A stretch of DNA of 41,648 nt from positions 18,078 to 59,725 of the IMG/VR virus record IMGVR_UViG_3300002223_000008; one strand, given 5' to 3'. Shown here piece after piece: positions 1 to 41,648 of the stretch. Each line of letters opens with the position of its first letter. The stretch's first letter is position 1. The stretch comes from a virus. Both the position numbers and the translations under genes were made by a program. Below the pieces are notes generated by a model. The model did not search any database, was not told the origin of the DNA, and saw only the letters and a list, made by a program, of their open reading frames with translations.

Positions 1-119
1 CCCGCCAGTCGCACGTCGTAGAGGGGCGTGGCGCCGTCTCCCGCACTCCCAGCCGTCGTGTTCGCGGCGAACCAGAAGTAGACCGTCCCTCCGACCGCGA
101 CTTCCTTGGGGGCGCTCAT
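1..119 (-). CDS. Partial gene, N-terminus only, unknown (virion-type)
   Basis: An ATG at 119 opens a frame that runs off the left edge of the window after 39 codons. It overlaps the stop of the beta-helix gene by four bases (ATGA), the coupling used throughout this operon. The visible N-terminus is short and rich in Ala, Gly and Thr (MSAPKEVAVGGTVYFWFAAN...). Position after a beta-helix protein suggests a tail, fibre or virion accessory protein, but this is inference from context only. I do not recognise the family. Confidence 0.6.
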   Translation of the reverse strand, partial: MSAPKEVAVGGTVYFWFAANTTAGSAGDGATPLYDVRLA

Positions 120-1549
120 AGGGTGGCTCCTCGGAACTCAGGCCGAGCACTCGACAACTCATTGCTGTAGGCGCCGCCGGGGACAAGAGATTGTCGAGGA
201 CTTGAATTCGCACCACTGATACTCAATTTCGGGCAGGCATACACGGTGTACGACGCCTTCGCCAGCCCCACTCGGCACCGGTAGTACCCCTTCTCCTGCG
301 GCGTCTGCGTCGTCACGAGCTTCTGCCTATTCGGATTGGTCAAGCCGGTCGTCGTCCACGTCTCGGTGCTCGCCGCCTGATCCGCTGGCGTGGCGAGGAT
401 GTCCGCCGCCCTGTCATTGGCAAAGAGGCTCAGCGGGAAGCCGCTCGTCCCGAGGTACTCGGTTTCCAACCACACCTCGTCGTCCTGGAGATTCGTCACG
501 CTGTCGTGGAGGATCTCGCAGGTCACGGTCTGGCTACTCCCAACCGCCTCGTTCCAGATCACCATCTCCGGGCCACACAGCGGCGCGTAGAACTTGCTGT
601 TGGCGCTGCTGACGTGCTTGTGGCTGAGGCCGGTAGTTCCGTCGGATGCTCCACTAGTGCGGATCAGCGTGGTCTCAGAATAGGAGTCACCTTCGTACTG
701 GTGGCGCTGCATCCGGTAATTCGTGTCGCCGGAGTCGCAGTTGTCCAGAAGGATTGAACCGCCTGGGCCGGGCACGGCTCCACTGACCAGCGAGACAGAG
801 GCGCCAAGTTTACATTGCAAGAACGAGATGAGTGCGGTCATCTGCATAGCGGCGGGATTTACCAGATTCTTGCCAGACCCTGACGCACTTAAATCGACGC
901 CCACGACTCGAACAATTCCGCCGAGATCGCTACCGAAGAGCGACGTAGGAATTGACCCCGTGCCATCCAGGGACCCACCCCGCCAAGAGAAGCTGACGCG
1001 AGTGGCCGAAATCACCTGACCAACTGCGGCAAACTTGACTGTACAGTTAATCCAGTTAATCGTGTGAAGGGTGAGTGTCCCTGCCGCTGTGCCATAGAGA
1101 AGAAGCTTTGCCCCGCTTGCGGTTGTGGCGACCACGAACTTGCAGGAGTCGTATGTCTGTACCTCGTTCGCGGCACTATTCCCGGTCAAGACGAGATCGG
1201 TGGTGTTTATAGTGCCCTCTGTGAACGTGATCCCGTAGCAAATCAGAGAGCCCTTGATGGTCATGCTGAAAGCACCCGTCACCGTCACCGTCGCCGTCGT
1301 CGCCAGCGCGGTTGGGGGCTCCGCTGCGTCGTTGCCACAAAGGATTTCGACGGGTGCTGCCGCCGTCCCTGCGGAGGTCAACGTCATTGCTGACGCTTGC
1401 GTTTCTGCGTGGGCCTGGCTGACCCAGATCCGCTCCCCTGCGGCCGCGACCGCAAGCGCGCCAGCGAGTGTCGCTTTCGCAAGTGCCCATGTCAAACCAG
1501 AATCGGCGTCGCTTCCATCCGTTGATCGGACGTAGTATGGGCCGGCCAT
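116..1549 (-). CDS. Beta-helix (pectate-lyase-like) virion protein, tail-spike/fibre candidate
   Basis: A 477-residue protein. Residues 4-50 (YYVRSTDGSDADSG, then ATLAGALAVAAAGERIWVSQ) match the usual opening of right-handed parallel beta-helix proteins, in which a 'gene of many parts per rung' list follows a 'time/place' strand. After it come repeated short Val/Thr/Ser-rich strands to about residue 280, then a less repetitive C-terminal half with GTSGFPLSLF. Phage proteins of this architecture usually act as tail spikes or fibres that bind or cut surface glycans. No catalytic residues could be assigned. It lies 1 base after the previous gene and overlaps the next by ATGA. Its GC content is clearly higher than that of the genes to the right. 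Confidence 0.6.
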   Translation of the reverse strand: MAGPYYVRSTDGSDADSGLTWALAKATLAGALAVAAAGERIWVSQAHAETQASAMTLTSAGTAAAPVEILCGNDAAEPPTALATTATVTVTGAFSMTIKGSLICYGITFTEGTINTTDLVLTGNSAANEVQTYDSCKFVVATTASGAKLLLYGTAAGTLTLHTINWINCTVKFAAVGQVISATRVSFSWRGGSLDGTGSIPTSLFGSDLGGIVRVVGVDLSASGSGKNLVNPAAMQMTALISFLQCKLGASVSLVSGAVPGPGGSILLDNCDSGDTNYRMQRHQYEGDSYSETTLIRTSGASDGTTGLSHKHVSSANSKFYAPLCGPEMVIWNEAVGSSQTVTCEILHDSVTNLQDDEVWLETEYLGTSGFPLSLFANDRAADILATPADQAASTETWTTTGLTNPNRQKLVTTQTPQEKGYYRCRVGLAKASYTVYACPKLSISGANSSPRQSLVPGGAYSNELSSARPEFRGATL

Positions 1550-1550
1550 G

Positions 1551-1784
1551 CTACTCGCCCACCGTCGCGCGGATGCGGTTCACGGTCGTCATCATATCGT
1601 CCAGCCGAGCGCGGAGCGCCGCCGTCTGGGCATCCGTCAAGCCGAAGAGGGCCTTGAGTTGCGCGTCCGTCAGCACCGCGAAGAAGCGAGCGATCTGGAG
1701 GGCCTCCAAGCGGGAGGCGTCCCGGAACCGCTCTCGGAGGCGCTGGGCCAGTTGCCCACGCGTCGAGTGGTTAAAGGTCGGCAC
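1551..1784 (-). CDS. Small helical protein, unknown
   Basis: A protein of about 77 residues, almost entirely helix-forming: TRGQLAQRLRERFRDASRLEALQIARFF, then a repeated LTDAQ element (VLTDAQLKALFGLTDAQTAALRARL). The frame opens further upstream, but that extension would overlap the neighbouring gene by 100 bases. A GTG at 1784, or a TTG at 1790, lies 10 or 4 bases after AGGGA and gives the usual short overlap with the upstream stop at 1771. The role is unknown; a chaperone or assembly role in the tail region is only a guess from position. Confidence 0.5.
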   Translation of the reverse strand: MPTFNHSTRGQLAQRLRERFRDASRLEALQIARFFAVLTDAQLKALFGLTDAQTAALRARLDDMMTTVNRIRATVGE

Positions 1785-2112
1785 GGTCAACTGGTCCCTG
1801 CCCCGCGAGTCGCCGAGCCTTGCGCTCGTGATATGCCTCGTAGGCGGTGCCGACGAGCCCCGCGAGTCCAAGCTGAACGGCGCTACAGTGGGTCTCGCAC
1901 AGCTCCCGCTCTGACTCTGTCATCGTGGCGATTCCCCATTTCGCGTCCGCGTCACGGAGTTTGGCTTGCCATGCGTTCGGAGACGCCGTACAGCCGCGGC
2001 GATGCCACCGCCCGTCCACGCGGAGTTCGCCGAAGCTGACGAGCGCGCTCGACAGGCGCAGCATGCGGCTGAACACGGCGTCGTACTCATCCCAGGTCGG
2101 TTGTATTGTCAT
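1771..2112 (-). CDS. Small hypothetical phage protein
   Basis: A 113-residue soluble protein (MTIQPTWDEYDAVFSRMLRL at the start). It is rich in Arg and Ala with two Cys in the central helix (CETHCS) and a basic tail, and has no recognised domain. The start overlaps the upstream stop by ATGA and the downstream gene begins within its last codons, so it is embedded in the operon. GC-rich codon use matches its left-hand neighbours and differs from genes right of 2.5 kb. Confidence 0.55.
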   Translation of the reverse strand: MTIQPTWDEYDAVFSRMLRLSSALVSFGELRVDGRWHRRGCTASPNAWQAKLRDADAKWGIATMTESERELCETHCSAVQLGLAGLVGTAYEAYHERKARRLAGQGPVDRADL

Positions 2113-2336
2113 AGCTCTGCTCCCAAGACTTCGGCTTCGTTCGCGGCAATCTCCGCTTCGGTTAGCTGCGCCTCGATTCGGGCGGCAGAGGCCGCGAGAT
2201 CCACCACCTGCCCCGCCTCAGCCATGTAGACGATCTCGTGGACCACGCCCATTTGGTCGATGTGCTGCTCGCGGACCCAGCGGCGCCCGTCGATCTGGCG
2301 GGAATCCTCGGCGATGCGGGAGGAGACGATTGCCAT
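2109..2336 (-). CDS. Small acidic helical protein
   Basis: A 75-residue protein with an N-terminal strand-like part (RWVREQHIDQMGVVHEIVYMA) and an acidic, Ala-rich helix at the C-terminus (ASAARIEAQLTEAEIAANEAEVLGAEL) that could form a coiled coil. Its ATG directly follows a TAG in the micro-ORF region upstream, and its stop overlaps the next start by ATGA. The function is unknown; small proteins like this are common in tail modules. Confidence 0.5.
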   Translation of the reverse strand: MAIVSSRIAEDSRQIDGRRWVREQHIDQMGVVHEIVYMAEAGQVVDLAASAARIEAQLTEAEIAANEAEVLGAEL

Positions 2337-2458
2337 CTACGTCCCCGCCAAAGCGCCGAGCCCGACGCGCGGCATCAGCGCACCGTCGCCAGGAGGAGGG
2401 AGACGTCCACGTTCGACACGCCCGCGCTGGCCAAGAGACCGCGTGGGGAAGGGCACAT
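2337..2458 (-). other. Short gap with two coupled micro-ORFs; composition boundary
   Basis: On the minus strand the coiled-coil gene's TGA overlaps an ATG at 2458 that opens a 27-codon frame ending at 2375. That stop again overlaps an ATG (TGATG) opening a 12-codon frame that ends in TAG at 2337, flush against the ATG of the 75-aa gene. No good ribosome-binding site precedes either. They may be remnants of a truncated gene rather than working genes. GC content rises sharply on the left side of this point. Confidence 0.25.
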
Positions 2459-3075
2459 CAGAGCGCGCCCACCCGGCGACGCATCTCCGCAATTTCAGCC
2501 GCCAGTACATCTCTTGTACTTGTTAATACGGACAATTCCTTCTTAAATGTATCAAACTTTATCTTATGCTCATCAGCAAGTACCCGCACTTTATCCACCG
2601 CTTCCTTCTCTTTATTTTCCAATATAATAATCGCCTGAGTCACACGCTCACGCACCACAGCAATATCACCCTCAGCTTGACGCTGTTCATCCGCAAGTTT
2701 CTGCCCAAACTTCGCAATCTCCGCCGACACTTCCAACTGTTTTGTATTGACCTCTAACGCAAGTGCGTTTTTCTGAGCGATAACATCTTGAGCATACTGC
2801 AACACATCTCTATCCAAATCACCTCTTCTCTGTGTATATTCTGCCTCTAAATTACTCATTCGTGCTTCGTGATCGCGTAACAACTTATCCACACGAGCTT
2901 GTATCGTAGGAATTTCAGCAAGTAGCAATTTCTTTTGTCTATCTGCTTCATTCGCCGCCTGCTGTTTTTCAGCAAAAGATAGCAGTAACGCATCCAATCG
3001 CTCAAATGCCCGAAAATGATTGCGCATCTGCTGAGCTGCATCCAACGCCTCATTCAATGACATCTCATCAGCCAT
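2458..3075 (-). CDS. Coiled-coil protein, tail or virion module
   Basis: A 205-residue protein that is nearly all charged helix with heptad character from about residue 8 to 200. It is rich in Ala, Glu, Lys, Gln and Arg (e.g. RVDKLLRDHEARMSNLEAEY, EVSAEIAKFGQKLADEQRQ). There is no signal peptide or membrane segment. The ATG follows AAGGGGGAGTGTC, a strong ribosome site. It follows three small virion-like genes, so a structural or assembly role is plausible but unproven. The last 20 or so codons run into the GC-rich left arm. Confidence 0.6.
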   Translation of the reverse strand: MADEMSLNEALDAAQQMRNHFRAFERLDALLLSFAEKQQAANEADRQKKLLLAEIPTIQARVDKLLRDHEARMSNLEAEYTQRRGDLDRDVLQYAQDVIAQKNALALEVNTKQLEVSAEIAKFGQKLADEQRQAEGDIAVVRERVTQAIIILENKEKEAVDKVRVLADEHKIKFDTFKKELSVLTSTRDVLAAEIAEMRRRVGAL

Positions 3076-3086
3076 GACACTCCCCC

Positions 3087-3470
3087 TTACGCATTCGCCA
3101 CTGAAATATCATACGCAGTCGGAGTTGATACAAGCATCTTCACCGTCAAGCTTGTCGTCCCGTCAGCTCCACTCGCCAATGGACGAACCACGTAGGTATT
3201 CTCCAGAACCTGTTCAATCTTTGCCACTGTAATTGTCAATGCGTTCCCTTGTGGATCAGCCAACGTCGCATACGTCGGGGCCGAGGAATCATTGCTCCCC
3301 TGAACAGTCACTGTTGCCCCGCCAAATGTCCCGTACACTTGAATAGACTTATCAGCAAACATCGGACAGACAAACGGAGTCCCATCAAGATTTGCTGCAA
3401 CCAGGGGGGTCCACGTCACAACCTTGACACCACCTATTAAGTTTTCAACCGTGTACCCTACGGTAGCCAT
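3087..3470 (-). CDS. Small beta-rich virion-type protein
   Basis: A 127-residue protein of alternating Thr/Val strands (VVTWTPLVAANLDGTPFVCP, SIQVYGTFGGATVTVQGSND) typical of small phage decoration or fibre-tip domains. It starts after a clear purine-rich site (GGGGGGAGCAGGT) just 14 bases past the upstream gene. No enzyme motif is visible. Its neighbours are the two 112-aa paralogues and a coiled-coil gene, so I read it as part of a virion-surface group. The name is inference. Confidence 0.55.
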   Translation of the reverse strand: MATVGYTVENLIGGVKVVTWTPLVAANLDGTPFVCPMFADKSIQVYGTFGGATVTVQGSNDSSAPTYATLADPQGNALTITVAKIEQVLENTYVVRPLASGADGTTSLTVKMLVSTPTAYDISVANA

Positions 3471-3483
3471 ACCTGCTCCCCCC

Positions 3484-3822
3484 TCAATTCAAAAAAGCTT
3501 GGACGAAGACTCCATCGTCACTTCCAGTAGCCCCTTCAGCCGCAGTCGTCGCAAACATCGAACACCGATTCGTAAAATACAACCCAGGCTCGTTAAAATC
3601 AATAAATTGAAACCCAGATGTCGCAGCAACCGGAATAACAAACATTGGACGTGTCGTCCCAATTGTCACAGAAGCGATCGGAGCATCAAACACTTGGATA
3701 AATGCTGCCGCACCAGTCGTATTCACAACAAGAATTTTAGCAATATGGCAAACCCCATTCGATACATTTGCCCCGTTATCGTCTAAGTTCCGCACATGAA
3801 CTGACGTAATTCCCTGTGACAT
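3484..3822 (-). CDS. Small virion-type protein, tandem paralogue B
   Basis: A 112-residue beta-rich protein that aligns end to end, without gaps, with its upstream neighbour. Shared blocks include CHIAKIL, AAAFIQVFD and GFQFIDFNEPGLYFT. The two genes are 8 bases apart, so this is a recent tandem duplication. Such small beta proteins next to fibre genes are often decoration or fibre-associated proteins. No catalytic motif is seen. They directly follow the glycan cassette, which makes them candidate glycosylated virion proteins (inference). Confidence 0.6.
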   Translation of the reverse strand: MSQGITSVHVRNLDDNGANVSNGVCHIAKILVVNTTGAAAFIQVFDAPIASVTIGTTRPMFVIPVAATSGFQFIDFNEPGLYFTNRCSMFATTAAEGATGSDDGVFVQAFLN

Positions 3823-3830
3823 AGCACCCT

Positions 3831-4169
3831 CTAATTCAAAAATGCTTGGAGAAAAACTCCAGCACCACTCCCCGTATTCCCCTCAGCGGTTGTTGTAGAG
3901 AACGCAGAAAAACGAGACGTAAAATACAAACCAGGTTCGTTAAAATCAATGAATTGGAAACCCGTCGTCGCTGCCAAGGCAATCACAAACAATGGGCGAG
4001 TTGTTCCGAGGGTGACACTCGTGGCAGGCGAATCAAACACCTGAATAAATGCAGCAGCAGCTGACGTGTTCAACGCCAGAATCTTCGCAATGTGGCAGAT
4101 ACCGTTTGAGATATTCTGCCCCGTATCATTCAAATTCCGAGCATGCGTACTAGAAATAGCTTGGGACAT
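3831..4169 (-). CDS. Small virion-type protein, tandem paralogue A
   Basis: A 112-residue protein, roughly 70 per cent identical by eye to the next gene downstream and the same length. It starts MSQAISSTHARNLNDTG and contains the same FIDFNEPGLYFT block. Differences are spread along the whole length rather than clustered, so both copies appear to be maintained as functional genes. It has a good ribosome site (GGGGGGAGT) and lies 22 bases after the sugar-epimerase gene. Confidence 0.6.
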   Translation of the reverse strand: MSQAISSTHARNLNDTGQNISNGICHIAKILALNTSAAAAFIQVFDSPATSVTLGTTRPLFVIALAATTGFQFIDFNEPGLYFTSRFSAFSTTTAEGNTGSGAGVFLQAFLN

Positions 4170-4191
4170 ACGACTCCCCCCTCACACTAAT

Positions 4192-5181
4192 CTACTGAGA
4201 TTTGCCCGCAGAGTCAATAGATCCACCCCCAACTTGTTGCTCAATCCACTGATATGTTGGCACAAGTCCATCATACAACTTCGTACTCGGTTCCCAACCA
4301 AGAAGTTTCTGAATTAACGTATTATCACTATTCCGCCCACGCACACCCTGCGGGCGAGCAAGATCATACTGCTTATATATCCGCTTGCCAGCAATTTTAC
4401 ATATCATATCAATTAACTTATTCACCGAAACTACCTCAGTAGACCCAAGATTTAATGGTTGGTGTATATCAGACTGCATAATGCGATAAATCCCCTCTAC
4501 ACAGTCATCAACATAACAATACGATCGCGCCTGTGCGCCATCTCCCCACACCTCAATGGTCCCCCCATCGGGGGCCATAGCGATCTTGCGGCACAGAGCC
4601 GCTGGGGCCTTCTCACGGCCTCCCTGGTAGGTTCCGAGCGTGCCATAAATGTTGTGAAAACGAGCAATACGAGTTGACAGCTTCTTATCTTCCCAATAAT
4701 ACTTACACAGTTCCTCTGCAAACAATTTCTCCCACCCATATGCTGGCTCAGGATTCGCCGGATATGCTTCCCATTCAGCCAACGGTTTTGCTCCAACCCA
4801 CCCCTGCCGTTCAACTGGGTACACGCATGCGCTAGACGAATAAAAGAACCGTCGTACCCCGACATCAGCCGATGCCTCTAGCATATTCGAATCAATCAAC
4901 ACGTTATTGCGAGCAACATCCGCATGCACTGACGTAATATACCCGATCCCGCCCATGTCAGCTGCAAGATGGTACACTTCGTCAATATCTCGTACAGCCT
5001 CATCGCAAGCCGACACCTGACGCAAATCCAATGTCAAGAACTCATGAGCAGCTGATAGCTCATACTCAGGCAACTTCACATCAACACCACGCACATGATA
5101 TCCACCACGAACAAGATATTTCACAAGGTGATGCCCTAGGAATCCGCCCGCACCTGTCACTAACGCATTTATTTTGCTCAT
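4192..5181 (-). CDS. GDP-mannose 3,5-epimerase-like NAD-dependent sugar epimerase
   Basis: A 329-residue extended short-chain dehydrogenase/reductase. It has a Rossmann NAD site at residues 8-17 (VTGAGGFLGHH), SSSACVYP with the catalytic Ser near 114-120, a Tyr-x3-Lys pair in AYGWEKLFAEELCKYY, and RFHNIYGTLGTYQGGREKAP. The ADMGGIGYI, CKYY, HNIYG, GGREKAPAA and GVRGRNSDNTLI blocks are those I know from plant and bacterial GDP-mannose 3,5-epimerases, which turn GDP-D-mannose into GDP-L-galactose or GDP-L-gulose. Length fits the family. It overlaps the dehydrogenase gene start by ATGA and probably supplies an activated sugar to the cassette's glycosyltransferases. The family is quite certain; the exact substrate is less so. 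Confidence 0.8.
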   Translation of the reverse strand: MSKINALVTGAGGFLGHHLVKYLVRGGYHVRGVDVKLPEYELSAAHEFLTLDLRQVSACDEAVRDIDEVYHLAADMGGIGYITSVHADVARNNVLIDSNMLEASADVGVRRFFYSSSACVYPVERQGWVGAKPLAEWEAYPANPEPAYGWEKLFAEELCKYYWEDKKLSTRIARFHNIYGTLGTYQGGREKAPAALCRKIAMAPDGGTIEVWGDGAQARSYCYVDDCVEGIYRIMQSDIHQPLNLGSTEVVSVNKLIDMICKIAGKRIYKQYDLARPQGVRGRNSDNTLIQKLLGWEPSTKLYDGLVPTYQWIEQQVGGGSIDSAGKSQ

Positions 5182-6428
5182 CGCACAACCCCCCCAAGAC
5201 GAAGCACAGGCGCTGTTACTTCAAGCTTCGCCTCACCGTACATCAGATTGTCAAACTCCGGCCACGCCGTCGCAATAATAAACACGTCTGCCTTATCTAA
5301 TACGTCAGAGAGCCCCAGCGGAGTCTCGCACGACACCCCTGACACAATGGAACCGCCCATCGGATCATACCCAAGCACGGGCCATCCGCGACCAATACAT
5401 GCATCGACGATTGCCATGCCCTGAGACAGTGTCGTGTCGGCAGCCCCTGGGTTATACACAAGACCAAGAACTCCAATTACAGGCTTTTTCCGCGCACTAC
5501 TGAGTTTTATATGCGTCTCAATCCAACCCAGCGTCGAAGTAATCACTCGCTGTCTAGACAGTCCATGCCCCAGCTTTGCACTCACAGCCATCGGCGATGA
5601 CCCCAGCGAGCACCACACATCAAGGTCACGAGGCAAGCAAGGTCCCGCTGGACTCCAACCAGGTTTCAAATATGCAGACCCAATACGCGCATCCCCACCT
5701 ACAGCTTCAAGAACCTTCTCAGACGACGCTCCAACGGCACGACACATCTCAGCAATCTCGTTTGCCCAAGCAATACGTGATGACAACGACACATTGATTG
5801 CCAATTTTGCCACCGCAATACTCAGAGGATCACCCACAACTTCACGAACATTCACCTGATGAACACCCGACCAACCCCACAACTCTCTCAGAACCTCCAA
5901 CCCCGCTGACGTATTCATCCCAAAAAGACCCACCGTCGGATACGCCAAATCCTCAATCACATGCCCAAGCCGAATTAACGGCGGGTTATACAGCACTTCA
6001 GGCCCAGTACACACTTTCGTCACCGTACGAGGATCGAGCGTAGACCCAACAATGACCCACCCGGACCACCCAGATATGTTGATCTGATCCAGAACCGATT
6101 TGACATACTCCGCTGAAAGCCCAGAACCACGTTTTGGAGTTGGAACAATGACGTATGCGTACGCTCGATCAGAAACAAGTCCTTTTGATATCCCTGGATG
6201 ATACAACGCCTCATCAAGCGTTCTTACGTATTTGATTGACCCGAGCCATTCAGCAACACCAGGTTCCCAAGGAAGCGGATTTTCCCCTTGAGATAGCCGT
6301 GACAACAACTCTGAATCCACATCATACCCGATCACTTGATGCCCAAGACGAGCAAAATAGCAGGCAGTAGGAAGTCCGACACGCCCTAATCCGATCACAG
6401 CAACATTCACGGTTCGCTGTCCGGCCAT
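5178..6428 (-). CDS. Nucleotide-sugar 6-dehydrogenase-like protein (UDP-Glc/GDP-Man DH family)
   Basis: About 416 residues. It has a Rossmann site in VAVIGLGRVGLPTACYFA near the N-terminus, YVIVPTPKRGSG in the middle, and GPCLPRDLDVW carrying the Cys and Asp expected at the active site of this family (usual form GxCxPKD). C-terminal GVLGLVYNPGAADTTLSQG matches the family's third domain. It would oxidise the C6 hydroxyl of a nucleotide sugar to a uronate with two NAD. ATG 6428 is preferred over 6446 because GGGAGAG lies 5 bases before it and the overlap with the upstream gene is shorter. Several family blocks are degenerate, so substrate and activity are uncertain. Confidence 0.7.
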   Translation of the reverse strand: MAGQRTVNVAVIGLGRVGLPTACYFARLGHQVIGYDVDSELLSRLSQGENPLPWEPGVAEWLGSIKYVRTLDEALYHPGISKGLVSDRAYAYVIVPTPKRGSGLSAEYVKSVLDQINISGWSGWVIVGSTLDPRTVTKVCTGPEVLYNPPLIRLGHVIEDLAYPTVGLFGMNTSAGLEVLRELWGWSGVHQVNVREVVGDPLSIAVAKLAINVSLSSRIAWANEIAEMCRAVGASSEKVLEAVGGDARIGSAYLKPGWSPAGPCLPRDLDVWCSLGSSPMAVSAKLGHGLSRQRVITSTLGWIETHIKLSSARKKPVIGVLGLVYNPGAADTTLSQGMAIVDACIGRGWPVLGYDPMGGSIVSGVSCETPLGLSDVLDKADVFIIATAWPEFDNLMYGEAKLEVTAPVLRLGGVVR

Positions 6429-7477
6429 ATTTCTCTCCCATTCCAATATGTAAAATTGTCAACATCGTTAATTGGAACTGACGCCGTCGTTCTCCATCCG
6501 GTCAACAACTCTGATAACTCATCCATTGACCACGGATTCAATGCTCGAGGGGACCCACCCGCTTGCATCTCTGCCTTCCGACGTTCCACGTACGCCAATC
6601 CATCGGGCCAACTCCAACGTCCCTCCAACCGAATTGGCTTTGACGATCCAAAAGGCAGCGCAGGATCAATCATATGCGGATCGAGATAGCACACCGATAC
6701 CTCAGGAGCCCACCATAATTCAACATGTGCCGCTAACAAACGATATTGTAAGTCAATATCCAGCGGACCCCGCCCCCGTTCCAACCGTTCATCTAACCCG
6801 TTGAGCTCCCACATCACATCACGACACACCGAATCATTCTTAATATGGAGCCACCCATCTCCAAGACCAGACCCACCCGTTCGCCTCAACTCTGTCATGC
6901 GAAGATCCTGATGGCGTACTGGCAATCCCATCAAATGCGGCAGCCACGCAGATTGAAATCTCCCAGCCTTCATTGGGTACATCTCATCCAAAATCTCCCC
7001 GCGTGCCACCGGGCTCTCTTCCGTACATTCGAATCCTGCTTCCCACTTTCGCACCACCGCCTCAAAATCATACGGCTGCTTGAGAACAAGTTCAGGAATC
7101 GGGACAAACCGGTAGCTCCCCGCCACGTACCGCCGCTGCCCGTCCAACGCCTTCAGGTGCCCCTCAATCCATCCTGGCGGGGTATACATCCAATCAGCCA
7201 AGAAGATCACCACACGCCCTCGAGCCAACGCAATTGCAGTATTCCAAGCTGACGCGAAAGACACCCATTTCCCATTCCGCCGATGTTCAGGAACATGAAG
7301 CAACGGCACATCATAACCCCACGCCATCTCCTGTACTTCTTTATGTCTCTTCTCGTACCGACGGTCAACCAAAATAACTTCAAAATCTTTGAACGTCTGA
7401 TCTCTCATCCCAGCCAAAAGAACATCAATTCCGCCCGGCCTGAACACAGTAGACAATACGGACACTTCAGGCGTCAT
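6407..7477 (-). CDS. Family 2 (GT-A) glycosyltransferase
   Basis: About 356 residues. The opening is SVLSTVFRPGGIDVLLAGM, FEVILVDRRYEKRH at the first nucleotide-sugar strand, then WNTAIALARGRVVIFLADWMYTP, where the usual DxD position reads ADW. A later GDGWLHIKNDSV and LDIDLQYRL fit the acceptor half. The start ATG at 7477 overlaps the HNH gene stop by ATGA; a 7-codon longer start is possible. It is clearly paralogous to the 338-aa transferase upstream (shared RPGG-DVLLAG). It should transfer a sugar from a nucleotide donor onto a glycan or protein. The donor is unknown. Confidence 0.7.
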   Translation of the reverse strand: MTPEVSVLSTVFRPGGIDVLLAGMRDQTFKDFEVILVDRRYEKRHKEVQEMAWGYDVPLLHVPEHRRNGKWVSFASAWNTAIALARGRVVIFLADWMYTPPGWIEGHLKALDGQRRYVAGSYRFVPIPELVLKQPYDFEAVVRKWEAGFECTEESPVARGEILDEMYPMKAGRFQSAWLPHLMGLPVRHQDLRMTELRRTGGSGLGDGWLHIKNDSVCRDVMWELNGLDERLERGRGPLDIDLQYRLLAAHVELWWAPEVSVCYLDPHMIDPALPFGSSKPIRLEGRWSWPDGLAYVERRKAEMQAGGSPRALNPWSMDELSELLTGWRTTASVPINDVDNFTYWNGREIWPDSEP

Positions 7478-7983
7478 ACAGACACCAAATACGACCAAGA
7501 TCGTCCCCTACGAACGTCACGAATAGCAGAATCAGACACTCCAAAACGACGACCTAACACTGGTGCAGACTCATTACTCATTCTTATTTCCAAAACACGC
7601 GCTTCTGTCAATTTAGTCCAACCCAACCGCTCACCTCTTCGCCACGAATGGTCAATTAACCCCAAAGCATTTGCATGTTTCATATTTTCGGAGCGAGTAA
7701 CATACTCCAAGTTAGAAACAAAATTGTTAGTTTTAACCCCATCTAAATGGTTAACCTCATACCCATCCGGCCTTGGTCCAATAAACGCTTCTGCAACAAC
7801 TCGATGAACAAGCATCAAATTTGTCACTCCTGGACGTCTAAGGCGAATACATAAGTACCCACCTGGGTGTTTCCACACTCTCATCATATGTACACGCCCT
7901 TTAATTCTGAACACATCCCCCAAATTAGATACCAAATATTGCTGCTCGTAACCAACAACAGGACGCCAATCAAGTTCAAGCAT
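7474..7983 (-). CDS. Free-standing HNH homing endonuclease (NUMOD4 + HNH)
   Basis: 169 residues. Residues 6-26 (WRPVVGYEQQYLVSNLGDVF) are a NUMOD4 DNA-binding motif. Residues 59-104 carry the HNH_3 core: LVHRVVAEAFIG, NHLDGVKTNN, NLEYVTRSENMKHA. A C-terminal helix-turn-helix-like stretch (VLGRRFGVSDSAIRDVRRG) would add specificity. Such enzymes cut a target in an allele that lacks them and spread by repair. It is wedged between the methyltransferase-like gene (8-base overlap) and a glycosyltransferase (ATGA), so it does not appear to break either frame. Confidence 0.85.
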   Translation of the reverse strand: MLELDWRPVVGYEQQYLVSNLGDVFRIKGRVHMMRVWKHPGGYLCIRLRRPGVTNLMLVHRVVAEAFIGPRPDGYEVNHLDGVKTNNFVSNLEYVTRSENMKHANALGLIDHSWRRGERLGWTKLTEARVLEIRMSNESAPVLGRRFGVSDSAIRDVRRGRSWSYLVSV

Positions 7984-8539
7984 GCCTAACCCCGGTCACA
8001 TGCATTTCCCATTTATTATACCAACCGCCATGCACAATATTAGAAAAACCAGCAAATTCTAACTCAGTTTTAAACGAATCAAAATTATACAACCATTTAT
8101 GATATCCAAATCCATTTTCATTATTAGGCCCATGAAACAAACATGAAAGCCACCCTTCAAACAATCCATCCTCTCGTAACCGTTCAAGAATAAAATCACC
8201 ATCCCCTATCATCACAATAATTTGCCCACCAGTATCAAGAATACGATAACATTCACGAAGAATTTTTCGAGCTGCATCCCGTGATAAATGCTGTAAAGAA
8301 TGAATTGCCTTTACACACTGTGCATGCCCATCATGAAACGGAAGATCTTCCTGTTCCAAATCGCACACAATATCCACATTTGGCCCAGCAGATATATCAA
8401 CATTCGGATGATAGACATCCTCTGCCGGACCCCCACCAATCTCCACCCACCGAGAGATCCCACACTGCTCGCACAGAGGTCCATACCCCCCTGATGGCGG
8501 AGGAGGCCCATGGGACTGCCACCGCGTAATATCCACCAT
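7976..8539 (-). CDS. SAM-dependent methyltransferase-like protein
   Basis: About 187 residues with a class I methyltransferase layout. SRWVEIGGGPAEDVYHPNVDIS is the SAM-binding loop; VDIVCDLEQEDLPFHDGHA is the second strand and acidic residue; VKAIHSLQHLSRDAARKILRECYRILDTGGQIIVMIGD is the post-I motif and strand 5. The GxGxG loop is present as IGGGPAE. ATG 8539 overlaps the radical-SAM stop by one base; longer starts would overlap deeply. In glycan clusters such enzymes O-methylate sugars or sit as partners of radical-SAM enzymes. The target is not visible. Confidence 0.65.
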   Translation of the reverse strand: MVDITRWQSHGPPPPSGGYGPLCEQCGISRWVEIGGGPAEDVYHPNVDISAGPNVDIVCDLEQEDLPFHDGHAQCVKAIHSLQHLSRDAARKILRECYRILDTGGQIIVMIGDGDFILERLREDGLFEGWLSCLFHGPNNENGFGYHKWLYNFDSFKTELEFAGFSNIVHGGWYNKWEMHVTGVRHA

Positions 8540-11370
8540 CAGACCACCTCGACAGGTTTCTGAAGCAACCGCTTCCTGGCGTACCACACGGCCTGCTTTG
8601 CAAACTCCTCCAGATTTCCGCCAAACTCATCAGCCGTTCTCACTAACACACGATCCCAAGCAAGCCGTAACAACACATCCACCAAATCCGGCCATTGAAG
8701 CCGAAGTAATAAATTCATCTCTTCGTAAAATCTGGAACTCTTCTGTGAAGCAATATTCAAATATGTAAATTCCTCAGTTGGCCAGATAATATTCCCATAC
8801 CGAAGATCAACCTCACCCCACTGGCCTCCGTCCAACCCGCGTTTCACAATCGCGATCGTTCGCCTATATTCCTCAGCCAATAATGTCGCGGGTCGTCGAG
8901 ATGCCACCTGCAAAAGCCACTCATAAAACTCCCGGTATGACACACCTTGAACATCATGCAAATACATCGCAACTTCCCGGAGTAACCCAAACCCATGAAA
9001 TGTCTGAACTGCCCACGAGAACATATACGCCTGCACCCAATCCGCTTCCGGCATCGTTGCGGTCTCAATACATAGGAGACAGGTTTCTTGAATTCCATCC
9101 TGATTCGGAGTCGAGTGCTGTTGCAACAGCGGAGACTGAATCACACGCATTCCATGCTTCTTCTGATACTCGAGATCGCCCATCTCTGCATTCGGAAGAA
9201 CTGCCAACAAATAAATATTCAGTCCCTCATGTTGCCCAGCCTTTAATAGCTGCTCAATCCCCCTGGTAAACGAGTCGTATGTCTCCCCTGGCAAACCAAG
9301 AATTAACTCCGTGTATGTAGGAATTCCCTCCTGACGATATGTCCCCAACAATGATTTGAAGTTCTCGATCTTAATATTACTCCGCTTGATCTCCTGTAAC
9401 GTATGTGCGTCAAGGCTCTGAAAACTCAATGTGGTCCCCTTACTCATTCCTGCCTGGTGGACCACACTAGAGATATCAAGAACTTTCTGATTACTGTTCT
9501 TTGCGTATGCCGCCCGAAATTGCCGTGGATAGCCATATTTTTCTTTCGCAGCAACCATTTCCTTTGTCAATTCAAGATCACGTGGAAGCAATCCAAAATT
9601 CGCATCACAATTATAAAGTAGTTCAATTTCGTGCTGACCCATCCACTCAAATTCACGAACAAGACGTTCATCATCAAACGCTCGTATCTTCGTAAGGACC
9701 GCAGAACCCCAATCACAATTGTGGCTTTCCAACCCGAAAACACTATAAATTGGAGTATCTTCTACTTCTAAATTAAAAACATACCCAGAAAAATCGGCAT
9801 CACTTACGGACGTCACATACGCCCACAAGTTTATTGGTAACTTTTCCGGAAACCGCCCAGCAAATTCTATCCGATAGGATTCATGCACATTAACATCTCG
9901 CCCGCAAATTCTAGGAACAAGCAATTTACGTTTAGAAACACCAGCACAAATACCAAGCAGACTCAGCAAAACCTGAAGTTGAGTAGCAAGAGTCAACGAC
10001 ACAGTCGAAGCAATACAGCGACCTTGAGAATTCTTCTTATCAATACTGAAACACCCATCTCCATCGAAATAGCCGCGAATAAACGCATGTATCAATTCCG
10101 ACGAAACACTAAACCACGCGTACGGAATCTTTTTCCTTAACGATCCAGAACCGAACAACTTAGAAAACAAACGAGCATACACCGAACTACAAACATAAAT
10201 TTGCATGCCTGTATCAGTTTCAGATACGATCGGTTCGACACCTAAGCACAACCTAACCAGTTGGCATGTTTCAGTAATTAAATCAGTCTCGTGTTTCCCA
10301 AACGTCCATCCTACAACACCAGAATTTGGCCGAGTTTTTGAAAAAGAAACATGTCCTTCCGCAACATACAACCCGCACAAACGCATAAACAAGTTATTCA
10401 TAATTACATAACGTGGCACTTTCACTTTGCCACGCTTGAATTTAACAAACATACCATCTACACACAACGCATCTAAATAGTTACATAGATCTAAAATCTC
10501 CACGCCCGCTCTCTGTGTATCCGGCACAGATACACGAATACGATCTCCTACAGTAATTTCACCAGCAGAAATCCATCCGCGCTGCGTCAACCATTCATGA
10601 TTAGGCGTACACTGTATCAAAGGACGCCCTACAACTTTCACTCGTTTAATCACCCCGGAGTACCGCCGCTCATACCTATGCAGAATCTGCTTCAATCCAG
10701 TATGCGTCCAAACTTGTTCGCCTACTTTATCCAAAACAACTTCAGAAATAGGCACAGACCCAGCGTCTGTCATAATAACTGCATCACCTGTCAAACAAAA
10801 ACTGCAAGAATAGACACATCCCCTATGCGTCTCTTGACTAGCATTATGATTATAGTCCGCTTCAAGCATCATGTCGAACACACCGGTCACATACGGAGAT
10901 GGCAAAATAGAAAGATCAGCAATTCGTGAACCAGATCGGTGAACCAAGGTTTCTGCCTTCAACCCACTACAACGAACCAGTAAAATCTCAGAAAACGCGA
11001 TTTCTCCCTCATGATGAACAACAACGTCCACATAATCCGGGATATCACGACGTAATGCCACTGACTTTGGAACATGCGGACCACCAAACACGATCAAACA
11101 GTCCGGATACGATTCACGAACTTTCTGTGCAAGAACCTTGTTAAACTCCCAGTTCCAAATATAACATGAAAACCCGACAACATCCGGATTTTCCATTCGT
11201 TCCACAATCGCATCAGAACGCTCTCGAAGATAAATCAACTCTTTGAAACAGTATTCTTTGTTTACCCAATCAAGTGACTGACAGTATGCTTGAATCAATC
11301 CGACGGAATACGGAAGAAACACGTTATCCCCGAACCGATTATTCACTTGAACCAAATACACGTTACGCAT
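8539..11370 (-). CDS. B12-binding/radical-SAM enzyme interrupted by an intein
   Basis: 943 residues as encoded, about 583 after intein removal. The N-terminal part (about 1-150: PDVVGFSCYIWNWEF, CLIVFGGPHVP) resembles the cobalamin-binding-type domain of B12 radical-SAM enzymes. RGCVYSCSF joins +1 Cys-DWGSAVL after splicing to give the CX3CX2C cluster motif. LSFQSLDAHTL, YTELILGLPGETYDSFTRGI and the long C-terminal helical part follow the family order. The intein (9718-10797) lies exactly before the third cluster Cys. ATG 11370 overlaps the upstream stop by 8 bases. It lies in the glycan cassette and may do a C-methylation or sugar rearrangement; the substrate is unknown. Confidence 0.8.
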   Translation of the reverse strand: MRNVYLVQVNNRFGDNVFLPYSVGLIQAYCQSLDWVNKEYCFKELIYLRERSDAIVERMENPDVVGFSCYIWNWEFNKVLAQKVRESYPDCLIVFGGPHVPKSVALRRDIPDYVDVVVHHEGEIAFSEILLVRCSGLKAETLVHRSGSRIADLSILPSPYVTGVFDMMLEADYNHNASQETHRGCVYSCSFCLTGDAVIMTDAGSVPISEVVLDKVGEQVWTHTGLKQILHRYERRYSGVIKRVKVVGRPLIQCTPNHEWLTQRGWISAGEITVGDRIRVSVPDTQRAGVEILDLCNYLDALCVDGMFVKFKRGKVKVPRYVIMNNLFMRLCGLYVAEGHVSFSKTRPNSGVVGWTFGKHETDLITETCQLVRLCLGVEPIVSETDTGMQIYVCSSVYARLFSKLFGSGSLRKKIPYAWFSVSSELIHAFIRGYFDGDGCFSIDKKNSQGRCIASTVSLTLATQLQVLLSLLGICAGVSKRKLLVPRICGRDVNVHESYRIEFAGRFPEKLPINLWAYVTSVSDADFSGYVFNLEVEDTPIYSVFGLESHNCDWGSAVLTKIRAFDDERLVREFEWMGQHEIELLYNCDANFGLLPRDLELTKEMVAAKEKYGYPRQFRAAYAKNSNQKVLDISSVVHQAGMSKGTTLSFQSLDAHTLQEIKRSNIKIENFKSLLGTYRQEGIPTYTELILGLPGETYDSFTRGIEQLLKAGQHEGLNIYLLAVLPNAEMGDLEYQKKHGMRVIQSPLLQQHSTPNQDGIQETCLLCIETATMPEADWVQAYMFSWAVQTFHGFGLLREVAMYLHDVQGVSYREFYEWLLQVASRRPATLLAEEYRRTIAIVKRGLDGGQWGEVDLRYGNIIWPTEEFTYLNIASQKSSRFYEEMNLLLRLQWPDLVDVLLRLAWDRVLVRTADEFGGNLEEFAKQAVWYARKRLLQKPVEVV
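9718..10797 (-). mobile_element. Intein with LAGLIDADG endonuclease domain in radical-SAM gene
   Basis: A 360-residue intein. It starts with Cys1 (CLTGDAVIM), has the TPNH block B (LIQCTPNHEWLT) and two LAGLIDADG-type motifs (LCGLYVAEG and FIRGYFDGDGC). It ends with block F/G (YVFNLEVEDTPIYSVFG...ESHN) and a Cys as the +1 residue. All residues needed for splicing (Cys1, block B Thr and His, penultimate His, last Asn, +1 Cys) are present, so it should splice. Boundaries were fixed by checking the codons TGT at 10797-10795 and AAT at 9720-9718. Confidence 0.9.
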
Positions 11371-12379
11371 ACCACGCCCACTCTGGTTTTTGCCCCACAA
11401 GATGCCCTGCATTGCCGCTCACAATCCTGGACGCATCATGCTCACACGCCAAAAACCTCGGGAGCGACGCTTCAGGTGTACTTCTCCACACTGAATGCGG
11501 GAAGTAATGCCGAGGATTCACAATCTCAACAGTTGCCACCGGATCAAGAAGCATCCATGCAGCTCCAGAACGACTCAGACGAAGACCCATATCCGAATCA
11601 TCATAACAATGACCGATCCACGACTCGTCAAACCCGTTCACTTCACGTCCCCGCTCAGCCCCCATCCCTTCATTTTTCGCATGAAACGCAGTCGGAGGAA
11701 CATCTCCACTCACAAGTCCATTCAATTTTGGATCAGCACGGAAAAAATACGGATCTTCATCCAAAGTCAGAACTTGCTCAGGATACTTAATCGGCGGATC
11801 AAAGATCGTGTACATCCATTTATCGTAAACCCCGTCCTGTATCGCGTCAGCAAACTCTTGTCCAGCCTGTGCTGAATATTGGTAGGTTGCTCCCTGCACT
11901 GGTTTCACCACACAGTCCACTGTGGCTGCTCCGTATACCCAATGTGCCCGAATTGGTGCATACGCTGGAAGATCATATGCCAGAGTCGGAGGATACCGGT
12001 ATCGGTGCGCTCCCATCCCGGCCTTCTTCTTCTCGGTGTACTCCCAGACCCCCCAGTGTTCCCGTAAGCATGCTTCTGGGAAAAACGAGTAATCCACCCC
12101 CCACACAATCAGTTCCCCGGATGCCTTCGCAATCGCCGTATTCCTAGCGGCCGGAACTGAATCCAATGGGAATATCCGATCCTTCGGGGGTGTATGAACC
12201 ACCCGAATACTCGCATCAAAAAAGGCATCCGCCACTTGTTCGGCCCGGCGATGGTACAATGCATCAACGAGTACCACCTCGAAATCATCAAAGATCTGAC
12301 GAGTCAACCCAGCTAAAAGAACATCAAGACCGCCTGGCCGCACAGTCACAATACACAAACTTAACCTGGGTGCCCCCAT
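11363..12379 (-). CDS. Family 2 (GT-A) glycosyltransferase
   Basis: 338 residues. LSLCIVTVRPGGLDVLLAGL opens the GT-A fold, FEVVLVDALYHRRAEQ is the donor strand, and RNTAIAKASGELIVWGVDYSFFP covers the usual DxD region (reads GVDY). ENGFDESWIGHCYDDSDMGLRL fits the acceptor-side catalytic region common in GT2 enzymes (D-E-x-x...D-x-D). It shares the RPGG-DVLLAG opening with the 356-aa enzyme downstream, so one gene arose by duplication. TAATG joins it to the 71-aa gene upstream. Donor and acceptor are unknown. Confidence 0.75.
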   Translation of the reverse strand: MGAPRLSLCIVTVRPGGLDVLLAGLTRQIFDDFEVVLVDALYHRRAEQVADAFFDASIRVVHTPPKDRIFPLDSVPAARNTAIAKASGELIVWGVDYSFFPEACLREHWGVWEYTEKKKAGMGAHRYRYPPTLAYDLPAYAPIRAHWVYGAATVDCVVKPVQGATYQYSAQAGQEFADAIQDGVYDKWMYTIFDPPIKYPEQVLTLDEDPYFFRADPKLNGLVSGDVPPTAFHAKNEGMGAERGREVNGFDESWIGHCYDDSDMGLRLSRSGAAWMLLDPVATVEIVNPRHYFPHSVWRSTPEASLPRFLACEHDASRIVSGNAGHLVGQKPEWAWYA

Positions 12380-12594
12380 TACCGAACATCTGCCAATTGC
12401 ATATGAACCAAACGAGATGTTAACACCAGCTCTGGTTCCTCATGAACCCCCTCAACAACACATGCACACACGTCTGAAAATACCTGCCGCACTGTCCCTG
12501 TCCATGACGACACACCCCTCGGACCCCAGCCTGACTTCACAAACACAACATCTCCAACATTAATCACTCGGAGATCCTGACTTGCATGTGGCAT
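12379..12594 (-). CDS. Small SH3-like beta protein, unknown
   Basis: A 71-residue protein with short beta-strands and Gly/Trp turns (VINVGDVVFVKSGWGPRGVS, WTGTVRQVFSDVCACVVEGV), resembling a small SH3-type barrel of the KOW/Hypothetical kind. It is not a known sugar enzyme. Its stop overlaps the glycosyltransferase start by TAATG and it is 12 bases from the upstream gene, so it is co-expressed with the cassette. A decoration or scaffold role is unproven. Confidence 0.55.
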   Translation of the reverse strand: MPHASQDLRVINVGDVVFVKSGWGPRGVSSWTGTVRQVFSDVCACVVEGVHEEPELVLTSRLVHMQLADVR

Positions 12595-12606
12595 ACGTCA
12601 CCCCTT

Positions 12607-13659
12607 TCAGTTTTTACCAGTGTACAACTCACGAAGCACCGCCTCCTCGGACTTTACCCACGTGCACATGTCCTTCACTCCAGCCTGGATCGTCACCGTT
12701 GGATGCCACTGCATCCCCACCATTCGCTCAATATTCGATACATACACTTTATTGTCCTGTGGCCTCCAATCTCCGTACACGATCACTGGTTTCATTCTCA
12801 ACTCATCGGCAATCAACGCAAGTGCTTCGACCAATGACGTAGCGTTCCGCACTCCACCACCGAGATTGAATAATTCGCCCTTGTACACATCAGCCACCTC
12901 GAACAACCGATCAAACGCAGTACACACATCCAGCACATGCAACATATCTCGCACCTGGAACCCGTCGCCCTTGATCTCAATAGGCAACCCCAGGAGCGTT
13001 GCAATACAGAACCACCCGAGCCATCCCTGTGCGGATCGTCCAAATTGCCGTGGACCATACATCCCGGATGGCACGACAATCACAATTGGCATGTCATACA
13101 TCGCCGCATAACAACGGCTGTAATATAATCCAGCTATCTTCGACGCCCCGTACGGCTCCTTCGCATCCGTATAAAATGGAAACTGCTCCGATGGACCGTG
13201 CCGATTCCCGACCCACCGATATCGAGATCCATTCAACTCGACAGGCCACCCGGTCACGTCGTATACCTTGTTCGATGCTAAATACAACACCTTTGCCTTC
13301 GGAGCAGCGTGTCGAAGTTCGTCCAGAAGCGTAAATGTACCAATAACATTCGATGAAAAATCAACTTCAGGAGCTTCCATTGATACATTGACACTTGACT
13401 GTGCTGCGGCATGTACAACACGATCAATCCCATCAAATTGCTTCAATGCACTTTGCACCACTTCTGGTAACGCAACATTTCCGTGAACAATTCGCAAAAA
13501 CGGAGACGTCGCATATTTCCTAAGCCACTCTTCGTTATACTTACACGATCTCCCACGAGTATACCCATCAAGCACAACAACCTGATATCCATGTTCCAGG
13601 CAATGTTTTGCATAGTTACTCCCGACCAACCCTAGACCGCCCGTAATTAACACTCGCAT
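12607..13659 (-). CDS. CDP-paratose 2-epimerase-like NAD-dependent sugar epimerase
   Basis: 350 residues. It has a Rossmann site (VLITGGLGLVGSNYA), LASNKVYD replacing the usual SS-TNKVYG, the Tyr-x3-Lys pair in EPYGASKIAG, PSGMYGPRQFGRSAQGWLGWF, and KGDGFQVRDMLHVLDV. The GPRQFG...QGWxGWF block is the one I know from CDP-tyvelose (CDP-paratose 2-) epimerases. The ATG at 13659 has AGGAG 8 bases upstream; the longer frame start has no such site. It would make an unusual activated deoxy-sugar for the cassette. Substrate is inferred from family only. Confidence 0.75.
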   Translation of the reverse strand: MRVLITGGLGLVGSNYAKHCLEHGYQVVVLDGYTRGRSCKYNEEWLRKYATSPFLRIVHGNVALPEVVQSALKQFDGIDRVVHAAAQSSVNVSMEAPEVDFSSNVIGTFTLLDELRHAAPKAKVLYLASNKVYDVTGWPVELNGSRYRWVGNRHGPSEQFPFYTDAKEPYGASKIAGLYYSRCYAAMYDMPIVIVVPSGMYGPRQFGRSAQGWLGWFCIATLLGLPIEIKGDGFQVRDMLHVLDVCTAFDRLFEVADVYKGELFNLGGGVRNATSLVEALALIADELRMKPVIVYGDWRPQDNKVYVSNIERMVGMQWHPTVTIQAGVKDMCTWVKSEEAVLRELYTGKN

Positions 13660-13673
13660 GGATAATCTCCTGT

Positions 13674-13850
13674 TTAATTCAAACACGTACGCTGTGAATC
13701 CAGATCTCCCATCTGAAGTAACGCTCCCTGTAGCAAATACATTTCCCCGTCCGGCACGAACGGACAACACACCACCTCCACGTTCCCCATCTTTCCGACA
13801 CTCTTATGGTCAAGCTGACAAATCGGACACCAGACACAAACCTTATTCAT
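13674..13850 (-). CDS. Small zinc-ribbon-like protein
   Basis: 58 residues with the pattern CVWCPIC...CC in the first 31 residues (VCVWCPICQLDHKSVGKMGN, then VVCCPF), which suggests a bound zinc ion. The tail (MYLLQGALLQMGDLDSQR) looks helical. It overlaps the GT-B gene stop by ATGA and is 14 bases upstream of the epimerase gene, so it belongs to the cassette's transcript. It is too short for a named family. Confidence 0.5.
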   Translation of the reverse strand: MNKVCVWCPICQLDHKSVGKMGNVEVVCCPFVPDGEMYLLQGALLQMGDLDSQRTCLN

Positions 13851-14953
13851 GTTGGAAGCCTGCGCTGAATCATCTCCTCCCACTGACGAGCCACCACATC
13901 CCACTGATACTGCTGGGCAAACGCACGAACCTGTTCACGAGCATTATCAATCGACTCCGGATGCTGAAACGCCTGAAGAACAGTCTCAATATAACTATCC
14001 GTCCATTTACGTGTTTCTCCGCGAGGAACAACCAAAGCCCCACTCTCTCCATAAATCTCTCCGAGCGCATCCGCATCAGTAATCACTGGAACCACACCAG
14101 CGGCACACGCTTCCAATACAGCAACTCCAAACCCCTCAGTAAAACGAACTGGATCACATGGATACAGCATCACATCAGCCTGCAACAACTCCTCTGCCAG
14201 TACGTGAGGAGCAACTGCCCCGTGAACAAACACACCATGTCCCTTCAACTCGTTCAATCGTCGTACAATAAACTTAGCCCGTTGCCCGATCTCGGAATTC
14301 AACAAGATCGCACTATCGAGCCATTTTTGAATTTCATAAAATATATGAAGTTCCGCGTCCGGATACGCCAAATGGATCTCGGCCCACATTGCTAACACCC
14401 AGTGCAATCCTCGATCCGGAGATGACAAATAAACACATCGTCTCTTCTTACGAGGTCTCACCGCTAAAAACCGATCCACATCAACTCCATTCGGGAGAAT
14501 CTCCACTCGCTCCATACTTGTCGGATGCCCATCTTCTTTCCACAAGTGATCCCGATGGGCCTGTGAAACTGAAACATAGACATCGACAAAGTTCTCAAAC
14601 CCGTGCGTTGACAACATCCAATCATTAATCTGAATACTCAACACCCGCAACGTCTTCGACCCAAGATCTCGAAGAAAATCTGCGGTCAACCACGAAATCA
14701 CGACATCAGCCCCATCAGTTCTTCGCAATCGAGGCCACGCTCTCCGCACATCCAACACTTCCACCCCGTCAAAGAATCCTGGTTGATCTGTCGGCATATA
14801 GCACACCACACGGTAACCACTCTTGGCCTGAGCCTTAGCCAGATACAACATGGTCTGTTCCGACCCGGTCACCCCTCGACCACCAGATACAAGATCTGAG
14901 TAGCTCAATGGGCCGTGGGCCGTTTCGAGCAAACAATGCACCAATGTTTTCAT
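13847..14953 (-). CDS. Family 4-type (GT-B) glycosyltransferase
   Basis: About 368 residues of GT-B fold. Start: SDLVSGGRGVTGSEQTMLYLA (glycine loop for the acceptor or donor). Middle: EILPNGVDVDRFLA. C-terminal half: VYLSSPDRGLHWVLAMW then FTEGFGVAVLEACAAGVVPV, the Glu-x7-Glu signature (E..FG..VLE) typical of GT4 enzymes. It would use a nucleotide sugar, probably with retention of configuration. ATG 14953 overlaps the neighbouring gene's stop by ATGA. It probably acts in series with the other transferases. Confidence 0.8.
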   Translation of the reverse strand: MKTLVHCLLETAHGPLSYSDLVSGGRGVTGSEQTMLYLAKAQAKSGYRVVCYMPTDQPGFFDGVEVLDVRRAWPRLRRTDGADVVISWLTADFLRDLGSKTLRVLSIQINDWMLSTHGFENFVDVYVSVSQAHRDHLWKEDGHPTSMERVEILPNGVDVDRFLAVRPRKKRRCVYLSSPDRGLHWVLAMWAEIHLAYPDAELHIFYEIQKWLDSAILLNSEIGQRAKFIVRRLNELKGHGVFVHGAVAPHVLAEELLQADVMLYPCDPVRFTEGFGVAVLEACAAGVVPVITDADALGEIYGESGALVVPRGETRKWTDSYIETVLQAFQHPESIDNAREQVRAFAQQYQWDVVARQWEEMIQRRLPT

Positions 14954-17823
14954 GCTAATCTCCCAATAAATAGCCGTTCCCAGTACGCAGCACAATCATC
15001 CCAGGATGTATTCCGACGCGTCCACTCCATCATGGTCTGACGCCCAGCCTGCGTCTGAGCCGCTTCACACACCGCTTCAACAAAATGTGCATCATCCACC
15101 TTCCACCCGAACACTACGGATTGACCAAGAGCCCCCATCGGGAACACCACAGGCCATGCCCCGCACGCTTGCGCCAGATAACTCGAGATACAATTTTCTT
15201 CTTTCCACGTACTCGGGTAACACCAAACCCCTGATTTCAAAAGTTCCTTATACAGTTCTGGCTGCCCAATCCGCCCACGCCACGTCACTCCTGGCAACGT
15301 CTGGACCAACGACATCACGCGCTCCTTGAATGCCGCCCCTTCTGGTGTCGCGGTCACCCCCATTTTATCCGCTGAATCCCACCCGTAATAACAGTGGAGC
15401 TCCGCCTGAGGAAGTTGCTTCACAATCGTCGGCCAATACCGCTCGAGCAATACATTCAATCCACGAAACGGTGTACTCACATACACCATGCGCATAGGAT
15501 TTCTCTGTTTCTCAACCTCATCCTCATCTTCACACGGATTAATATCATGCGGATCAATCCCATTTCGCCCTGAATATATTTTAGAAATCCCAGAATATAA
15601 ACTAGCGTGATAATCTGAAATACACCAAATCGCATCGACCCACTGGGATGCCATCTCCACCCGTTGACGATCAATCGAATCATGCAACCACAGCCCCCGC
15701 CACCCAGCTTCCAATGGGCGAACCTGATTCACAAAGATCTCTGGATGCCTCCAGCCGAGGAGAATCTCAGTCGGGACATACTCAGATACGGGTTTGTAGG
15801 AGATCTCGCCGTACAAGTCAACGTCGGCCCCCACAAAGCCACTCCCATACACCGTCACCGCATGCCCCCGGCGGGCAAACGCCCGACTCAACCGGATCAC
15901 CGCCTCTTCGCTCCCCCCAATCCCTTTCCCAAGGGATTCAGGACCCCACACTTCTGGTGACAGAGGGCACACAATGGCAATTGTTCGACTTCGCACCGAA
16001 CTCATGGGAAGTGGAACCATCAAGGCAAGGTCACCAGCATCAGCCGGAGCTCCGCCCAACACAGCTGGCATTCGCACCGTTCCCATGACTTGACGGAACG
16101 TGTCAACTGAATACGCACGTAACCGTGCCGTCTCGAACCTTGGAGGAGCCAAACCCTTGGACGACGGCCCATTTGGCACCAACGCAAAAACATATCCACC
16201 CGGATTCACCACTTGATATGCCCGTTTTACAACTTCGTCCGGGTACTTCACCCGTTCCAAACAACTCCACAGCACCACCGCGTCATAGTGACCGACAATC
16301 TGATCAACTCGTTCAATCCGCACCGCCTTCAACCCGTATTCTTTGTAAAGAACACTTGTTTCAAGAGGCCCTCCAATCTGAAGCAGCGACTGAATCTCAG
16401 GAGCTTGCGATATATGATCAAAGATATACTTCACCGATGGATCATCCCACGTGTCTTCAAATTGACGAAGCTGCGCCTTAGGGATCTCCCCACGAGACGC
16501 AGCACCACACACGGCTCCAGCAATACGTATCCATTTTTTGATTTCCGCACAATCACGAAGAACTGGACTGGATCGAGCAATAATTAATCCTGCCGTTTCC
16601 GCATCATCATGCCGAAGGAAAAACTCCGCAGCATCTGAAATGGCCTGCTGCCCGCGACGAAGATTCAATGCAACGGACAACGTATCCACATTATGCCGAT
16701 GCGCCGTATCTTCAGGAACACGGCACAACGCCGTCTCTGACTCGTCCAATGCCTCCTGGAGCTGCCCAACTTCCATCAATGCCCGAACATAGTCCCCCAC
16801 CCAGCCCACGGACTCATGGAGCGGGTTAATCGCAAACGGCGTCTCTGGAATCTCAGCCCGTTTGGCCATGGCTCCGTAATAGATACATGAATTCCAATCA
16901 GACTTCTTCGCATGCGTTTCAAGCAATCCTGCATACGCATCCCGCCATGTCGGACGAAGCGCCACAGCCTGTAAATCGTATCCAACAGATCGATCCAAAT
17001 CCCCCTTGAACCGATACAGATCCCCCAAAAAATGTAACGCAAGATATTTTTCATCTGACACTGTAGCTTTTGGCAGGTACTTCTCAAACGCAGACACCGC
17101 CGCATCAAACTCCTGATGATGCGCATGCTCTAATCCAAGATAAAATAAGATCCTCTCATCATATTTTTCATACGGAACCTTCAACAAAATATCCAAATTT
17201 CGACGACTTGGCACCGCTCGCTTTCGCACATGACGACGATGCACCACTTTCATATGCGTATATTTTCCCAGCCGATGGCCTGCCGATGGAATTGCTTCAT
17301 GCACGGGATACATCCACCGCCAATTCGGATCATTACGAACCAACCGCTCACGATGTTGCGTCGTAACACACCGAAGCCCCAACTGCTGAATCAACTCCTG
17401 CGGGATCAATTGCCCTGCACGAATTAACGGATCAATCTGCTCAGTCAACAGCTTCTCGCCAACCCCATCAAACGCATACAAATATTCCAGCACCGCGCCA
17501 TCTAAATTCTGTTCAATACACTTCTGCAACATATCCTCAAGATATTCACGACCGACCAGCACGTCATCGTCGTCGAGCCAAAAACAATATTCAGTTGTCA
17601 ATTTAGAAAATGATTCATTTCGGGCTGCTGAGAAATCATCAATCCACGGGAAGGAAGACACTTCAGCACCAAACGCTTTTGCCACTTCAATCGTATTATC
17701 AGTTGAACCAGTATCTACCACCACAACCTGATCAAATAATCTATGCACTGAACGAAGACACTGCTCCAACGTCTCAGCACAATTTTTCACAATCATAGCA
17801 AGACCTACAGAGCCTTTTCGCAT
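14950..17823 (-). CDS. Fused glycosyltransferase: GT2, TPR, methyltransferase-like, GT-B
   Basis: 957 residues. Residues 1-95 are a GT2 domain (MIVKN, VVVDTGSTDNT, WIDDFSAARNES, FWLDDDDVL). Roughly 180-400 are helical TPR-like repeats (LDRSVGYDLQAVALRPTWRDA and similar). About 440-590 resembles a methyltransferase fold (HYDAVVLWSCLERVKYPDEV, VVNPGGYVFALV). About 600-957 is a GT-B domain (GGSEEAVIRLSRAFARRGH, YVSTPFRGLNVLLERYW, YPSTWKEENCISSYLAQA). This order suggests a processive glycan or protein glycosylating enzyme with a scaffolding middle. ATG 17823 follows GGGGGTAGAG; longer starts lack this. It is the largest gene of the cassette. Confidence 0.75.
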   Translation of the reverse strand: MRKGSVGLAMIVKNCAETLEQCLRSVHRLFDQVVVVDTGSTDNTIEVAKAFGAEVSSFPWIDDFSAARNESFSKLTTEYCFWLDDDDVLVGREYLEDMLQKCIEQNLDGAVLEYLYAFDGVGEKLLTEQIDPLIRAGQLIPQELIQQLGLRCVTTQHRERLVRNDPNWRWMYPVHEAIPSAGHRLGKYTHMKVVHRRHVRKRAVPSRRNLDILLKVPYEKYDERILFYLGLEHAHHQEFDAAVSAFEKYLPKATVSDEKYLALHFLGDLYRFKGDLDRSVGYDLQAVALRPTWRDAYAGLLETHAKKSDWNSCIYYGAMAKRAEIPETPFAINPLHESVGWVGDYVRALMEVGQLQEALDESETALCRVPEDTAHRHNVDTLSVALNLRRGQQAISDAAEFFLRHDDAETAGLIIARSSPVLRDCAEIKKWIRIAGAVCGAASRGEIPKAQLRQFEDTWDDPSVKYIFDHISQAPEIQSLLQIGGPLETSVLYKEYGLKAVRIERVDQIVGHYDAVVLWSCLERVKYPDEVVKRAYQVVNPGGYVFALVPNGPSSKGLAPPRFETARLRAYSVDTFRQVMGTVRMPAVLGGAPADAGDLALMVPLPMSSVRSRTIAIVCPLSPEVWGPESLGKGIGGSEEAVIRLSRAFARRGHAVTVYGSGFVGADVDLYGEISYKPVSEYVPTEILLGWRHPEIFVNQVRPLEAGWRGLWLHDSIDRQRVEMASQWVDAIWCISDYHASLYSGISKIYSGRNGIDPHDINPCEDEDEVEKQRNPMRMVYVSTPFRGLNVLLERYWPTIVKQLPQAELHCYYGWDSADKMGVTATPEGAAFKERVMSLVQTLPGVTWRGRIGQPELYKELLKSGVWCYPSTWKEENCISSYLAQACGAWPVVFPMGALGQSVVFGWKVDDAHFVEAVCEAAQTQAGRQTMMEWTRRNTSWDDCAAYWERLFIGRLA

Positions 17824-17839
17824 ATTGACTCTACCCCCG

Positions 17840-18133
17840 CTATGCCGTTGTACGCTCCCACCGCACTGCAACTTCCTGAAGAACAGTTTGTTTGACAAGG
17901 CAATGTCCAAGCAGATCCAACCAGAGACACTCAGAATCCCATAAACGGCGAGTCAGAAAATCATAGGCATCATCTCGAATCAGTTGCAGTTCTTGTTGCG
18001 TTTGTATGTCCGTAACCTCGTGAACCTCTAAGTCACTCAACGCCTGCCGAACCACACGAACAGCAATCAATACGGGAAAATCAAATCCTTGAAGATCATC
18101 TCCACCCCAGACCGCTCTCATCGAAGTGCTCAT
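17840..18133 (-). CDS. Small hypothetical protein at the head of the glycan cassette
   Basis: 97 residues (from ATG 18133), helical (VVRQALSDLEVHEVTDIQTQQE, then RDDAYDFLTRRLW), with no recognised domain. It lies just downstream of a promoter-like site carrying a 12-bp palindrome, and 16 bases before the large glycosyltransferase. A TTG at 18151 or an ATG at 18121 are alternative starts. A regulatory or accessory role is possible but only by position. Confidence 0.5.
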   Translation of the reverse strand: MSTSMRAVWGGDDLQGFDFPVLIAVRVVRQALSDLEVHEVTDIQTQQELQLIRDDAYDFLTRRLWDSECLWLDLLGHCLVKQTVLQEVAVRWERTTA

Positions 18134-18139
18134 GAACCC

Positions 18140-18168
18140 ACGATAACCCAACCGGTTGGACTATGCAA
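18140..18168 (-). promoter_or_regulatory. Possible promoter with embedded palindromic operator
   Basis: Reading the minus strand, TTGCAT and TATCGT are separated by exactly 17 bases, and the spacer contains a perfect 12-bp palindrome (CCAACCGGTTGG at 18148-18159). Matches to sigma70 consensus are modest (3/6 and 4/6). If used, initiation would fall almost at the ATG at 18133, so the first message could be nearly leaderless, or start at the next ATG. A repressor at the palindrome would block RNA polymerase. It would control the glycan cassette. Confidence 0.35.
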
Positions 18169-18202
18169 GCACTTTTTTCAGATCACGGACGTAAAAACTC
18201 AA

Positions 18203-19015
18203 TTATAAGATAAGTCCCTTATTAGAACCACCACCACCAAAGAAATAATACGGATTATTATACAATTTCAAAGCAAGAGTATTCCCCGACGGAATGAACT
18301 CATTAAACTGGTACCAGTATTCAAAATCAGCAGTCGGAGCATCAATAGTAACACCCAAGGTAATCGGCAAAGCACCGGGACTCGAACTATTAATCTCCGT
18401 AGCTTTACTTGACACCAGTACGCCATTATCCCAAATTGCCATTCCAGTTGCCGAATCAGCACCAGTCCCGTCGCTCCATGACACCATGATCGCATGCCAC
18501 TCATTAATTAACGTTGACCCAGCAGTCCCATCGAGGAAATCAGCACCCGGAGATGCTTCCGTGGCGGATATCCGTTGACCCAGATTCAGCGAGATGACAT
18601 CATTACTAGGAAAAGCTACCTCTGGAGCCTGAATCGAAAACATTGATAGGGGGTTACCAGCAGACTCATTATTCGTCATAATCAATGTGGGGGTTTGCAC
18701 CAACACCCGTTGCGCCCACGCGATTGTACGTCGGTGCCGATCCATCGCGAGAAACGACGTTTCGGACACCTGGACAGACCTCGCCCCTGTCGTCCCTCCC
18801 CCGTTCATGTTCACTCCGTACGATTGCCATGTTGTCTGCCCAGTTGCACCAGCGTTGAAAGTCGTTGCGTCCCCTGGAAGTCGCGTCACATATTCTAAAG
18901 TCGTCGTAGGATCTTCACCTTGAATTAACGGGCAACATCCAACTAACGACGCTGGTGCTACACGCCAATTAATAAGCGCCTGCGGATTTGGTTTTGGAGA
19001 TAGCGTATATGCCAT
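18203..19015 (-). CDS. LamG/concanavalin-like virion surface protein
   Basis: 270 residues, all beta: repeated Thr/Ser/Gly-rich strands with a jelly-roll-like order, and a central EWHAIMVSWSDGTGADSATGMAIWDNGVLV, the strand-turn signature of laminin-G-like (concanavalin) domains that bind glycans. No signal peptide is present. Ribosome site AGGGGATTAAC precedes the ATG. It follows a terminator (19031-19072) after the small 90-aa genes, so it may be separately transcribed or read through. Phage LamG proteins usually decorate heads or fibres. Confidence 0.6.
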   Translation of the reverse strand: MAYTLSPKPNPQALINWRVAPASLVGCCPLIQGEDPTTTLEYVTRLPGDATTFNAGATGQTTWQSYGVNMNGGGTTGARSVQVSETSFLAMDRHRRTIAWAQRVLVQTPTLIMTNNESAGNPLSMFSIQAPEVAFPSNDVISLNLGQRISATEASPGADFLDGTAGSTLINEWHAIMVSWSDGTGADSATGMAIWDNGVLVSSKATEINSSSPGALPITLGVTIDAPTADFEYWYQFNEFIPSGNTLALKLYNNPYYFFGGGGSNKGLIL

Positions 19016-19030
19016 GTTAATCCCCTAACA

Positions 19031-19072
19031 AAGAAAAGGCCCGACTGAGAACCACATATTCCCAGCCGAGCC
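19031..19072 (-). terminator. Rho-independent terminator after the 90-aa genes
   Basis: On the minus strand a 13-base stem (GGCTCGGCTGGGA pairing with TCTCAGTCGGGCC, three G-U pairs) with a 9-base loop is followed by TTTTCTTTG. It sits 21 bases after the stop of the 90-aa gene and just before the LamG-like gene, so it would reduce transcription of that gene relative to capsid genes. Confidence 0.75.
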
Positions 19073-19093
19073 TATCGTAACACACATCGCCGA

Positions 19094-19366
19094 TCAATAC
19101 CCGTACGCGATTGCCTTCCCCTCCAACGCGGCACCCTCCAGAACAAAGGTCACCACCCCTCGACGACTCACTGGAGATGAAATCGTCACCCCCCACTGAG
19201 TCCCACCAGCCGCCGTACTCGGCGTAAACATAAAATGTTCGATGATCGCAAGCCCTGGAGTCCAAGTCTCGCCATCGCCAACTGATGTCAGATCTGCCTT
19301 CACACCACGCATGTTTCCCTCGATAAAATCCAATCGAGTTCCAGCTGTCTCAGCAACTTCTGCCAT
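19094..19366 (-). CDS. Small decoration-type protein, tandem paralogue B
   Basis: 90 residues, beta-rich, equal in length to the upstream neighbour and about two-thirds identical by hand count (shared ETAGTR, VKADLTS, TWTPGL, AYGY end). Starts MAEVAETAGTR after GTAGGAGGATGCA, a very strong site. It has no cysteine or catalytic motif. Placed after capsid and decoration genes and before a LamG-like protein, it is probably a capsid decoration or fibre-base protein. The exact name is not certain. Confidence 0.6.
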   Translation of the reverse strand: MAEVAETAGTRLDFIEGNMRGVKADLTSVGDGETWTPGLAIIEHFMFTPSTAAGGTQWGVTISSPVSRRGVVTFVLEGAALEGKAIAYGY

Positions 19367-19379
19367 TGCATCCTCCTAC

Positions 19380-19652
19380 TTAATACCCGTACGCCATGGC
19401 AATTCCCGCCAACGTCCCAGACTCAATGGCAAACGTGACGACAGCTTGCCTCGTTGCCGGAGCTGACACTGTCGCACCCCACTGTGTCGTTGCCCCAGCC
19501 GTCGTTGGAGTAAACACAAAACTCTCGATAATAGACAACCCAGGCGTCCACGTATCCGCATCATCAACGGACGTCAGATCCGCCTTCACGGCCCGCAGAT
19601 TTCCCACAACAAAGTCACGCCGAGTCCCCGCTGTTTCTGCCGCTGCCGCCAT
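19380..19652 (-). CDS. Small decoration-type protein, tandem paralogue A
   Basis: 90 residues starting MAAAAETAGTRRDF. It is the tandem partner of the next gene, 13 bases apart with no insertions or deletions between the two proteins. The ribosome site (GGGGGATGCTGGT) is good. It lies downstream of the 16-bp hairpin at 19683-19742, which may protect or process its message. As a high-copy virion surface protein it is a candidate for glycosylation by the cassette (inference). Confidence 0.6.
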   Translation of the reverse strand: MAAAAETAGTRRDFVVGNLRAVKADLTSVDDADTWTPGLSIIESFVFTPTTAGATTQWGATVSAPATRQAVVTFAIESGTLAGIAMAYGY

Positions 19653-19682
19653 ACCAGCATCCCCCTTTCGTCGTCATCGACT

Positions 19683-19742
19683 GTGTGGTGGCCGGAGGAT
19701 AACTCGACCCCATCCAACGTCCTGGCCCTCCGGCCACCACAC
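19683..19742. repeat. Perfect 16-bp GC-rich inverted repeat in the gene gap
   Basis: GTGTGGTGGCCGGAGG at 19683-19698 and its exact complement CCTCCGGCCACCACAC at 19727-19742 are separated by 28 bases. No T-run follows on either strand, so this is not a simple terminator. As RNA it would be a very stable stem between the decoration gene and the 90-aa pair, and could stop 3' exonucleases, set message ratios or act as a processing site. Confidence 0.7.
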
Positions 19743-19752
19743 GCAACACCGA

Positions 19753-20214
19753 CTACAATTGACTGATGAAAACAGCCGACCCAGCAGACAGCCCGGTCTG
19801 AATCGCAATCGCAGCCGCATTGAAGTGCGACGTATTGCGAATACTCAGAACACCCGTGTTTGCACTCGGGCCAAGACCCGCGCCAGCCGCATCCGCCGTC
19901 ACCACCCGACCCGTTGCCGGACCGTAGATGGTCACCCAGCCGAAGTTCAACGCGGCCAGAGTCGTCTCAGCGATGCCGAAGAACATATCCGTCGCGCCGC
20001 TGGACGCCTGTACCTGCATCCCCATCAATGCCGCCGTCGTCACGGACGAATCCATCTTCAGAGCTTCACCAGCCGGAATCAAGGCACTCGCCTTCACATA
20101 CCGCAACACCTTGCCCGCTTCAAACCGCCACACACCAAGCTCTTCCTGTTGCGTGGTATCATTGGCAGTGATTTTTGTTTTGAACGGCCCAGTATTCAAA
20201 TACGGCCCACTCAC
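19753..20214 (-). CDS. Head decoration-like protein (capsid cement type)
   Basis: 153 residues. VLRYVKASALIPAGEALKMD, followed by FGIAETTLAALNFGWVTIYG and ADAAGAGLGPSANTGVLS, resembles the beta-barrel proteins (DUF2190-like) that cap head trimers next to the capsid gene in many phages. The start codon is GTG, with AAAGGA upstream. It is separated from the capsid gene only by the LAGLIDADG gene, consistent with a capsid-decoration pair that was parted by homing. Confidence 0.6.
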   Translation of the reverse strand: MSGPYLNTGPFKTKITANDTTQQEELGVWRFEAGKVLRYVKASALIPAGEALKMDSSVTTAALMGMQVQASSGATDMFFGIAETTLAALNFGWVTIYGPATGRVVTADAAGAGLGPSANTGVLSIRNTSHFNAAAIAIQTGLSAGSAVFISQL

Positions 20215-20232
20215 GGCAATCCTTTCGCGTAC

Positions 20233-20865
20233 TTACAGTACGCCACTAGAGGTGGTTCCCATGGCCGGGTGGGGATTCATTTCTCGCTCTCGGTCGGCCC
20301 CTACCACACCCTCTAGCGGAGACCCAACTGAGCCAAGGACAACCCGAGAGGGCTCAGACAGAGTCGGTTCCACTACGTCGCCATGGCCAATTCCACGACG
20401 ATTCAACTTTTTTACACCCATCAAAATAGATAAAATTTCTTTATCTGTAACCATCGGTACTGTAGTTTTATACCCAGCCCCCAAAGAAATTGCACGACGT
20501 CGTGCAATCAACCGAATAAGCAAATCTGCGTGAGCGCGTTTCGTTACAAGATATGGCTGGACCGAGCTAATAAATCGCTCAATTTGCTCCTTGCCCTTAA
20601 CTTCTAGCCACCACGCTGGCTTACATCTTGGATTTGGCTGCTGATAATATTGCACAAAATACTTTACCCCGATCGTATCCAAAATTGAACTAGTCTCTAA
20701 GATCATCGCCTCGTCGGTATTAGACAAAATAAATCTAATCACCAAGCTTGAGTACGCAGATCCCCCTCGACGCGTACGCACACTCTGGCTTAAACGGGCT
20801 TGAAAAGAACCTTCCCCGTCAACTATCCCAGCAAGCCAGCCGAGACGACAATCCAGAGACTTCAT
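20233..20865 (-). CDS. Free-standing LAGLIDADG homing endonuclease
   Basis: 210 residues. Only one clear LAGLIDADG motif is seen (LGWLAGIVDGEGSFQARL, residues 8-25), so it probably works as a dimer. FILSNTDEAMILETSSILDTIG and CKPAWWLEVKGKEQIERFI match the core of this family. The basic C-terminal half may bind DNA. It sits exactly between the major capsid and decoration genes, a common landing place for intergenic homing enzymes. No intron ends are evident, so it appears to stand alone. Confidence 0.85.
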   Translation of the reverse strand: MKSLDCRLGWLAGIVDGEGSFQARLSQSVRTRRGGSAYSSLVIRFILSNTDEAMILETSSILDTIGVKYFVQYYQQPNPRCKPAWWLEVKGKEQIERFISSVQPYLVTKRAHADLLIRLIARRRAISLGAGYKTTVPMVTDKEILSILMGVKKLNRRGIGHGDVVEPTLSEPSRVVLGSVGSPLEGVVGADREREMNPHPAMGTTSSGVL

Positions 20866-20887
20866 GTCACCACCCCTATTATTTATT

Positions 20888-21859
20888 TTACGATAAACCG
20901 GTCATGCGACACTGCAACCTTGGAGCTTGAATGACAAGCTGACCTGCAAAAAGGATCTGACCCAGCAATGCATCCTGGTTCGTAGGCTTCTGGAATCCAG
21001 TAAACTGGAAATCTCGATCCTTATGGATGAGCAGCTTGATAAAGTCCGTATTCAGCTGCCACAAATTCCCTGACGCACAGTGGCTATCCACCACCACCGC
21101 AGCGCCATTGAAGTTGATCGCAGAGAACCCAACACGCGCAAGGTCATCAAACCCAGGCCCAGACGGGGTCCGCTGAGAGGGCTGAGACCGCTCCCAGAAC
21201 CTATCCCAGAGGGCCTGCGTGGTCACGATCAGATCAGGCCGATGGGGCTGAATCGTCGCACTCCCCATCCCGGTATTCACCAACGCCAAAGACAGCGCCC
21301 CACCCGTCGTATTCAGATTCCCCTGAACAGCAGTTGCCTGAACCGATCCATCGTTCCGGCTGATCCCGCCGTAGGTCGCCACGTTCGTCCCGCTGTCAAT
21401 CCCGGCGATCAGACCCTGAATCGCCTTATTGGCGTTCCCAGTACCGTCGAGATACGCATCCGTCCCGAGCAGATCAGCCAGAGTGATCCGGGCCGTCTCC
21501 ATCTCGGCTTCAACCAGATCAAGAATCTTGGTCCCTGACCCGGAAGTCTTCAGAATTGTCCGCCCATCCACCGTCAGATTGACATAATACTGTGCCCAGT
21601 CGAACTGCAATACCGTCTTGGTCGGGCGACGGCTGATATCAAACGTATCCAGACCAGAGTATGACCCTGCATTCAGCTTGTCATACAAGATCGGCTGCCG
21701 AATCAGATCTCCCCCATCGAGGATCGCCCGCTCCTTGGACGCCAGTCGGACCCACATCGCATTGCTATTGAAAAACAGATCAATAAGCCCTGGCAGATAT
21801 GAGTCAACAGCACTGGCTGCCACATCGGCAAGCTGTCGGCTATCAGTAGGAAGCGCCAT
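20888..21859 (-). CDS. Major capsid protein (HK97-type)
   Basis: 323 residues. An N-terminal helix-rich arm (MALPTDSRQLADVAASAVDSYLPG) is followed by RLASKERAILDGGDLIRQPI, VEAEMETARITLADLLGTDAYLDG and a C-terminal FQFTGFQKPTNQDALLGQILFAGQLV, in the order seen in phage head proteins of this length. No protease gene is evident nearby, only a scaffold-like gene upstream. The start follows GAGGAGGATGATGAGAC. It is the anchor of the head module. Confidence 0.75.
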   Translation of the reverse strand: MALPTDSRQLADVAASAVDSYLPGLIDLFFNSNAMWVRLASKERAILDGGDLIRQPILYDKLNAGSYSGLDTFDISRRPTKTVLQFDWAQYYVNLTVDGRTILKTSGSGTKILDLVEAEMETARITLADLLGTDAYLDGTGNANKAIQGLIAGIDSGTNVATYGGISRNDGSVQATAVQGNLNTTGGALSLALVNTGMGSATIQPHRPDLIVTTQALWDRFWERSQPSQRTPSGPGFDDLARVGFSAINFNGAAVVVDSHCASGNLWQLNTDFIKLLIHKDRDFQFTGFQKPTNQDALLGQILFAGQLVIQAPRLQCRMTGLS

Positions 21860-21896
21860 GTCTCATCATCCTCCTCGCAGGGGCGATCATCCGACG

Positions 21897-22826
21897 CTAT
21901 TCGTTAAACAACGACGGACCAAACTTCTTCGCAAGTGCATTCGCCGCCTGCTGTCTCAGTGTTCCAAATCCCGCCTTGTTCCCTAAAGAAATAGGAACCT
22001 TATAGACGGGGGCTCCACCAGCCTGCGCGGGAGCCGCCTCGAGCTTTTTATTTGCAACCTCCTGCTCAAAATCCTTCTTCCCCTGCTCGTACGCCGCCTT
22101 CTTTGCCGTCTCCAACTGTGACCCAAAAGACGACGCCTGAAGCAGTTGCTCTCCAAGAGCGATCGGGTCCATCTGCCCACCAATCGCTTTCGCCGCTTGC
22201 TCCATAACAAGATCCACATTGAACGACGGATCTTGGGCCTTCCGCTCCAACGCCTTCCTCAAGAGCGACAGATGATTCGTCAAGTACGTCTGGTACCACT
22301 GTTCCTTATTCGCCAACGTTGTGTTCATCGCCTGAGCAAACTGATTTAGCGTCTGATTCAAATTCTGAGCAAACTCCTGTCCCATCATCTGACGAAACTT
22401 CCCAAACTGTTCCGCCACCGGGAGCCCTTCATACTCTTCAAATGTATTCCGCGTCTGTTGGGTCGGCTGCTCCGTCGCCTGCCGAACCTGCTGCCGACCC
22501 TGTCCAGTAAGCTTCGCCCGCAACACCGCCTCAACATCATCACCCCAGAGGGGCTGTACCGTCTGCCACCACTCGTTCCACCGCTGTGCCTGTGTCTGAG
22601 CTTCGTCATACTTCTTTTGCAAATCCCCGTGCTGCTGCGTCCACTTCCCATGTTCAGACTGAAGGGACTCATACGCTTTCCCAAGATCGTCAACTGAACC
22701 GTACTCTTTCCCGCCAAACTTCAGCGGCTGACCTGACGGCGCACCTGCACCGTTCGACACCGATGTTCCCGTCGATGCCGCCGCTGTCCCTGTTCCACCA
22801 ACTCCGGTAACCGATTCATCCGCCAT
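21897..22826 (-). CDS. Scaffold-like protein, head assembly
   Basis: 309 residues, low-complexity Gly/Ala/Thr/Ser N-terminus (to about 30) then helix-rich, Gln-rich and charged sequence (HGKWTQQHGDLQKKYDEAQT, LNQTLNQFAQAMNTTLANKE). It lies directly before the capsid gene, the classic place and composition for an internal scaffold. ATG 22826 has AGGA 8 bases upstream; the longer frame start at 22880 lacks a site. No enzyme motif is visible. Confidence 0.65.
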   Translation of the reverse strand: MADESVTGVGGTGTAAASTGTSVSNGAGAPSGQPLKFGGKEYGSVDDLGKAYESLQSEHGKWTQQHGDLQKKYDEAQTQAQRWNEWWQTVQPLWGDDVEAVLRAKLTGQGRQQVRQATEQPTQQTRNTFEEYEGLPVAEQFGKFRQMMGQEFAQNLNQTLNQFAQAMNTTLANKEQWYQTYLTNHLSLLRKALERKAQDPSFNVDLVMEQAAKAIGGQMDPIALGEQLLQASSFGSQLETAKKAAYEQGKKDFEQEVANKKLEAAPAQAGGAPVYKVPISLGNKAGFGTLRQQAANALAKKFGPSLFNE

Positions 22827-22901
22827 GATATTCCTGTCTCCCTCAGAAGTTCCCGTTACGGTCCCCAGTTCCCTGGGCATAACGAGTTCTGGTTCGATAT
22901 A

Positions 22902-23267
22902 TTACATTCCTGGCATCATTCCCGGGGGCATCCCCGGAGGCATCCCGCCGCCAGCCGACGGGCCACCCATCATCGAACCACCACCGGCCCCTGGAGGCTG
23001 TGAGGCACCCGGTCCGCCGGGTGGTCCCTCGAGCAGCACACGCAGAGCCTCGCTCGCAATCATTCCAACGCGAGGGTCCGATTTTGATACTTCCCGAAGC
23101 AATTGCACAATCTGTGACATTTTCTCCTGAGTCGTATCTGGCGGTGGTGACTTCTGTCCAAGCATCATCGCCAGCATTGACATCGGCGACGCACTGTCTG
23201 GCGTCACCCCCTGAGAAGCCGTCAATCCTGGAACAGGAGGAGCAAATCCCACAGGAGTTTGCGGCAT
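22902..23267 (-). CDS. Gly/Pro/Met-rich small head-region protein
   Basis: 121 residues from the ATG at 23267, one base after the neighbouring stop. The N-terminal part has a helical block (MSQIVQLLREVSKSDPRVGM, then LRVLLEG), and the last 40 residues are dominated by Gly, Pro and Met (GGGMPPGMPPGMMPGM). It lies between scaffold and portal-linked genes and shares the Gly/Pro/Met-rich character of the 143-aa protein three genes upstream. Function is unknown; it could be a virion-internal or flexible linker protein. Confidence 0.5.
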   Translation of the reverse strand: MPQTPVGFAPPVPGLTASQGVTPDSASPMSMLAMMLGQKSPPPDTTQEKMSQIVQLLREVSKSDPRVGMIASEALRVLLEGPPGGPGASQPPGAGGGSMMGGPSAGGGMPPGMPPGMMPGM

Positions 23268-23268
23268 G

Positions 23269-23466
23269 TTACATTCCTCGTCCAGACTTGAGACCACGCT
23301 TACCAATCGAGAACGTCTTCGTTCCAAGAGACTTGTCCGCCTTATACAAAGACTTCGGACTCCCGACAAACCCACCACCAGCCCCACCTGGTGACGCAGA
23401 TCCCTTGATCACAGACGACTTCCCGCCACCCTTGCTGCCCATCACCGCCTTGACCCCCTCACCCAT
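23269..23466 (-). CDS. Small basic Gly/Lys-rich protein
   Basis: 65 residues, very basic and Gly/Ser/Lys-rich (GSKGGGKSSVIKGSASPGGAG, SIGKRGLKSGRGM), unlikely to fold alone. It starts after AGGGGGAATAT. Such peptides next to capsid genes may bind DNA in the head. No domain is recognised; a second Met at codon 9 is an alternative start. Confidence 0.45.
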   Translation of the reverse strand: MGEGVKAVMGSKGGGKSSVIKGSASPGGAGGGFVGSPKSLYKADKSLGTKTFSIGKRGLKSGRGM

Positions 23467-23483
23467 ATATTCCCCCTATTCAG

Positions 23484-23687
23484 CTAGACACGCCGTTGAT
23501 AGACCCGTGCTGTCTTCCGATCTCGAGTCGGAGAGAATACACGAGCCGCGCGCTTCGGCCCCAATGACCGAGCATCTCCACAATCCCGATGACCTTCCAT
23601 GTCCGTATAGTCACCAGACGAATCACGAATCCCTTGTGCCTTCTCGGTCGATTCGCGCGCTGGCCCCATTGAAGACATCGCCTTCAT
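23484..23687 (-). CDS. Small basic, disordered protein
   Basis: 67 residues, charged and low in hydrophobic residues (SSMGPARESTEKAQGIRDSS, RAARVFSPTRDRKTARVYQRR). AAGGAAA lies 6 bases before the ATG, which overlaps the 38-aa gene stop by ATGA. Its chain with neighbours suggests one message of small head-associated peptides. No function is assignable. Confidence 0.5.
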   Translation of the reverse strand: MKAMSSMGPARESTEKAQGIRDSSGDYTDMEGHRDCGDARSLGPKRAARVFSPTRDRKTARVYQRRV

Positions 23688-23800
23688 GACATTTTCCTTG
23701 AACCAGTAGGCAACTTTGGCGTCATCTTCTTTTTATTCGCCGTAGCGTAAAAATTACTTTTGCCCTTCTTCGACCCGTACCGAGCCACCATTGATCGCAT
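23684..23800 (-). CDS. 38-residue basic micro-protein
   Basis: A reading frame of 38 codons from ATG 23800, preceded by GAGGAGATAAAGTC, one of the best ribosome sites in the window. The peptide is Lys/Arg rich (VARYGSKKGKSNFYATANKKK). Its TGA overlaps the next ATG by ATGA. The strong site and coupling make it a credible gene despite its length. It would probably bind nucleic acid or a head protein. Confidence 0.55.
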   Translation of the reverse strand: MRSMVARYGSKKGKSNFYATANKKKMTPKLPTGSRKMS

Positions 23801-23864
23801 GACTTTATCTCCTCGCCCCTTGAAGTACGCATTAACTGGAATTGTTTTTCTCCATTAGACACAG

Positions 23865-24296
23865 TTACATCGCCCCTGGAACACTCGGCGGACGCAACTG
23901 CCGCACCATCTGATCCGGACTTGGCATCCCCGTCTGCCCTGGCATCCCCACAGGAACACCCTGTTGAGACAATTCATCATTGGAACGATGCGGTTTTGAC
24001 ACAAACTTGCCACTCTTTTCAAGAGCTTCCCTCAATCCCATCCCAGCAAAAAGAAGAACCGCAGCCGGATTCAACTGCTTCGTCTGCGGGTCCATCAGCA
24101 GAAGAGACACACGCTGAAATAAATCTAAATCAGATCCACCGTCTGGACCACCTTGCATCAGTCCAGGAACTTGACTACCTGGAGGACCACCAGCTCCGGG
24201 CGCTCCACCCATCGGAGGACCTTGCATCACTGGGGGCGTCGCCCCCCTATTCAAAAATCCAGGAACACTTGAAAATGGCGACGGAGCAAGCGGCAT
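23865..24296 (-). CDS. Gly/Pro/Met-rich small head-region protein
   Basis: 143 residues from the ATG at 24296 (GGAGG 5 bases upstream; a TTG at 24308 is not needed). The first 55 residues are Pro/Gly/Met-rich (GPPMGGAPGAGGPPGSQVPG), then a helical block (SLLLMDPQTKQLNPAAVLLF, AGMGLREALEKSG), then Gly/Pro/Gln again. It resembles the 121-aa protein nearby in composition. It follows the portal, so a head-filling or connector role is possible but unproven. Confidence 0.5.
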   Translation of the reverse strand: MPLAPSPFSSVPGFLNRGATPPVMQGPPMGGAPGAGGPPGSQVPGLMQGGPDGGSDLDLFQRVSLLLMDPQTKQLNPAAVLLFAGMGLREALEKSGKFVSKPHRSNDELSQQGVPVGMPGQTGMPSPDQMVRQLRPPSVPGAM

Positions 24297-24371
24297 ATTA
24301 TCCTCCAACTAATCAATCACACACTTACAACTCGTGGTCAATAGTTGCACCATAAGACCACCTATTTATTT

Positions 24372-26045
24372 TTAACGCCGCCCACTTTTTCCTTTCGGCG
24401 GAGGCGGTTGAGGCAACTTTGCTAGTTCTTCCAACCCCTCCTGAATCAGCTCATCCGGGTCTCCAAGATCTGCTTCGCCAAGAATTCGACGCACGCTTGG
24501 AGCCACCCCAGTCGCTGCTCGCAACTGAAGAGCTGCCATCACACGCTGAATGCGTGTACTCGCAAGAGAACTTCCAGGCGTCACCAAAAACTTAAAATCA
24601 CGATACATCCGAGACCGCTCCTCCGCTGGACGCGCATTCCCCTCGTCATCCTGAAGCAACTTTTGCCGTTCAAACGTATACGAAACCCACTCGTGACTTG
24701 GGCCTTGCTGAAAGAGAATACGATCTGATGTATAATATTGAAAAATACGAGAAATAATCTTCTGCCCGACACGCCCCAACAACGATTCAAACCGACGAGC
24801 AACAGAACGAATCAGCACCTGACGAGAACTCTGCAATCCCTCTAACCCGGCTCCAGGTCCTGATTCTCCACGAGACCCAGACGGGTCCATATTCCCGGTC
24901 AACAAATCGCACAACTGCATGAGAGATTGAATCGCCGTTGGAGTCCCAGGATCAGCAGGAATCGGAGCTTGATATTCAAACTGACGATTAGGCTTTTTCC
25001 GTACAATCAGTCCAGCATCATTGTCAAGTTTATCCCACTGATCTGGATCGAGTGCATCTGCATCGGCGATCACACGGAAGTTACTTCCAAGCAACAGATT
25101 TTTAATCCACGAATCTCCCATCCGATTGATTGCTTCTTGAAGCCTCTTCAGATCTTGAACCTCACCAATTCCCCATGGATGATCAAAATCAACATCCCAC
25201 TCAAACATATCAATAGGCCATTCGCCATCCCAGTTTTTATTTGCTTCATCCACAAGAATCAAATTACCAGCTCGTGTGACATGTCGCCCACCAGGAAACA
25301 GAAGATCACCCTCCGTGTTTATTTGTGGATCATTAATCCAGTAATCCCGCAATTCTGCCCGTGGAATCGGCCCTGATTTTCTCGACGCTCCAGGGTGATA
25401 CGGACGAGGCAACATTGCAAGTGCCGCCGAGATCAACGACGTTTTATTCTTCTCAACATAGGAACTCAATCGCTCGTCCGGTTGTACCAACGCACCACGC
25501 CCCGGAAATCGTTTTCTGATTTCAGCCAACGATGTCGGTGTATCAATTCGAAGATATTGTGCATGTCGTAAATCCGCCCCAGAGGATACACCCGGGTCAA
25601 TTTGAACACGACGAGGGTCAATAAACGAAAGAACAATATCATCCTGAATCGGATCGTACATTGTCGAAATAAACCCAGGACCGATCGTCATCGCAAATAA
25701 ACACATTCGATAGAACACATCGTCCGTTTCATTCCGATCAAAAATAGCACGTGTTGCGTTGTACAGCACCGATGCCGCTTTTGTCAATTCTAGCTTCTGT
25801 GCGCTGATACGAATTTGCGGCTTCATCTCAGTCACCGCACTGATTTTTCGTTTCACTTGATTCTTGATAATATTAACCAAGAAGTATGGAGCCCGTTTAA
25901 TCTTCCACTGATCCCCCTGCACCTGCCGAATATTCTCCTCCCATGGGCGAGCGATCTCCCGCTTCGCAGACTCGGATTCGCTATCCAACGCATCCAGAAA
26001 CCGAATCAGCGTCAGCTCTTCGCCCTTCGGAGGAAGACTTGCCAT
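24372..26045 (-). CDS. Portal protein (podovirus P22-type)
   Basis: 557 residues. SESAKREIARPWEENIRQVQ near the start, then DWGIG-type and channel-lining helices (YFLVNIIKNQVKRKISAVTE, GEVQDLKRLQEAINRMGDS), an ATRAIFDRNETDDVFYRMCL helix, and a basic Pro-rich tail (PQPPPPKGKSGRR). Length and order fit the ring-forming portals that join head to tail. It sits between the large terminase and head genes, as usual. ATG 26045 overlaps the upstream stop by TAATG. I recognise the class, not a close relative. Confidence 0.75.
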   Translation of the reverse strand: MASLPPKGEELTLIRFLDALDSESESAKREIARPWEENIRQVQGDQWKIKRAPYFLVNIIKNQVKRKISAVTEMKPQIRISAQKLELTKAASVLYNATRAIFDRNETDDVFYRMCLFAMTIGPGFISTMYDPIQDDIVLSFIDPRRVQIDPGVSSGADLRHAQYLRIDTPTSLAEIRKRFPGRGALVQPDERLSSYVEKNKTSLISAALAMLPRPYHPGASRKSGPIPRAELRDYWINDPQINTEGDLLFPGGRHVTRAGNLILVDEANKNWDGEWPIDMFEWDVDFDHPWGIGEVQDLKRLQEAINRMGDSWIKNLLLGSNFRVIADADALDPDQWDKLDNDAGLIVRKKPNRQFEYQAPIPADPGTPTAIQSLMQLCDLLTGNMDPSGSRGESGPGAGLEGLQSSRQVLIRSVARRFESLLGRVGQKIISRIFQYYTSDRILFQQGPSHEWVSYTFERQKLLQDDEGNARPAEERSRMYRDFKFLVTPGSSLASTRIQRVMAALQLRAATGVAPSVRRILGEADLGDPDELIQEGLEELAKLPQPPPPKGKSGRR

Positions 26046-26536
26046 TAGACCCCTTTCGCAGCACCAAGCCCAGTCGGGCAATCAGACGTATGTCCAAACG
26101 CCGCCAGCTTGTTAAAGTGGCACGGAGCACAACAATACTTTGCCTGTGCGAATCGTGATCTAAACATCCCGCCACATGTCCCGCACGGACGTTCCTCATT
26201 CGGTTTCTTCCCCGCTTCCCATGCCGCCAGCAAAAACGGAGAAAAGAGCTCCGACCGATCGGACACAATCATGACATATCCAAGAAACATTTGCCATAAT
26301 GGCACTTGCATAGCCTCTTTCGCTTCACGAATCAGCATCTGCGTGTCTTCTGGAAGATACGGAATAAGAATTTCAGCCGCCTTCTCAGGGTCATCCTCCA
26401 TCACAAAAACAGAACCAGGCTCGTTAGGCAGAAAATCCATTTCCACATTCGGAGGAACATTCAATTCCAACGTAGGTGGTCCCTGTTCCACAGTTGCACC
26501 AGATCCAAATCGACGACCAATCTTCGGCACTGCCAT
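26045..26536 (-). CDS. Zinc-finger protein between terminase and portal
   Basis: 163 residues. Residues about 121-145 carry CGTCGGMFRSRFAQAKYCCAPC, a CxxC...CxxC zinc ribbon. The first half is acidic and helical (EDDPEKAAEILIPYLPEDTQ, REAKEAMQVP). ATG 26536 is chosen because AAAGGGGA precedes it. Small zinc proteins at this place in phages may help packaging or portal assembly; here that is context only. Confidence 0.55.
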   Translation of the reverse strand: MAVPKIGRRFGSGATVEQGPPTLELNVPPNVEMDFLPNEPGSVFVMEDDPEKAAEILIPYLPEDTQMLIREAKEAMQVPLWQMFLGYVMIVSDRSELFSPFLLAAWEAGKKPNEERPCGTCGGMFRSRFAQAKYCCAPCHFNKLAAFGHTSDCPTGLGAAKGV

Positions 26537-26547
26537 ACATTCCCCTT

Positions 26548-29421
26548 TCATTCCCAAGGTTCATCTTCTCGCCCACCAACCATCCTACGGAATGTTCTAT
26601 CACATTCCCAAGGTTCAGGCTCCCGCTTCTCTGCCCCACCAGATACGGTATCGCGTGACACTAACTTCTGAAGCCCATAATATTTCTCAAAACATTCATC
26701 ATCTGATGTCAAAAGAGCAATCATCCACGCAATCGCTCGATCATCATGATGTCCAGCAACAGCCCCCCATTCGTTCGGACCCTTCTGCACGAACATTTCC
26801 AATTCACGCAGGAGTGATTCACTGGCGATGTGGACCCGGCCATTCACCATCTCATGAGATGCAAACCCAACGAGCCACGGCTTCGATTTAGAATTCGTCT
26901 CCCAGCCCGTTTTTCGAGAATAGCGAGGCACCACCTCATCCCTATACCTCCAGACGTAATTATTTGAATAGCCCATCTTACTTAGTTGTTGATTTGTCCC
27001 ACCGCCAATCCCATTTGTTTCAACTGCAATCTGTGCAGTGTTATAATATTTCCCTAACCAGTACAACACGTTTGCGAGTTCAAACGGATCAACAGCCCGT
27101 GATGTCCACTCAGCCACCTGCTTATTCGATCCCCGCTGCAACACGCACGCGACCGACGAATCCAAATCCTCTTCCATCGAATCATCTCGACCTTGGCCCA
27201 TCGCCACATCTATGCCAATGTCATATGCCTTCCCCTGTTCTGGCTCATCCCAGATCCACAGTTTACCTTGTGGCGCATCAAGAATCCGTGGACCCGAATG
27301 CACCTCAGCCATTCGCATCGGGGGACGCACTCCATGCCGAAGCTCCCGCAACGATTTCGCAGGAAATACCTGTGCCCCAGGGGTCACCCACGCATCTTCA
27401 ACCGTATTATGCGTAAGAATTCCATTGGTATCATGAAGATGGTCAGGAGCAACACGAAAATCGTACACATCCACACACCCGGCCGATGTAACAGACTTTA
27501 CTCGATCGCTTAACACATGACGTAAACGAACCTTTCCAGAAGGATATGCACGACGCCCATTTTGTTTACGTGCCGAAACAAATCCGATCTTCTCGTGAAA
27601 TAAAGTTGCTTCAGACGCCGATAAATAAAGCATCGTTTTATACCCAAGAGACCCATCAATATACGGACGGCTCTGTCTTTCTCGTCGCAACCGCCCCTTA
27701 ATTCCAAACGCAAGCAATAATAATTGAATATCACGACAGAACTGCTCCCCCTTTGAACAAAAAACAACTTTCGCCTGACGATTTCCAGCGTAACCGTCAC
27801 TTTCAAACAAAGCGGATAAAAATCTGCGAACACAGGGCTGCGGACTCCGAAAGATAGCCTCCGGAACACGAACCACTCGATGCCACAAACCCTTCCCAGA
27901 ATACTGTTCGGCGATTTCAAATTGAGATAACAGGTGTATCCAATCGCGTGTAAACGATCGTACGCCAATAGCCCCCTGCAACCGATGTCGTCGTGTAATT
28001 GATGGTCGAGTACCCCGCGACGTTAAATAACCAGATGCAACAATACCAACCACACGTTCTATATCTTCAACCACATCCATATCTCGACTATCAGAAGCAA
28101 TCTCGACACAGTGCCCATCAAAACTTCCATCTCCCAGATAATACCCAAGAAATGCAGATAATTCTTCTGTTACCAACACGCTACTCTGTACACCAGGAGA
28201 AGAAATCCAACGATGAACAAACATAGATTCAGACAAGCGAGGGGGTTCTAACGTAAGAACCATATCTTCCAACAGATCTTTTGCTTCAATAAACGCATCA
28301 CCAACAACAAATGGATGATTGGGAGTACATTGAACACGATACCCATCTTTAGTTTCCACAAGAACAGTCTCATGTACCCCTTGTGGCAACCACTCCTTTA
28401 CTACACGAGACCCAGAAAGTTCTGAAACTCCTTGTGCTTGATCAATCCGAATCAAGCCAAGATTCGTTCCGACTCGAGTATCTCCGGACACACACAAAGG
28501 AAAACTTTGCCGAAACAGATCCCAATCGTTCCCCATTTCACCGAGCTTTTCCCGCATCCATTTGATATGTCCAGGATTCAACCCGAATTCCGCTACGATA
28601 TGGCGCTCATTCGCTGAAAACTCGATGGACTCACCCACGTTCAATGGCATACAATATTCAGGCTGAAGGAACCATGGGACAAAGGTAAATTCAAACGCGG
28701 TATCTCCACGCATGGATGCTTCACAAAAATCTCGATACCACGTCCCTGCCATTTCAGCAGAAGACTCCATGATAATAATCGTCCCAGGAACCCGATGGAC
28801 TGCCGGGATGACCCCGTCAAGCACAAACGCCGGATCAGGGAACCGGGCACATTCTGACAAATGAGCAACCTGCCAATTCGCACCTATAGCTATGTTTTTC
28901 TTGTGGGCAGACTCCACCACAATTCTCGATCGTAACCCTGGATCATGTTTACGCGTTGCCTGGGAGGGATTGGCAAACACCAGTTCCCGTTTGGTAATAT
29001 ACCGACCCACTGGGCGAATATCATCATCCAGATGGTCATAAAATGTCCGTGAAATCTCGAAGAGCGTCCGTGCCCGTTCAGCTTGATCAGCCAGCACCAA
29101 CGCGTTCACATGAGGCCAAAGCATTGTCCGCCATGCAACCAACGATTCGGCCAACGTGCTGGCCCCAACCTGGCGAGCTTTCAACCAAACACATCGCGCA
29201 AACCCTCGAGCTTCAAATTGGCGCTCAATAGATTCAAGAAGTGGGATTTGGCACGGCCAGAAGTTAAACGGGTTATCCCCAATTCTTAACTGCTCCGATG
29301 CGAACGCCCGGAAATCCCGACGGTACCGGACAATCTTCTGTGCCGATTGCTGTGCTTCGCCAAGCACGACCCCCGTATCAACCGTCCGAGTCAAGGTAAC
29401 CGGTATCTCCGCTTCCGACAT
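26548..29421 (-). CDS. Terminase large subunit interrupted by an intein
   Basis: About 957 residues encoded, about 594 after splicing. The ATPase has a Walker A variant (KARQVGAST, residue 81 on), Walker B (GTIIIMESSAE), and a coupling region FRQSFP. The nuclease domain follows the intein: YDIGIDVAMGQGRDDS, IAVETNGIG and HHDDRAIAWM give the acidic residues of the RNase H-like fold. It packages DNA by ATP hydrolysis and cuts it. Start ATG 29421 (TTG 29433 is possible). It overlaps the zinc-finger gene upstream by 31 bases. Confidence 0.9.
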   Translation of the reverse strand: MSEAEIPVTLTRTVDTGVVLGEAQQSAQKIVRYRRDFRAFASEQLRIGDNPFNFWPCQIPLLESIERQFEARGFARCVWLKARQVGASTLAESLVAWRTMLWPHVNALVLADQAERARTLFEISRTFYDHLDDDIRPVGRYITKRELVFANPSQATRKHDPGLRSRIVVESAHKKNIAIGANWQVAHLSECARFPDPAFVLDGVIPAVHRVPGTIIIMESSAEMAGTWYRDFCEASMRGDTAFEFTFVPWFLQPEYCMPLNVGESIEFSANERHIVAEFGLNPGHIKWMREKLGEMGNDWDLFRQSFPLCVSGDTRVGTNLGLIRIDQAQGVSELSGSRVVKEWLPQGVHETVLVETKDGYRVQCTPNHPFVVGDAFIEAKDLLEDMVLTLEPPRLSESMFVHRWISSPGVQSSVLVTEELSAFLGYYLGDGSFDGHCVEIASDSRDMDVVEDIERVVGIVASGYLTSRGTRPSITRRHRLQGAIGVRSFTRDWIHLLSQFEIAEQYSGKGLWHRVVRVPEAIFRSPQPCVRRFLSALFESDGYAGNRQAKVVFCSKGEQFCRDIQLLLLAFGIKGRLRRERQSRPYIDGSLGYKTMLYLSASEATLFHEKIGFVSARKQNGRRAYPSGKVRLRHVLSDRVKSVTSAGCVDVYDFRVAPDHLHDTNGILTHNTVEDAWVTPGAQVFPAKSLRELRHGVRPPMRMAEVHSGPRILDAPQGKLWIWDEPEQGKAYDIGIDVAMGQGRDDSMEEDLDSSVACVLQRGSNKQVAEWTSRAVDPFELANVLYWLGKYYNTAQIAVETNGIGGGTNQQLSKMGYSNNYVWRYRDEVVPRYSRKTGWETNSKSKPWLVGFASHEMVNGRVHIASESLLRELEMFVQKGPNEWGAVAGHHDDRAIAWMIALLTSDDECFEKYYGLQKLVSRDTVSGGAEKREPEPWECDRTFRRMVGGREDEPWE
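27406..28494 (-). mobile_element. Intein with LAGLIDADG domain in the large terminase gene
   Basis: 363 residues. Cys1 (CVSGDTRVG), block B (YRVQCTPNHPFVV), LAGLIDADG-type motifs (FLGYYLGDGSF, FLSALFESDGYAG) and the end VYDFRVAPDHLHDTNGILTHN with +1 Thr. The splice sites were fixed from the TGT at 28494-28492 and AAT at 27408-27406. It lies in the conserved FRQSFPL/TVEDAWV region between ATPase and nuclease domains. All nucleophiles are present, so splicing is expected. Confidence 0.9.
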
Positions 29422-29603
29422 TGCCCAGAACAAAACCTTGTATATTGCCCTGTCGCATTCGCTGCAATATCATGTCCGCATACCTCACACACACGCCCGG
29501 ACCCAGCGAATTTATACCCGCGCGGCACGTCCCTCCCAGGCACACGTTCAACCCGTTCACGTCCCGTCAAACCCAACTGCTGTCGTCTCCGCGCTTCACC
29601 CAT
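29391..29603 (-). CDS. Small zinc-ribbon protein upstream of terminase
   Basis: 70 residues: a basic Arg-rich start (MGEARRRQQLGLTGRERVER) and a CEVCGHDI...FCSGQC zinc ribbon (CX2C ... CX3C) in the second half. It overlaps the terminase start by 31 bases and the upstream gene by 8, which is unusual but seen in tightly packed phage operons. A DNA-binding or packaging-accessory role is possible; no relative is recognised. Confidence 0.5.
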   Translation of the reverse strand: MGEARRRQQLGLTGRERVERVPGRDVPRGYKFAGSGRVCEVCGHDIAANATGQYTRFCSGQCRKRRYRLP

Positions 29604-29817
29604 GTTCGACCTCTTCCTCGTCTTCTAACCAACGCGGAGGCAAAACAACATGTGTCCCGCCTTCCTGCAACCGCGCTTCGGCCGTTGGTCCGAGCTGACG
29701 AAACACGGTTTCGAGACGATTCACACGACGCTGCAATTTCACAAAGTTCACTACAGCAAATACAATAAGGTATACATACGATATTATAAAGAGAACCAGT
29801 AAAACGTTATTTCCCAT
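29596..29817 (-). CDS. Small single-span membrane protein
   Basis: 73 residues. A hydrophobic helix near the N-terminus (NVLLVLFIISYVYLIVFAVV, residues 4-25) is followed by a charged coil (FVKLQRRVNRLETVF) and an acidic tail (LEDEEEVEHG). This fits a small inner-membrane phage protein such as a holin or spanin partner. A lipoprotein gene lies a few genes upstream, which makes a lysis-related role possible but unproven. ATG 29817 is preferred over 29823. Confidence 0.45.
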   Translation of the reverse strand: MGNNVLLVLFIISYVYLIVFAVVNFVKLQRRVNRLETVFRQLGPTAEARLQEGGTHVVLPPRWLEDEEEVEHG

Positions 29818-30016
29818 GTTCAAAGATCCTTTCCCATCCCGATCTAAATAGTTTTGAAGTAAAACGGATCTGCGAATAACTCTTCCACGTCCGTGACCCT
29901 ACCTGAGCCTCCCGAGGTCGTACCTGTCCGTACTCTCGGACTTCACGAGCCACATCGTCCTTGTATTCCAAAGCCCGCCGTTCTAGCACACGATCTAAAT
30001 GGGCAGACTTTGCCAT
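29807..30016 (-). CDS. Small basic helical protein
   Basis: 69 residues, highly charged (LDRVLERRALEYKDDVAREV, REYGQVRPREAQVG), no domain recognised. Start overlaps the upstream stop by TGATG. It overlaps the next gene's likely start by 11 bases. It lies between the possible small terminase and the membrane protein, so a packaging-linked role is plausible. Confidence 0.45.
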   Translation of the reverse strand: MAKSAHLDRVLERRALEYKDDVAREVREYGQVRPREAQVGSRTWKSYSQIRFTSKLFRSGWERIFEHGK

Positions 30017-30252
30017 CAGCCCTGCTCCTCGATCCCCGCCACCAATTTCAACACATCGGCCGTCGTCGGACGCCCCCCGCCACGCTTCCGTATCATGGTC
30101 TTTCCTTCTCCGAGGATATACTTGGCCAACAATTCAGATACCTTGATTTGATCCTGGGGCTCCGACTTGTCTGACCCCATCATCGTCACCCAAAACTCAG
30201 TCAGCATCACACGAAGATCCTCTTTCGTGACCTCCTGCTCCTCTGTCGTCAA
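30016..30252 (-). CDS. Possible terminase small subunit
   Basis: 78 residues. The stretch EPQDQIKVSELLAKYILGEG resembles the helical DNA-binding part of phage small terminases (typical pattern: DPKVRLKASELLGKYLG), and it lies upstream of the large terminase, the usual order. A short basic stretch (IRKRGGGRPTTADVLKL) follows. It is short for the family, and three small genes lie between it and the large subunit. Read as a likely but not certain call. Confidence 0.45.
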   Translation of the reverse strand: MTTEEQEVTKEDLRVMLTEFWVTMMGSDKSEPQDQIKVSELLAKYILGEGKTMIRKRGGGRPTTADVLKLVAGIEEQG

Positions 30253-30701
30253 ACCGGGATCACCTCCACCCCCTGCTTCTGTTCCTTCTCACGTGTATCA
30301 TCAAACTGTGCCTGACGCACTGCGGCGATTACTTCAGAAAGAAGCACTTCCCAAATATCCTGATGCAAAAGAATCCCCTCCCCGGACGGCTTTCCAAACT
30401 TGTACTTCCTCAAATCGAAATAACACCCGCGAGACCATTGAATCTTTGAAAATCTATATTCTGTCTCCCGATGCTGAAAATATAAATTCGGATGCTTAAT
30501 CCGACAAATGATCTCTTTACATCGCTCAAAGAATTCATAATCCATACGGCCTTTTGGCCACGTACCGCCAGCTGTTCGTTTCTTTGGGTACCGTTTGCCA
30601 GGGCTAAACTCAATCGGGGACATCGGCCGTAGCACACGAACCTTCGAATCCAATGCAAACGACCGACGAACCTCCGTCGGTCGCTTAATTTCAAACCCCA
30701 T
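30249..30701 (-). CDS. PC4-like (ssDNA-binding) domain protein
   Basis: 150 residues. The C-terminal half reads CYFDLRKYKFGKPSGEGILL, then HQDIWEVLLSEVIAAVR, which follows the strand-strand-helix pattern of PC4/Sub1-type single-stranded DNA-binding domains (YFDIRxY ... KGISL ... W..L). The N-terminal half is basic (IKRPTEVRRSFALDSKVRVL). It sits in the packaging and lysis region rather than with replication genes. It overlaps its neighbours by ATGA and one base. The family call is by pattern only. Confidence 0.4.
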   Translation of the reverse strand: MGFEIKRPTEVRRSFALDSKVRVLRPMSPIEFSPGKRYPKKRTAGGTWPKGRMDYEFFERCKEIICRIKHPNLYFQHRETEYRFSKIQWSRGCYFDLRKYKFGKPSGEGILLHQDIWEVLLSEVIAAVRQAQFDDTREKEQKQGVEVIPV

Positions 30702-30997
30702 TACTTCGACTCCACCTCAGTCCTGCACTCTTTCGGAGACCCACCCAATGCCAGACATGCTGCTTTTAACTCACGCTCGAGTCCAAGACCCCACTGCACC
30801 ATCGTTTTTAGATCAGGCTCCCAGAGGTTCACACAGCGCCCACGTTGCCCGTTGACCACTTGGCAATCTATGACGTCAGGCTGGACGGTCAACGTCGGTC
30901 GTGGGGGAATCTGGGGCCTGTAGGGTGCCATTGAGACGCTAGGTGCAGCACAGGCTGTCAACAGCATTATGCTAAAACACAGAACCACAAGTTTCAT
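30701..30997 (-). CDS. Outer-membrane-type lipoprotein (o-spanin candidate)
   Basis: 98 residues. A short hydrophobic signal peptide (VVLCFSIMLLTAC) ends in a lipobox (LLTAC) with the lipidated Cys near residue 16, followed by Pro-rich sequence (PYRPQIPPRPTLT), typical of Rz1-like outer spanins but longer. Two more Cys pairs lie in the mature part. A spanin would disrupt the outer membrane at lysis; the single-span protein three to four genes downstream could be a partner. The lipobox is clear; the spanin call is inference. Confidence 0.55.
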   Translation of the reverse strand: MKLVVLCFSIMLLTACAAPSVSMAPYRPQIPPRPTLTVQPDVIDCQVVNGQRGRCVNLWEPDLKTMVQWGLGLERELKAACLALGGSPKECRTEVESK

Positions 30998-31029
30998 ACA
31001 TCCCCCTCCACAATACCAACAACAGCATA

Positions 31030-32907
31030 CTACAGTTCGACGGTCACATCAGGTTCCCATGTTGCCGATCCCCTCCCGTCTTTCCTTGGTCCGTATCTCC
31101 GATATTTCACAACCGGAACAATTTTAATCAATGGAGCCCCAAGACTCGCTGGGCTCAAGAGCCGTTGTTCCACATAATTTCCCATGGGAATCTGCCCCTG
31201 CTTCGCCCCCTCGACATATGATTTTGAAAACCCGCCACATCCGACCATGTACACCTTCCGATGAACCAGATCAGGAGAACCGAACCCGTGCCACCGTGGC
31301 ATAATCCGATTCACCGGAGCTGCCGCCTGTTTCGTCATATGTCCAAGAAGAAACACATCAGCATCCCAGTAGGGGAGAAGATTTTCAATCTTATTCAACG
31401 GTGCCGACATTTTCATCCCGCCTCCGCACCCGTGATGGACAAAAAGAACAATAGAAAATCGAGATCCGTTACTGCGAAATACGAGACGAATATATGCACA
31501 GGTCCCTAAAAACTTCGCATCGAGCATCTGACATAATCGCATGTCGGTCGTATCACCCGTACGCAATTGCGCCCAATGATGCCCATGGCATAACCCAAGC
31601 CAACGACCCTTCGTTGGTTTCAAATAATCCTCATATAATTCATGCACAAGTTCAAGTGCCGCGTCATCCACCACATCTTCGGCCGAATTTCCAGTAAATG
31701 ATGTTTGCCCTTCATAACAGCCCATCCACGTACCTGTGTCAGTCACCGGACACCACACAGTCTCATGAGCCACAATCCTCTCAACAGATCGAGCCCACGC
31801 CTGCCCATGCACCCAACGCAATGCGCTTGATCGTGTTCCAGTTCTCGTTATTCCATCAACGTCAATAGACCGGTGCCTAGTGGGCACTCCCAGAAGAGCA
31901 CAAAGAGCATAAAACAAATCAAGACGAAGTGGGTCCTTCTGAGTAAACTGCCACCCCCCATGATCTGATCCTCGACCTTTAGAAAATTCCCGATGCCCCT
32001 CCGCGTGCAACATCGCATCCAGCATCGCCCGACGAGCCTCAACAGACAAACACATCGAAATTCGTGGGATATCACCCTCAACAGATGCCCCAGCTCGTGC
32101 GAATAACCCACGAATTTCAGGAGCAGAAAATCCCCATCGAATCCACGTTCCCTTACCAGCCCCATATCCTGTCTGTTCATTCTCTGTTTCTGCAACTTTG
32201 AGCCAAGGCAACCGAGCAAGCAACCGACGAATATCCTCCACGTATTTTCTTTTCGTTTGAGATAAGTACGTAGTCCAGCACTCTGGAAATTTCACATGAC
32301 CATCTGTTAATATCCACCCCAGCAACGCTGCTTCATCAGGAGATAGATCAGCATCTCCACTCTCATCGCACACCCCCGCAGTAACAATTCTATGTATTCC
32401 TTGACGAAGAGCGTATGTGGGCATCATACTCTGGTGTCCATCAATATGCTGAACAACCCAGCGATGATTATCTGTAACTCGCCACGACCACCCTCTTGCT
32501 TTTACATTGACAACAGGAGCATGCTCCCACGTCACAACTTTACGAAGAGGGGTCCACACAGCCTTCCGCGTTACCAAATCGTACCCCAGAATATCTTCAC
32601 CTATGAGAAGTTGTGAATAAAATTTCCACCCAAACTTAGTCAAAATTCTTGTATCAACAGATACACAATCGTACAATGCCGCCGCTTTGAATCGCTGTCT
32701 ATTGCTCGGAGACATAAAATCTGTGTAATCCCCAAGACCAACAAACCACGCACCCAACTTCATACACTTGTCAATATGACGTTTAAGAATATCCCCAGCA
32801 GTTGATCCACGCTTTCCTGACCACTGAATATCCCCGATAGGCGCAATCACGATCGGCTGATGATTTCGCCTTGAGGACCACGTAATATTATGAGTGGCCA
32901 GTTCCAC
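31030..32907 (-). CDS. Metallophosphoesterase interrupted by an intein
   Basis: 625 residues encoded, about 298 after splicing. IAPIGDIQW (residues 22-30), FVGLGDYTDF, GLCHGHHW, VHHGCGGG and LLGHMTK supply the Asp/His ligands expected for a calcineurin-like dinuclear phosphoesterase. It would hydrolyse phosphodiesters, for example in DNA or RNA processing. The start is a GTG at 32907 directly after the neighbouring TAA. The intein lies between ALYD and SAEDVVDD, between the second and third metal motifs. Confidence 0.7.
   Translation of the reverse strand: MELATHNITWSSRRNHQPIVIAPIGDIQWSGKRGSTAGDILKRHIDKCMKLGAWFVGLGDYTDFMSPSNRQRFKAAALYDCVSVDTRILTKFGWKFYSQLLIGEDILGYDLVTRKAVWTPLRKVVTWEHAPVVNVKARGWSWRVTDNHRWVVQHIDGHQSMMPTYALRQGIHRIVTAGVCDESGDADLSPDEAALLGWILTDGHVKFPECWTTYLSQTKRKYVEDIRRLLARLPWLKVAETENEQTGYGAGKGTWIRWGFSAPEIRGLFARAGASVEGDIPRISMCLSVEARRAMLDAMLHAEGHREFSKGRGSDHGGWQFTQKDPLRLDLFYALCALLGVPTRHRSIDVDGITRTGTRSSALRWVHGQAWARSVERIVAHETVWCPVTDTGTWMGCYEGQTSFTGNSAEDVVDDAALELVHELYEDYLKPTKGRWLGLCHGHHWAQLRTGDTTDMRLCQMLDAKFLGTCAYIRLVFRSNGSRFSIVLFVHHGCGGGMKMSAPLNKIENLLPYWDADVFLLGHMTKQAAAPVNRIMPRWHGFGSPDLVHRKVYMVGCGGFSKSYVEGAKQGQIPMGNYVEQRLLSPASLGAPLIKIVPVVKYRRYGPRKDGRGSATWEPDVTVEL
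31687..32667 (-). mobile_element. Intein with LAGLIDADG domain in the phosphoesterase gene
   Basis: 327 residues from Cys1 (CVSVDTRILT) to the end in CPVTDTGTWMGCYEGQTSFTGN, with +1 Ser. LAGLIDADG-type motifs are LLGWILTDGHVKF and MLDAMLHAEGH. Block B is WRVTDNHRWVV. The penultimate residue is Gly, not His; this variant is known in other inteins (ending ITGN or FTGN before Ser). Boundaries were checked at the TGT (32667-32665) and the AAT (31689-31687). Confidence 0.85.
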
Positions 32908-34866
32908 TTAACTTGGTGACTCCTGTTGATCTGACAGAGCCGTCGCTCCAGCCCCCAGTCCAATTGCTGACGGAGCAAACTGCCACAGAGGCTGACCCTT
33001 CGTCAGTATATCCTTCCGCATCTGCGGCGTAATTGGCAGATAGTGAATTTGAGCCATATTTGCACTCCTGGATGCTTGCTCTTTCAAGTAGGTGATTGCC
33101 TGTTTAATCTCCTTAAATGCTTCCTGCTTTGTCTTATACGGCCGCTCCAAAAACCGGAACACACGCAATACCGACTGATGATCTAATCCTGTATGCTCTA
33201 ATTCTTTACGAAAAGTTGTTTCCATTCGTACCACATACCCGGAACGTTGCTCACTCCGTGTCAACGGACGACCTTTTGCTTCCGCATATTGTGGAAATAA
33301 TGTTGCAATCGCCTTCCCTTCTCGTCCACTGTCAGAAAGCACATAATACGCATCTTCATAACCTGGCAATTGGCCCCGATCAAACATATGGGCTTCCGTT
33401 ACATTTTTCAGCGCCAACTTCGAAGGGTCTACCATAAATTCTCCAGACGTAGAAATATCACGATCCTGAACCTTCACCCCCCACTTCTTCGCATAATTAT
33501 TTGCAGTATTCGGCAATATTTCATCGTAGAACCTCCGCATCCCCTTCCCACCCAGCTGAATCTCTTCCCCCTCAAGCAGCCCCACATTTCCAACACCACG
33601 AAAGAGCACCCGTGGATTCGTTGCCTCAAGCTTATTGACCCCCTCACCAGCAAGAATCTTCTTTGCCGCGGATGCCCCAACCCACGATGAAAGATCCTTC
33701 GGATCTATTCCGCCAAACTCCTGACCTTGTGCGTACAAAGCGTACCCATTTGGCGTCTTCTCCCAACGTAATGTTCCAACTCGTTCGGATAATGATGCAT
33801 ATCGCCTCAACTGCTGATCGCCAGTGGTCCACCCGATGCCATCATACCCACGAGCCACCGCATCATTCAGCATTTTCTTGATTGACAACTCAGGCCATGA
33901 TTTCTCGAAGGGACCAACAGGAAGCGCCCCGCCAAATTCAGGCCGATATGCCTTTGACAATTGTGCAAGTCGTTCCATTGCGTTCACGTATTGATCGTAT
34001 AAATTTTTATAAACATCCCCGTATTTTCTGTCCCATTCAGGATCATTAAGAGACAGCCGTGAATATGCGCTTGCATGCTCTACTTCACGCATTTTAGAAA
34101 ATAGCGTCTTCACATCCTTTCCCAATTTAGTTTTAGCCTCTTCCAATTTAATCTTTTCCTCTGCAACACGTGGCCCAATCTCCCGTGGAATGTATCCCAT
34201 CCCACCTTCTTCTTTCATTGCTCGTGCCTTCTGATGCCAGTCAGACTGAATCTCTTCGCCAAACAACACCTTCTCCCCAGTGGGAAGCTGCCGATCCGTC
34301 GTCCGCATATGAAATACCGTATTCGAAGAATAATGCCCCTCCACATCTTGGAGATAGGGTTGAACAATCTTTGGATATTGCTCCTGAATTTGTTCTTTCC
34401 CGATACGCACTGGAATCTCCCGATATGCTTTCCCCCCGGGCAGTTGATAATCGGGATTTTGAAACAATGCACTTGGCAAACTCCTATGTTCAACAACGCG
34501 TTCCGGTTCAAAAAGAACAGCACGTTCACCTGTCGCGGATATCGGACCTTCCTGTATGATTCGCGGATGTTCCAATTTTGCCAGCCGGGGCGTTGCCTCC
34601 AAGGACGGAGATCGTTCCTGGACATACCTCAGTACATCCGGTTTCATATATTGCTGTTTCGGATCGAGAAACCGTGAGAGTCCAATCCACTCTGCTTCAG
34701 CAGGCTTCGCCCCTTGGGCAATTCCGAGCACCTGTTGGCCAGAGGCCCGCTGTGGCATCTTCTCTGTGAGCAACTGTGCTAATTTCGAAAAGAACCCTCC
34801 ACCTTCCCTTTCGAATATCCCAGGGACTTGCTGCGTCCAAAATGGACGAAAAGACGGCACTGGCAT
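32908..34866 (-). CDS. Large polyvalent-type phage protein
   Basis: 652 residues. The blocks GEKVLFGEEIQSDWHQ, KSWPELSIKKMLNDAVARGYDGIGWTTGDQQ, GMRRFYDEILPNTANNYAKKWG and ITPQMRKDILTKGQPLW are the order I know from 'large polyvalent protein'-type domains of phage proteins that are injected or displayed, sometimes with ADP-ribosyltransferase or protease partners. The catalytic status is not clear. It overlaps the upstream 75-aa gene by TAATG. A role early in infection or as a virion-packaged effector is plausible. Confidence 0.5.
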   Translation of the reverse strand: MPVPSFRPFWTQQVPGIFEREGGGFFSKLAQLLTEKMPQRASGQQVLGIAQGAKPAEAEWIGLSRFLDPKQQYMKPDVLRYVQERSPSLEATPRLAKLEHPRIIQEGPISATGERAVLFEPERVVEHRSLPSALFQNPDYQLPGGKAYREIPVRIGKEQIQEQYPKIVQPYLQDVEGHYSSNTVFHMRTTDRQLPTGEKVLFGEEIQSDWHQKARAMKEEGGMGYIPREIGPRVAEEKIKLEEAKTKLGKDVKTLFSKMREVEHASAYSRLSLNDPEWDRKYGDVYKNLYDQYVNAMERLAQLSKAYRPEFGGALPVGPFEKSWPELSIKKMLNDAVARGYDGIGWTTGDQQLRRYASLSERVGTLRWEKTPNGYALYAQGQEFGGIDPKDLSSWVGASAAKKILAGEGVNKLEATNPRVLFRGVGNVGLLEGEEIQLGGKGMRRFYDEILPNTANNYAKKWGVKVQDRDISTSGEFMVDPSKLALKNVTEAHMFDRGQLPGYEDAYYVLSDSGREGKAIATLFPQYAEAKGRPLTRSEQRSGYVVRMETTFRKELEHTGLDHQSVLRVFRFLERPYKTKQEAFKEIKQAITYLKEQASRSANMAQIHYLPITPQMRKDILTKGQPLWQFAPSAIGLGAGATALSDQQESPS

Positions 34867-35093
34867 TATCGAATCTCCCGCACCATCAAAATGCTACTCA
34901 AATACCGTGGCTCCTGCACACGCATCCCACTCCGTTCAAAATACACATATCCAAAATATTCCAATTCCTCCGGAGTCAGCATCCCGTGTGATCCACGGGT
35001 GTTCGCCCACCTGAATTCCCGGCTGTAGGGCCTCTGGACGCCTCCAGGTACGGACTTCTCCGCCTGGGCAATGCCCGGATACCCCTCGATCAT
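34866..35093 (-). CDS. Small hypothetical protein
   Basis: About 75 residues (ATG 35093; GTG 35105 alternative), no recognised domain. It has a Tyr/Gly-rich start (IEGYPGIAQAEKSVPGGVQR) and TPEELEYFGYVYFERSG in the middle. It sits between the zincin-like and polyvalent-type genes, one base from the former, and is likely a member of the same virion-internal group. Confidence 0.45.
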   Translation of the reverse strand: MIEGYPGIAQAEKSVPGGVQRPYSREFRWANTRGSHGMLTPEELEYFGYVYFERSGMRVQEPRYLSSILMVREIR

Positions 35094-35094
35094 G

Positions 35095-35901
35095 TTAGGA
35101 CCCACGCTGAGACCCTCGGCGGGACATGAGATTCAATTCTCGAGCAAATGAGGCCAGACGCTCTGGATGCTGTGACTGTGTTTTCCACGCTGAAAGATAG
35201 AGCAGCGGATCGTTCATCGCCTCCCGGAGCATCTGACGGGACTGATATTCGGTCATCATTTCGGACAAGGCCCGCCAGATCGGTTCCTGCGGGCGATACA
35301 TCCCGTACATCTGTTGCAGATCAGGGAACTCTGTCACCGCATGTTGAATTTGTTCCAATGATTGGTCCATGGGCATCCCAGCGTTCACCACTTGCTGTGG
35401 GGACATCGACCCTGGAATCCCCGAGGGGAACCGTTGCGTCGCCAAATCGGCATGTCGCCCTTCGTGTAATAACGTCCCAGACGCTTCTAAATCATCCTGA
35501 GACAACCGACGCATTGACGGGCGATCCAACCCCAGATGGAGTGATCTCCCTTTCGTGGCAATATCCGGACGAGAGAGGCGCATGAGATCCATGGCCTCAT
35601 ATTCACTGGGACGAAGCTTTTTCATCGGGAGGGATTCAACCGTTCCCATAAACCCTCGAGCACTGAATTCAGGGGCTTGCGGGCGGAGGAACACTGGCGT
35701 CGCAGCCTGTTCAATCCGCCCCGCCATCTCCGGAGCAAGATTGAACAGTTTTCGCTTGAGGAGCGCCCCTCCGCGACCGACTGGAATGAGCGCGGCAAGG
35801 ACGGCAGGAACGAGAAGGGCAGCCAACTGAGCAAGGGGATCAGTCTGTTGTCGTGGGGCCGGAGCCTCACCCTGCTGATCCCCCTGGTCAAATTGAGCCA
35901 T
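35095..35901 (-). CDS. Zincin-like (HExxH) virion-associated protein
   Basis: 268 residues. After a disordered Gln/Pro/Ala N-terminus and a hydrophobic stretch (LAQLAALLVPAVLAALIPVG, residues 24-43), residues 143-152 read TLLHEGRHAD, an HExxH zinc-protease motif. ALSEMMTEYQSRQ, about 60 residues on, could give the third ligand. This fits the zincin metallopeptidase type of polyvalent phage proteins encoded beside the 652-aa gene. It might process a virion or host protein. The motif is clear; activity and substrate are inference. Confidence 0.55.
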   Translation of the reverse strand: MAQFDQGDQQGEAPAPRQQTDPLAQLAALLVPAVLAALIPVGRGGALLKRKLFNLAPEMAGRIEQAATPVFLRPQAPEFSARGFMGTVESLPMKKLRPSEYEAMDLMRLSRPDIATKGRSLHLGLDRPSMRRLSQDDLEASGTLLHEGRHADLATQRFPSGIPGSMSPQQVVNAGMPMDQSLEQIQHAVTEFPDLQQMYGMYRPQEPIWRALSEMMTEYQSRQMLREAMNDPLLYLSAWKTQSQHPERLASFARELNLMSRRGSQRGS

Positions 35902-35942
35902 GCTAAAACATACTCAAGAGGCAGTCTACCACAGAGCAAACA

Positions 35943-36086
35943 TCACGACTCCCACTTGATGGGACCACGCGTATGCTGGCCCGGATGGCCCTGAGCCCGC
36001 TGGCACTGATACTCAATCGCCGTTTTTCCCTCTGCTCGTTCTACCGTCGATGCCTGACACCGCGTTTCCTTTCGAGGTCGAGTCAT
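35943..36086 (-). CDS. 47-residue Cys/His micro-protein
   Basis: A 47-codon frame from ATG 36086, preceded by AAAAGGAGGTGACAAC, a near-perfect ribosome site. It carries TRCQAS, then EYQCQRAQGHPGQH (Cys...Cys-x5-His-x3-His), a possible zinc site. Strong initiation and tight packing make it a credible gene; the function is unknown. Confidence 0.6.
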   Translation of the reverse strand: MTRPRKETRCQASTVERAEGKTAIEYQCQRAQGHPGQHTRGPIKWES

Positions 36087-36100
36087 GTTGTCACCTCCTT

Positions 36101-36586
36101 TTAGAAATATTTGATTGATCCATCACTGAGAAGATACGTTCCTGATGCGGCATTTTGAAGCTGTCCCAAAGACCAGTTCACCTGCCCTTGACCCTGGGGT
36201 GTTGCTGTTCCCAATCCAGTGAATGACCCGATAATGCTCCCCCCGACATTTGATGTTGAGAACGTGCCGAGCGAATGACTAGAACCGTAACGAATATTCA
36301 ATCCGAGCGTCTCCAGTTTTTGTGGAGTAATCGGACTAATCTGATCTGCTTTCTTGTTTTTCTCATGGCGTTCTTTGATCTTGTCAAGGTGTCCTGCACG
36401 TAAATCATCCAGATCCCGCTTGATCAGTTGGGCTGTTTCCACCGCCTCTTTCCGTGTTTTTTCTGCTTTATGCAACGCTTCCAGAGCCTGTTTCACCAAT
36501 ACTTTTACTTCATCCACCCGATCTTTCTTCAGAGCTTTGACGGCTTCTCGATAGGCTTCCTGATTGTCCTTCGCTGACATTTCCAT
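36101..36586 (-). CDS. Coiled-coil protein with Gly/Ser-rich tail
   Basis: 161 residues. Residues about 10-85 are a highly charged helix (RVDEVKVLVKQALEALHKAE, AQLIKRDLDDLRAGHLDKI). The last 60 residues are Gly/Ser/Thr-rich (LGTFSTSNVGGSIIGSFTGL) and likely flexible. It starts after AAAGGGGCGAAG and ends 14 bases before the 47-aa gene. It is the first protein gene after the tRNA in the leftward direction. Role unknown. Confidence 0.5.
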   Translation of the reverse strand: MEMSAKDNQEAYREAVKALKKDRVDEVKVLVKQALEALHKAEKTRKEAVETAQLIKRDLDDLRAGHLDKIKERHEKNKKADQISPITPQKLETLGLNIRYGSSHSLGTFSTSNVGGSIIGSFTGLGTATPQGQGQVNWSLGQLQNAASGTYLLSDGSIKYF

Positions 36587-36634
36587 CTTCGCCCCTTTCC
36601 CACGCATTATGGGAGGCGTGGACTTCGATTTATG

Positions 36635-36711
36635 TGGTCAGGGTAGGAGGCTTTGATCCTCCGACCCCCGCGCCCCAGACGCGGTGCGCTCCCAGGCTGC
36701 GCCATACCCTG
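36635..36711 (-). tRNA. tRNA-Pro(UGG)
   Basis: 77 bases with an encoded 3' CCA. Acceptor stem CAGGGTA pairs with TACCCTG. The D arm carries GCGCAGCCTGGGAGCGC; the anticodon arm is CCGCG - TCTGGGG - CGCGG with anticodon TGG (Pro); the T stem is GGAGG/CCTCC. The T loop is ATCAAAG, so position 54 is A instead of the usual T. It sits between a promoter and the 161-aa gene, and would supply Pro codons read by UGG. Confidence 0.9.
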
Positions 36712-36725
36712 ATCCAACATGGGCC

Positions 36726-36755
36726 TATAGAAACACATGAAAACGAATAAGTCAA
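36726..36755 (-). promoter_or_regulatory. Probable promoter for tRNA-Pro
   Basis: On the minus strand TTGACT and TTCTAT are 17 bases apart (TCTATA at 18). The next feature is the tRNA, 15-20 bases further on. The -35 element is the same TTGACTT that opens the two early promoters. Confidence 0.55.
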
Positions 36756-36792
36756 GGAATTTTTCCACGGGATCTACAGGGCAATAATACAG

Positions 36793-37233
36793 TTAAATAC
36801 CGCCTCGATCCAACGTACCAATATCCAGCACGGCATGCAACAATTCATGCCAGTAGACTTCCCACTGTCGTTGTTTTGTCAAGCTCTTGTCGATGTAAAT
36901 CGTTCGTTCTGTATCTACCCACGCACCAGCAGAAGCTCTGCGTATATGCTTATACATGTAGTTTCTACTTGAGTTCTTACTTGCTGTAGCCCAAAGGGCT
37001 ACATGGTTGTTGCCTATAACAACTCTGTTTCTGTTTATACTTGTTGGGGCCCGTAGGGCCCCTGCATGTTGTTTTTGCTTGCTGTTGTTCAGAAGACGAG
37101 CTTTGCTCTTGCTTCTTTGAAGAGCTTTTGATTCGTTTGTAATACTTGCTAATTCCGTGGGTGTTACAAGCTTTACGTGTAGTACATAGCCTCTGCCTAT
37201 GTTCTTTCTCTTGGGAAGCTTATGGTATTTCAT
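36793..37233 (-). CDS. HELLH zincin-like protein with low-complexity insert
   Basis: 146 residues. The C-terminal part RTIYIDKSLTKQRQWEVYWH followed by ELLHAVLD holds an HExxH zinc site at 129-133, like phage-borne zinc-peptidase-like proteins. The N-terminal 30 residues (GYVLHVKLVTPTELASI) form a strand pair. Between them residues about 31-100 are low-complexity (Ser, Lys, Asn, Arg) and the DNA below them holds two GC-rich hairpins and A-rich spacers, which look inserted in frame. The site is complete, but activity is uncertain. Confidence 0.5.
   Translation of the reverse strand: MKYHKLPKRKNIGRGYVLHVKLVTPTELASITNESKALQRSKSKARLLNNSKQKQHAGALRAPTSINRNRVVIGNNHVALWATASKNSSRNYMYKHIRRASAGAWVDTERTIYIDKSLTKQRQWEVYWHELLHAVLDIGTLDRGGI
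36985..37062. repeat. Two related hairpin elements inside the zincin-like gene
   Basis: Hairpin 1: TGTAGCCC-AAA-GGGCTACA (36985-37003), stem 8. Hairpin 2: GGGGCCC-GTA-GGGCCCC (37046-37062), stem 7. On the coding strand both are preceded by a CATG block and followed by CAAGTA (AACAAGTATAAACAG and GCAAGTAAGAAC). The stems differ, but every change keeps pairing. A smaller IR (GTTGTT/AACAAC) lies between them. Confidence 0.6.
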
Positions 37234-37540
37234 ATGTGTTTTGCTCCTGTTCTTGCTTTGTTTTAGATTCTAGTTCTTGTATATAATATGTATGTATATT
37301 GCCTTGCCCTACTTGTATTCTACTGTTTTGCTGCTGTAGATATTCATATACTTGTATACGAGCTCTATCCCCCGGGCAATATTTCATCTCAATGACCTGT
37401 TCAAGACTTTGATTTGGTACTACTCGACCCTCAATCGGCGTGGTGAAGAGGGCAAAGGCCGTGCACACCAGCCAGGCAGCACCCCCGAATATGCCACTGT
37501 GCGGCCCACAAATGCCCCAGGATCGACGTTTCCACCCCAT
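37220..37540 (-). CDS. Small membrane-anchored Gln-rich protein
   Basis: 106 residues. A hydrophobic helix at about 19-36 (IFGGAAWLVCTAFALFTTP) follows a basic start (MGWKRRSWGICG). The C-terminal 40 residues are Gln/Glu-rich (LQQQNSRIQVGQG, SKTKQEQEQ). Its end overlaps the zincin gene start by 14 bases. The Gln-rich end is coded by low-complexity DNA similar to that within the zincin gene. Function unknown. Confidence 0.45.
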   Translation of the reverse strand: MGWKRRSWGICGPHSGIFGGAAWLVCTAFALFTTPIEGRVVPNQSLEQVIEMKYCPGDRARIQVYEYLQQQNSRIQVGQGNIHTYYIQELESKTKQEQEQNTYEIP

Positions 37541-37596
37541 CCCGCTATCTCCCTATTGCCAGCCTGTCGATCGTTGATCCTGGAGGCTCCTGGAGA

Positions 37597-37689
37597 TTAT
37601 CCCGATCTCCCAAGGATGAACCCAATATACCAGCAGATTCCACCGGCAATCAAAATTATGGCAGCCATGCCTTGGAAGGTGCAGAGCAT
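37597..37689 (-). CDS. 30-residue membrane peptide
   Basis: A 30-codon frame from ATG 37689 (a 23-codon version starts at 37668). The peptide is one hydrophobic helix with Gly spacing (MAAIILIAGGICWYIGFILG), which fits a small phage membrane peptide. It lies between the HNH gene and the 106-aa gene. There is no strong ribosome site, so confidence is moderate at best. Confidence 0.35.
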   Translation of the reverse strand: MLCTFQGMAAIILIAGGICWYIGFILGRSG

Positions 37690-37713
37690 AGCTCGTACAT
37701 ACGCGCGTTGTTA

Positions 37714-38223
37714 TTACGAGTCAATAGTGGCAGTTCTTACGGTTGTATCCTGCGCTGAATATTCATGGGGGCAACGGCCATGGAGATGTCGTGGTCCAGT
37801 ATCTTTGGCCTTATGGCAGTTAAAACATAGGATCTGGAATCCATCTGGATATTGATGTTGCTTGAGCCAGCGTCCAATATGTTGGCGGACCATCCAAGAT
37901 GTTCGACGGTGTTCCCCACCCCCACCTTTGATATGGTCAAACGTTAAAAATACAGGTTCTGTTTCGCCACAGCAAACGCATTGTCCACCATAGATTTGAA
38001 GTGTTTCAAGTTTTATTGTCCAATCCGTGGATGGTTTTCCTCCTTGACGTTTATATCGTGCCTCGTTTTGTGCATCACATAGTCGGCAATAGGCTCGAAA
38101 TCCAGCTGAAGAAAGTCCACGTTTCCAATTTTCTATTGTGAGGGCTAAATATCTATTGCATTTTGGACATGTTTTCATATCGCCGGGGAGTAGTCCTCGT
38201 TGTGTGTACACTCTCGGGACCAT
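37714..38223 (-). CDS. HNH endonuclease with zinc ribbons
   Basis: 169 residues. KTCPKCNRYL and YCRLCDAQN form an N-terminal zinc ribbon. YGGQCVCCGETEPVFLTFDH and GFQILCFNCHKAKD give the Cys-rich HNH core (DHIKGGGG, then CFNCH). This is the usual phage 'HNH endonuclease' type. ATG 38223 has AGGAGG 7 bases upstream, the best start. It lies at the right end of the leftward operon beside a palindrome-rich non-coding block. It may be a mobile homing enzyme or a packaging-linked nuclease. Confidence 0.8.
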   Translation of the reverse strand: MVPRVYTQRGLLPGDMKTCPKCNRYLALTIENWKRGLSSAGFRAYCRLCDAQNEARYKRQGGKPSTDWTIKLETLQIYGGQCVCCGETEPVFLTFDHIKGGGGEHRRTSWMVRQHIGRWLKQHQYPDGFQILCFNCHKAKDTGPRHLHGRCPHEYSAQDTTVRTATIDS

Positions 38224-38337
38224 GGTTCTTCCTCCTGCTTGGTAGTCTATCACAATGTTCCCTCAGGTGACTCCTCTCTCCTCATGGTGTGAATAGTTCA
38301 ATATCGCCCTGGGGAGCAACCCAGGGGAGAAGCCTTA

Positions 38338-38458
38338 AAGCTTTAGAAGCTTAAAAGCTTATAAGCTCTAGAAGCTTTAGAAACCATGTTTTGTTTCCAG
38401 GAAAAGCTTCTATAGTATATCTGGAAACAAAACATAGAAGCTTTACTGCTTAAAGCTT
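38338..38458. repeat. Array of AAGCTT palindromes
   Basis: AAGCTT starts at 38338, 38347, 38355, 38372, 38404, 38438 and 38453, with AAGCTC at 38363. The first five, counting the variant, are 8-9 bases apart. The flanks share A/T-rich fill (TTAGAAGCTT, TTAAAAGCTT). The number and spacing are far above what random sequence of this composition would be expected to give. Confidence 0.7.
38386..38435. repeat. Perfect 15-bp inverted repeat, 20-base loop
   Basis: ATGTTTTGTTTCCAG at 38386-38400 and CTGGAAACAAAACAT at 38421-38435 are exact complements. An AAGCTT lies in the loop. No T-run follows, so it is not a terminator. It could be a protein-binding site, or fold as a cruciform. Confidence 0.75.
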
Positions 38459-38655
38459 ATAAGCCTTAGAAGCATATAAACAGTATAAACAGTAGTTGTT
38501 ATATACTTATATGCTTGATTGTGTAATACGCGAATACTATACAGGGTTAACAGTGCAAATAACGCACAGGGGTACATGTAAGTAAGAAAACCATACTTAT
38601 ATATATACTATTAGTATATGTATATACATATATACATGCAAGGATGAATGGACAA

Positions 38656-38683
38656 CAAAAAACCCGCCAGACTTCGGCGGGTT
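38656..38683 (-). terminator. Rho-independent terminator of the 217-aa gene
   Basis: On the minus strand AACCCGCC and GGCGGGTT pair (8 bp, 7-base loop) and are followed by TTTTTTG. It lies about 60 bases past the stop of the 217-aa gene, and would isolate that gene from the leftward late genes. Confidence 0.85.
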
Positions 38684-38740
38684 CCTTGTTACGGAATGCA
38701 GGACGATATGAGTTAGAACGTGAGAATCAGAACAACAAAA

Positions 38741-39394
38741 CTACTTCGCGGCACTCAAAGCCTGCTTGCGCTCGTTGGCCGCGATCATGGCCCGCTTGCG
38801 AGCCATCTGATACAACTGCTCGATTTGCCCATCCGTCAACGCGCCAAGCAGCGCGTTCAAGACTTCATCTCCGATATCAGCATCCCCGAGCTTGCCCTCT
38901 CGGATCACCTGATTGACCCACTTCCCGTCCGCGTTCTTAACGGCCATACTGATTGACGGGCCCACCGCCCCAACGAGCGCGGCAGTCTGGCCGCGCTTCG
39001 CGCTTGCCAGCTTCTTCTTGTTTTCCTTCGCCCATCGCTGGGCACCCCGCCGGATGATCTCCAGTGCCGGACGGATACGGGCGTCAGATGGCTTCTTCGC
39101 ACCGAGCAGAGCAGCCACAAACGTGTTGCCGGCCGATGCCATATTGCCGCCCCACTTCACGCCAAGCTCGGTTGCCAGGTTGACAACAGTCTCGCTGGCA
39201 ATGGCGTTCTGCAAGTGAAACGCAAACTCGCCGTGCTTGACGTAGAACGTAGACACTGCCCGATCCCGTGCCGCGACAAATTCGAGGCCACACGCCACAG
39301 CATCCTTCACAACTGCCGCCGTGAACTTCCGCGCCTTCAAGAGAAACGCATCGGAAACGGCAGCGGCTACTTCGAGTAGCTTTACCTTTGGCAT
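38741..39394 (-). CDS. Early-type hypothetical protein
   Basis: 217 residues, Ala-rich and helical (EVAAAVSDAFLLKARKFTAA, ALLGAKKPSDARIRPALEII), basic C-terminus (MARKRAMIAANERKQ). No domain recognised. It is the only gene between its own promoter (39484-39511) and terminator (38656-38683), so it is a single-gene unit, GC-richer than its neighbours. ATG 39394 has AAGGGG 8 bases upstream, partly inside a hairpin. Position suggests an early regulator or DNA-binding protein; this is inference. Confidence 0.6.
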   Translation of the reverse strand: MPKVKLLEVAAAVSDAFLLKARKFTAAVVKDAVACGLEFVAARDRAVSTFYVKHGEFAFHLQNAIASETVVNLATELGVKWGGNMASAGNTFVAALLGAKKPSDARIRPALEIIRRGAQRWAKENKKKLASAKRGQTAALVGAVGPSISMAVKNADGKWVNQVIREGKLGDADIGDEVLNALLGALTDGQIEQLYQMARKRAMIAANERKQALSAAK

Positions 39395-39395
39395 T

Positions 39396-39420
39396 GACAA
39401 ACCCCTTGTGTTGGTTTGTC
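39396..39420 (-). promoter_or_regulatory. Hairpin covering the ribosome site of the 217-aa gene
   Basis: GACAAACC and GGTTTGTC (8 bp, 9-base loop) lie just 1 base before the ATG. The AAGGGG ribosome site lies in the loop and stem end. If folded, it would reduce initiation until opened by a protein, small RNA or temperature. Confidence 0.5.
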
Positions 39421-39475
39421 CTGCATCCCATATTCAGTTTTCAAGTGCGACCACTTCAGGACGTGAATCCCTTAT

Positions 39476-39514
39476 CTACCTCTATCATACCACGTCAATA
39501 CTGAAAGTCAAGTG
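39476..39514 (-). promoter_or_regulatory. Leftward early promoter (TTGACT / TATGAT)
   Basis: TTGACT at 39511-39506 and TATGAT at 39489-39484, spacer 16, with an extended -10 (TGG before TATGAT). The 39-base block CACTTGACTT-N10-CGTGGTATGATA-N3-GTAG is the same, with the same spacing, as the rightward promoter. It drives the 217-aa gene. Confidence 0.75.
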
Positions 39515-39862
39515 CTTTCTTTTCTTCAATTCATACAGGCATGAATGCCAGGCTCGACTCTCGCCCGCGTATCCTCGCCCGATCATGTTCCTATTTTACC
39601 ACGCAATATGCCTGATTGCGCCCGTATGTGAAACCTGACTATGCAAAATGGCCATCTTCGGGGATCGGTAGTGCCATGCCTGTGTACCGCGTGCTCTTGG
39701 CTCAGGCTGAACGATCGGCATGGACAGGCTATCTCACTATGTCTTGGGGTGGGATCGTCTCGCTCAGTGCCACTGTGGCCCGTATACAGGCTAATTCATG
39801 CGTGGGTAGCGTGCTCTTGTCACAACGGGTTTAGAGACCATGATAAACTGTGTACAAAATAA
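39515..39862. other. Region between divergent promoters, mostly non-coding
   Basis: About 350 bases between the two promoters. A plus-strand frame from ATG 39676 (52 codons, YRVLLAQAERSAWTGYLTMS) is possible but has only a weak ribosome site and no clear promoter. An 11-base repeat GCGTGCTCTTG occurs twice. Nothing else firm is seen; it may hold operator sites for the twin promoters. Confidence 0.35.
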
Positions 39863-39901
39863 CACTTGACTTACACACTATTCGTGGTATAATATAAGTA
39901 G
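39863..39901 (+). promoter_or_regulatory. Rightward early promoter (TTGACT / TATAAT)
   Basis: TTGACT at 39866-39871 and TATAAT at 39888-39893 with a 16-base spacer and an extended -10 (TGG). It shares the conserved block with the leftward promoter. It is the strongest sigma70-like site in the window, and transcription should start near 39900. Confidence 0.85.
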
Positions 39902-39974
39902 GAGCATATATGCGGTTGGATGAAGGAACCAGATGAATCCTTCGGGATCGGGTCCTCTCCACGGATGATGCTCC
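39901..39974 (+). other. Structured leader with 5' helix and micro-ORFs
   Basis: GGAGCAT (39901-39907) pairs exactly with ATGCTCC (39968-39974), closing a 60-base loop that includes ATCC-TTCG-GGAT and GGTT/AACC hairpins. The transcript would start at the 5' arm. The GGAG of this arm is also the ribosome site of an 8-codon frame (ATG 39910). It is not a tRNA (no T arm). A leader or attenuator role is possible. Confidence 0.4.
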
Positions 39975-39998
39975 AAGATTGAATTCATGCTGGTGTGA

Positions 39999-40217
39999 AT
40001 GCAATCGCTCTGGTGGGCCCCGGGCCCGTCGCCCAGATTGTGGCGACCCGATCACGCTCTCGGGAGAGAGAGTCAGGATGAACCGGACAAGCACGACGTC
40101 CGGAACGGAAGGCACCTGACGTGGGAATCGGGCAGAGACAAGACCGGAGCTGGGGCACCACGTAGCGACTGGTGTTCTGGAACATGCTCTGGAGCCTGCG
40201 TTAATCTGCGGGGCTGA
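39999..40217 (+). CDS. Possible small early protein, weak support
   Basis: A 72-codon frame from ATG 39999, Arg/Trp/Gly/Pro-rich (SLWWAPGPSPRLWRPDHALG) with four Cys near the end (CSGTCSGACV). It follows overlapping micro-ORFs in the leader. There is no clear ribosome site, and alternative frames are also open, so it may not be a gene. Its GC-rich palindrome (GGGCCCCGGGCCC) suggests RNA structure instead. Confidence 0.25.
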   Translation: MQSLWWAPGPSPRLWRPDHALGRESQDEPDKHDVRNGRHLTWESGRDKTGAGAPRSDWCSGTCSGACVNLRG

Positions 40218-40265
40218 GTGCCGTGATTCGCTTCACGACACACGCAGATAGTCGCTCCGCCGGGT

Positions 40266-40463
40266 ATGACAACCGACAGCGGAGCGTGGTCCCAGGTGCC
40301 ATATCACCGTAGATCGTACACGTACGGCGCACGGGGTGGCGTGAAAATACCAACTCCCATTCCCTTCCCACTCAAGGCTGGTCAGTTCAACAGCCGAGGG
40401 ATGATCCTTCCGCTGACTCTCGGTGGTCAGTCGCTTCGCATCCGAGGAATGGATCAGGTATAA
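40266..40463 (+). CDS. Possible small early protein, weak support
   Basis: A 65-codon frame (ATG 40266) with Tyr/Arg/Gly-rich start and a hydrophobic/Gly C-terminus (RGMILPLTLGGQSLRIRGM). The ribosome site is weak (CCGGG only). A shorter start at ATG 40401 is possible. It is included as the most protein-like reading of this stretch, but is uncertain. Confidence 0.3.
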   Translation: MTTDSGAWSQVPYHRRSYTYGARGGVKIPTPIPFPLKAGQFNSRGMILPLTLGGQSLRIRGMDQV

Positions 40464-40538
40464 ATACAATGGAAGTCGCCGATATTGTTATCATAATAAC
40501 TCCGGCGATGGTCAGCAAATCAATAGATTAAATACCTG

Positions 40539-40604
40539 ATGATTGATGCTGCCTGGGTGCGCGATTCTCTGGCGCACGTATCTCGTCAATACATGAGTGA
40601 ATGA
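40539..40604 (+). CDS. 21-residue micro-ORF
   Basis: A 21-codon frame (AAWVRDSLAHVSRQYMSE) whose TGA overlaps the next ATG by ATGA, the coupling used elsewhere in this genome. Its own ribosome site is poor. Low confidence, listed because of the coupling. Confidence 0.25.
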   Translation: MIDAAWVRDSLAHVSRQYMSE

Positions 40605-40717
40605 TCACCATGCTCACAGAGGACATGTCACTCCTGCTCACGACCCACATGACCGACTGCATTCCCAGTGCGGCTTACGCTGAACACCCGCACTCTATTG
40701 CAGCGGAATCCACATAA
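40601..40717 (+). CDS. 38-residue micro-ORF ending at an RNA hairpin
   Basis: A 38-codon frame (MLTEDMSLLLTTHMTDCIPS...) coupled by ATGA to the previous one. Its TAA ends exactly where a stable hairpin (40717-40740) begins. No domain is seen. Low confidence. Confidence 0.3.
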   Translation: MITMLTEDMSLLLTTHMTDCIPSAAYAEHPHSIAAEST

Positions 40718-40835
40718 TCCCCATGCCTTCGGGCGGGGATACCCACGGAACGGGTACGGATTGGGGATGTGCATTGACATGAGTCGGTGCAAACAACAGG
40801 CGGCAGGTTGCTTTCAAAGGACCTGCCGCCTTTTT
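40717..40835 (+). ncRNA. Candidate structured RNA ending in a terminator
   Basis: ATCCCC...GCC-TTCG-GGC...GGGGAT (40717-40740) is a hairpin with a UUCG tetraloop. ACCC/GGGT (40741-40755) makes a second. The 10-bp terminator hairpin follows at 40799. No promoter could be seen before it, so it may be the 3' part of the rightward transcript rather than an independent RNA. Confidence 0.35.
40799..40835 (+). terminator. Rho-independent terminator, rightward
   Basis: GGCGGCAGGT (40799-40808) pairs exactly with ACCTGCCGCC (40821-40830), loop 12, followed by TTTTT. It lies 41 bases before the next gene, so it either ends the early transcript or acts as an antitermination point. Confidence 0.9.
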
Positions 40836-40875
40836 GCTATTCATCCACAGATGAATCAAAACAGGAGACTATCCC

Positions 40876-41031
40876 ATGGCACGAATCATCCGAGCCATCC
40901 GCAGCTGGTTCAGCTCATACGACGCCTCCGCCGTCTGGAACGACTGGAACACGGTCAAGGGACACGCAATGAAACGCGAGTGCTCCCGTCGCCTGCGCCA
41001 GCTGGAACGCGGGGTCATTCAGAAATTCTGA
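40876..41031 (+). CDS. 51-residue basic early protein
   Basis: 51 residues, Arg-rich with Trp (IIRAIRSWFSSYDASAVWND, CSRRLRQLERGVIQKF), preceded by AGGAG 8 bases before the ATG. Its TGA overlaps the next ATG by one base. It heads a run of four rightward genes. A nucleic-acid-binding or membrane-surface role is possible; no family is recognised. Confidence 0.55.
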   Translation: MARIIRAIRSWFSSYDASAVWNDWNTVKGHAMKRECSRRLRQLERGVIQKF

Positions 41032-41189
41032 TGAAATCCACACGACGAACGCCTGAACCGGGCAATGTTTGGGTTCTCACTTGTGCACAGTGTGGACATC
41101 GTCTTTACGCTCATGAAACAAGCACAGGTTGCACACAATGTGCGTGTGACGGATTCAGGAATCCTGACAACGATGGAGTTGAGCCATGA
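41031..41189 (+). CDS. 52-residue zinc-ribbon protein
   Basis: 52 residues with CAQCGHRL and CTQCACDG, a typical two-pair zinc ribbon (Cys-x2-Cys ... Cys-x2-Cys) at residues about 18-39. It starts one base into the previous stop and ends four bases into the next start (ATGA). Small zinc ribbons of early phage regions often bind host enzymes; no target can be named. Confidence 0.6.
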   Translation: MKSTRRTPEPGNVWVLTCAQCGHRLYAHETSTGCTQCACDGFRNPDNDGVEP

Positions 41190-41281
41190 ACAGCCCGCTC
41201 GTTGGCATCGGTGTTGTTCTTGTCGGATGCACAATCTTTTATGCGCTCCTCGGCATGCTGATTCAATGGGGGACCGGATGA
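41186..41281 (+). CDS. 31-residue single-span membrane peptide
   Basis: 31 residues, nearly one hydrophobic helix (LVGIGVVLVGCTIFYALLGM), with GGAGTTGAGCC before its ATG, which overlaps the zinc-ribbon stop by ATGA. A small inner-membrane peptide of phage type. Its exact job (host takeover, exclusion or lysis) is unknown. Confidence 0.6.
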   Translation: MNSPLVGIGVVLVGCTIFYALLGMLIQWGTG

Positions 41282-41293
41282 AAGGAGAAACGA

Positions 41294-41641
41294 ATGCCTG
41301 ATCGGGATGGGTATCCGACCGAAGAGGAATTGACGCGCATCCGTGAGTGGCCCATGGATGATCCACGCGGATGGCTCGCCTACATCAAGACCTGCTGGTG
41401 GGCCGCAGATTGGGGGTGGTCAGAACAGCATACGTGGCCCGACCCTGGACCTGGATCGGTCACCGAGTATCACATCTCAACGGCGGGGTGGTCCGGAAAC
41501 GAGGAGATCATCCGAGCCATGCGCGAGAACCCCAATCTTCTCTGGAGTCAGACGTGGGAGAGCGTGCGTCGAGGTGGGCACTACGTGTTTGCTGTACCCG
41601 ATGCTGTCGTGAGCGCCCAAGAAGGGGAAACGGGAGAATAA
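41294..41641 (+). CDS. Conserved-type small early phage protein
   Basis: 115 residues. DGYPTEEELTRIREWPMDDP near the start, then Trp-rich (CWWAADWGWSEQHTWPDP) and RGGHYVFAVPDAVVSAQ at the end. This opening is one I have seen in hypothetical phage proteins of early regions, function unknown. AAAGGAGAAACGA precedes the ATG. GGGAGAATAAA then precedes another ATG at 41643, so a further gene begins at the window edge. Confidence 0.65.
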   Translation: MPDRDGYPTEEELTRIREWPMDDPRGWLAYIKTCWWAADWGWSEQHTWPDPGPGSVTEYHISTAGWSGNEEIIRAMRENPNLLWSQTWESVRRGGHYVFAVPDAVVSAQEGETGE

Positions 41642-41648
41642 AATGAAC

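Follow-up and report, generated by a model that had tools for sequence, protein, structure and literature searches.

We found that a phage gene for a cobalamin-dependent radical-SAM methyltransferase-like enzyme is interrupted by a full-length intein, which begins exactly in front of the third cysteine (Cys III) of the host's CX3CX2C cluster motif. On all the evidence, this is very probably a mobile class 1 LAGLIDADG intein in a TokK-like enzyme, which splices by the standard route, took the site for its conserved motif and the cysteine it needs there, and responds to redox state, if at all, as a side effect. Positions refer to the window, the whole stretch of DNA analyzed (41,648 nucleotides; positions 18,078 to 59,725 of IMG/VR record IMGVR_UViG_3300002223_000008).

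Results

Insertion point and predicted spliced product

In translation, the minus-strand open reading frame at 8539-11412 encodes 957 amino acids. Its true start codon is likely Met15 at 11370, a position that coincides with the end coordinate of the initial annotation. The intein comprises residues 206-565 (Table 1). Its N-side junction reads HRGC199-VYS-C203-SF205/C206-LTGDAVIMTD and its C-side junction GLESHN565/C566-DWGSAVLTK (slashes mark junctions), the insertion falling exactly between Phe205 and Cys III. Removal of the intein leaves 597 amino acids counted from the start of the reading frame, or 583 from Met15. The spliced join RGCVYSCSFCDWG aligns without gaps with the intein-free homologues L002 (RGCPYMCSFCAWG) and L013 (RGCPYFCSFCMWG), and its motif agrees with that of TokK of known structure (ETNRGCPYSCSFCDWG). 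Since the homologues are uninterrupted at the insertion point, splicing would restore a canonical CX3CX2C.

Translation, junctions, intein-free homologues and the TokK match thus confirm what the initial annotation had read from the letters, an intein in a radical-SAM host gene. The gap-free alignment likewise upholds its placing of the insertion before Cys III, with two N-extein cysteines and Cys+1 forming the spliced motif. It had further noted that Cys1, which follows GCVYSCSF, holds the third motif position in the precursor, and C199, C203 and C206 do stand in this order. The arrangement is well beyond chance. An assembly or frame artefact was rejected on the open frame, the precise join and a second contig (L001, 94 kb) that carries an identical 12.9 kb, the last of which makes a faulty assembly unlikely.

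Table 1. Features of the intein-interrupted gene (window positions)
Feature	Position	Strand	Evidence
Cobalamin-dependent radical-SAM methyltransferase-like gene (TokK/CysS type), intein-interrupted	8539..11370	-	PF02310; NF033712 below cut-off; TokK profile and fold matches
N-extein: B12-binding domain and Cys199, Cys203 (-7, -3 relative to Cys1)	10798..11370	-	
Full-length class 1 intein, 360 aa, Cys1...His-Asn, LAGLIDADG endonuclease domain	9718..10797	-	PF14528, PF14890, motifs, AlphaFold model
Cys1 codon TGT: splicing nucleophile, third Cys of precursor CX3CX2C	10795..10797	-	
Cys+1 codon TGT: third cluster Cys of spliced enzyme	9715..9717	-	invariant in 30 homologues
C-extein: Cys III, DWG motif, rest of radical-SAM barrel, C-terminal domain	8539..9717	-	

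Splicing and endonuclease domains of the intein

Block A (CLTGDAVI) opens with a Cys1 that is invariant in the intein alignment (A4), and its Ala6 departs from a near-invariant Thr. Block B (CTPNHEW) contains the TxxH motif as TPNH, with His67 invariant in the alignment, and the C-terminus (ESHN/C) provides His-Asn followed by Cys+1. Block F (FNLEVEDTPIY) has Asn for the usual Asp, a residue common among the aligned inteins, and Pro for the usual His. Given these block F and Ala6 departures, splicing could be slow. The LAGLIDADG domain PF14528 scores above its cut-off (4.6e-12; 46.5 bits against 22.5), and PF14890 matches below its own (2e-6). The AlphaFold model of the intein alone has a pLDDT of 87.7 and matches the TliVMA intein (7qsu, E=1.7e-21), with 2cw7 and I-DmoI as further fold matches; in the model of the full-length precursor, the intein part has a pLDDT mostly below 50, and the geometry of Cys199, Cys203 and Cys1 is not readable from it.

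The nearest relative of the intein, at about 25% identity over the full length, lies in an RmlD-like gene of the viral contig IMGVR_UViG_3300035050_000132. Its insertion point, before the cysteine in TTD/CVFNG of this sugar-nucleotide reductase, lies outside any cluster motif. With its closest kin in such a gene, the phage intein probably came to the cluster site by a route separate from that of most other inteins in radical-SAM genes.

Several other homing elements occur in the window, all on the minus strand. A second intein (27406-28494) lies in the open reading frame of the large terminase subunit (26548-29433) and runs from Cys1 (CVSGDT) to THN, with Thr+1. A third (31687-32667; CVSVDTRIL...SFTGN/SAEDV) has Ser+1 and lacks the penultimate His; its host (ORF 31030-32907) matches a phage DNA repair exonuclease family weakly. 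Free-standing homing endonuclease genes are present at 7474-7983 and 20233-20865 (types NUMOD4 plus HNH; LAGLIDADG/HNH-like). With these further endonuclease genes, homing elements are abundant in this phage.

The host enzyme and its intein-free relatives

A family profile scan places a B12-binding domain (PF02310) in the exteins. A profile of 30 viral homologues searched against the PDB matched TokK (7kdx, E=9e-178) and CysS (9n1b, E=5e-106), and Foldseek matched the precursor model to 7kdx (E=4e-43). The KedN5 family NF033712 was hit at 2e-73, with 247.6 bits against a curated cut-off of 700, which leaves the protein outside that family. The B12-binding domain and the post-splicing CX3CX2C occur together in the host, as in TokK/CysS-type enzymes, and on these profile and fold matches it is classed as a cobalamin-dependent radical-SAM methyltransferase of that type. 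The gene sits among glycosyltransferase, epimerase, UDP-sugar dehydrogenase and methyltransferase genes, and for this reason the enzyme likely helps to build or methylate a glycan or sugar nucleotide encoded by the phage. In the contig of homologue L013, a UDP-glucose dehydrogenase-like gene adjoining the homologous radical-SAM enzyme carries a mini-intein of its own (L013:8887-10647; CLAKGT...LVSN/CHPRD).

The only invariant cysteines among the 30 homologues are those of the cluster motif (C240, C244 and C247, L190 numbering), which makes this motif a natural place for an element that needs both Cys+1 and a conserved target. Across 80 viral loci with the host enzyme, the motif is uninterrupted in all but this phage. 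A relative with 50% identity contains an unrelated 393-aa intein elsewhere in the gene, at another conserved site (L202:5129-6307; GLSVYT/C...VHN/CELLPNSEM). Judged from these loci, the distribution is the sporadic pattern of homing elements, with sporadic gain. A search for the same insertion point in other phages, which the initial annotation had proposed, therefore came up empty among the relatives in these 80 loci and was rewarded in many other phage radical-SAM families, as described below.

Recurrence of inteins on the radical-SAM cluster motif

Viral contigs were scanned, and genome contigs once, for the junction patterns CX3CX[FY]/C-phi-x-G-D or x-G-T. The resulting counts are lower bounds, as the patterns require Cys1, an aromatic residue at -1 and GD or GT in block A. 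Matches set aside as chance or non-intein comprised the MoaA sequence CMPGD, out-of-frame matches, L013, L064 and, in the site II scan, phage zinc-finger proteins.

Inteins before Cys III (site III) occur in many radical-SAM hosts of phages, bacteria and archaea, forming at least 14 single-linkage host clusters, at least about nine of them with complete inteins, the present protein included. Family scans named Rv2578c, AmmeMemoRadiSam, QueE, CXXX-repeat peptide maturases and B12 radical-SAM enzymes among the hosts, to which a MoaA/SPASM-like group and an archaeal DUF5131 protein are added. The uniqueness of the arrangement is thereby rejected. NCBI models already exist for intein-containing Rv2578c and Tes radical-SAM proteins; a description of the superfamily-wide recurrence was not found in the open-access papers searched. 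One actinobacterial family, sampled in 151 genomes, yields 124 Rv2578c matches above cut-off; judged by span, 59 of them have a full intein, 19 a mini-intein and 46 none.

Exclusive use of Cys III is rejected as well. Inteins end before Cys I in the L154 group, L156, L158 and L166, and before Cys II in L169 and L174. The L154 group has two inteins in one motif, one before Cys I and one starting at Cys III (VHN/CPFACIY/CFPSDT; L154:2825-3829, and the same in L155, L159 and L164). Sites I and III are both used in SPL/PA0069-like hosts, and sites II and III in the CxxxCxFCAYR group and in SPASM peptide maturases. Of the three sites, III seems to be occupied most often, in scans that differ in sensitivity.

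These inteins do not form one lineage specialized for radical-SAM sites. A topology test on a quick tree with long end branches rejected a single clade of all site III inteins (p-AU 4e-14), and related inteins occupy different motif cysteines (L169 at II; L349 and L357 at III). The close relationship between the inteins of L169 (L169:1700-2785, before Cys II) and L357 (before Cys III), which share a host family, suggests that the insertion site has moved from one motif cysteine to another. On a reading of the alignment, the inserted domain of the site III inteins in L337 and L342 looks HNH-like, not LAGLIDADG, and different endonuclease types thus appear to reach the same cluster motif.

Discussion

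We propose that splicing most likely follows the standard route, in which Cys1 would attack the Phe-Cys1 bond, Cys+1 would take over the N-extein, and the terminal Asn would cyclise. Excision would join the third cluster ligand to the first two; until then the enzyme could not hold its cluster. Most probably the element took this site, and stayed there, because no other stretch of the gene that offers the cysteine required at +1 is as conserved as the cluster motif; with the cluster cysteines as the only invariant ones, the insertion position can be understood as the targeting of a conserved nucleophile. The endonuclease is expected to target this stretch, and an imprecise loss of the element would leave the enzyme inactive. 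The insertion also has a by-product: Cys-3 and Cys1 make up a CxxC-like pair, which under oxidation could close into a reversible disulphide and delay the splicing reaction. What counts against this explanation is the departures in blocks A and F, which could make splicing slow, and the apparently higher use of site III, which would not be accounted for by the conservation of three equal cysteines alone.

The initial annotation had suggested that, with Cys1 in the place of a cluster ligand, a bound Fe-S cluster or oxidised sulphur could hold or release splicing. A special or adaptive role of this coincidence found no support. Any Cys1 intein placed before Cys III shows CX3CX2C in its precursor; the duplication of the motif is automatic, and the competition of two cysteines for one place is therefore no sign of regulation by itself. 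The overlap recurs in many radical-SAM families and in unrelated intein lineages. Inteins also use Cys I and Cys II, where the precursor has no upstream cluster cysteine (I) or one (II).

Redox control nevertheless has a precedent, which the initial annotation had named correctly. In the MoaA intein of Pyrococcus abyssi, according to two reviews (PMC10663303, PMC3922620), a disulphide between Cys-3 and Cys1 blocks the first splicing step under oxidation, as Callahan et al. (2011) are reported to have demonstrated by experiment. The phage protein possesses the cysteines at -3 and 1 (C203, C206) that characterize such a trap in sequence, at the spacing reported for MoaA, and by analogy an oxidative brake on its splicing is plausible. 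It is a further step, and an unlikely one in our view, to suppose that this disulphide is an adaptive switch that holds the precursor, that only a reducing cell lets the oxygen-sensitive enzyme mature, and that the intein is kept for this purpose, as proposed for P. abyssi MoaA. Site III is the only site that places a cysteine at -3 and was the most frequent in scans of differing sensitivity, an apparent excess that would fit selection for a redox trap. However, the -3 cysteine is dictated by the host motif, and its presence is thus no sign of selection. The intein is absent from all other relatives of the host enzyme found, 46 of the 124 actinobacterial Rv2578c genes do without one, and Cys I and Cys II sites occur even within the same host families.

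A more general form of this idea seems, as a whole, improbable to us. Under it, inteins throughout the superfamily would converge on the cluster motif as a hot spot, and those at site III would be kept because the motif's own -3 Cys and Cys1 act together as a built-in sulphur checkpoint, either by forming a disulphide or by binding iron or a cluster for a time. The oxygen-labile enzyme could then mature only in a cell able to make clusters.

There is little chance that the enzyme is a relic whose intein splices very slowly or no longer at all. Ala6 in block A and the Asn and Pro of block F would fit such decay, and there is no second allele of the intein to show purifying selection. Against decay, the frame is open over 957 codons, Cys1, TxxH, His-Asn, Cys+1 and the LAGLIDADG motifs are intact, and the extein residues around the cluster motif and the B12 domain are conserved. 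We give hardly any credence to gating by a [4Fe-4S] or partial cluster built in the precursor on Cys199, Cys203 and Cys1, blocking splicing until released or read out by iron or redox state: the complete CX3CX2C that suggests it is the automatic outcome noted above, inteins persist at sites I and II, whose precursors lack such a motif, a well-predicted HINT domain begins with Cys1 and would have to share its active site with a cubane and SAM, and the open-access papers searched contain no report of cluster-controlled splicing.

Taken singly, this is an intein of an ordinary and already known kind, and what is new is the phage enzyme that hosts it. The wider pattern matters more, in which unrelated inteins have settled repeatedly on the same three radical-SAM cysteines in phages, bacteria and archaea. 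The -3 cysteine needed for a redox trap is found only with Cys III inteins, and the natural triplicates at Cys I, II and III, sometimes in the same enzyme family, allow a test of the old question whether inteins serve as regulators of their hosts or are parasites only.

Comparison with known systems

The phage enzyme has its domain order, its RGCPYxCSFCDWG motif and its fold in common with TokK and CysS (7kdx, 9n1b) and the KedN5 family (NF033712). Unlike the phage enzyme, the solved TokK and CysS proteins have no intein; the phage enzyme lies in a glycan gene cluster and scores below the KedN5 cut-off. The inteins TliVMA (7qsu) and PkoII (2cw7) likewise combine a HINT splicing domain with a nested LAGLIDADG endonuclease, but they reside in other host proteins and are about 15-20% identical to the phage intein. 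The P. abyssi MoaA intein also interrupts a radical-SAM enzyme, presumably before the third cluster cysteine, and has a cysteine at -3 together with Cys1. It belongs to an archaeon and another host enzyme, and the idea published for it is a disulphide and not a bound cluster; the phage case shares the spacing alone. A counterpart in position is the intein-containing Rv2578c family NF038136, in which many genomes have the identical insertion place (NPYRGCxHxC.Y/C...VSHN/C[FY]AR). At 17.8 bits against a cut-off of 700 the phage protein falls outside this family, and host family and intein lineage both differ between the two.
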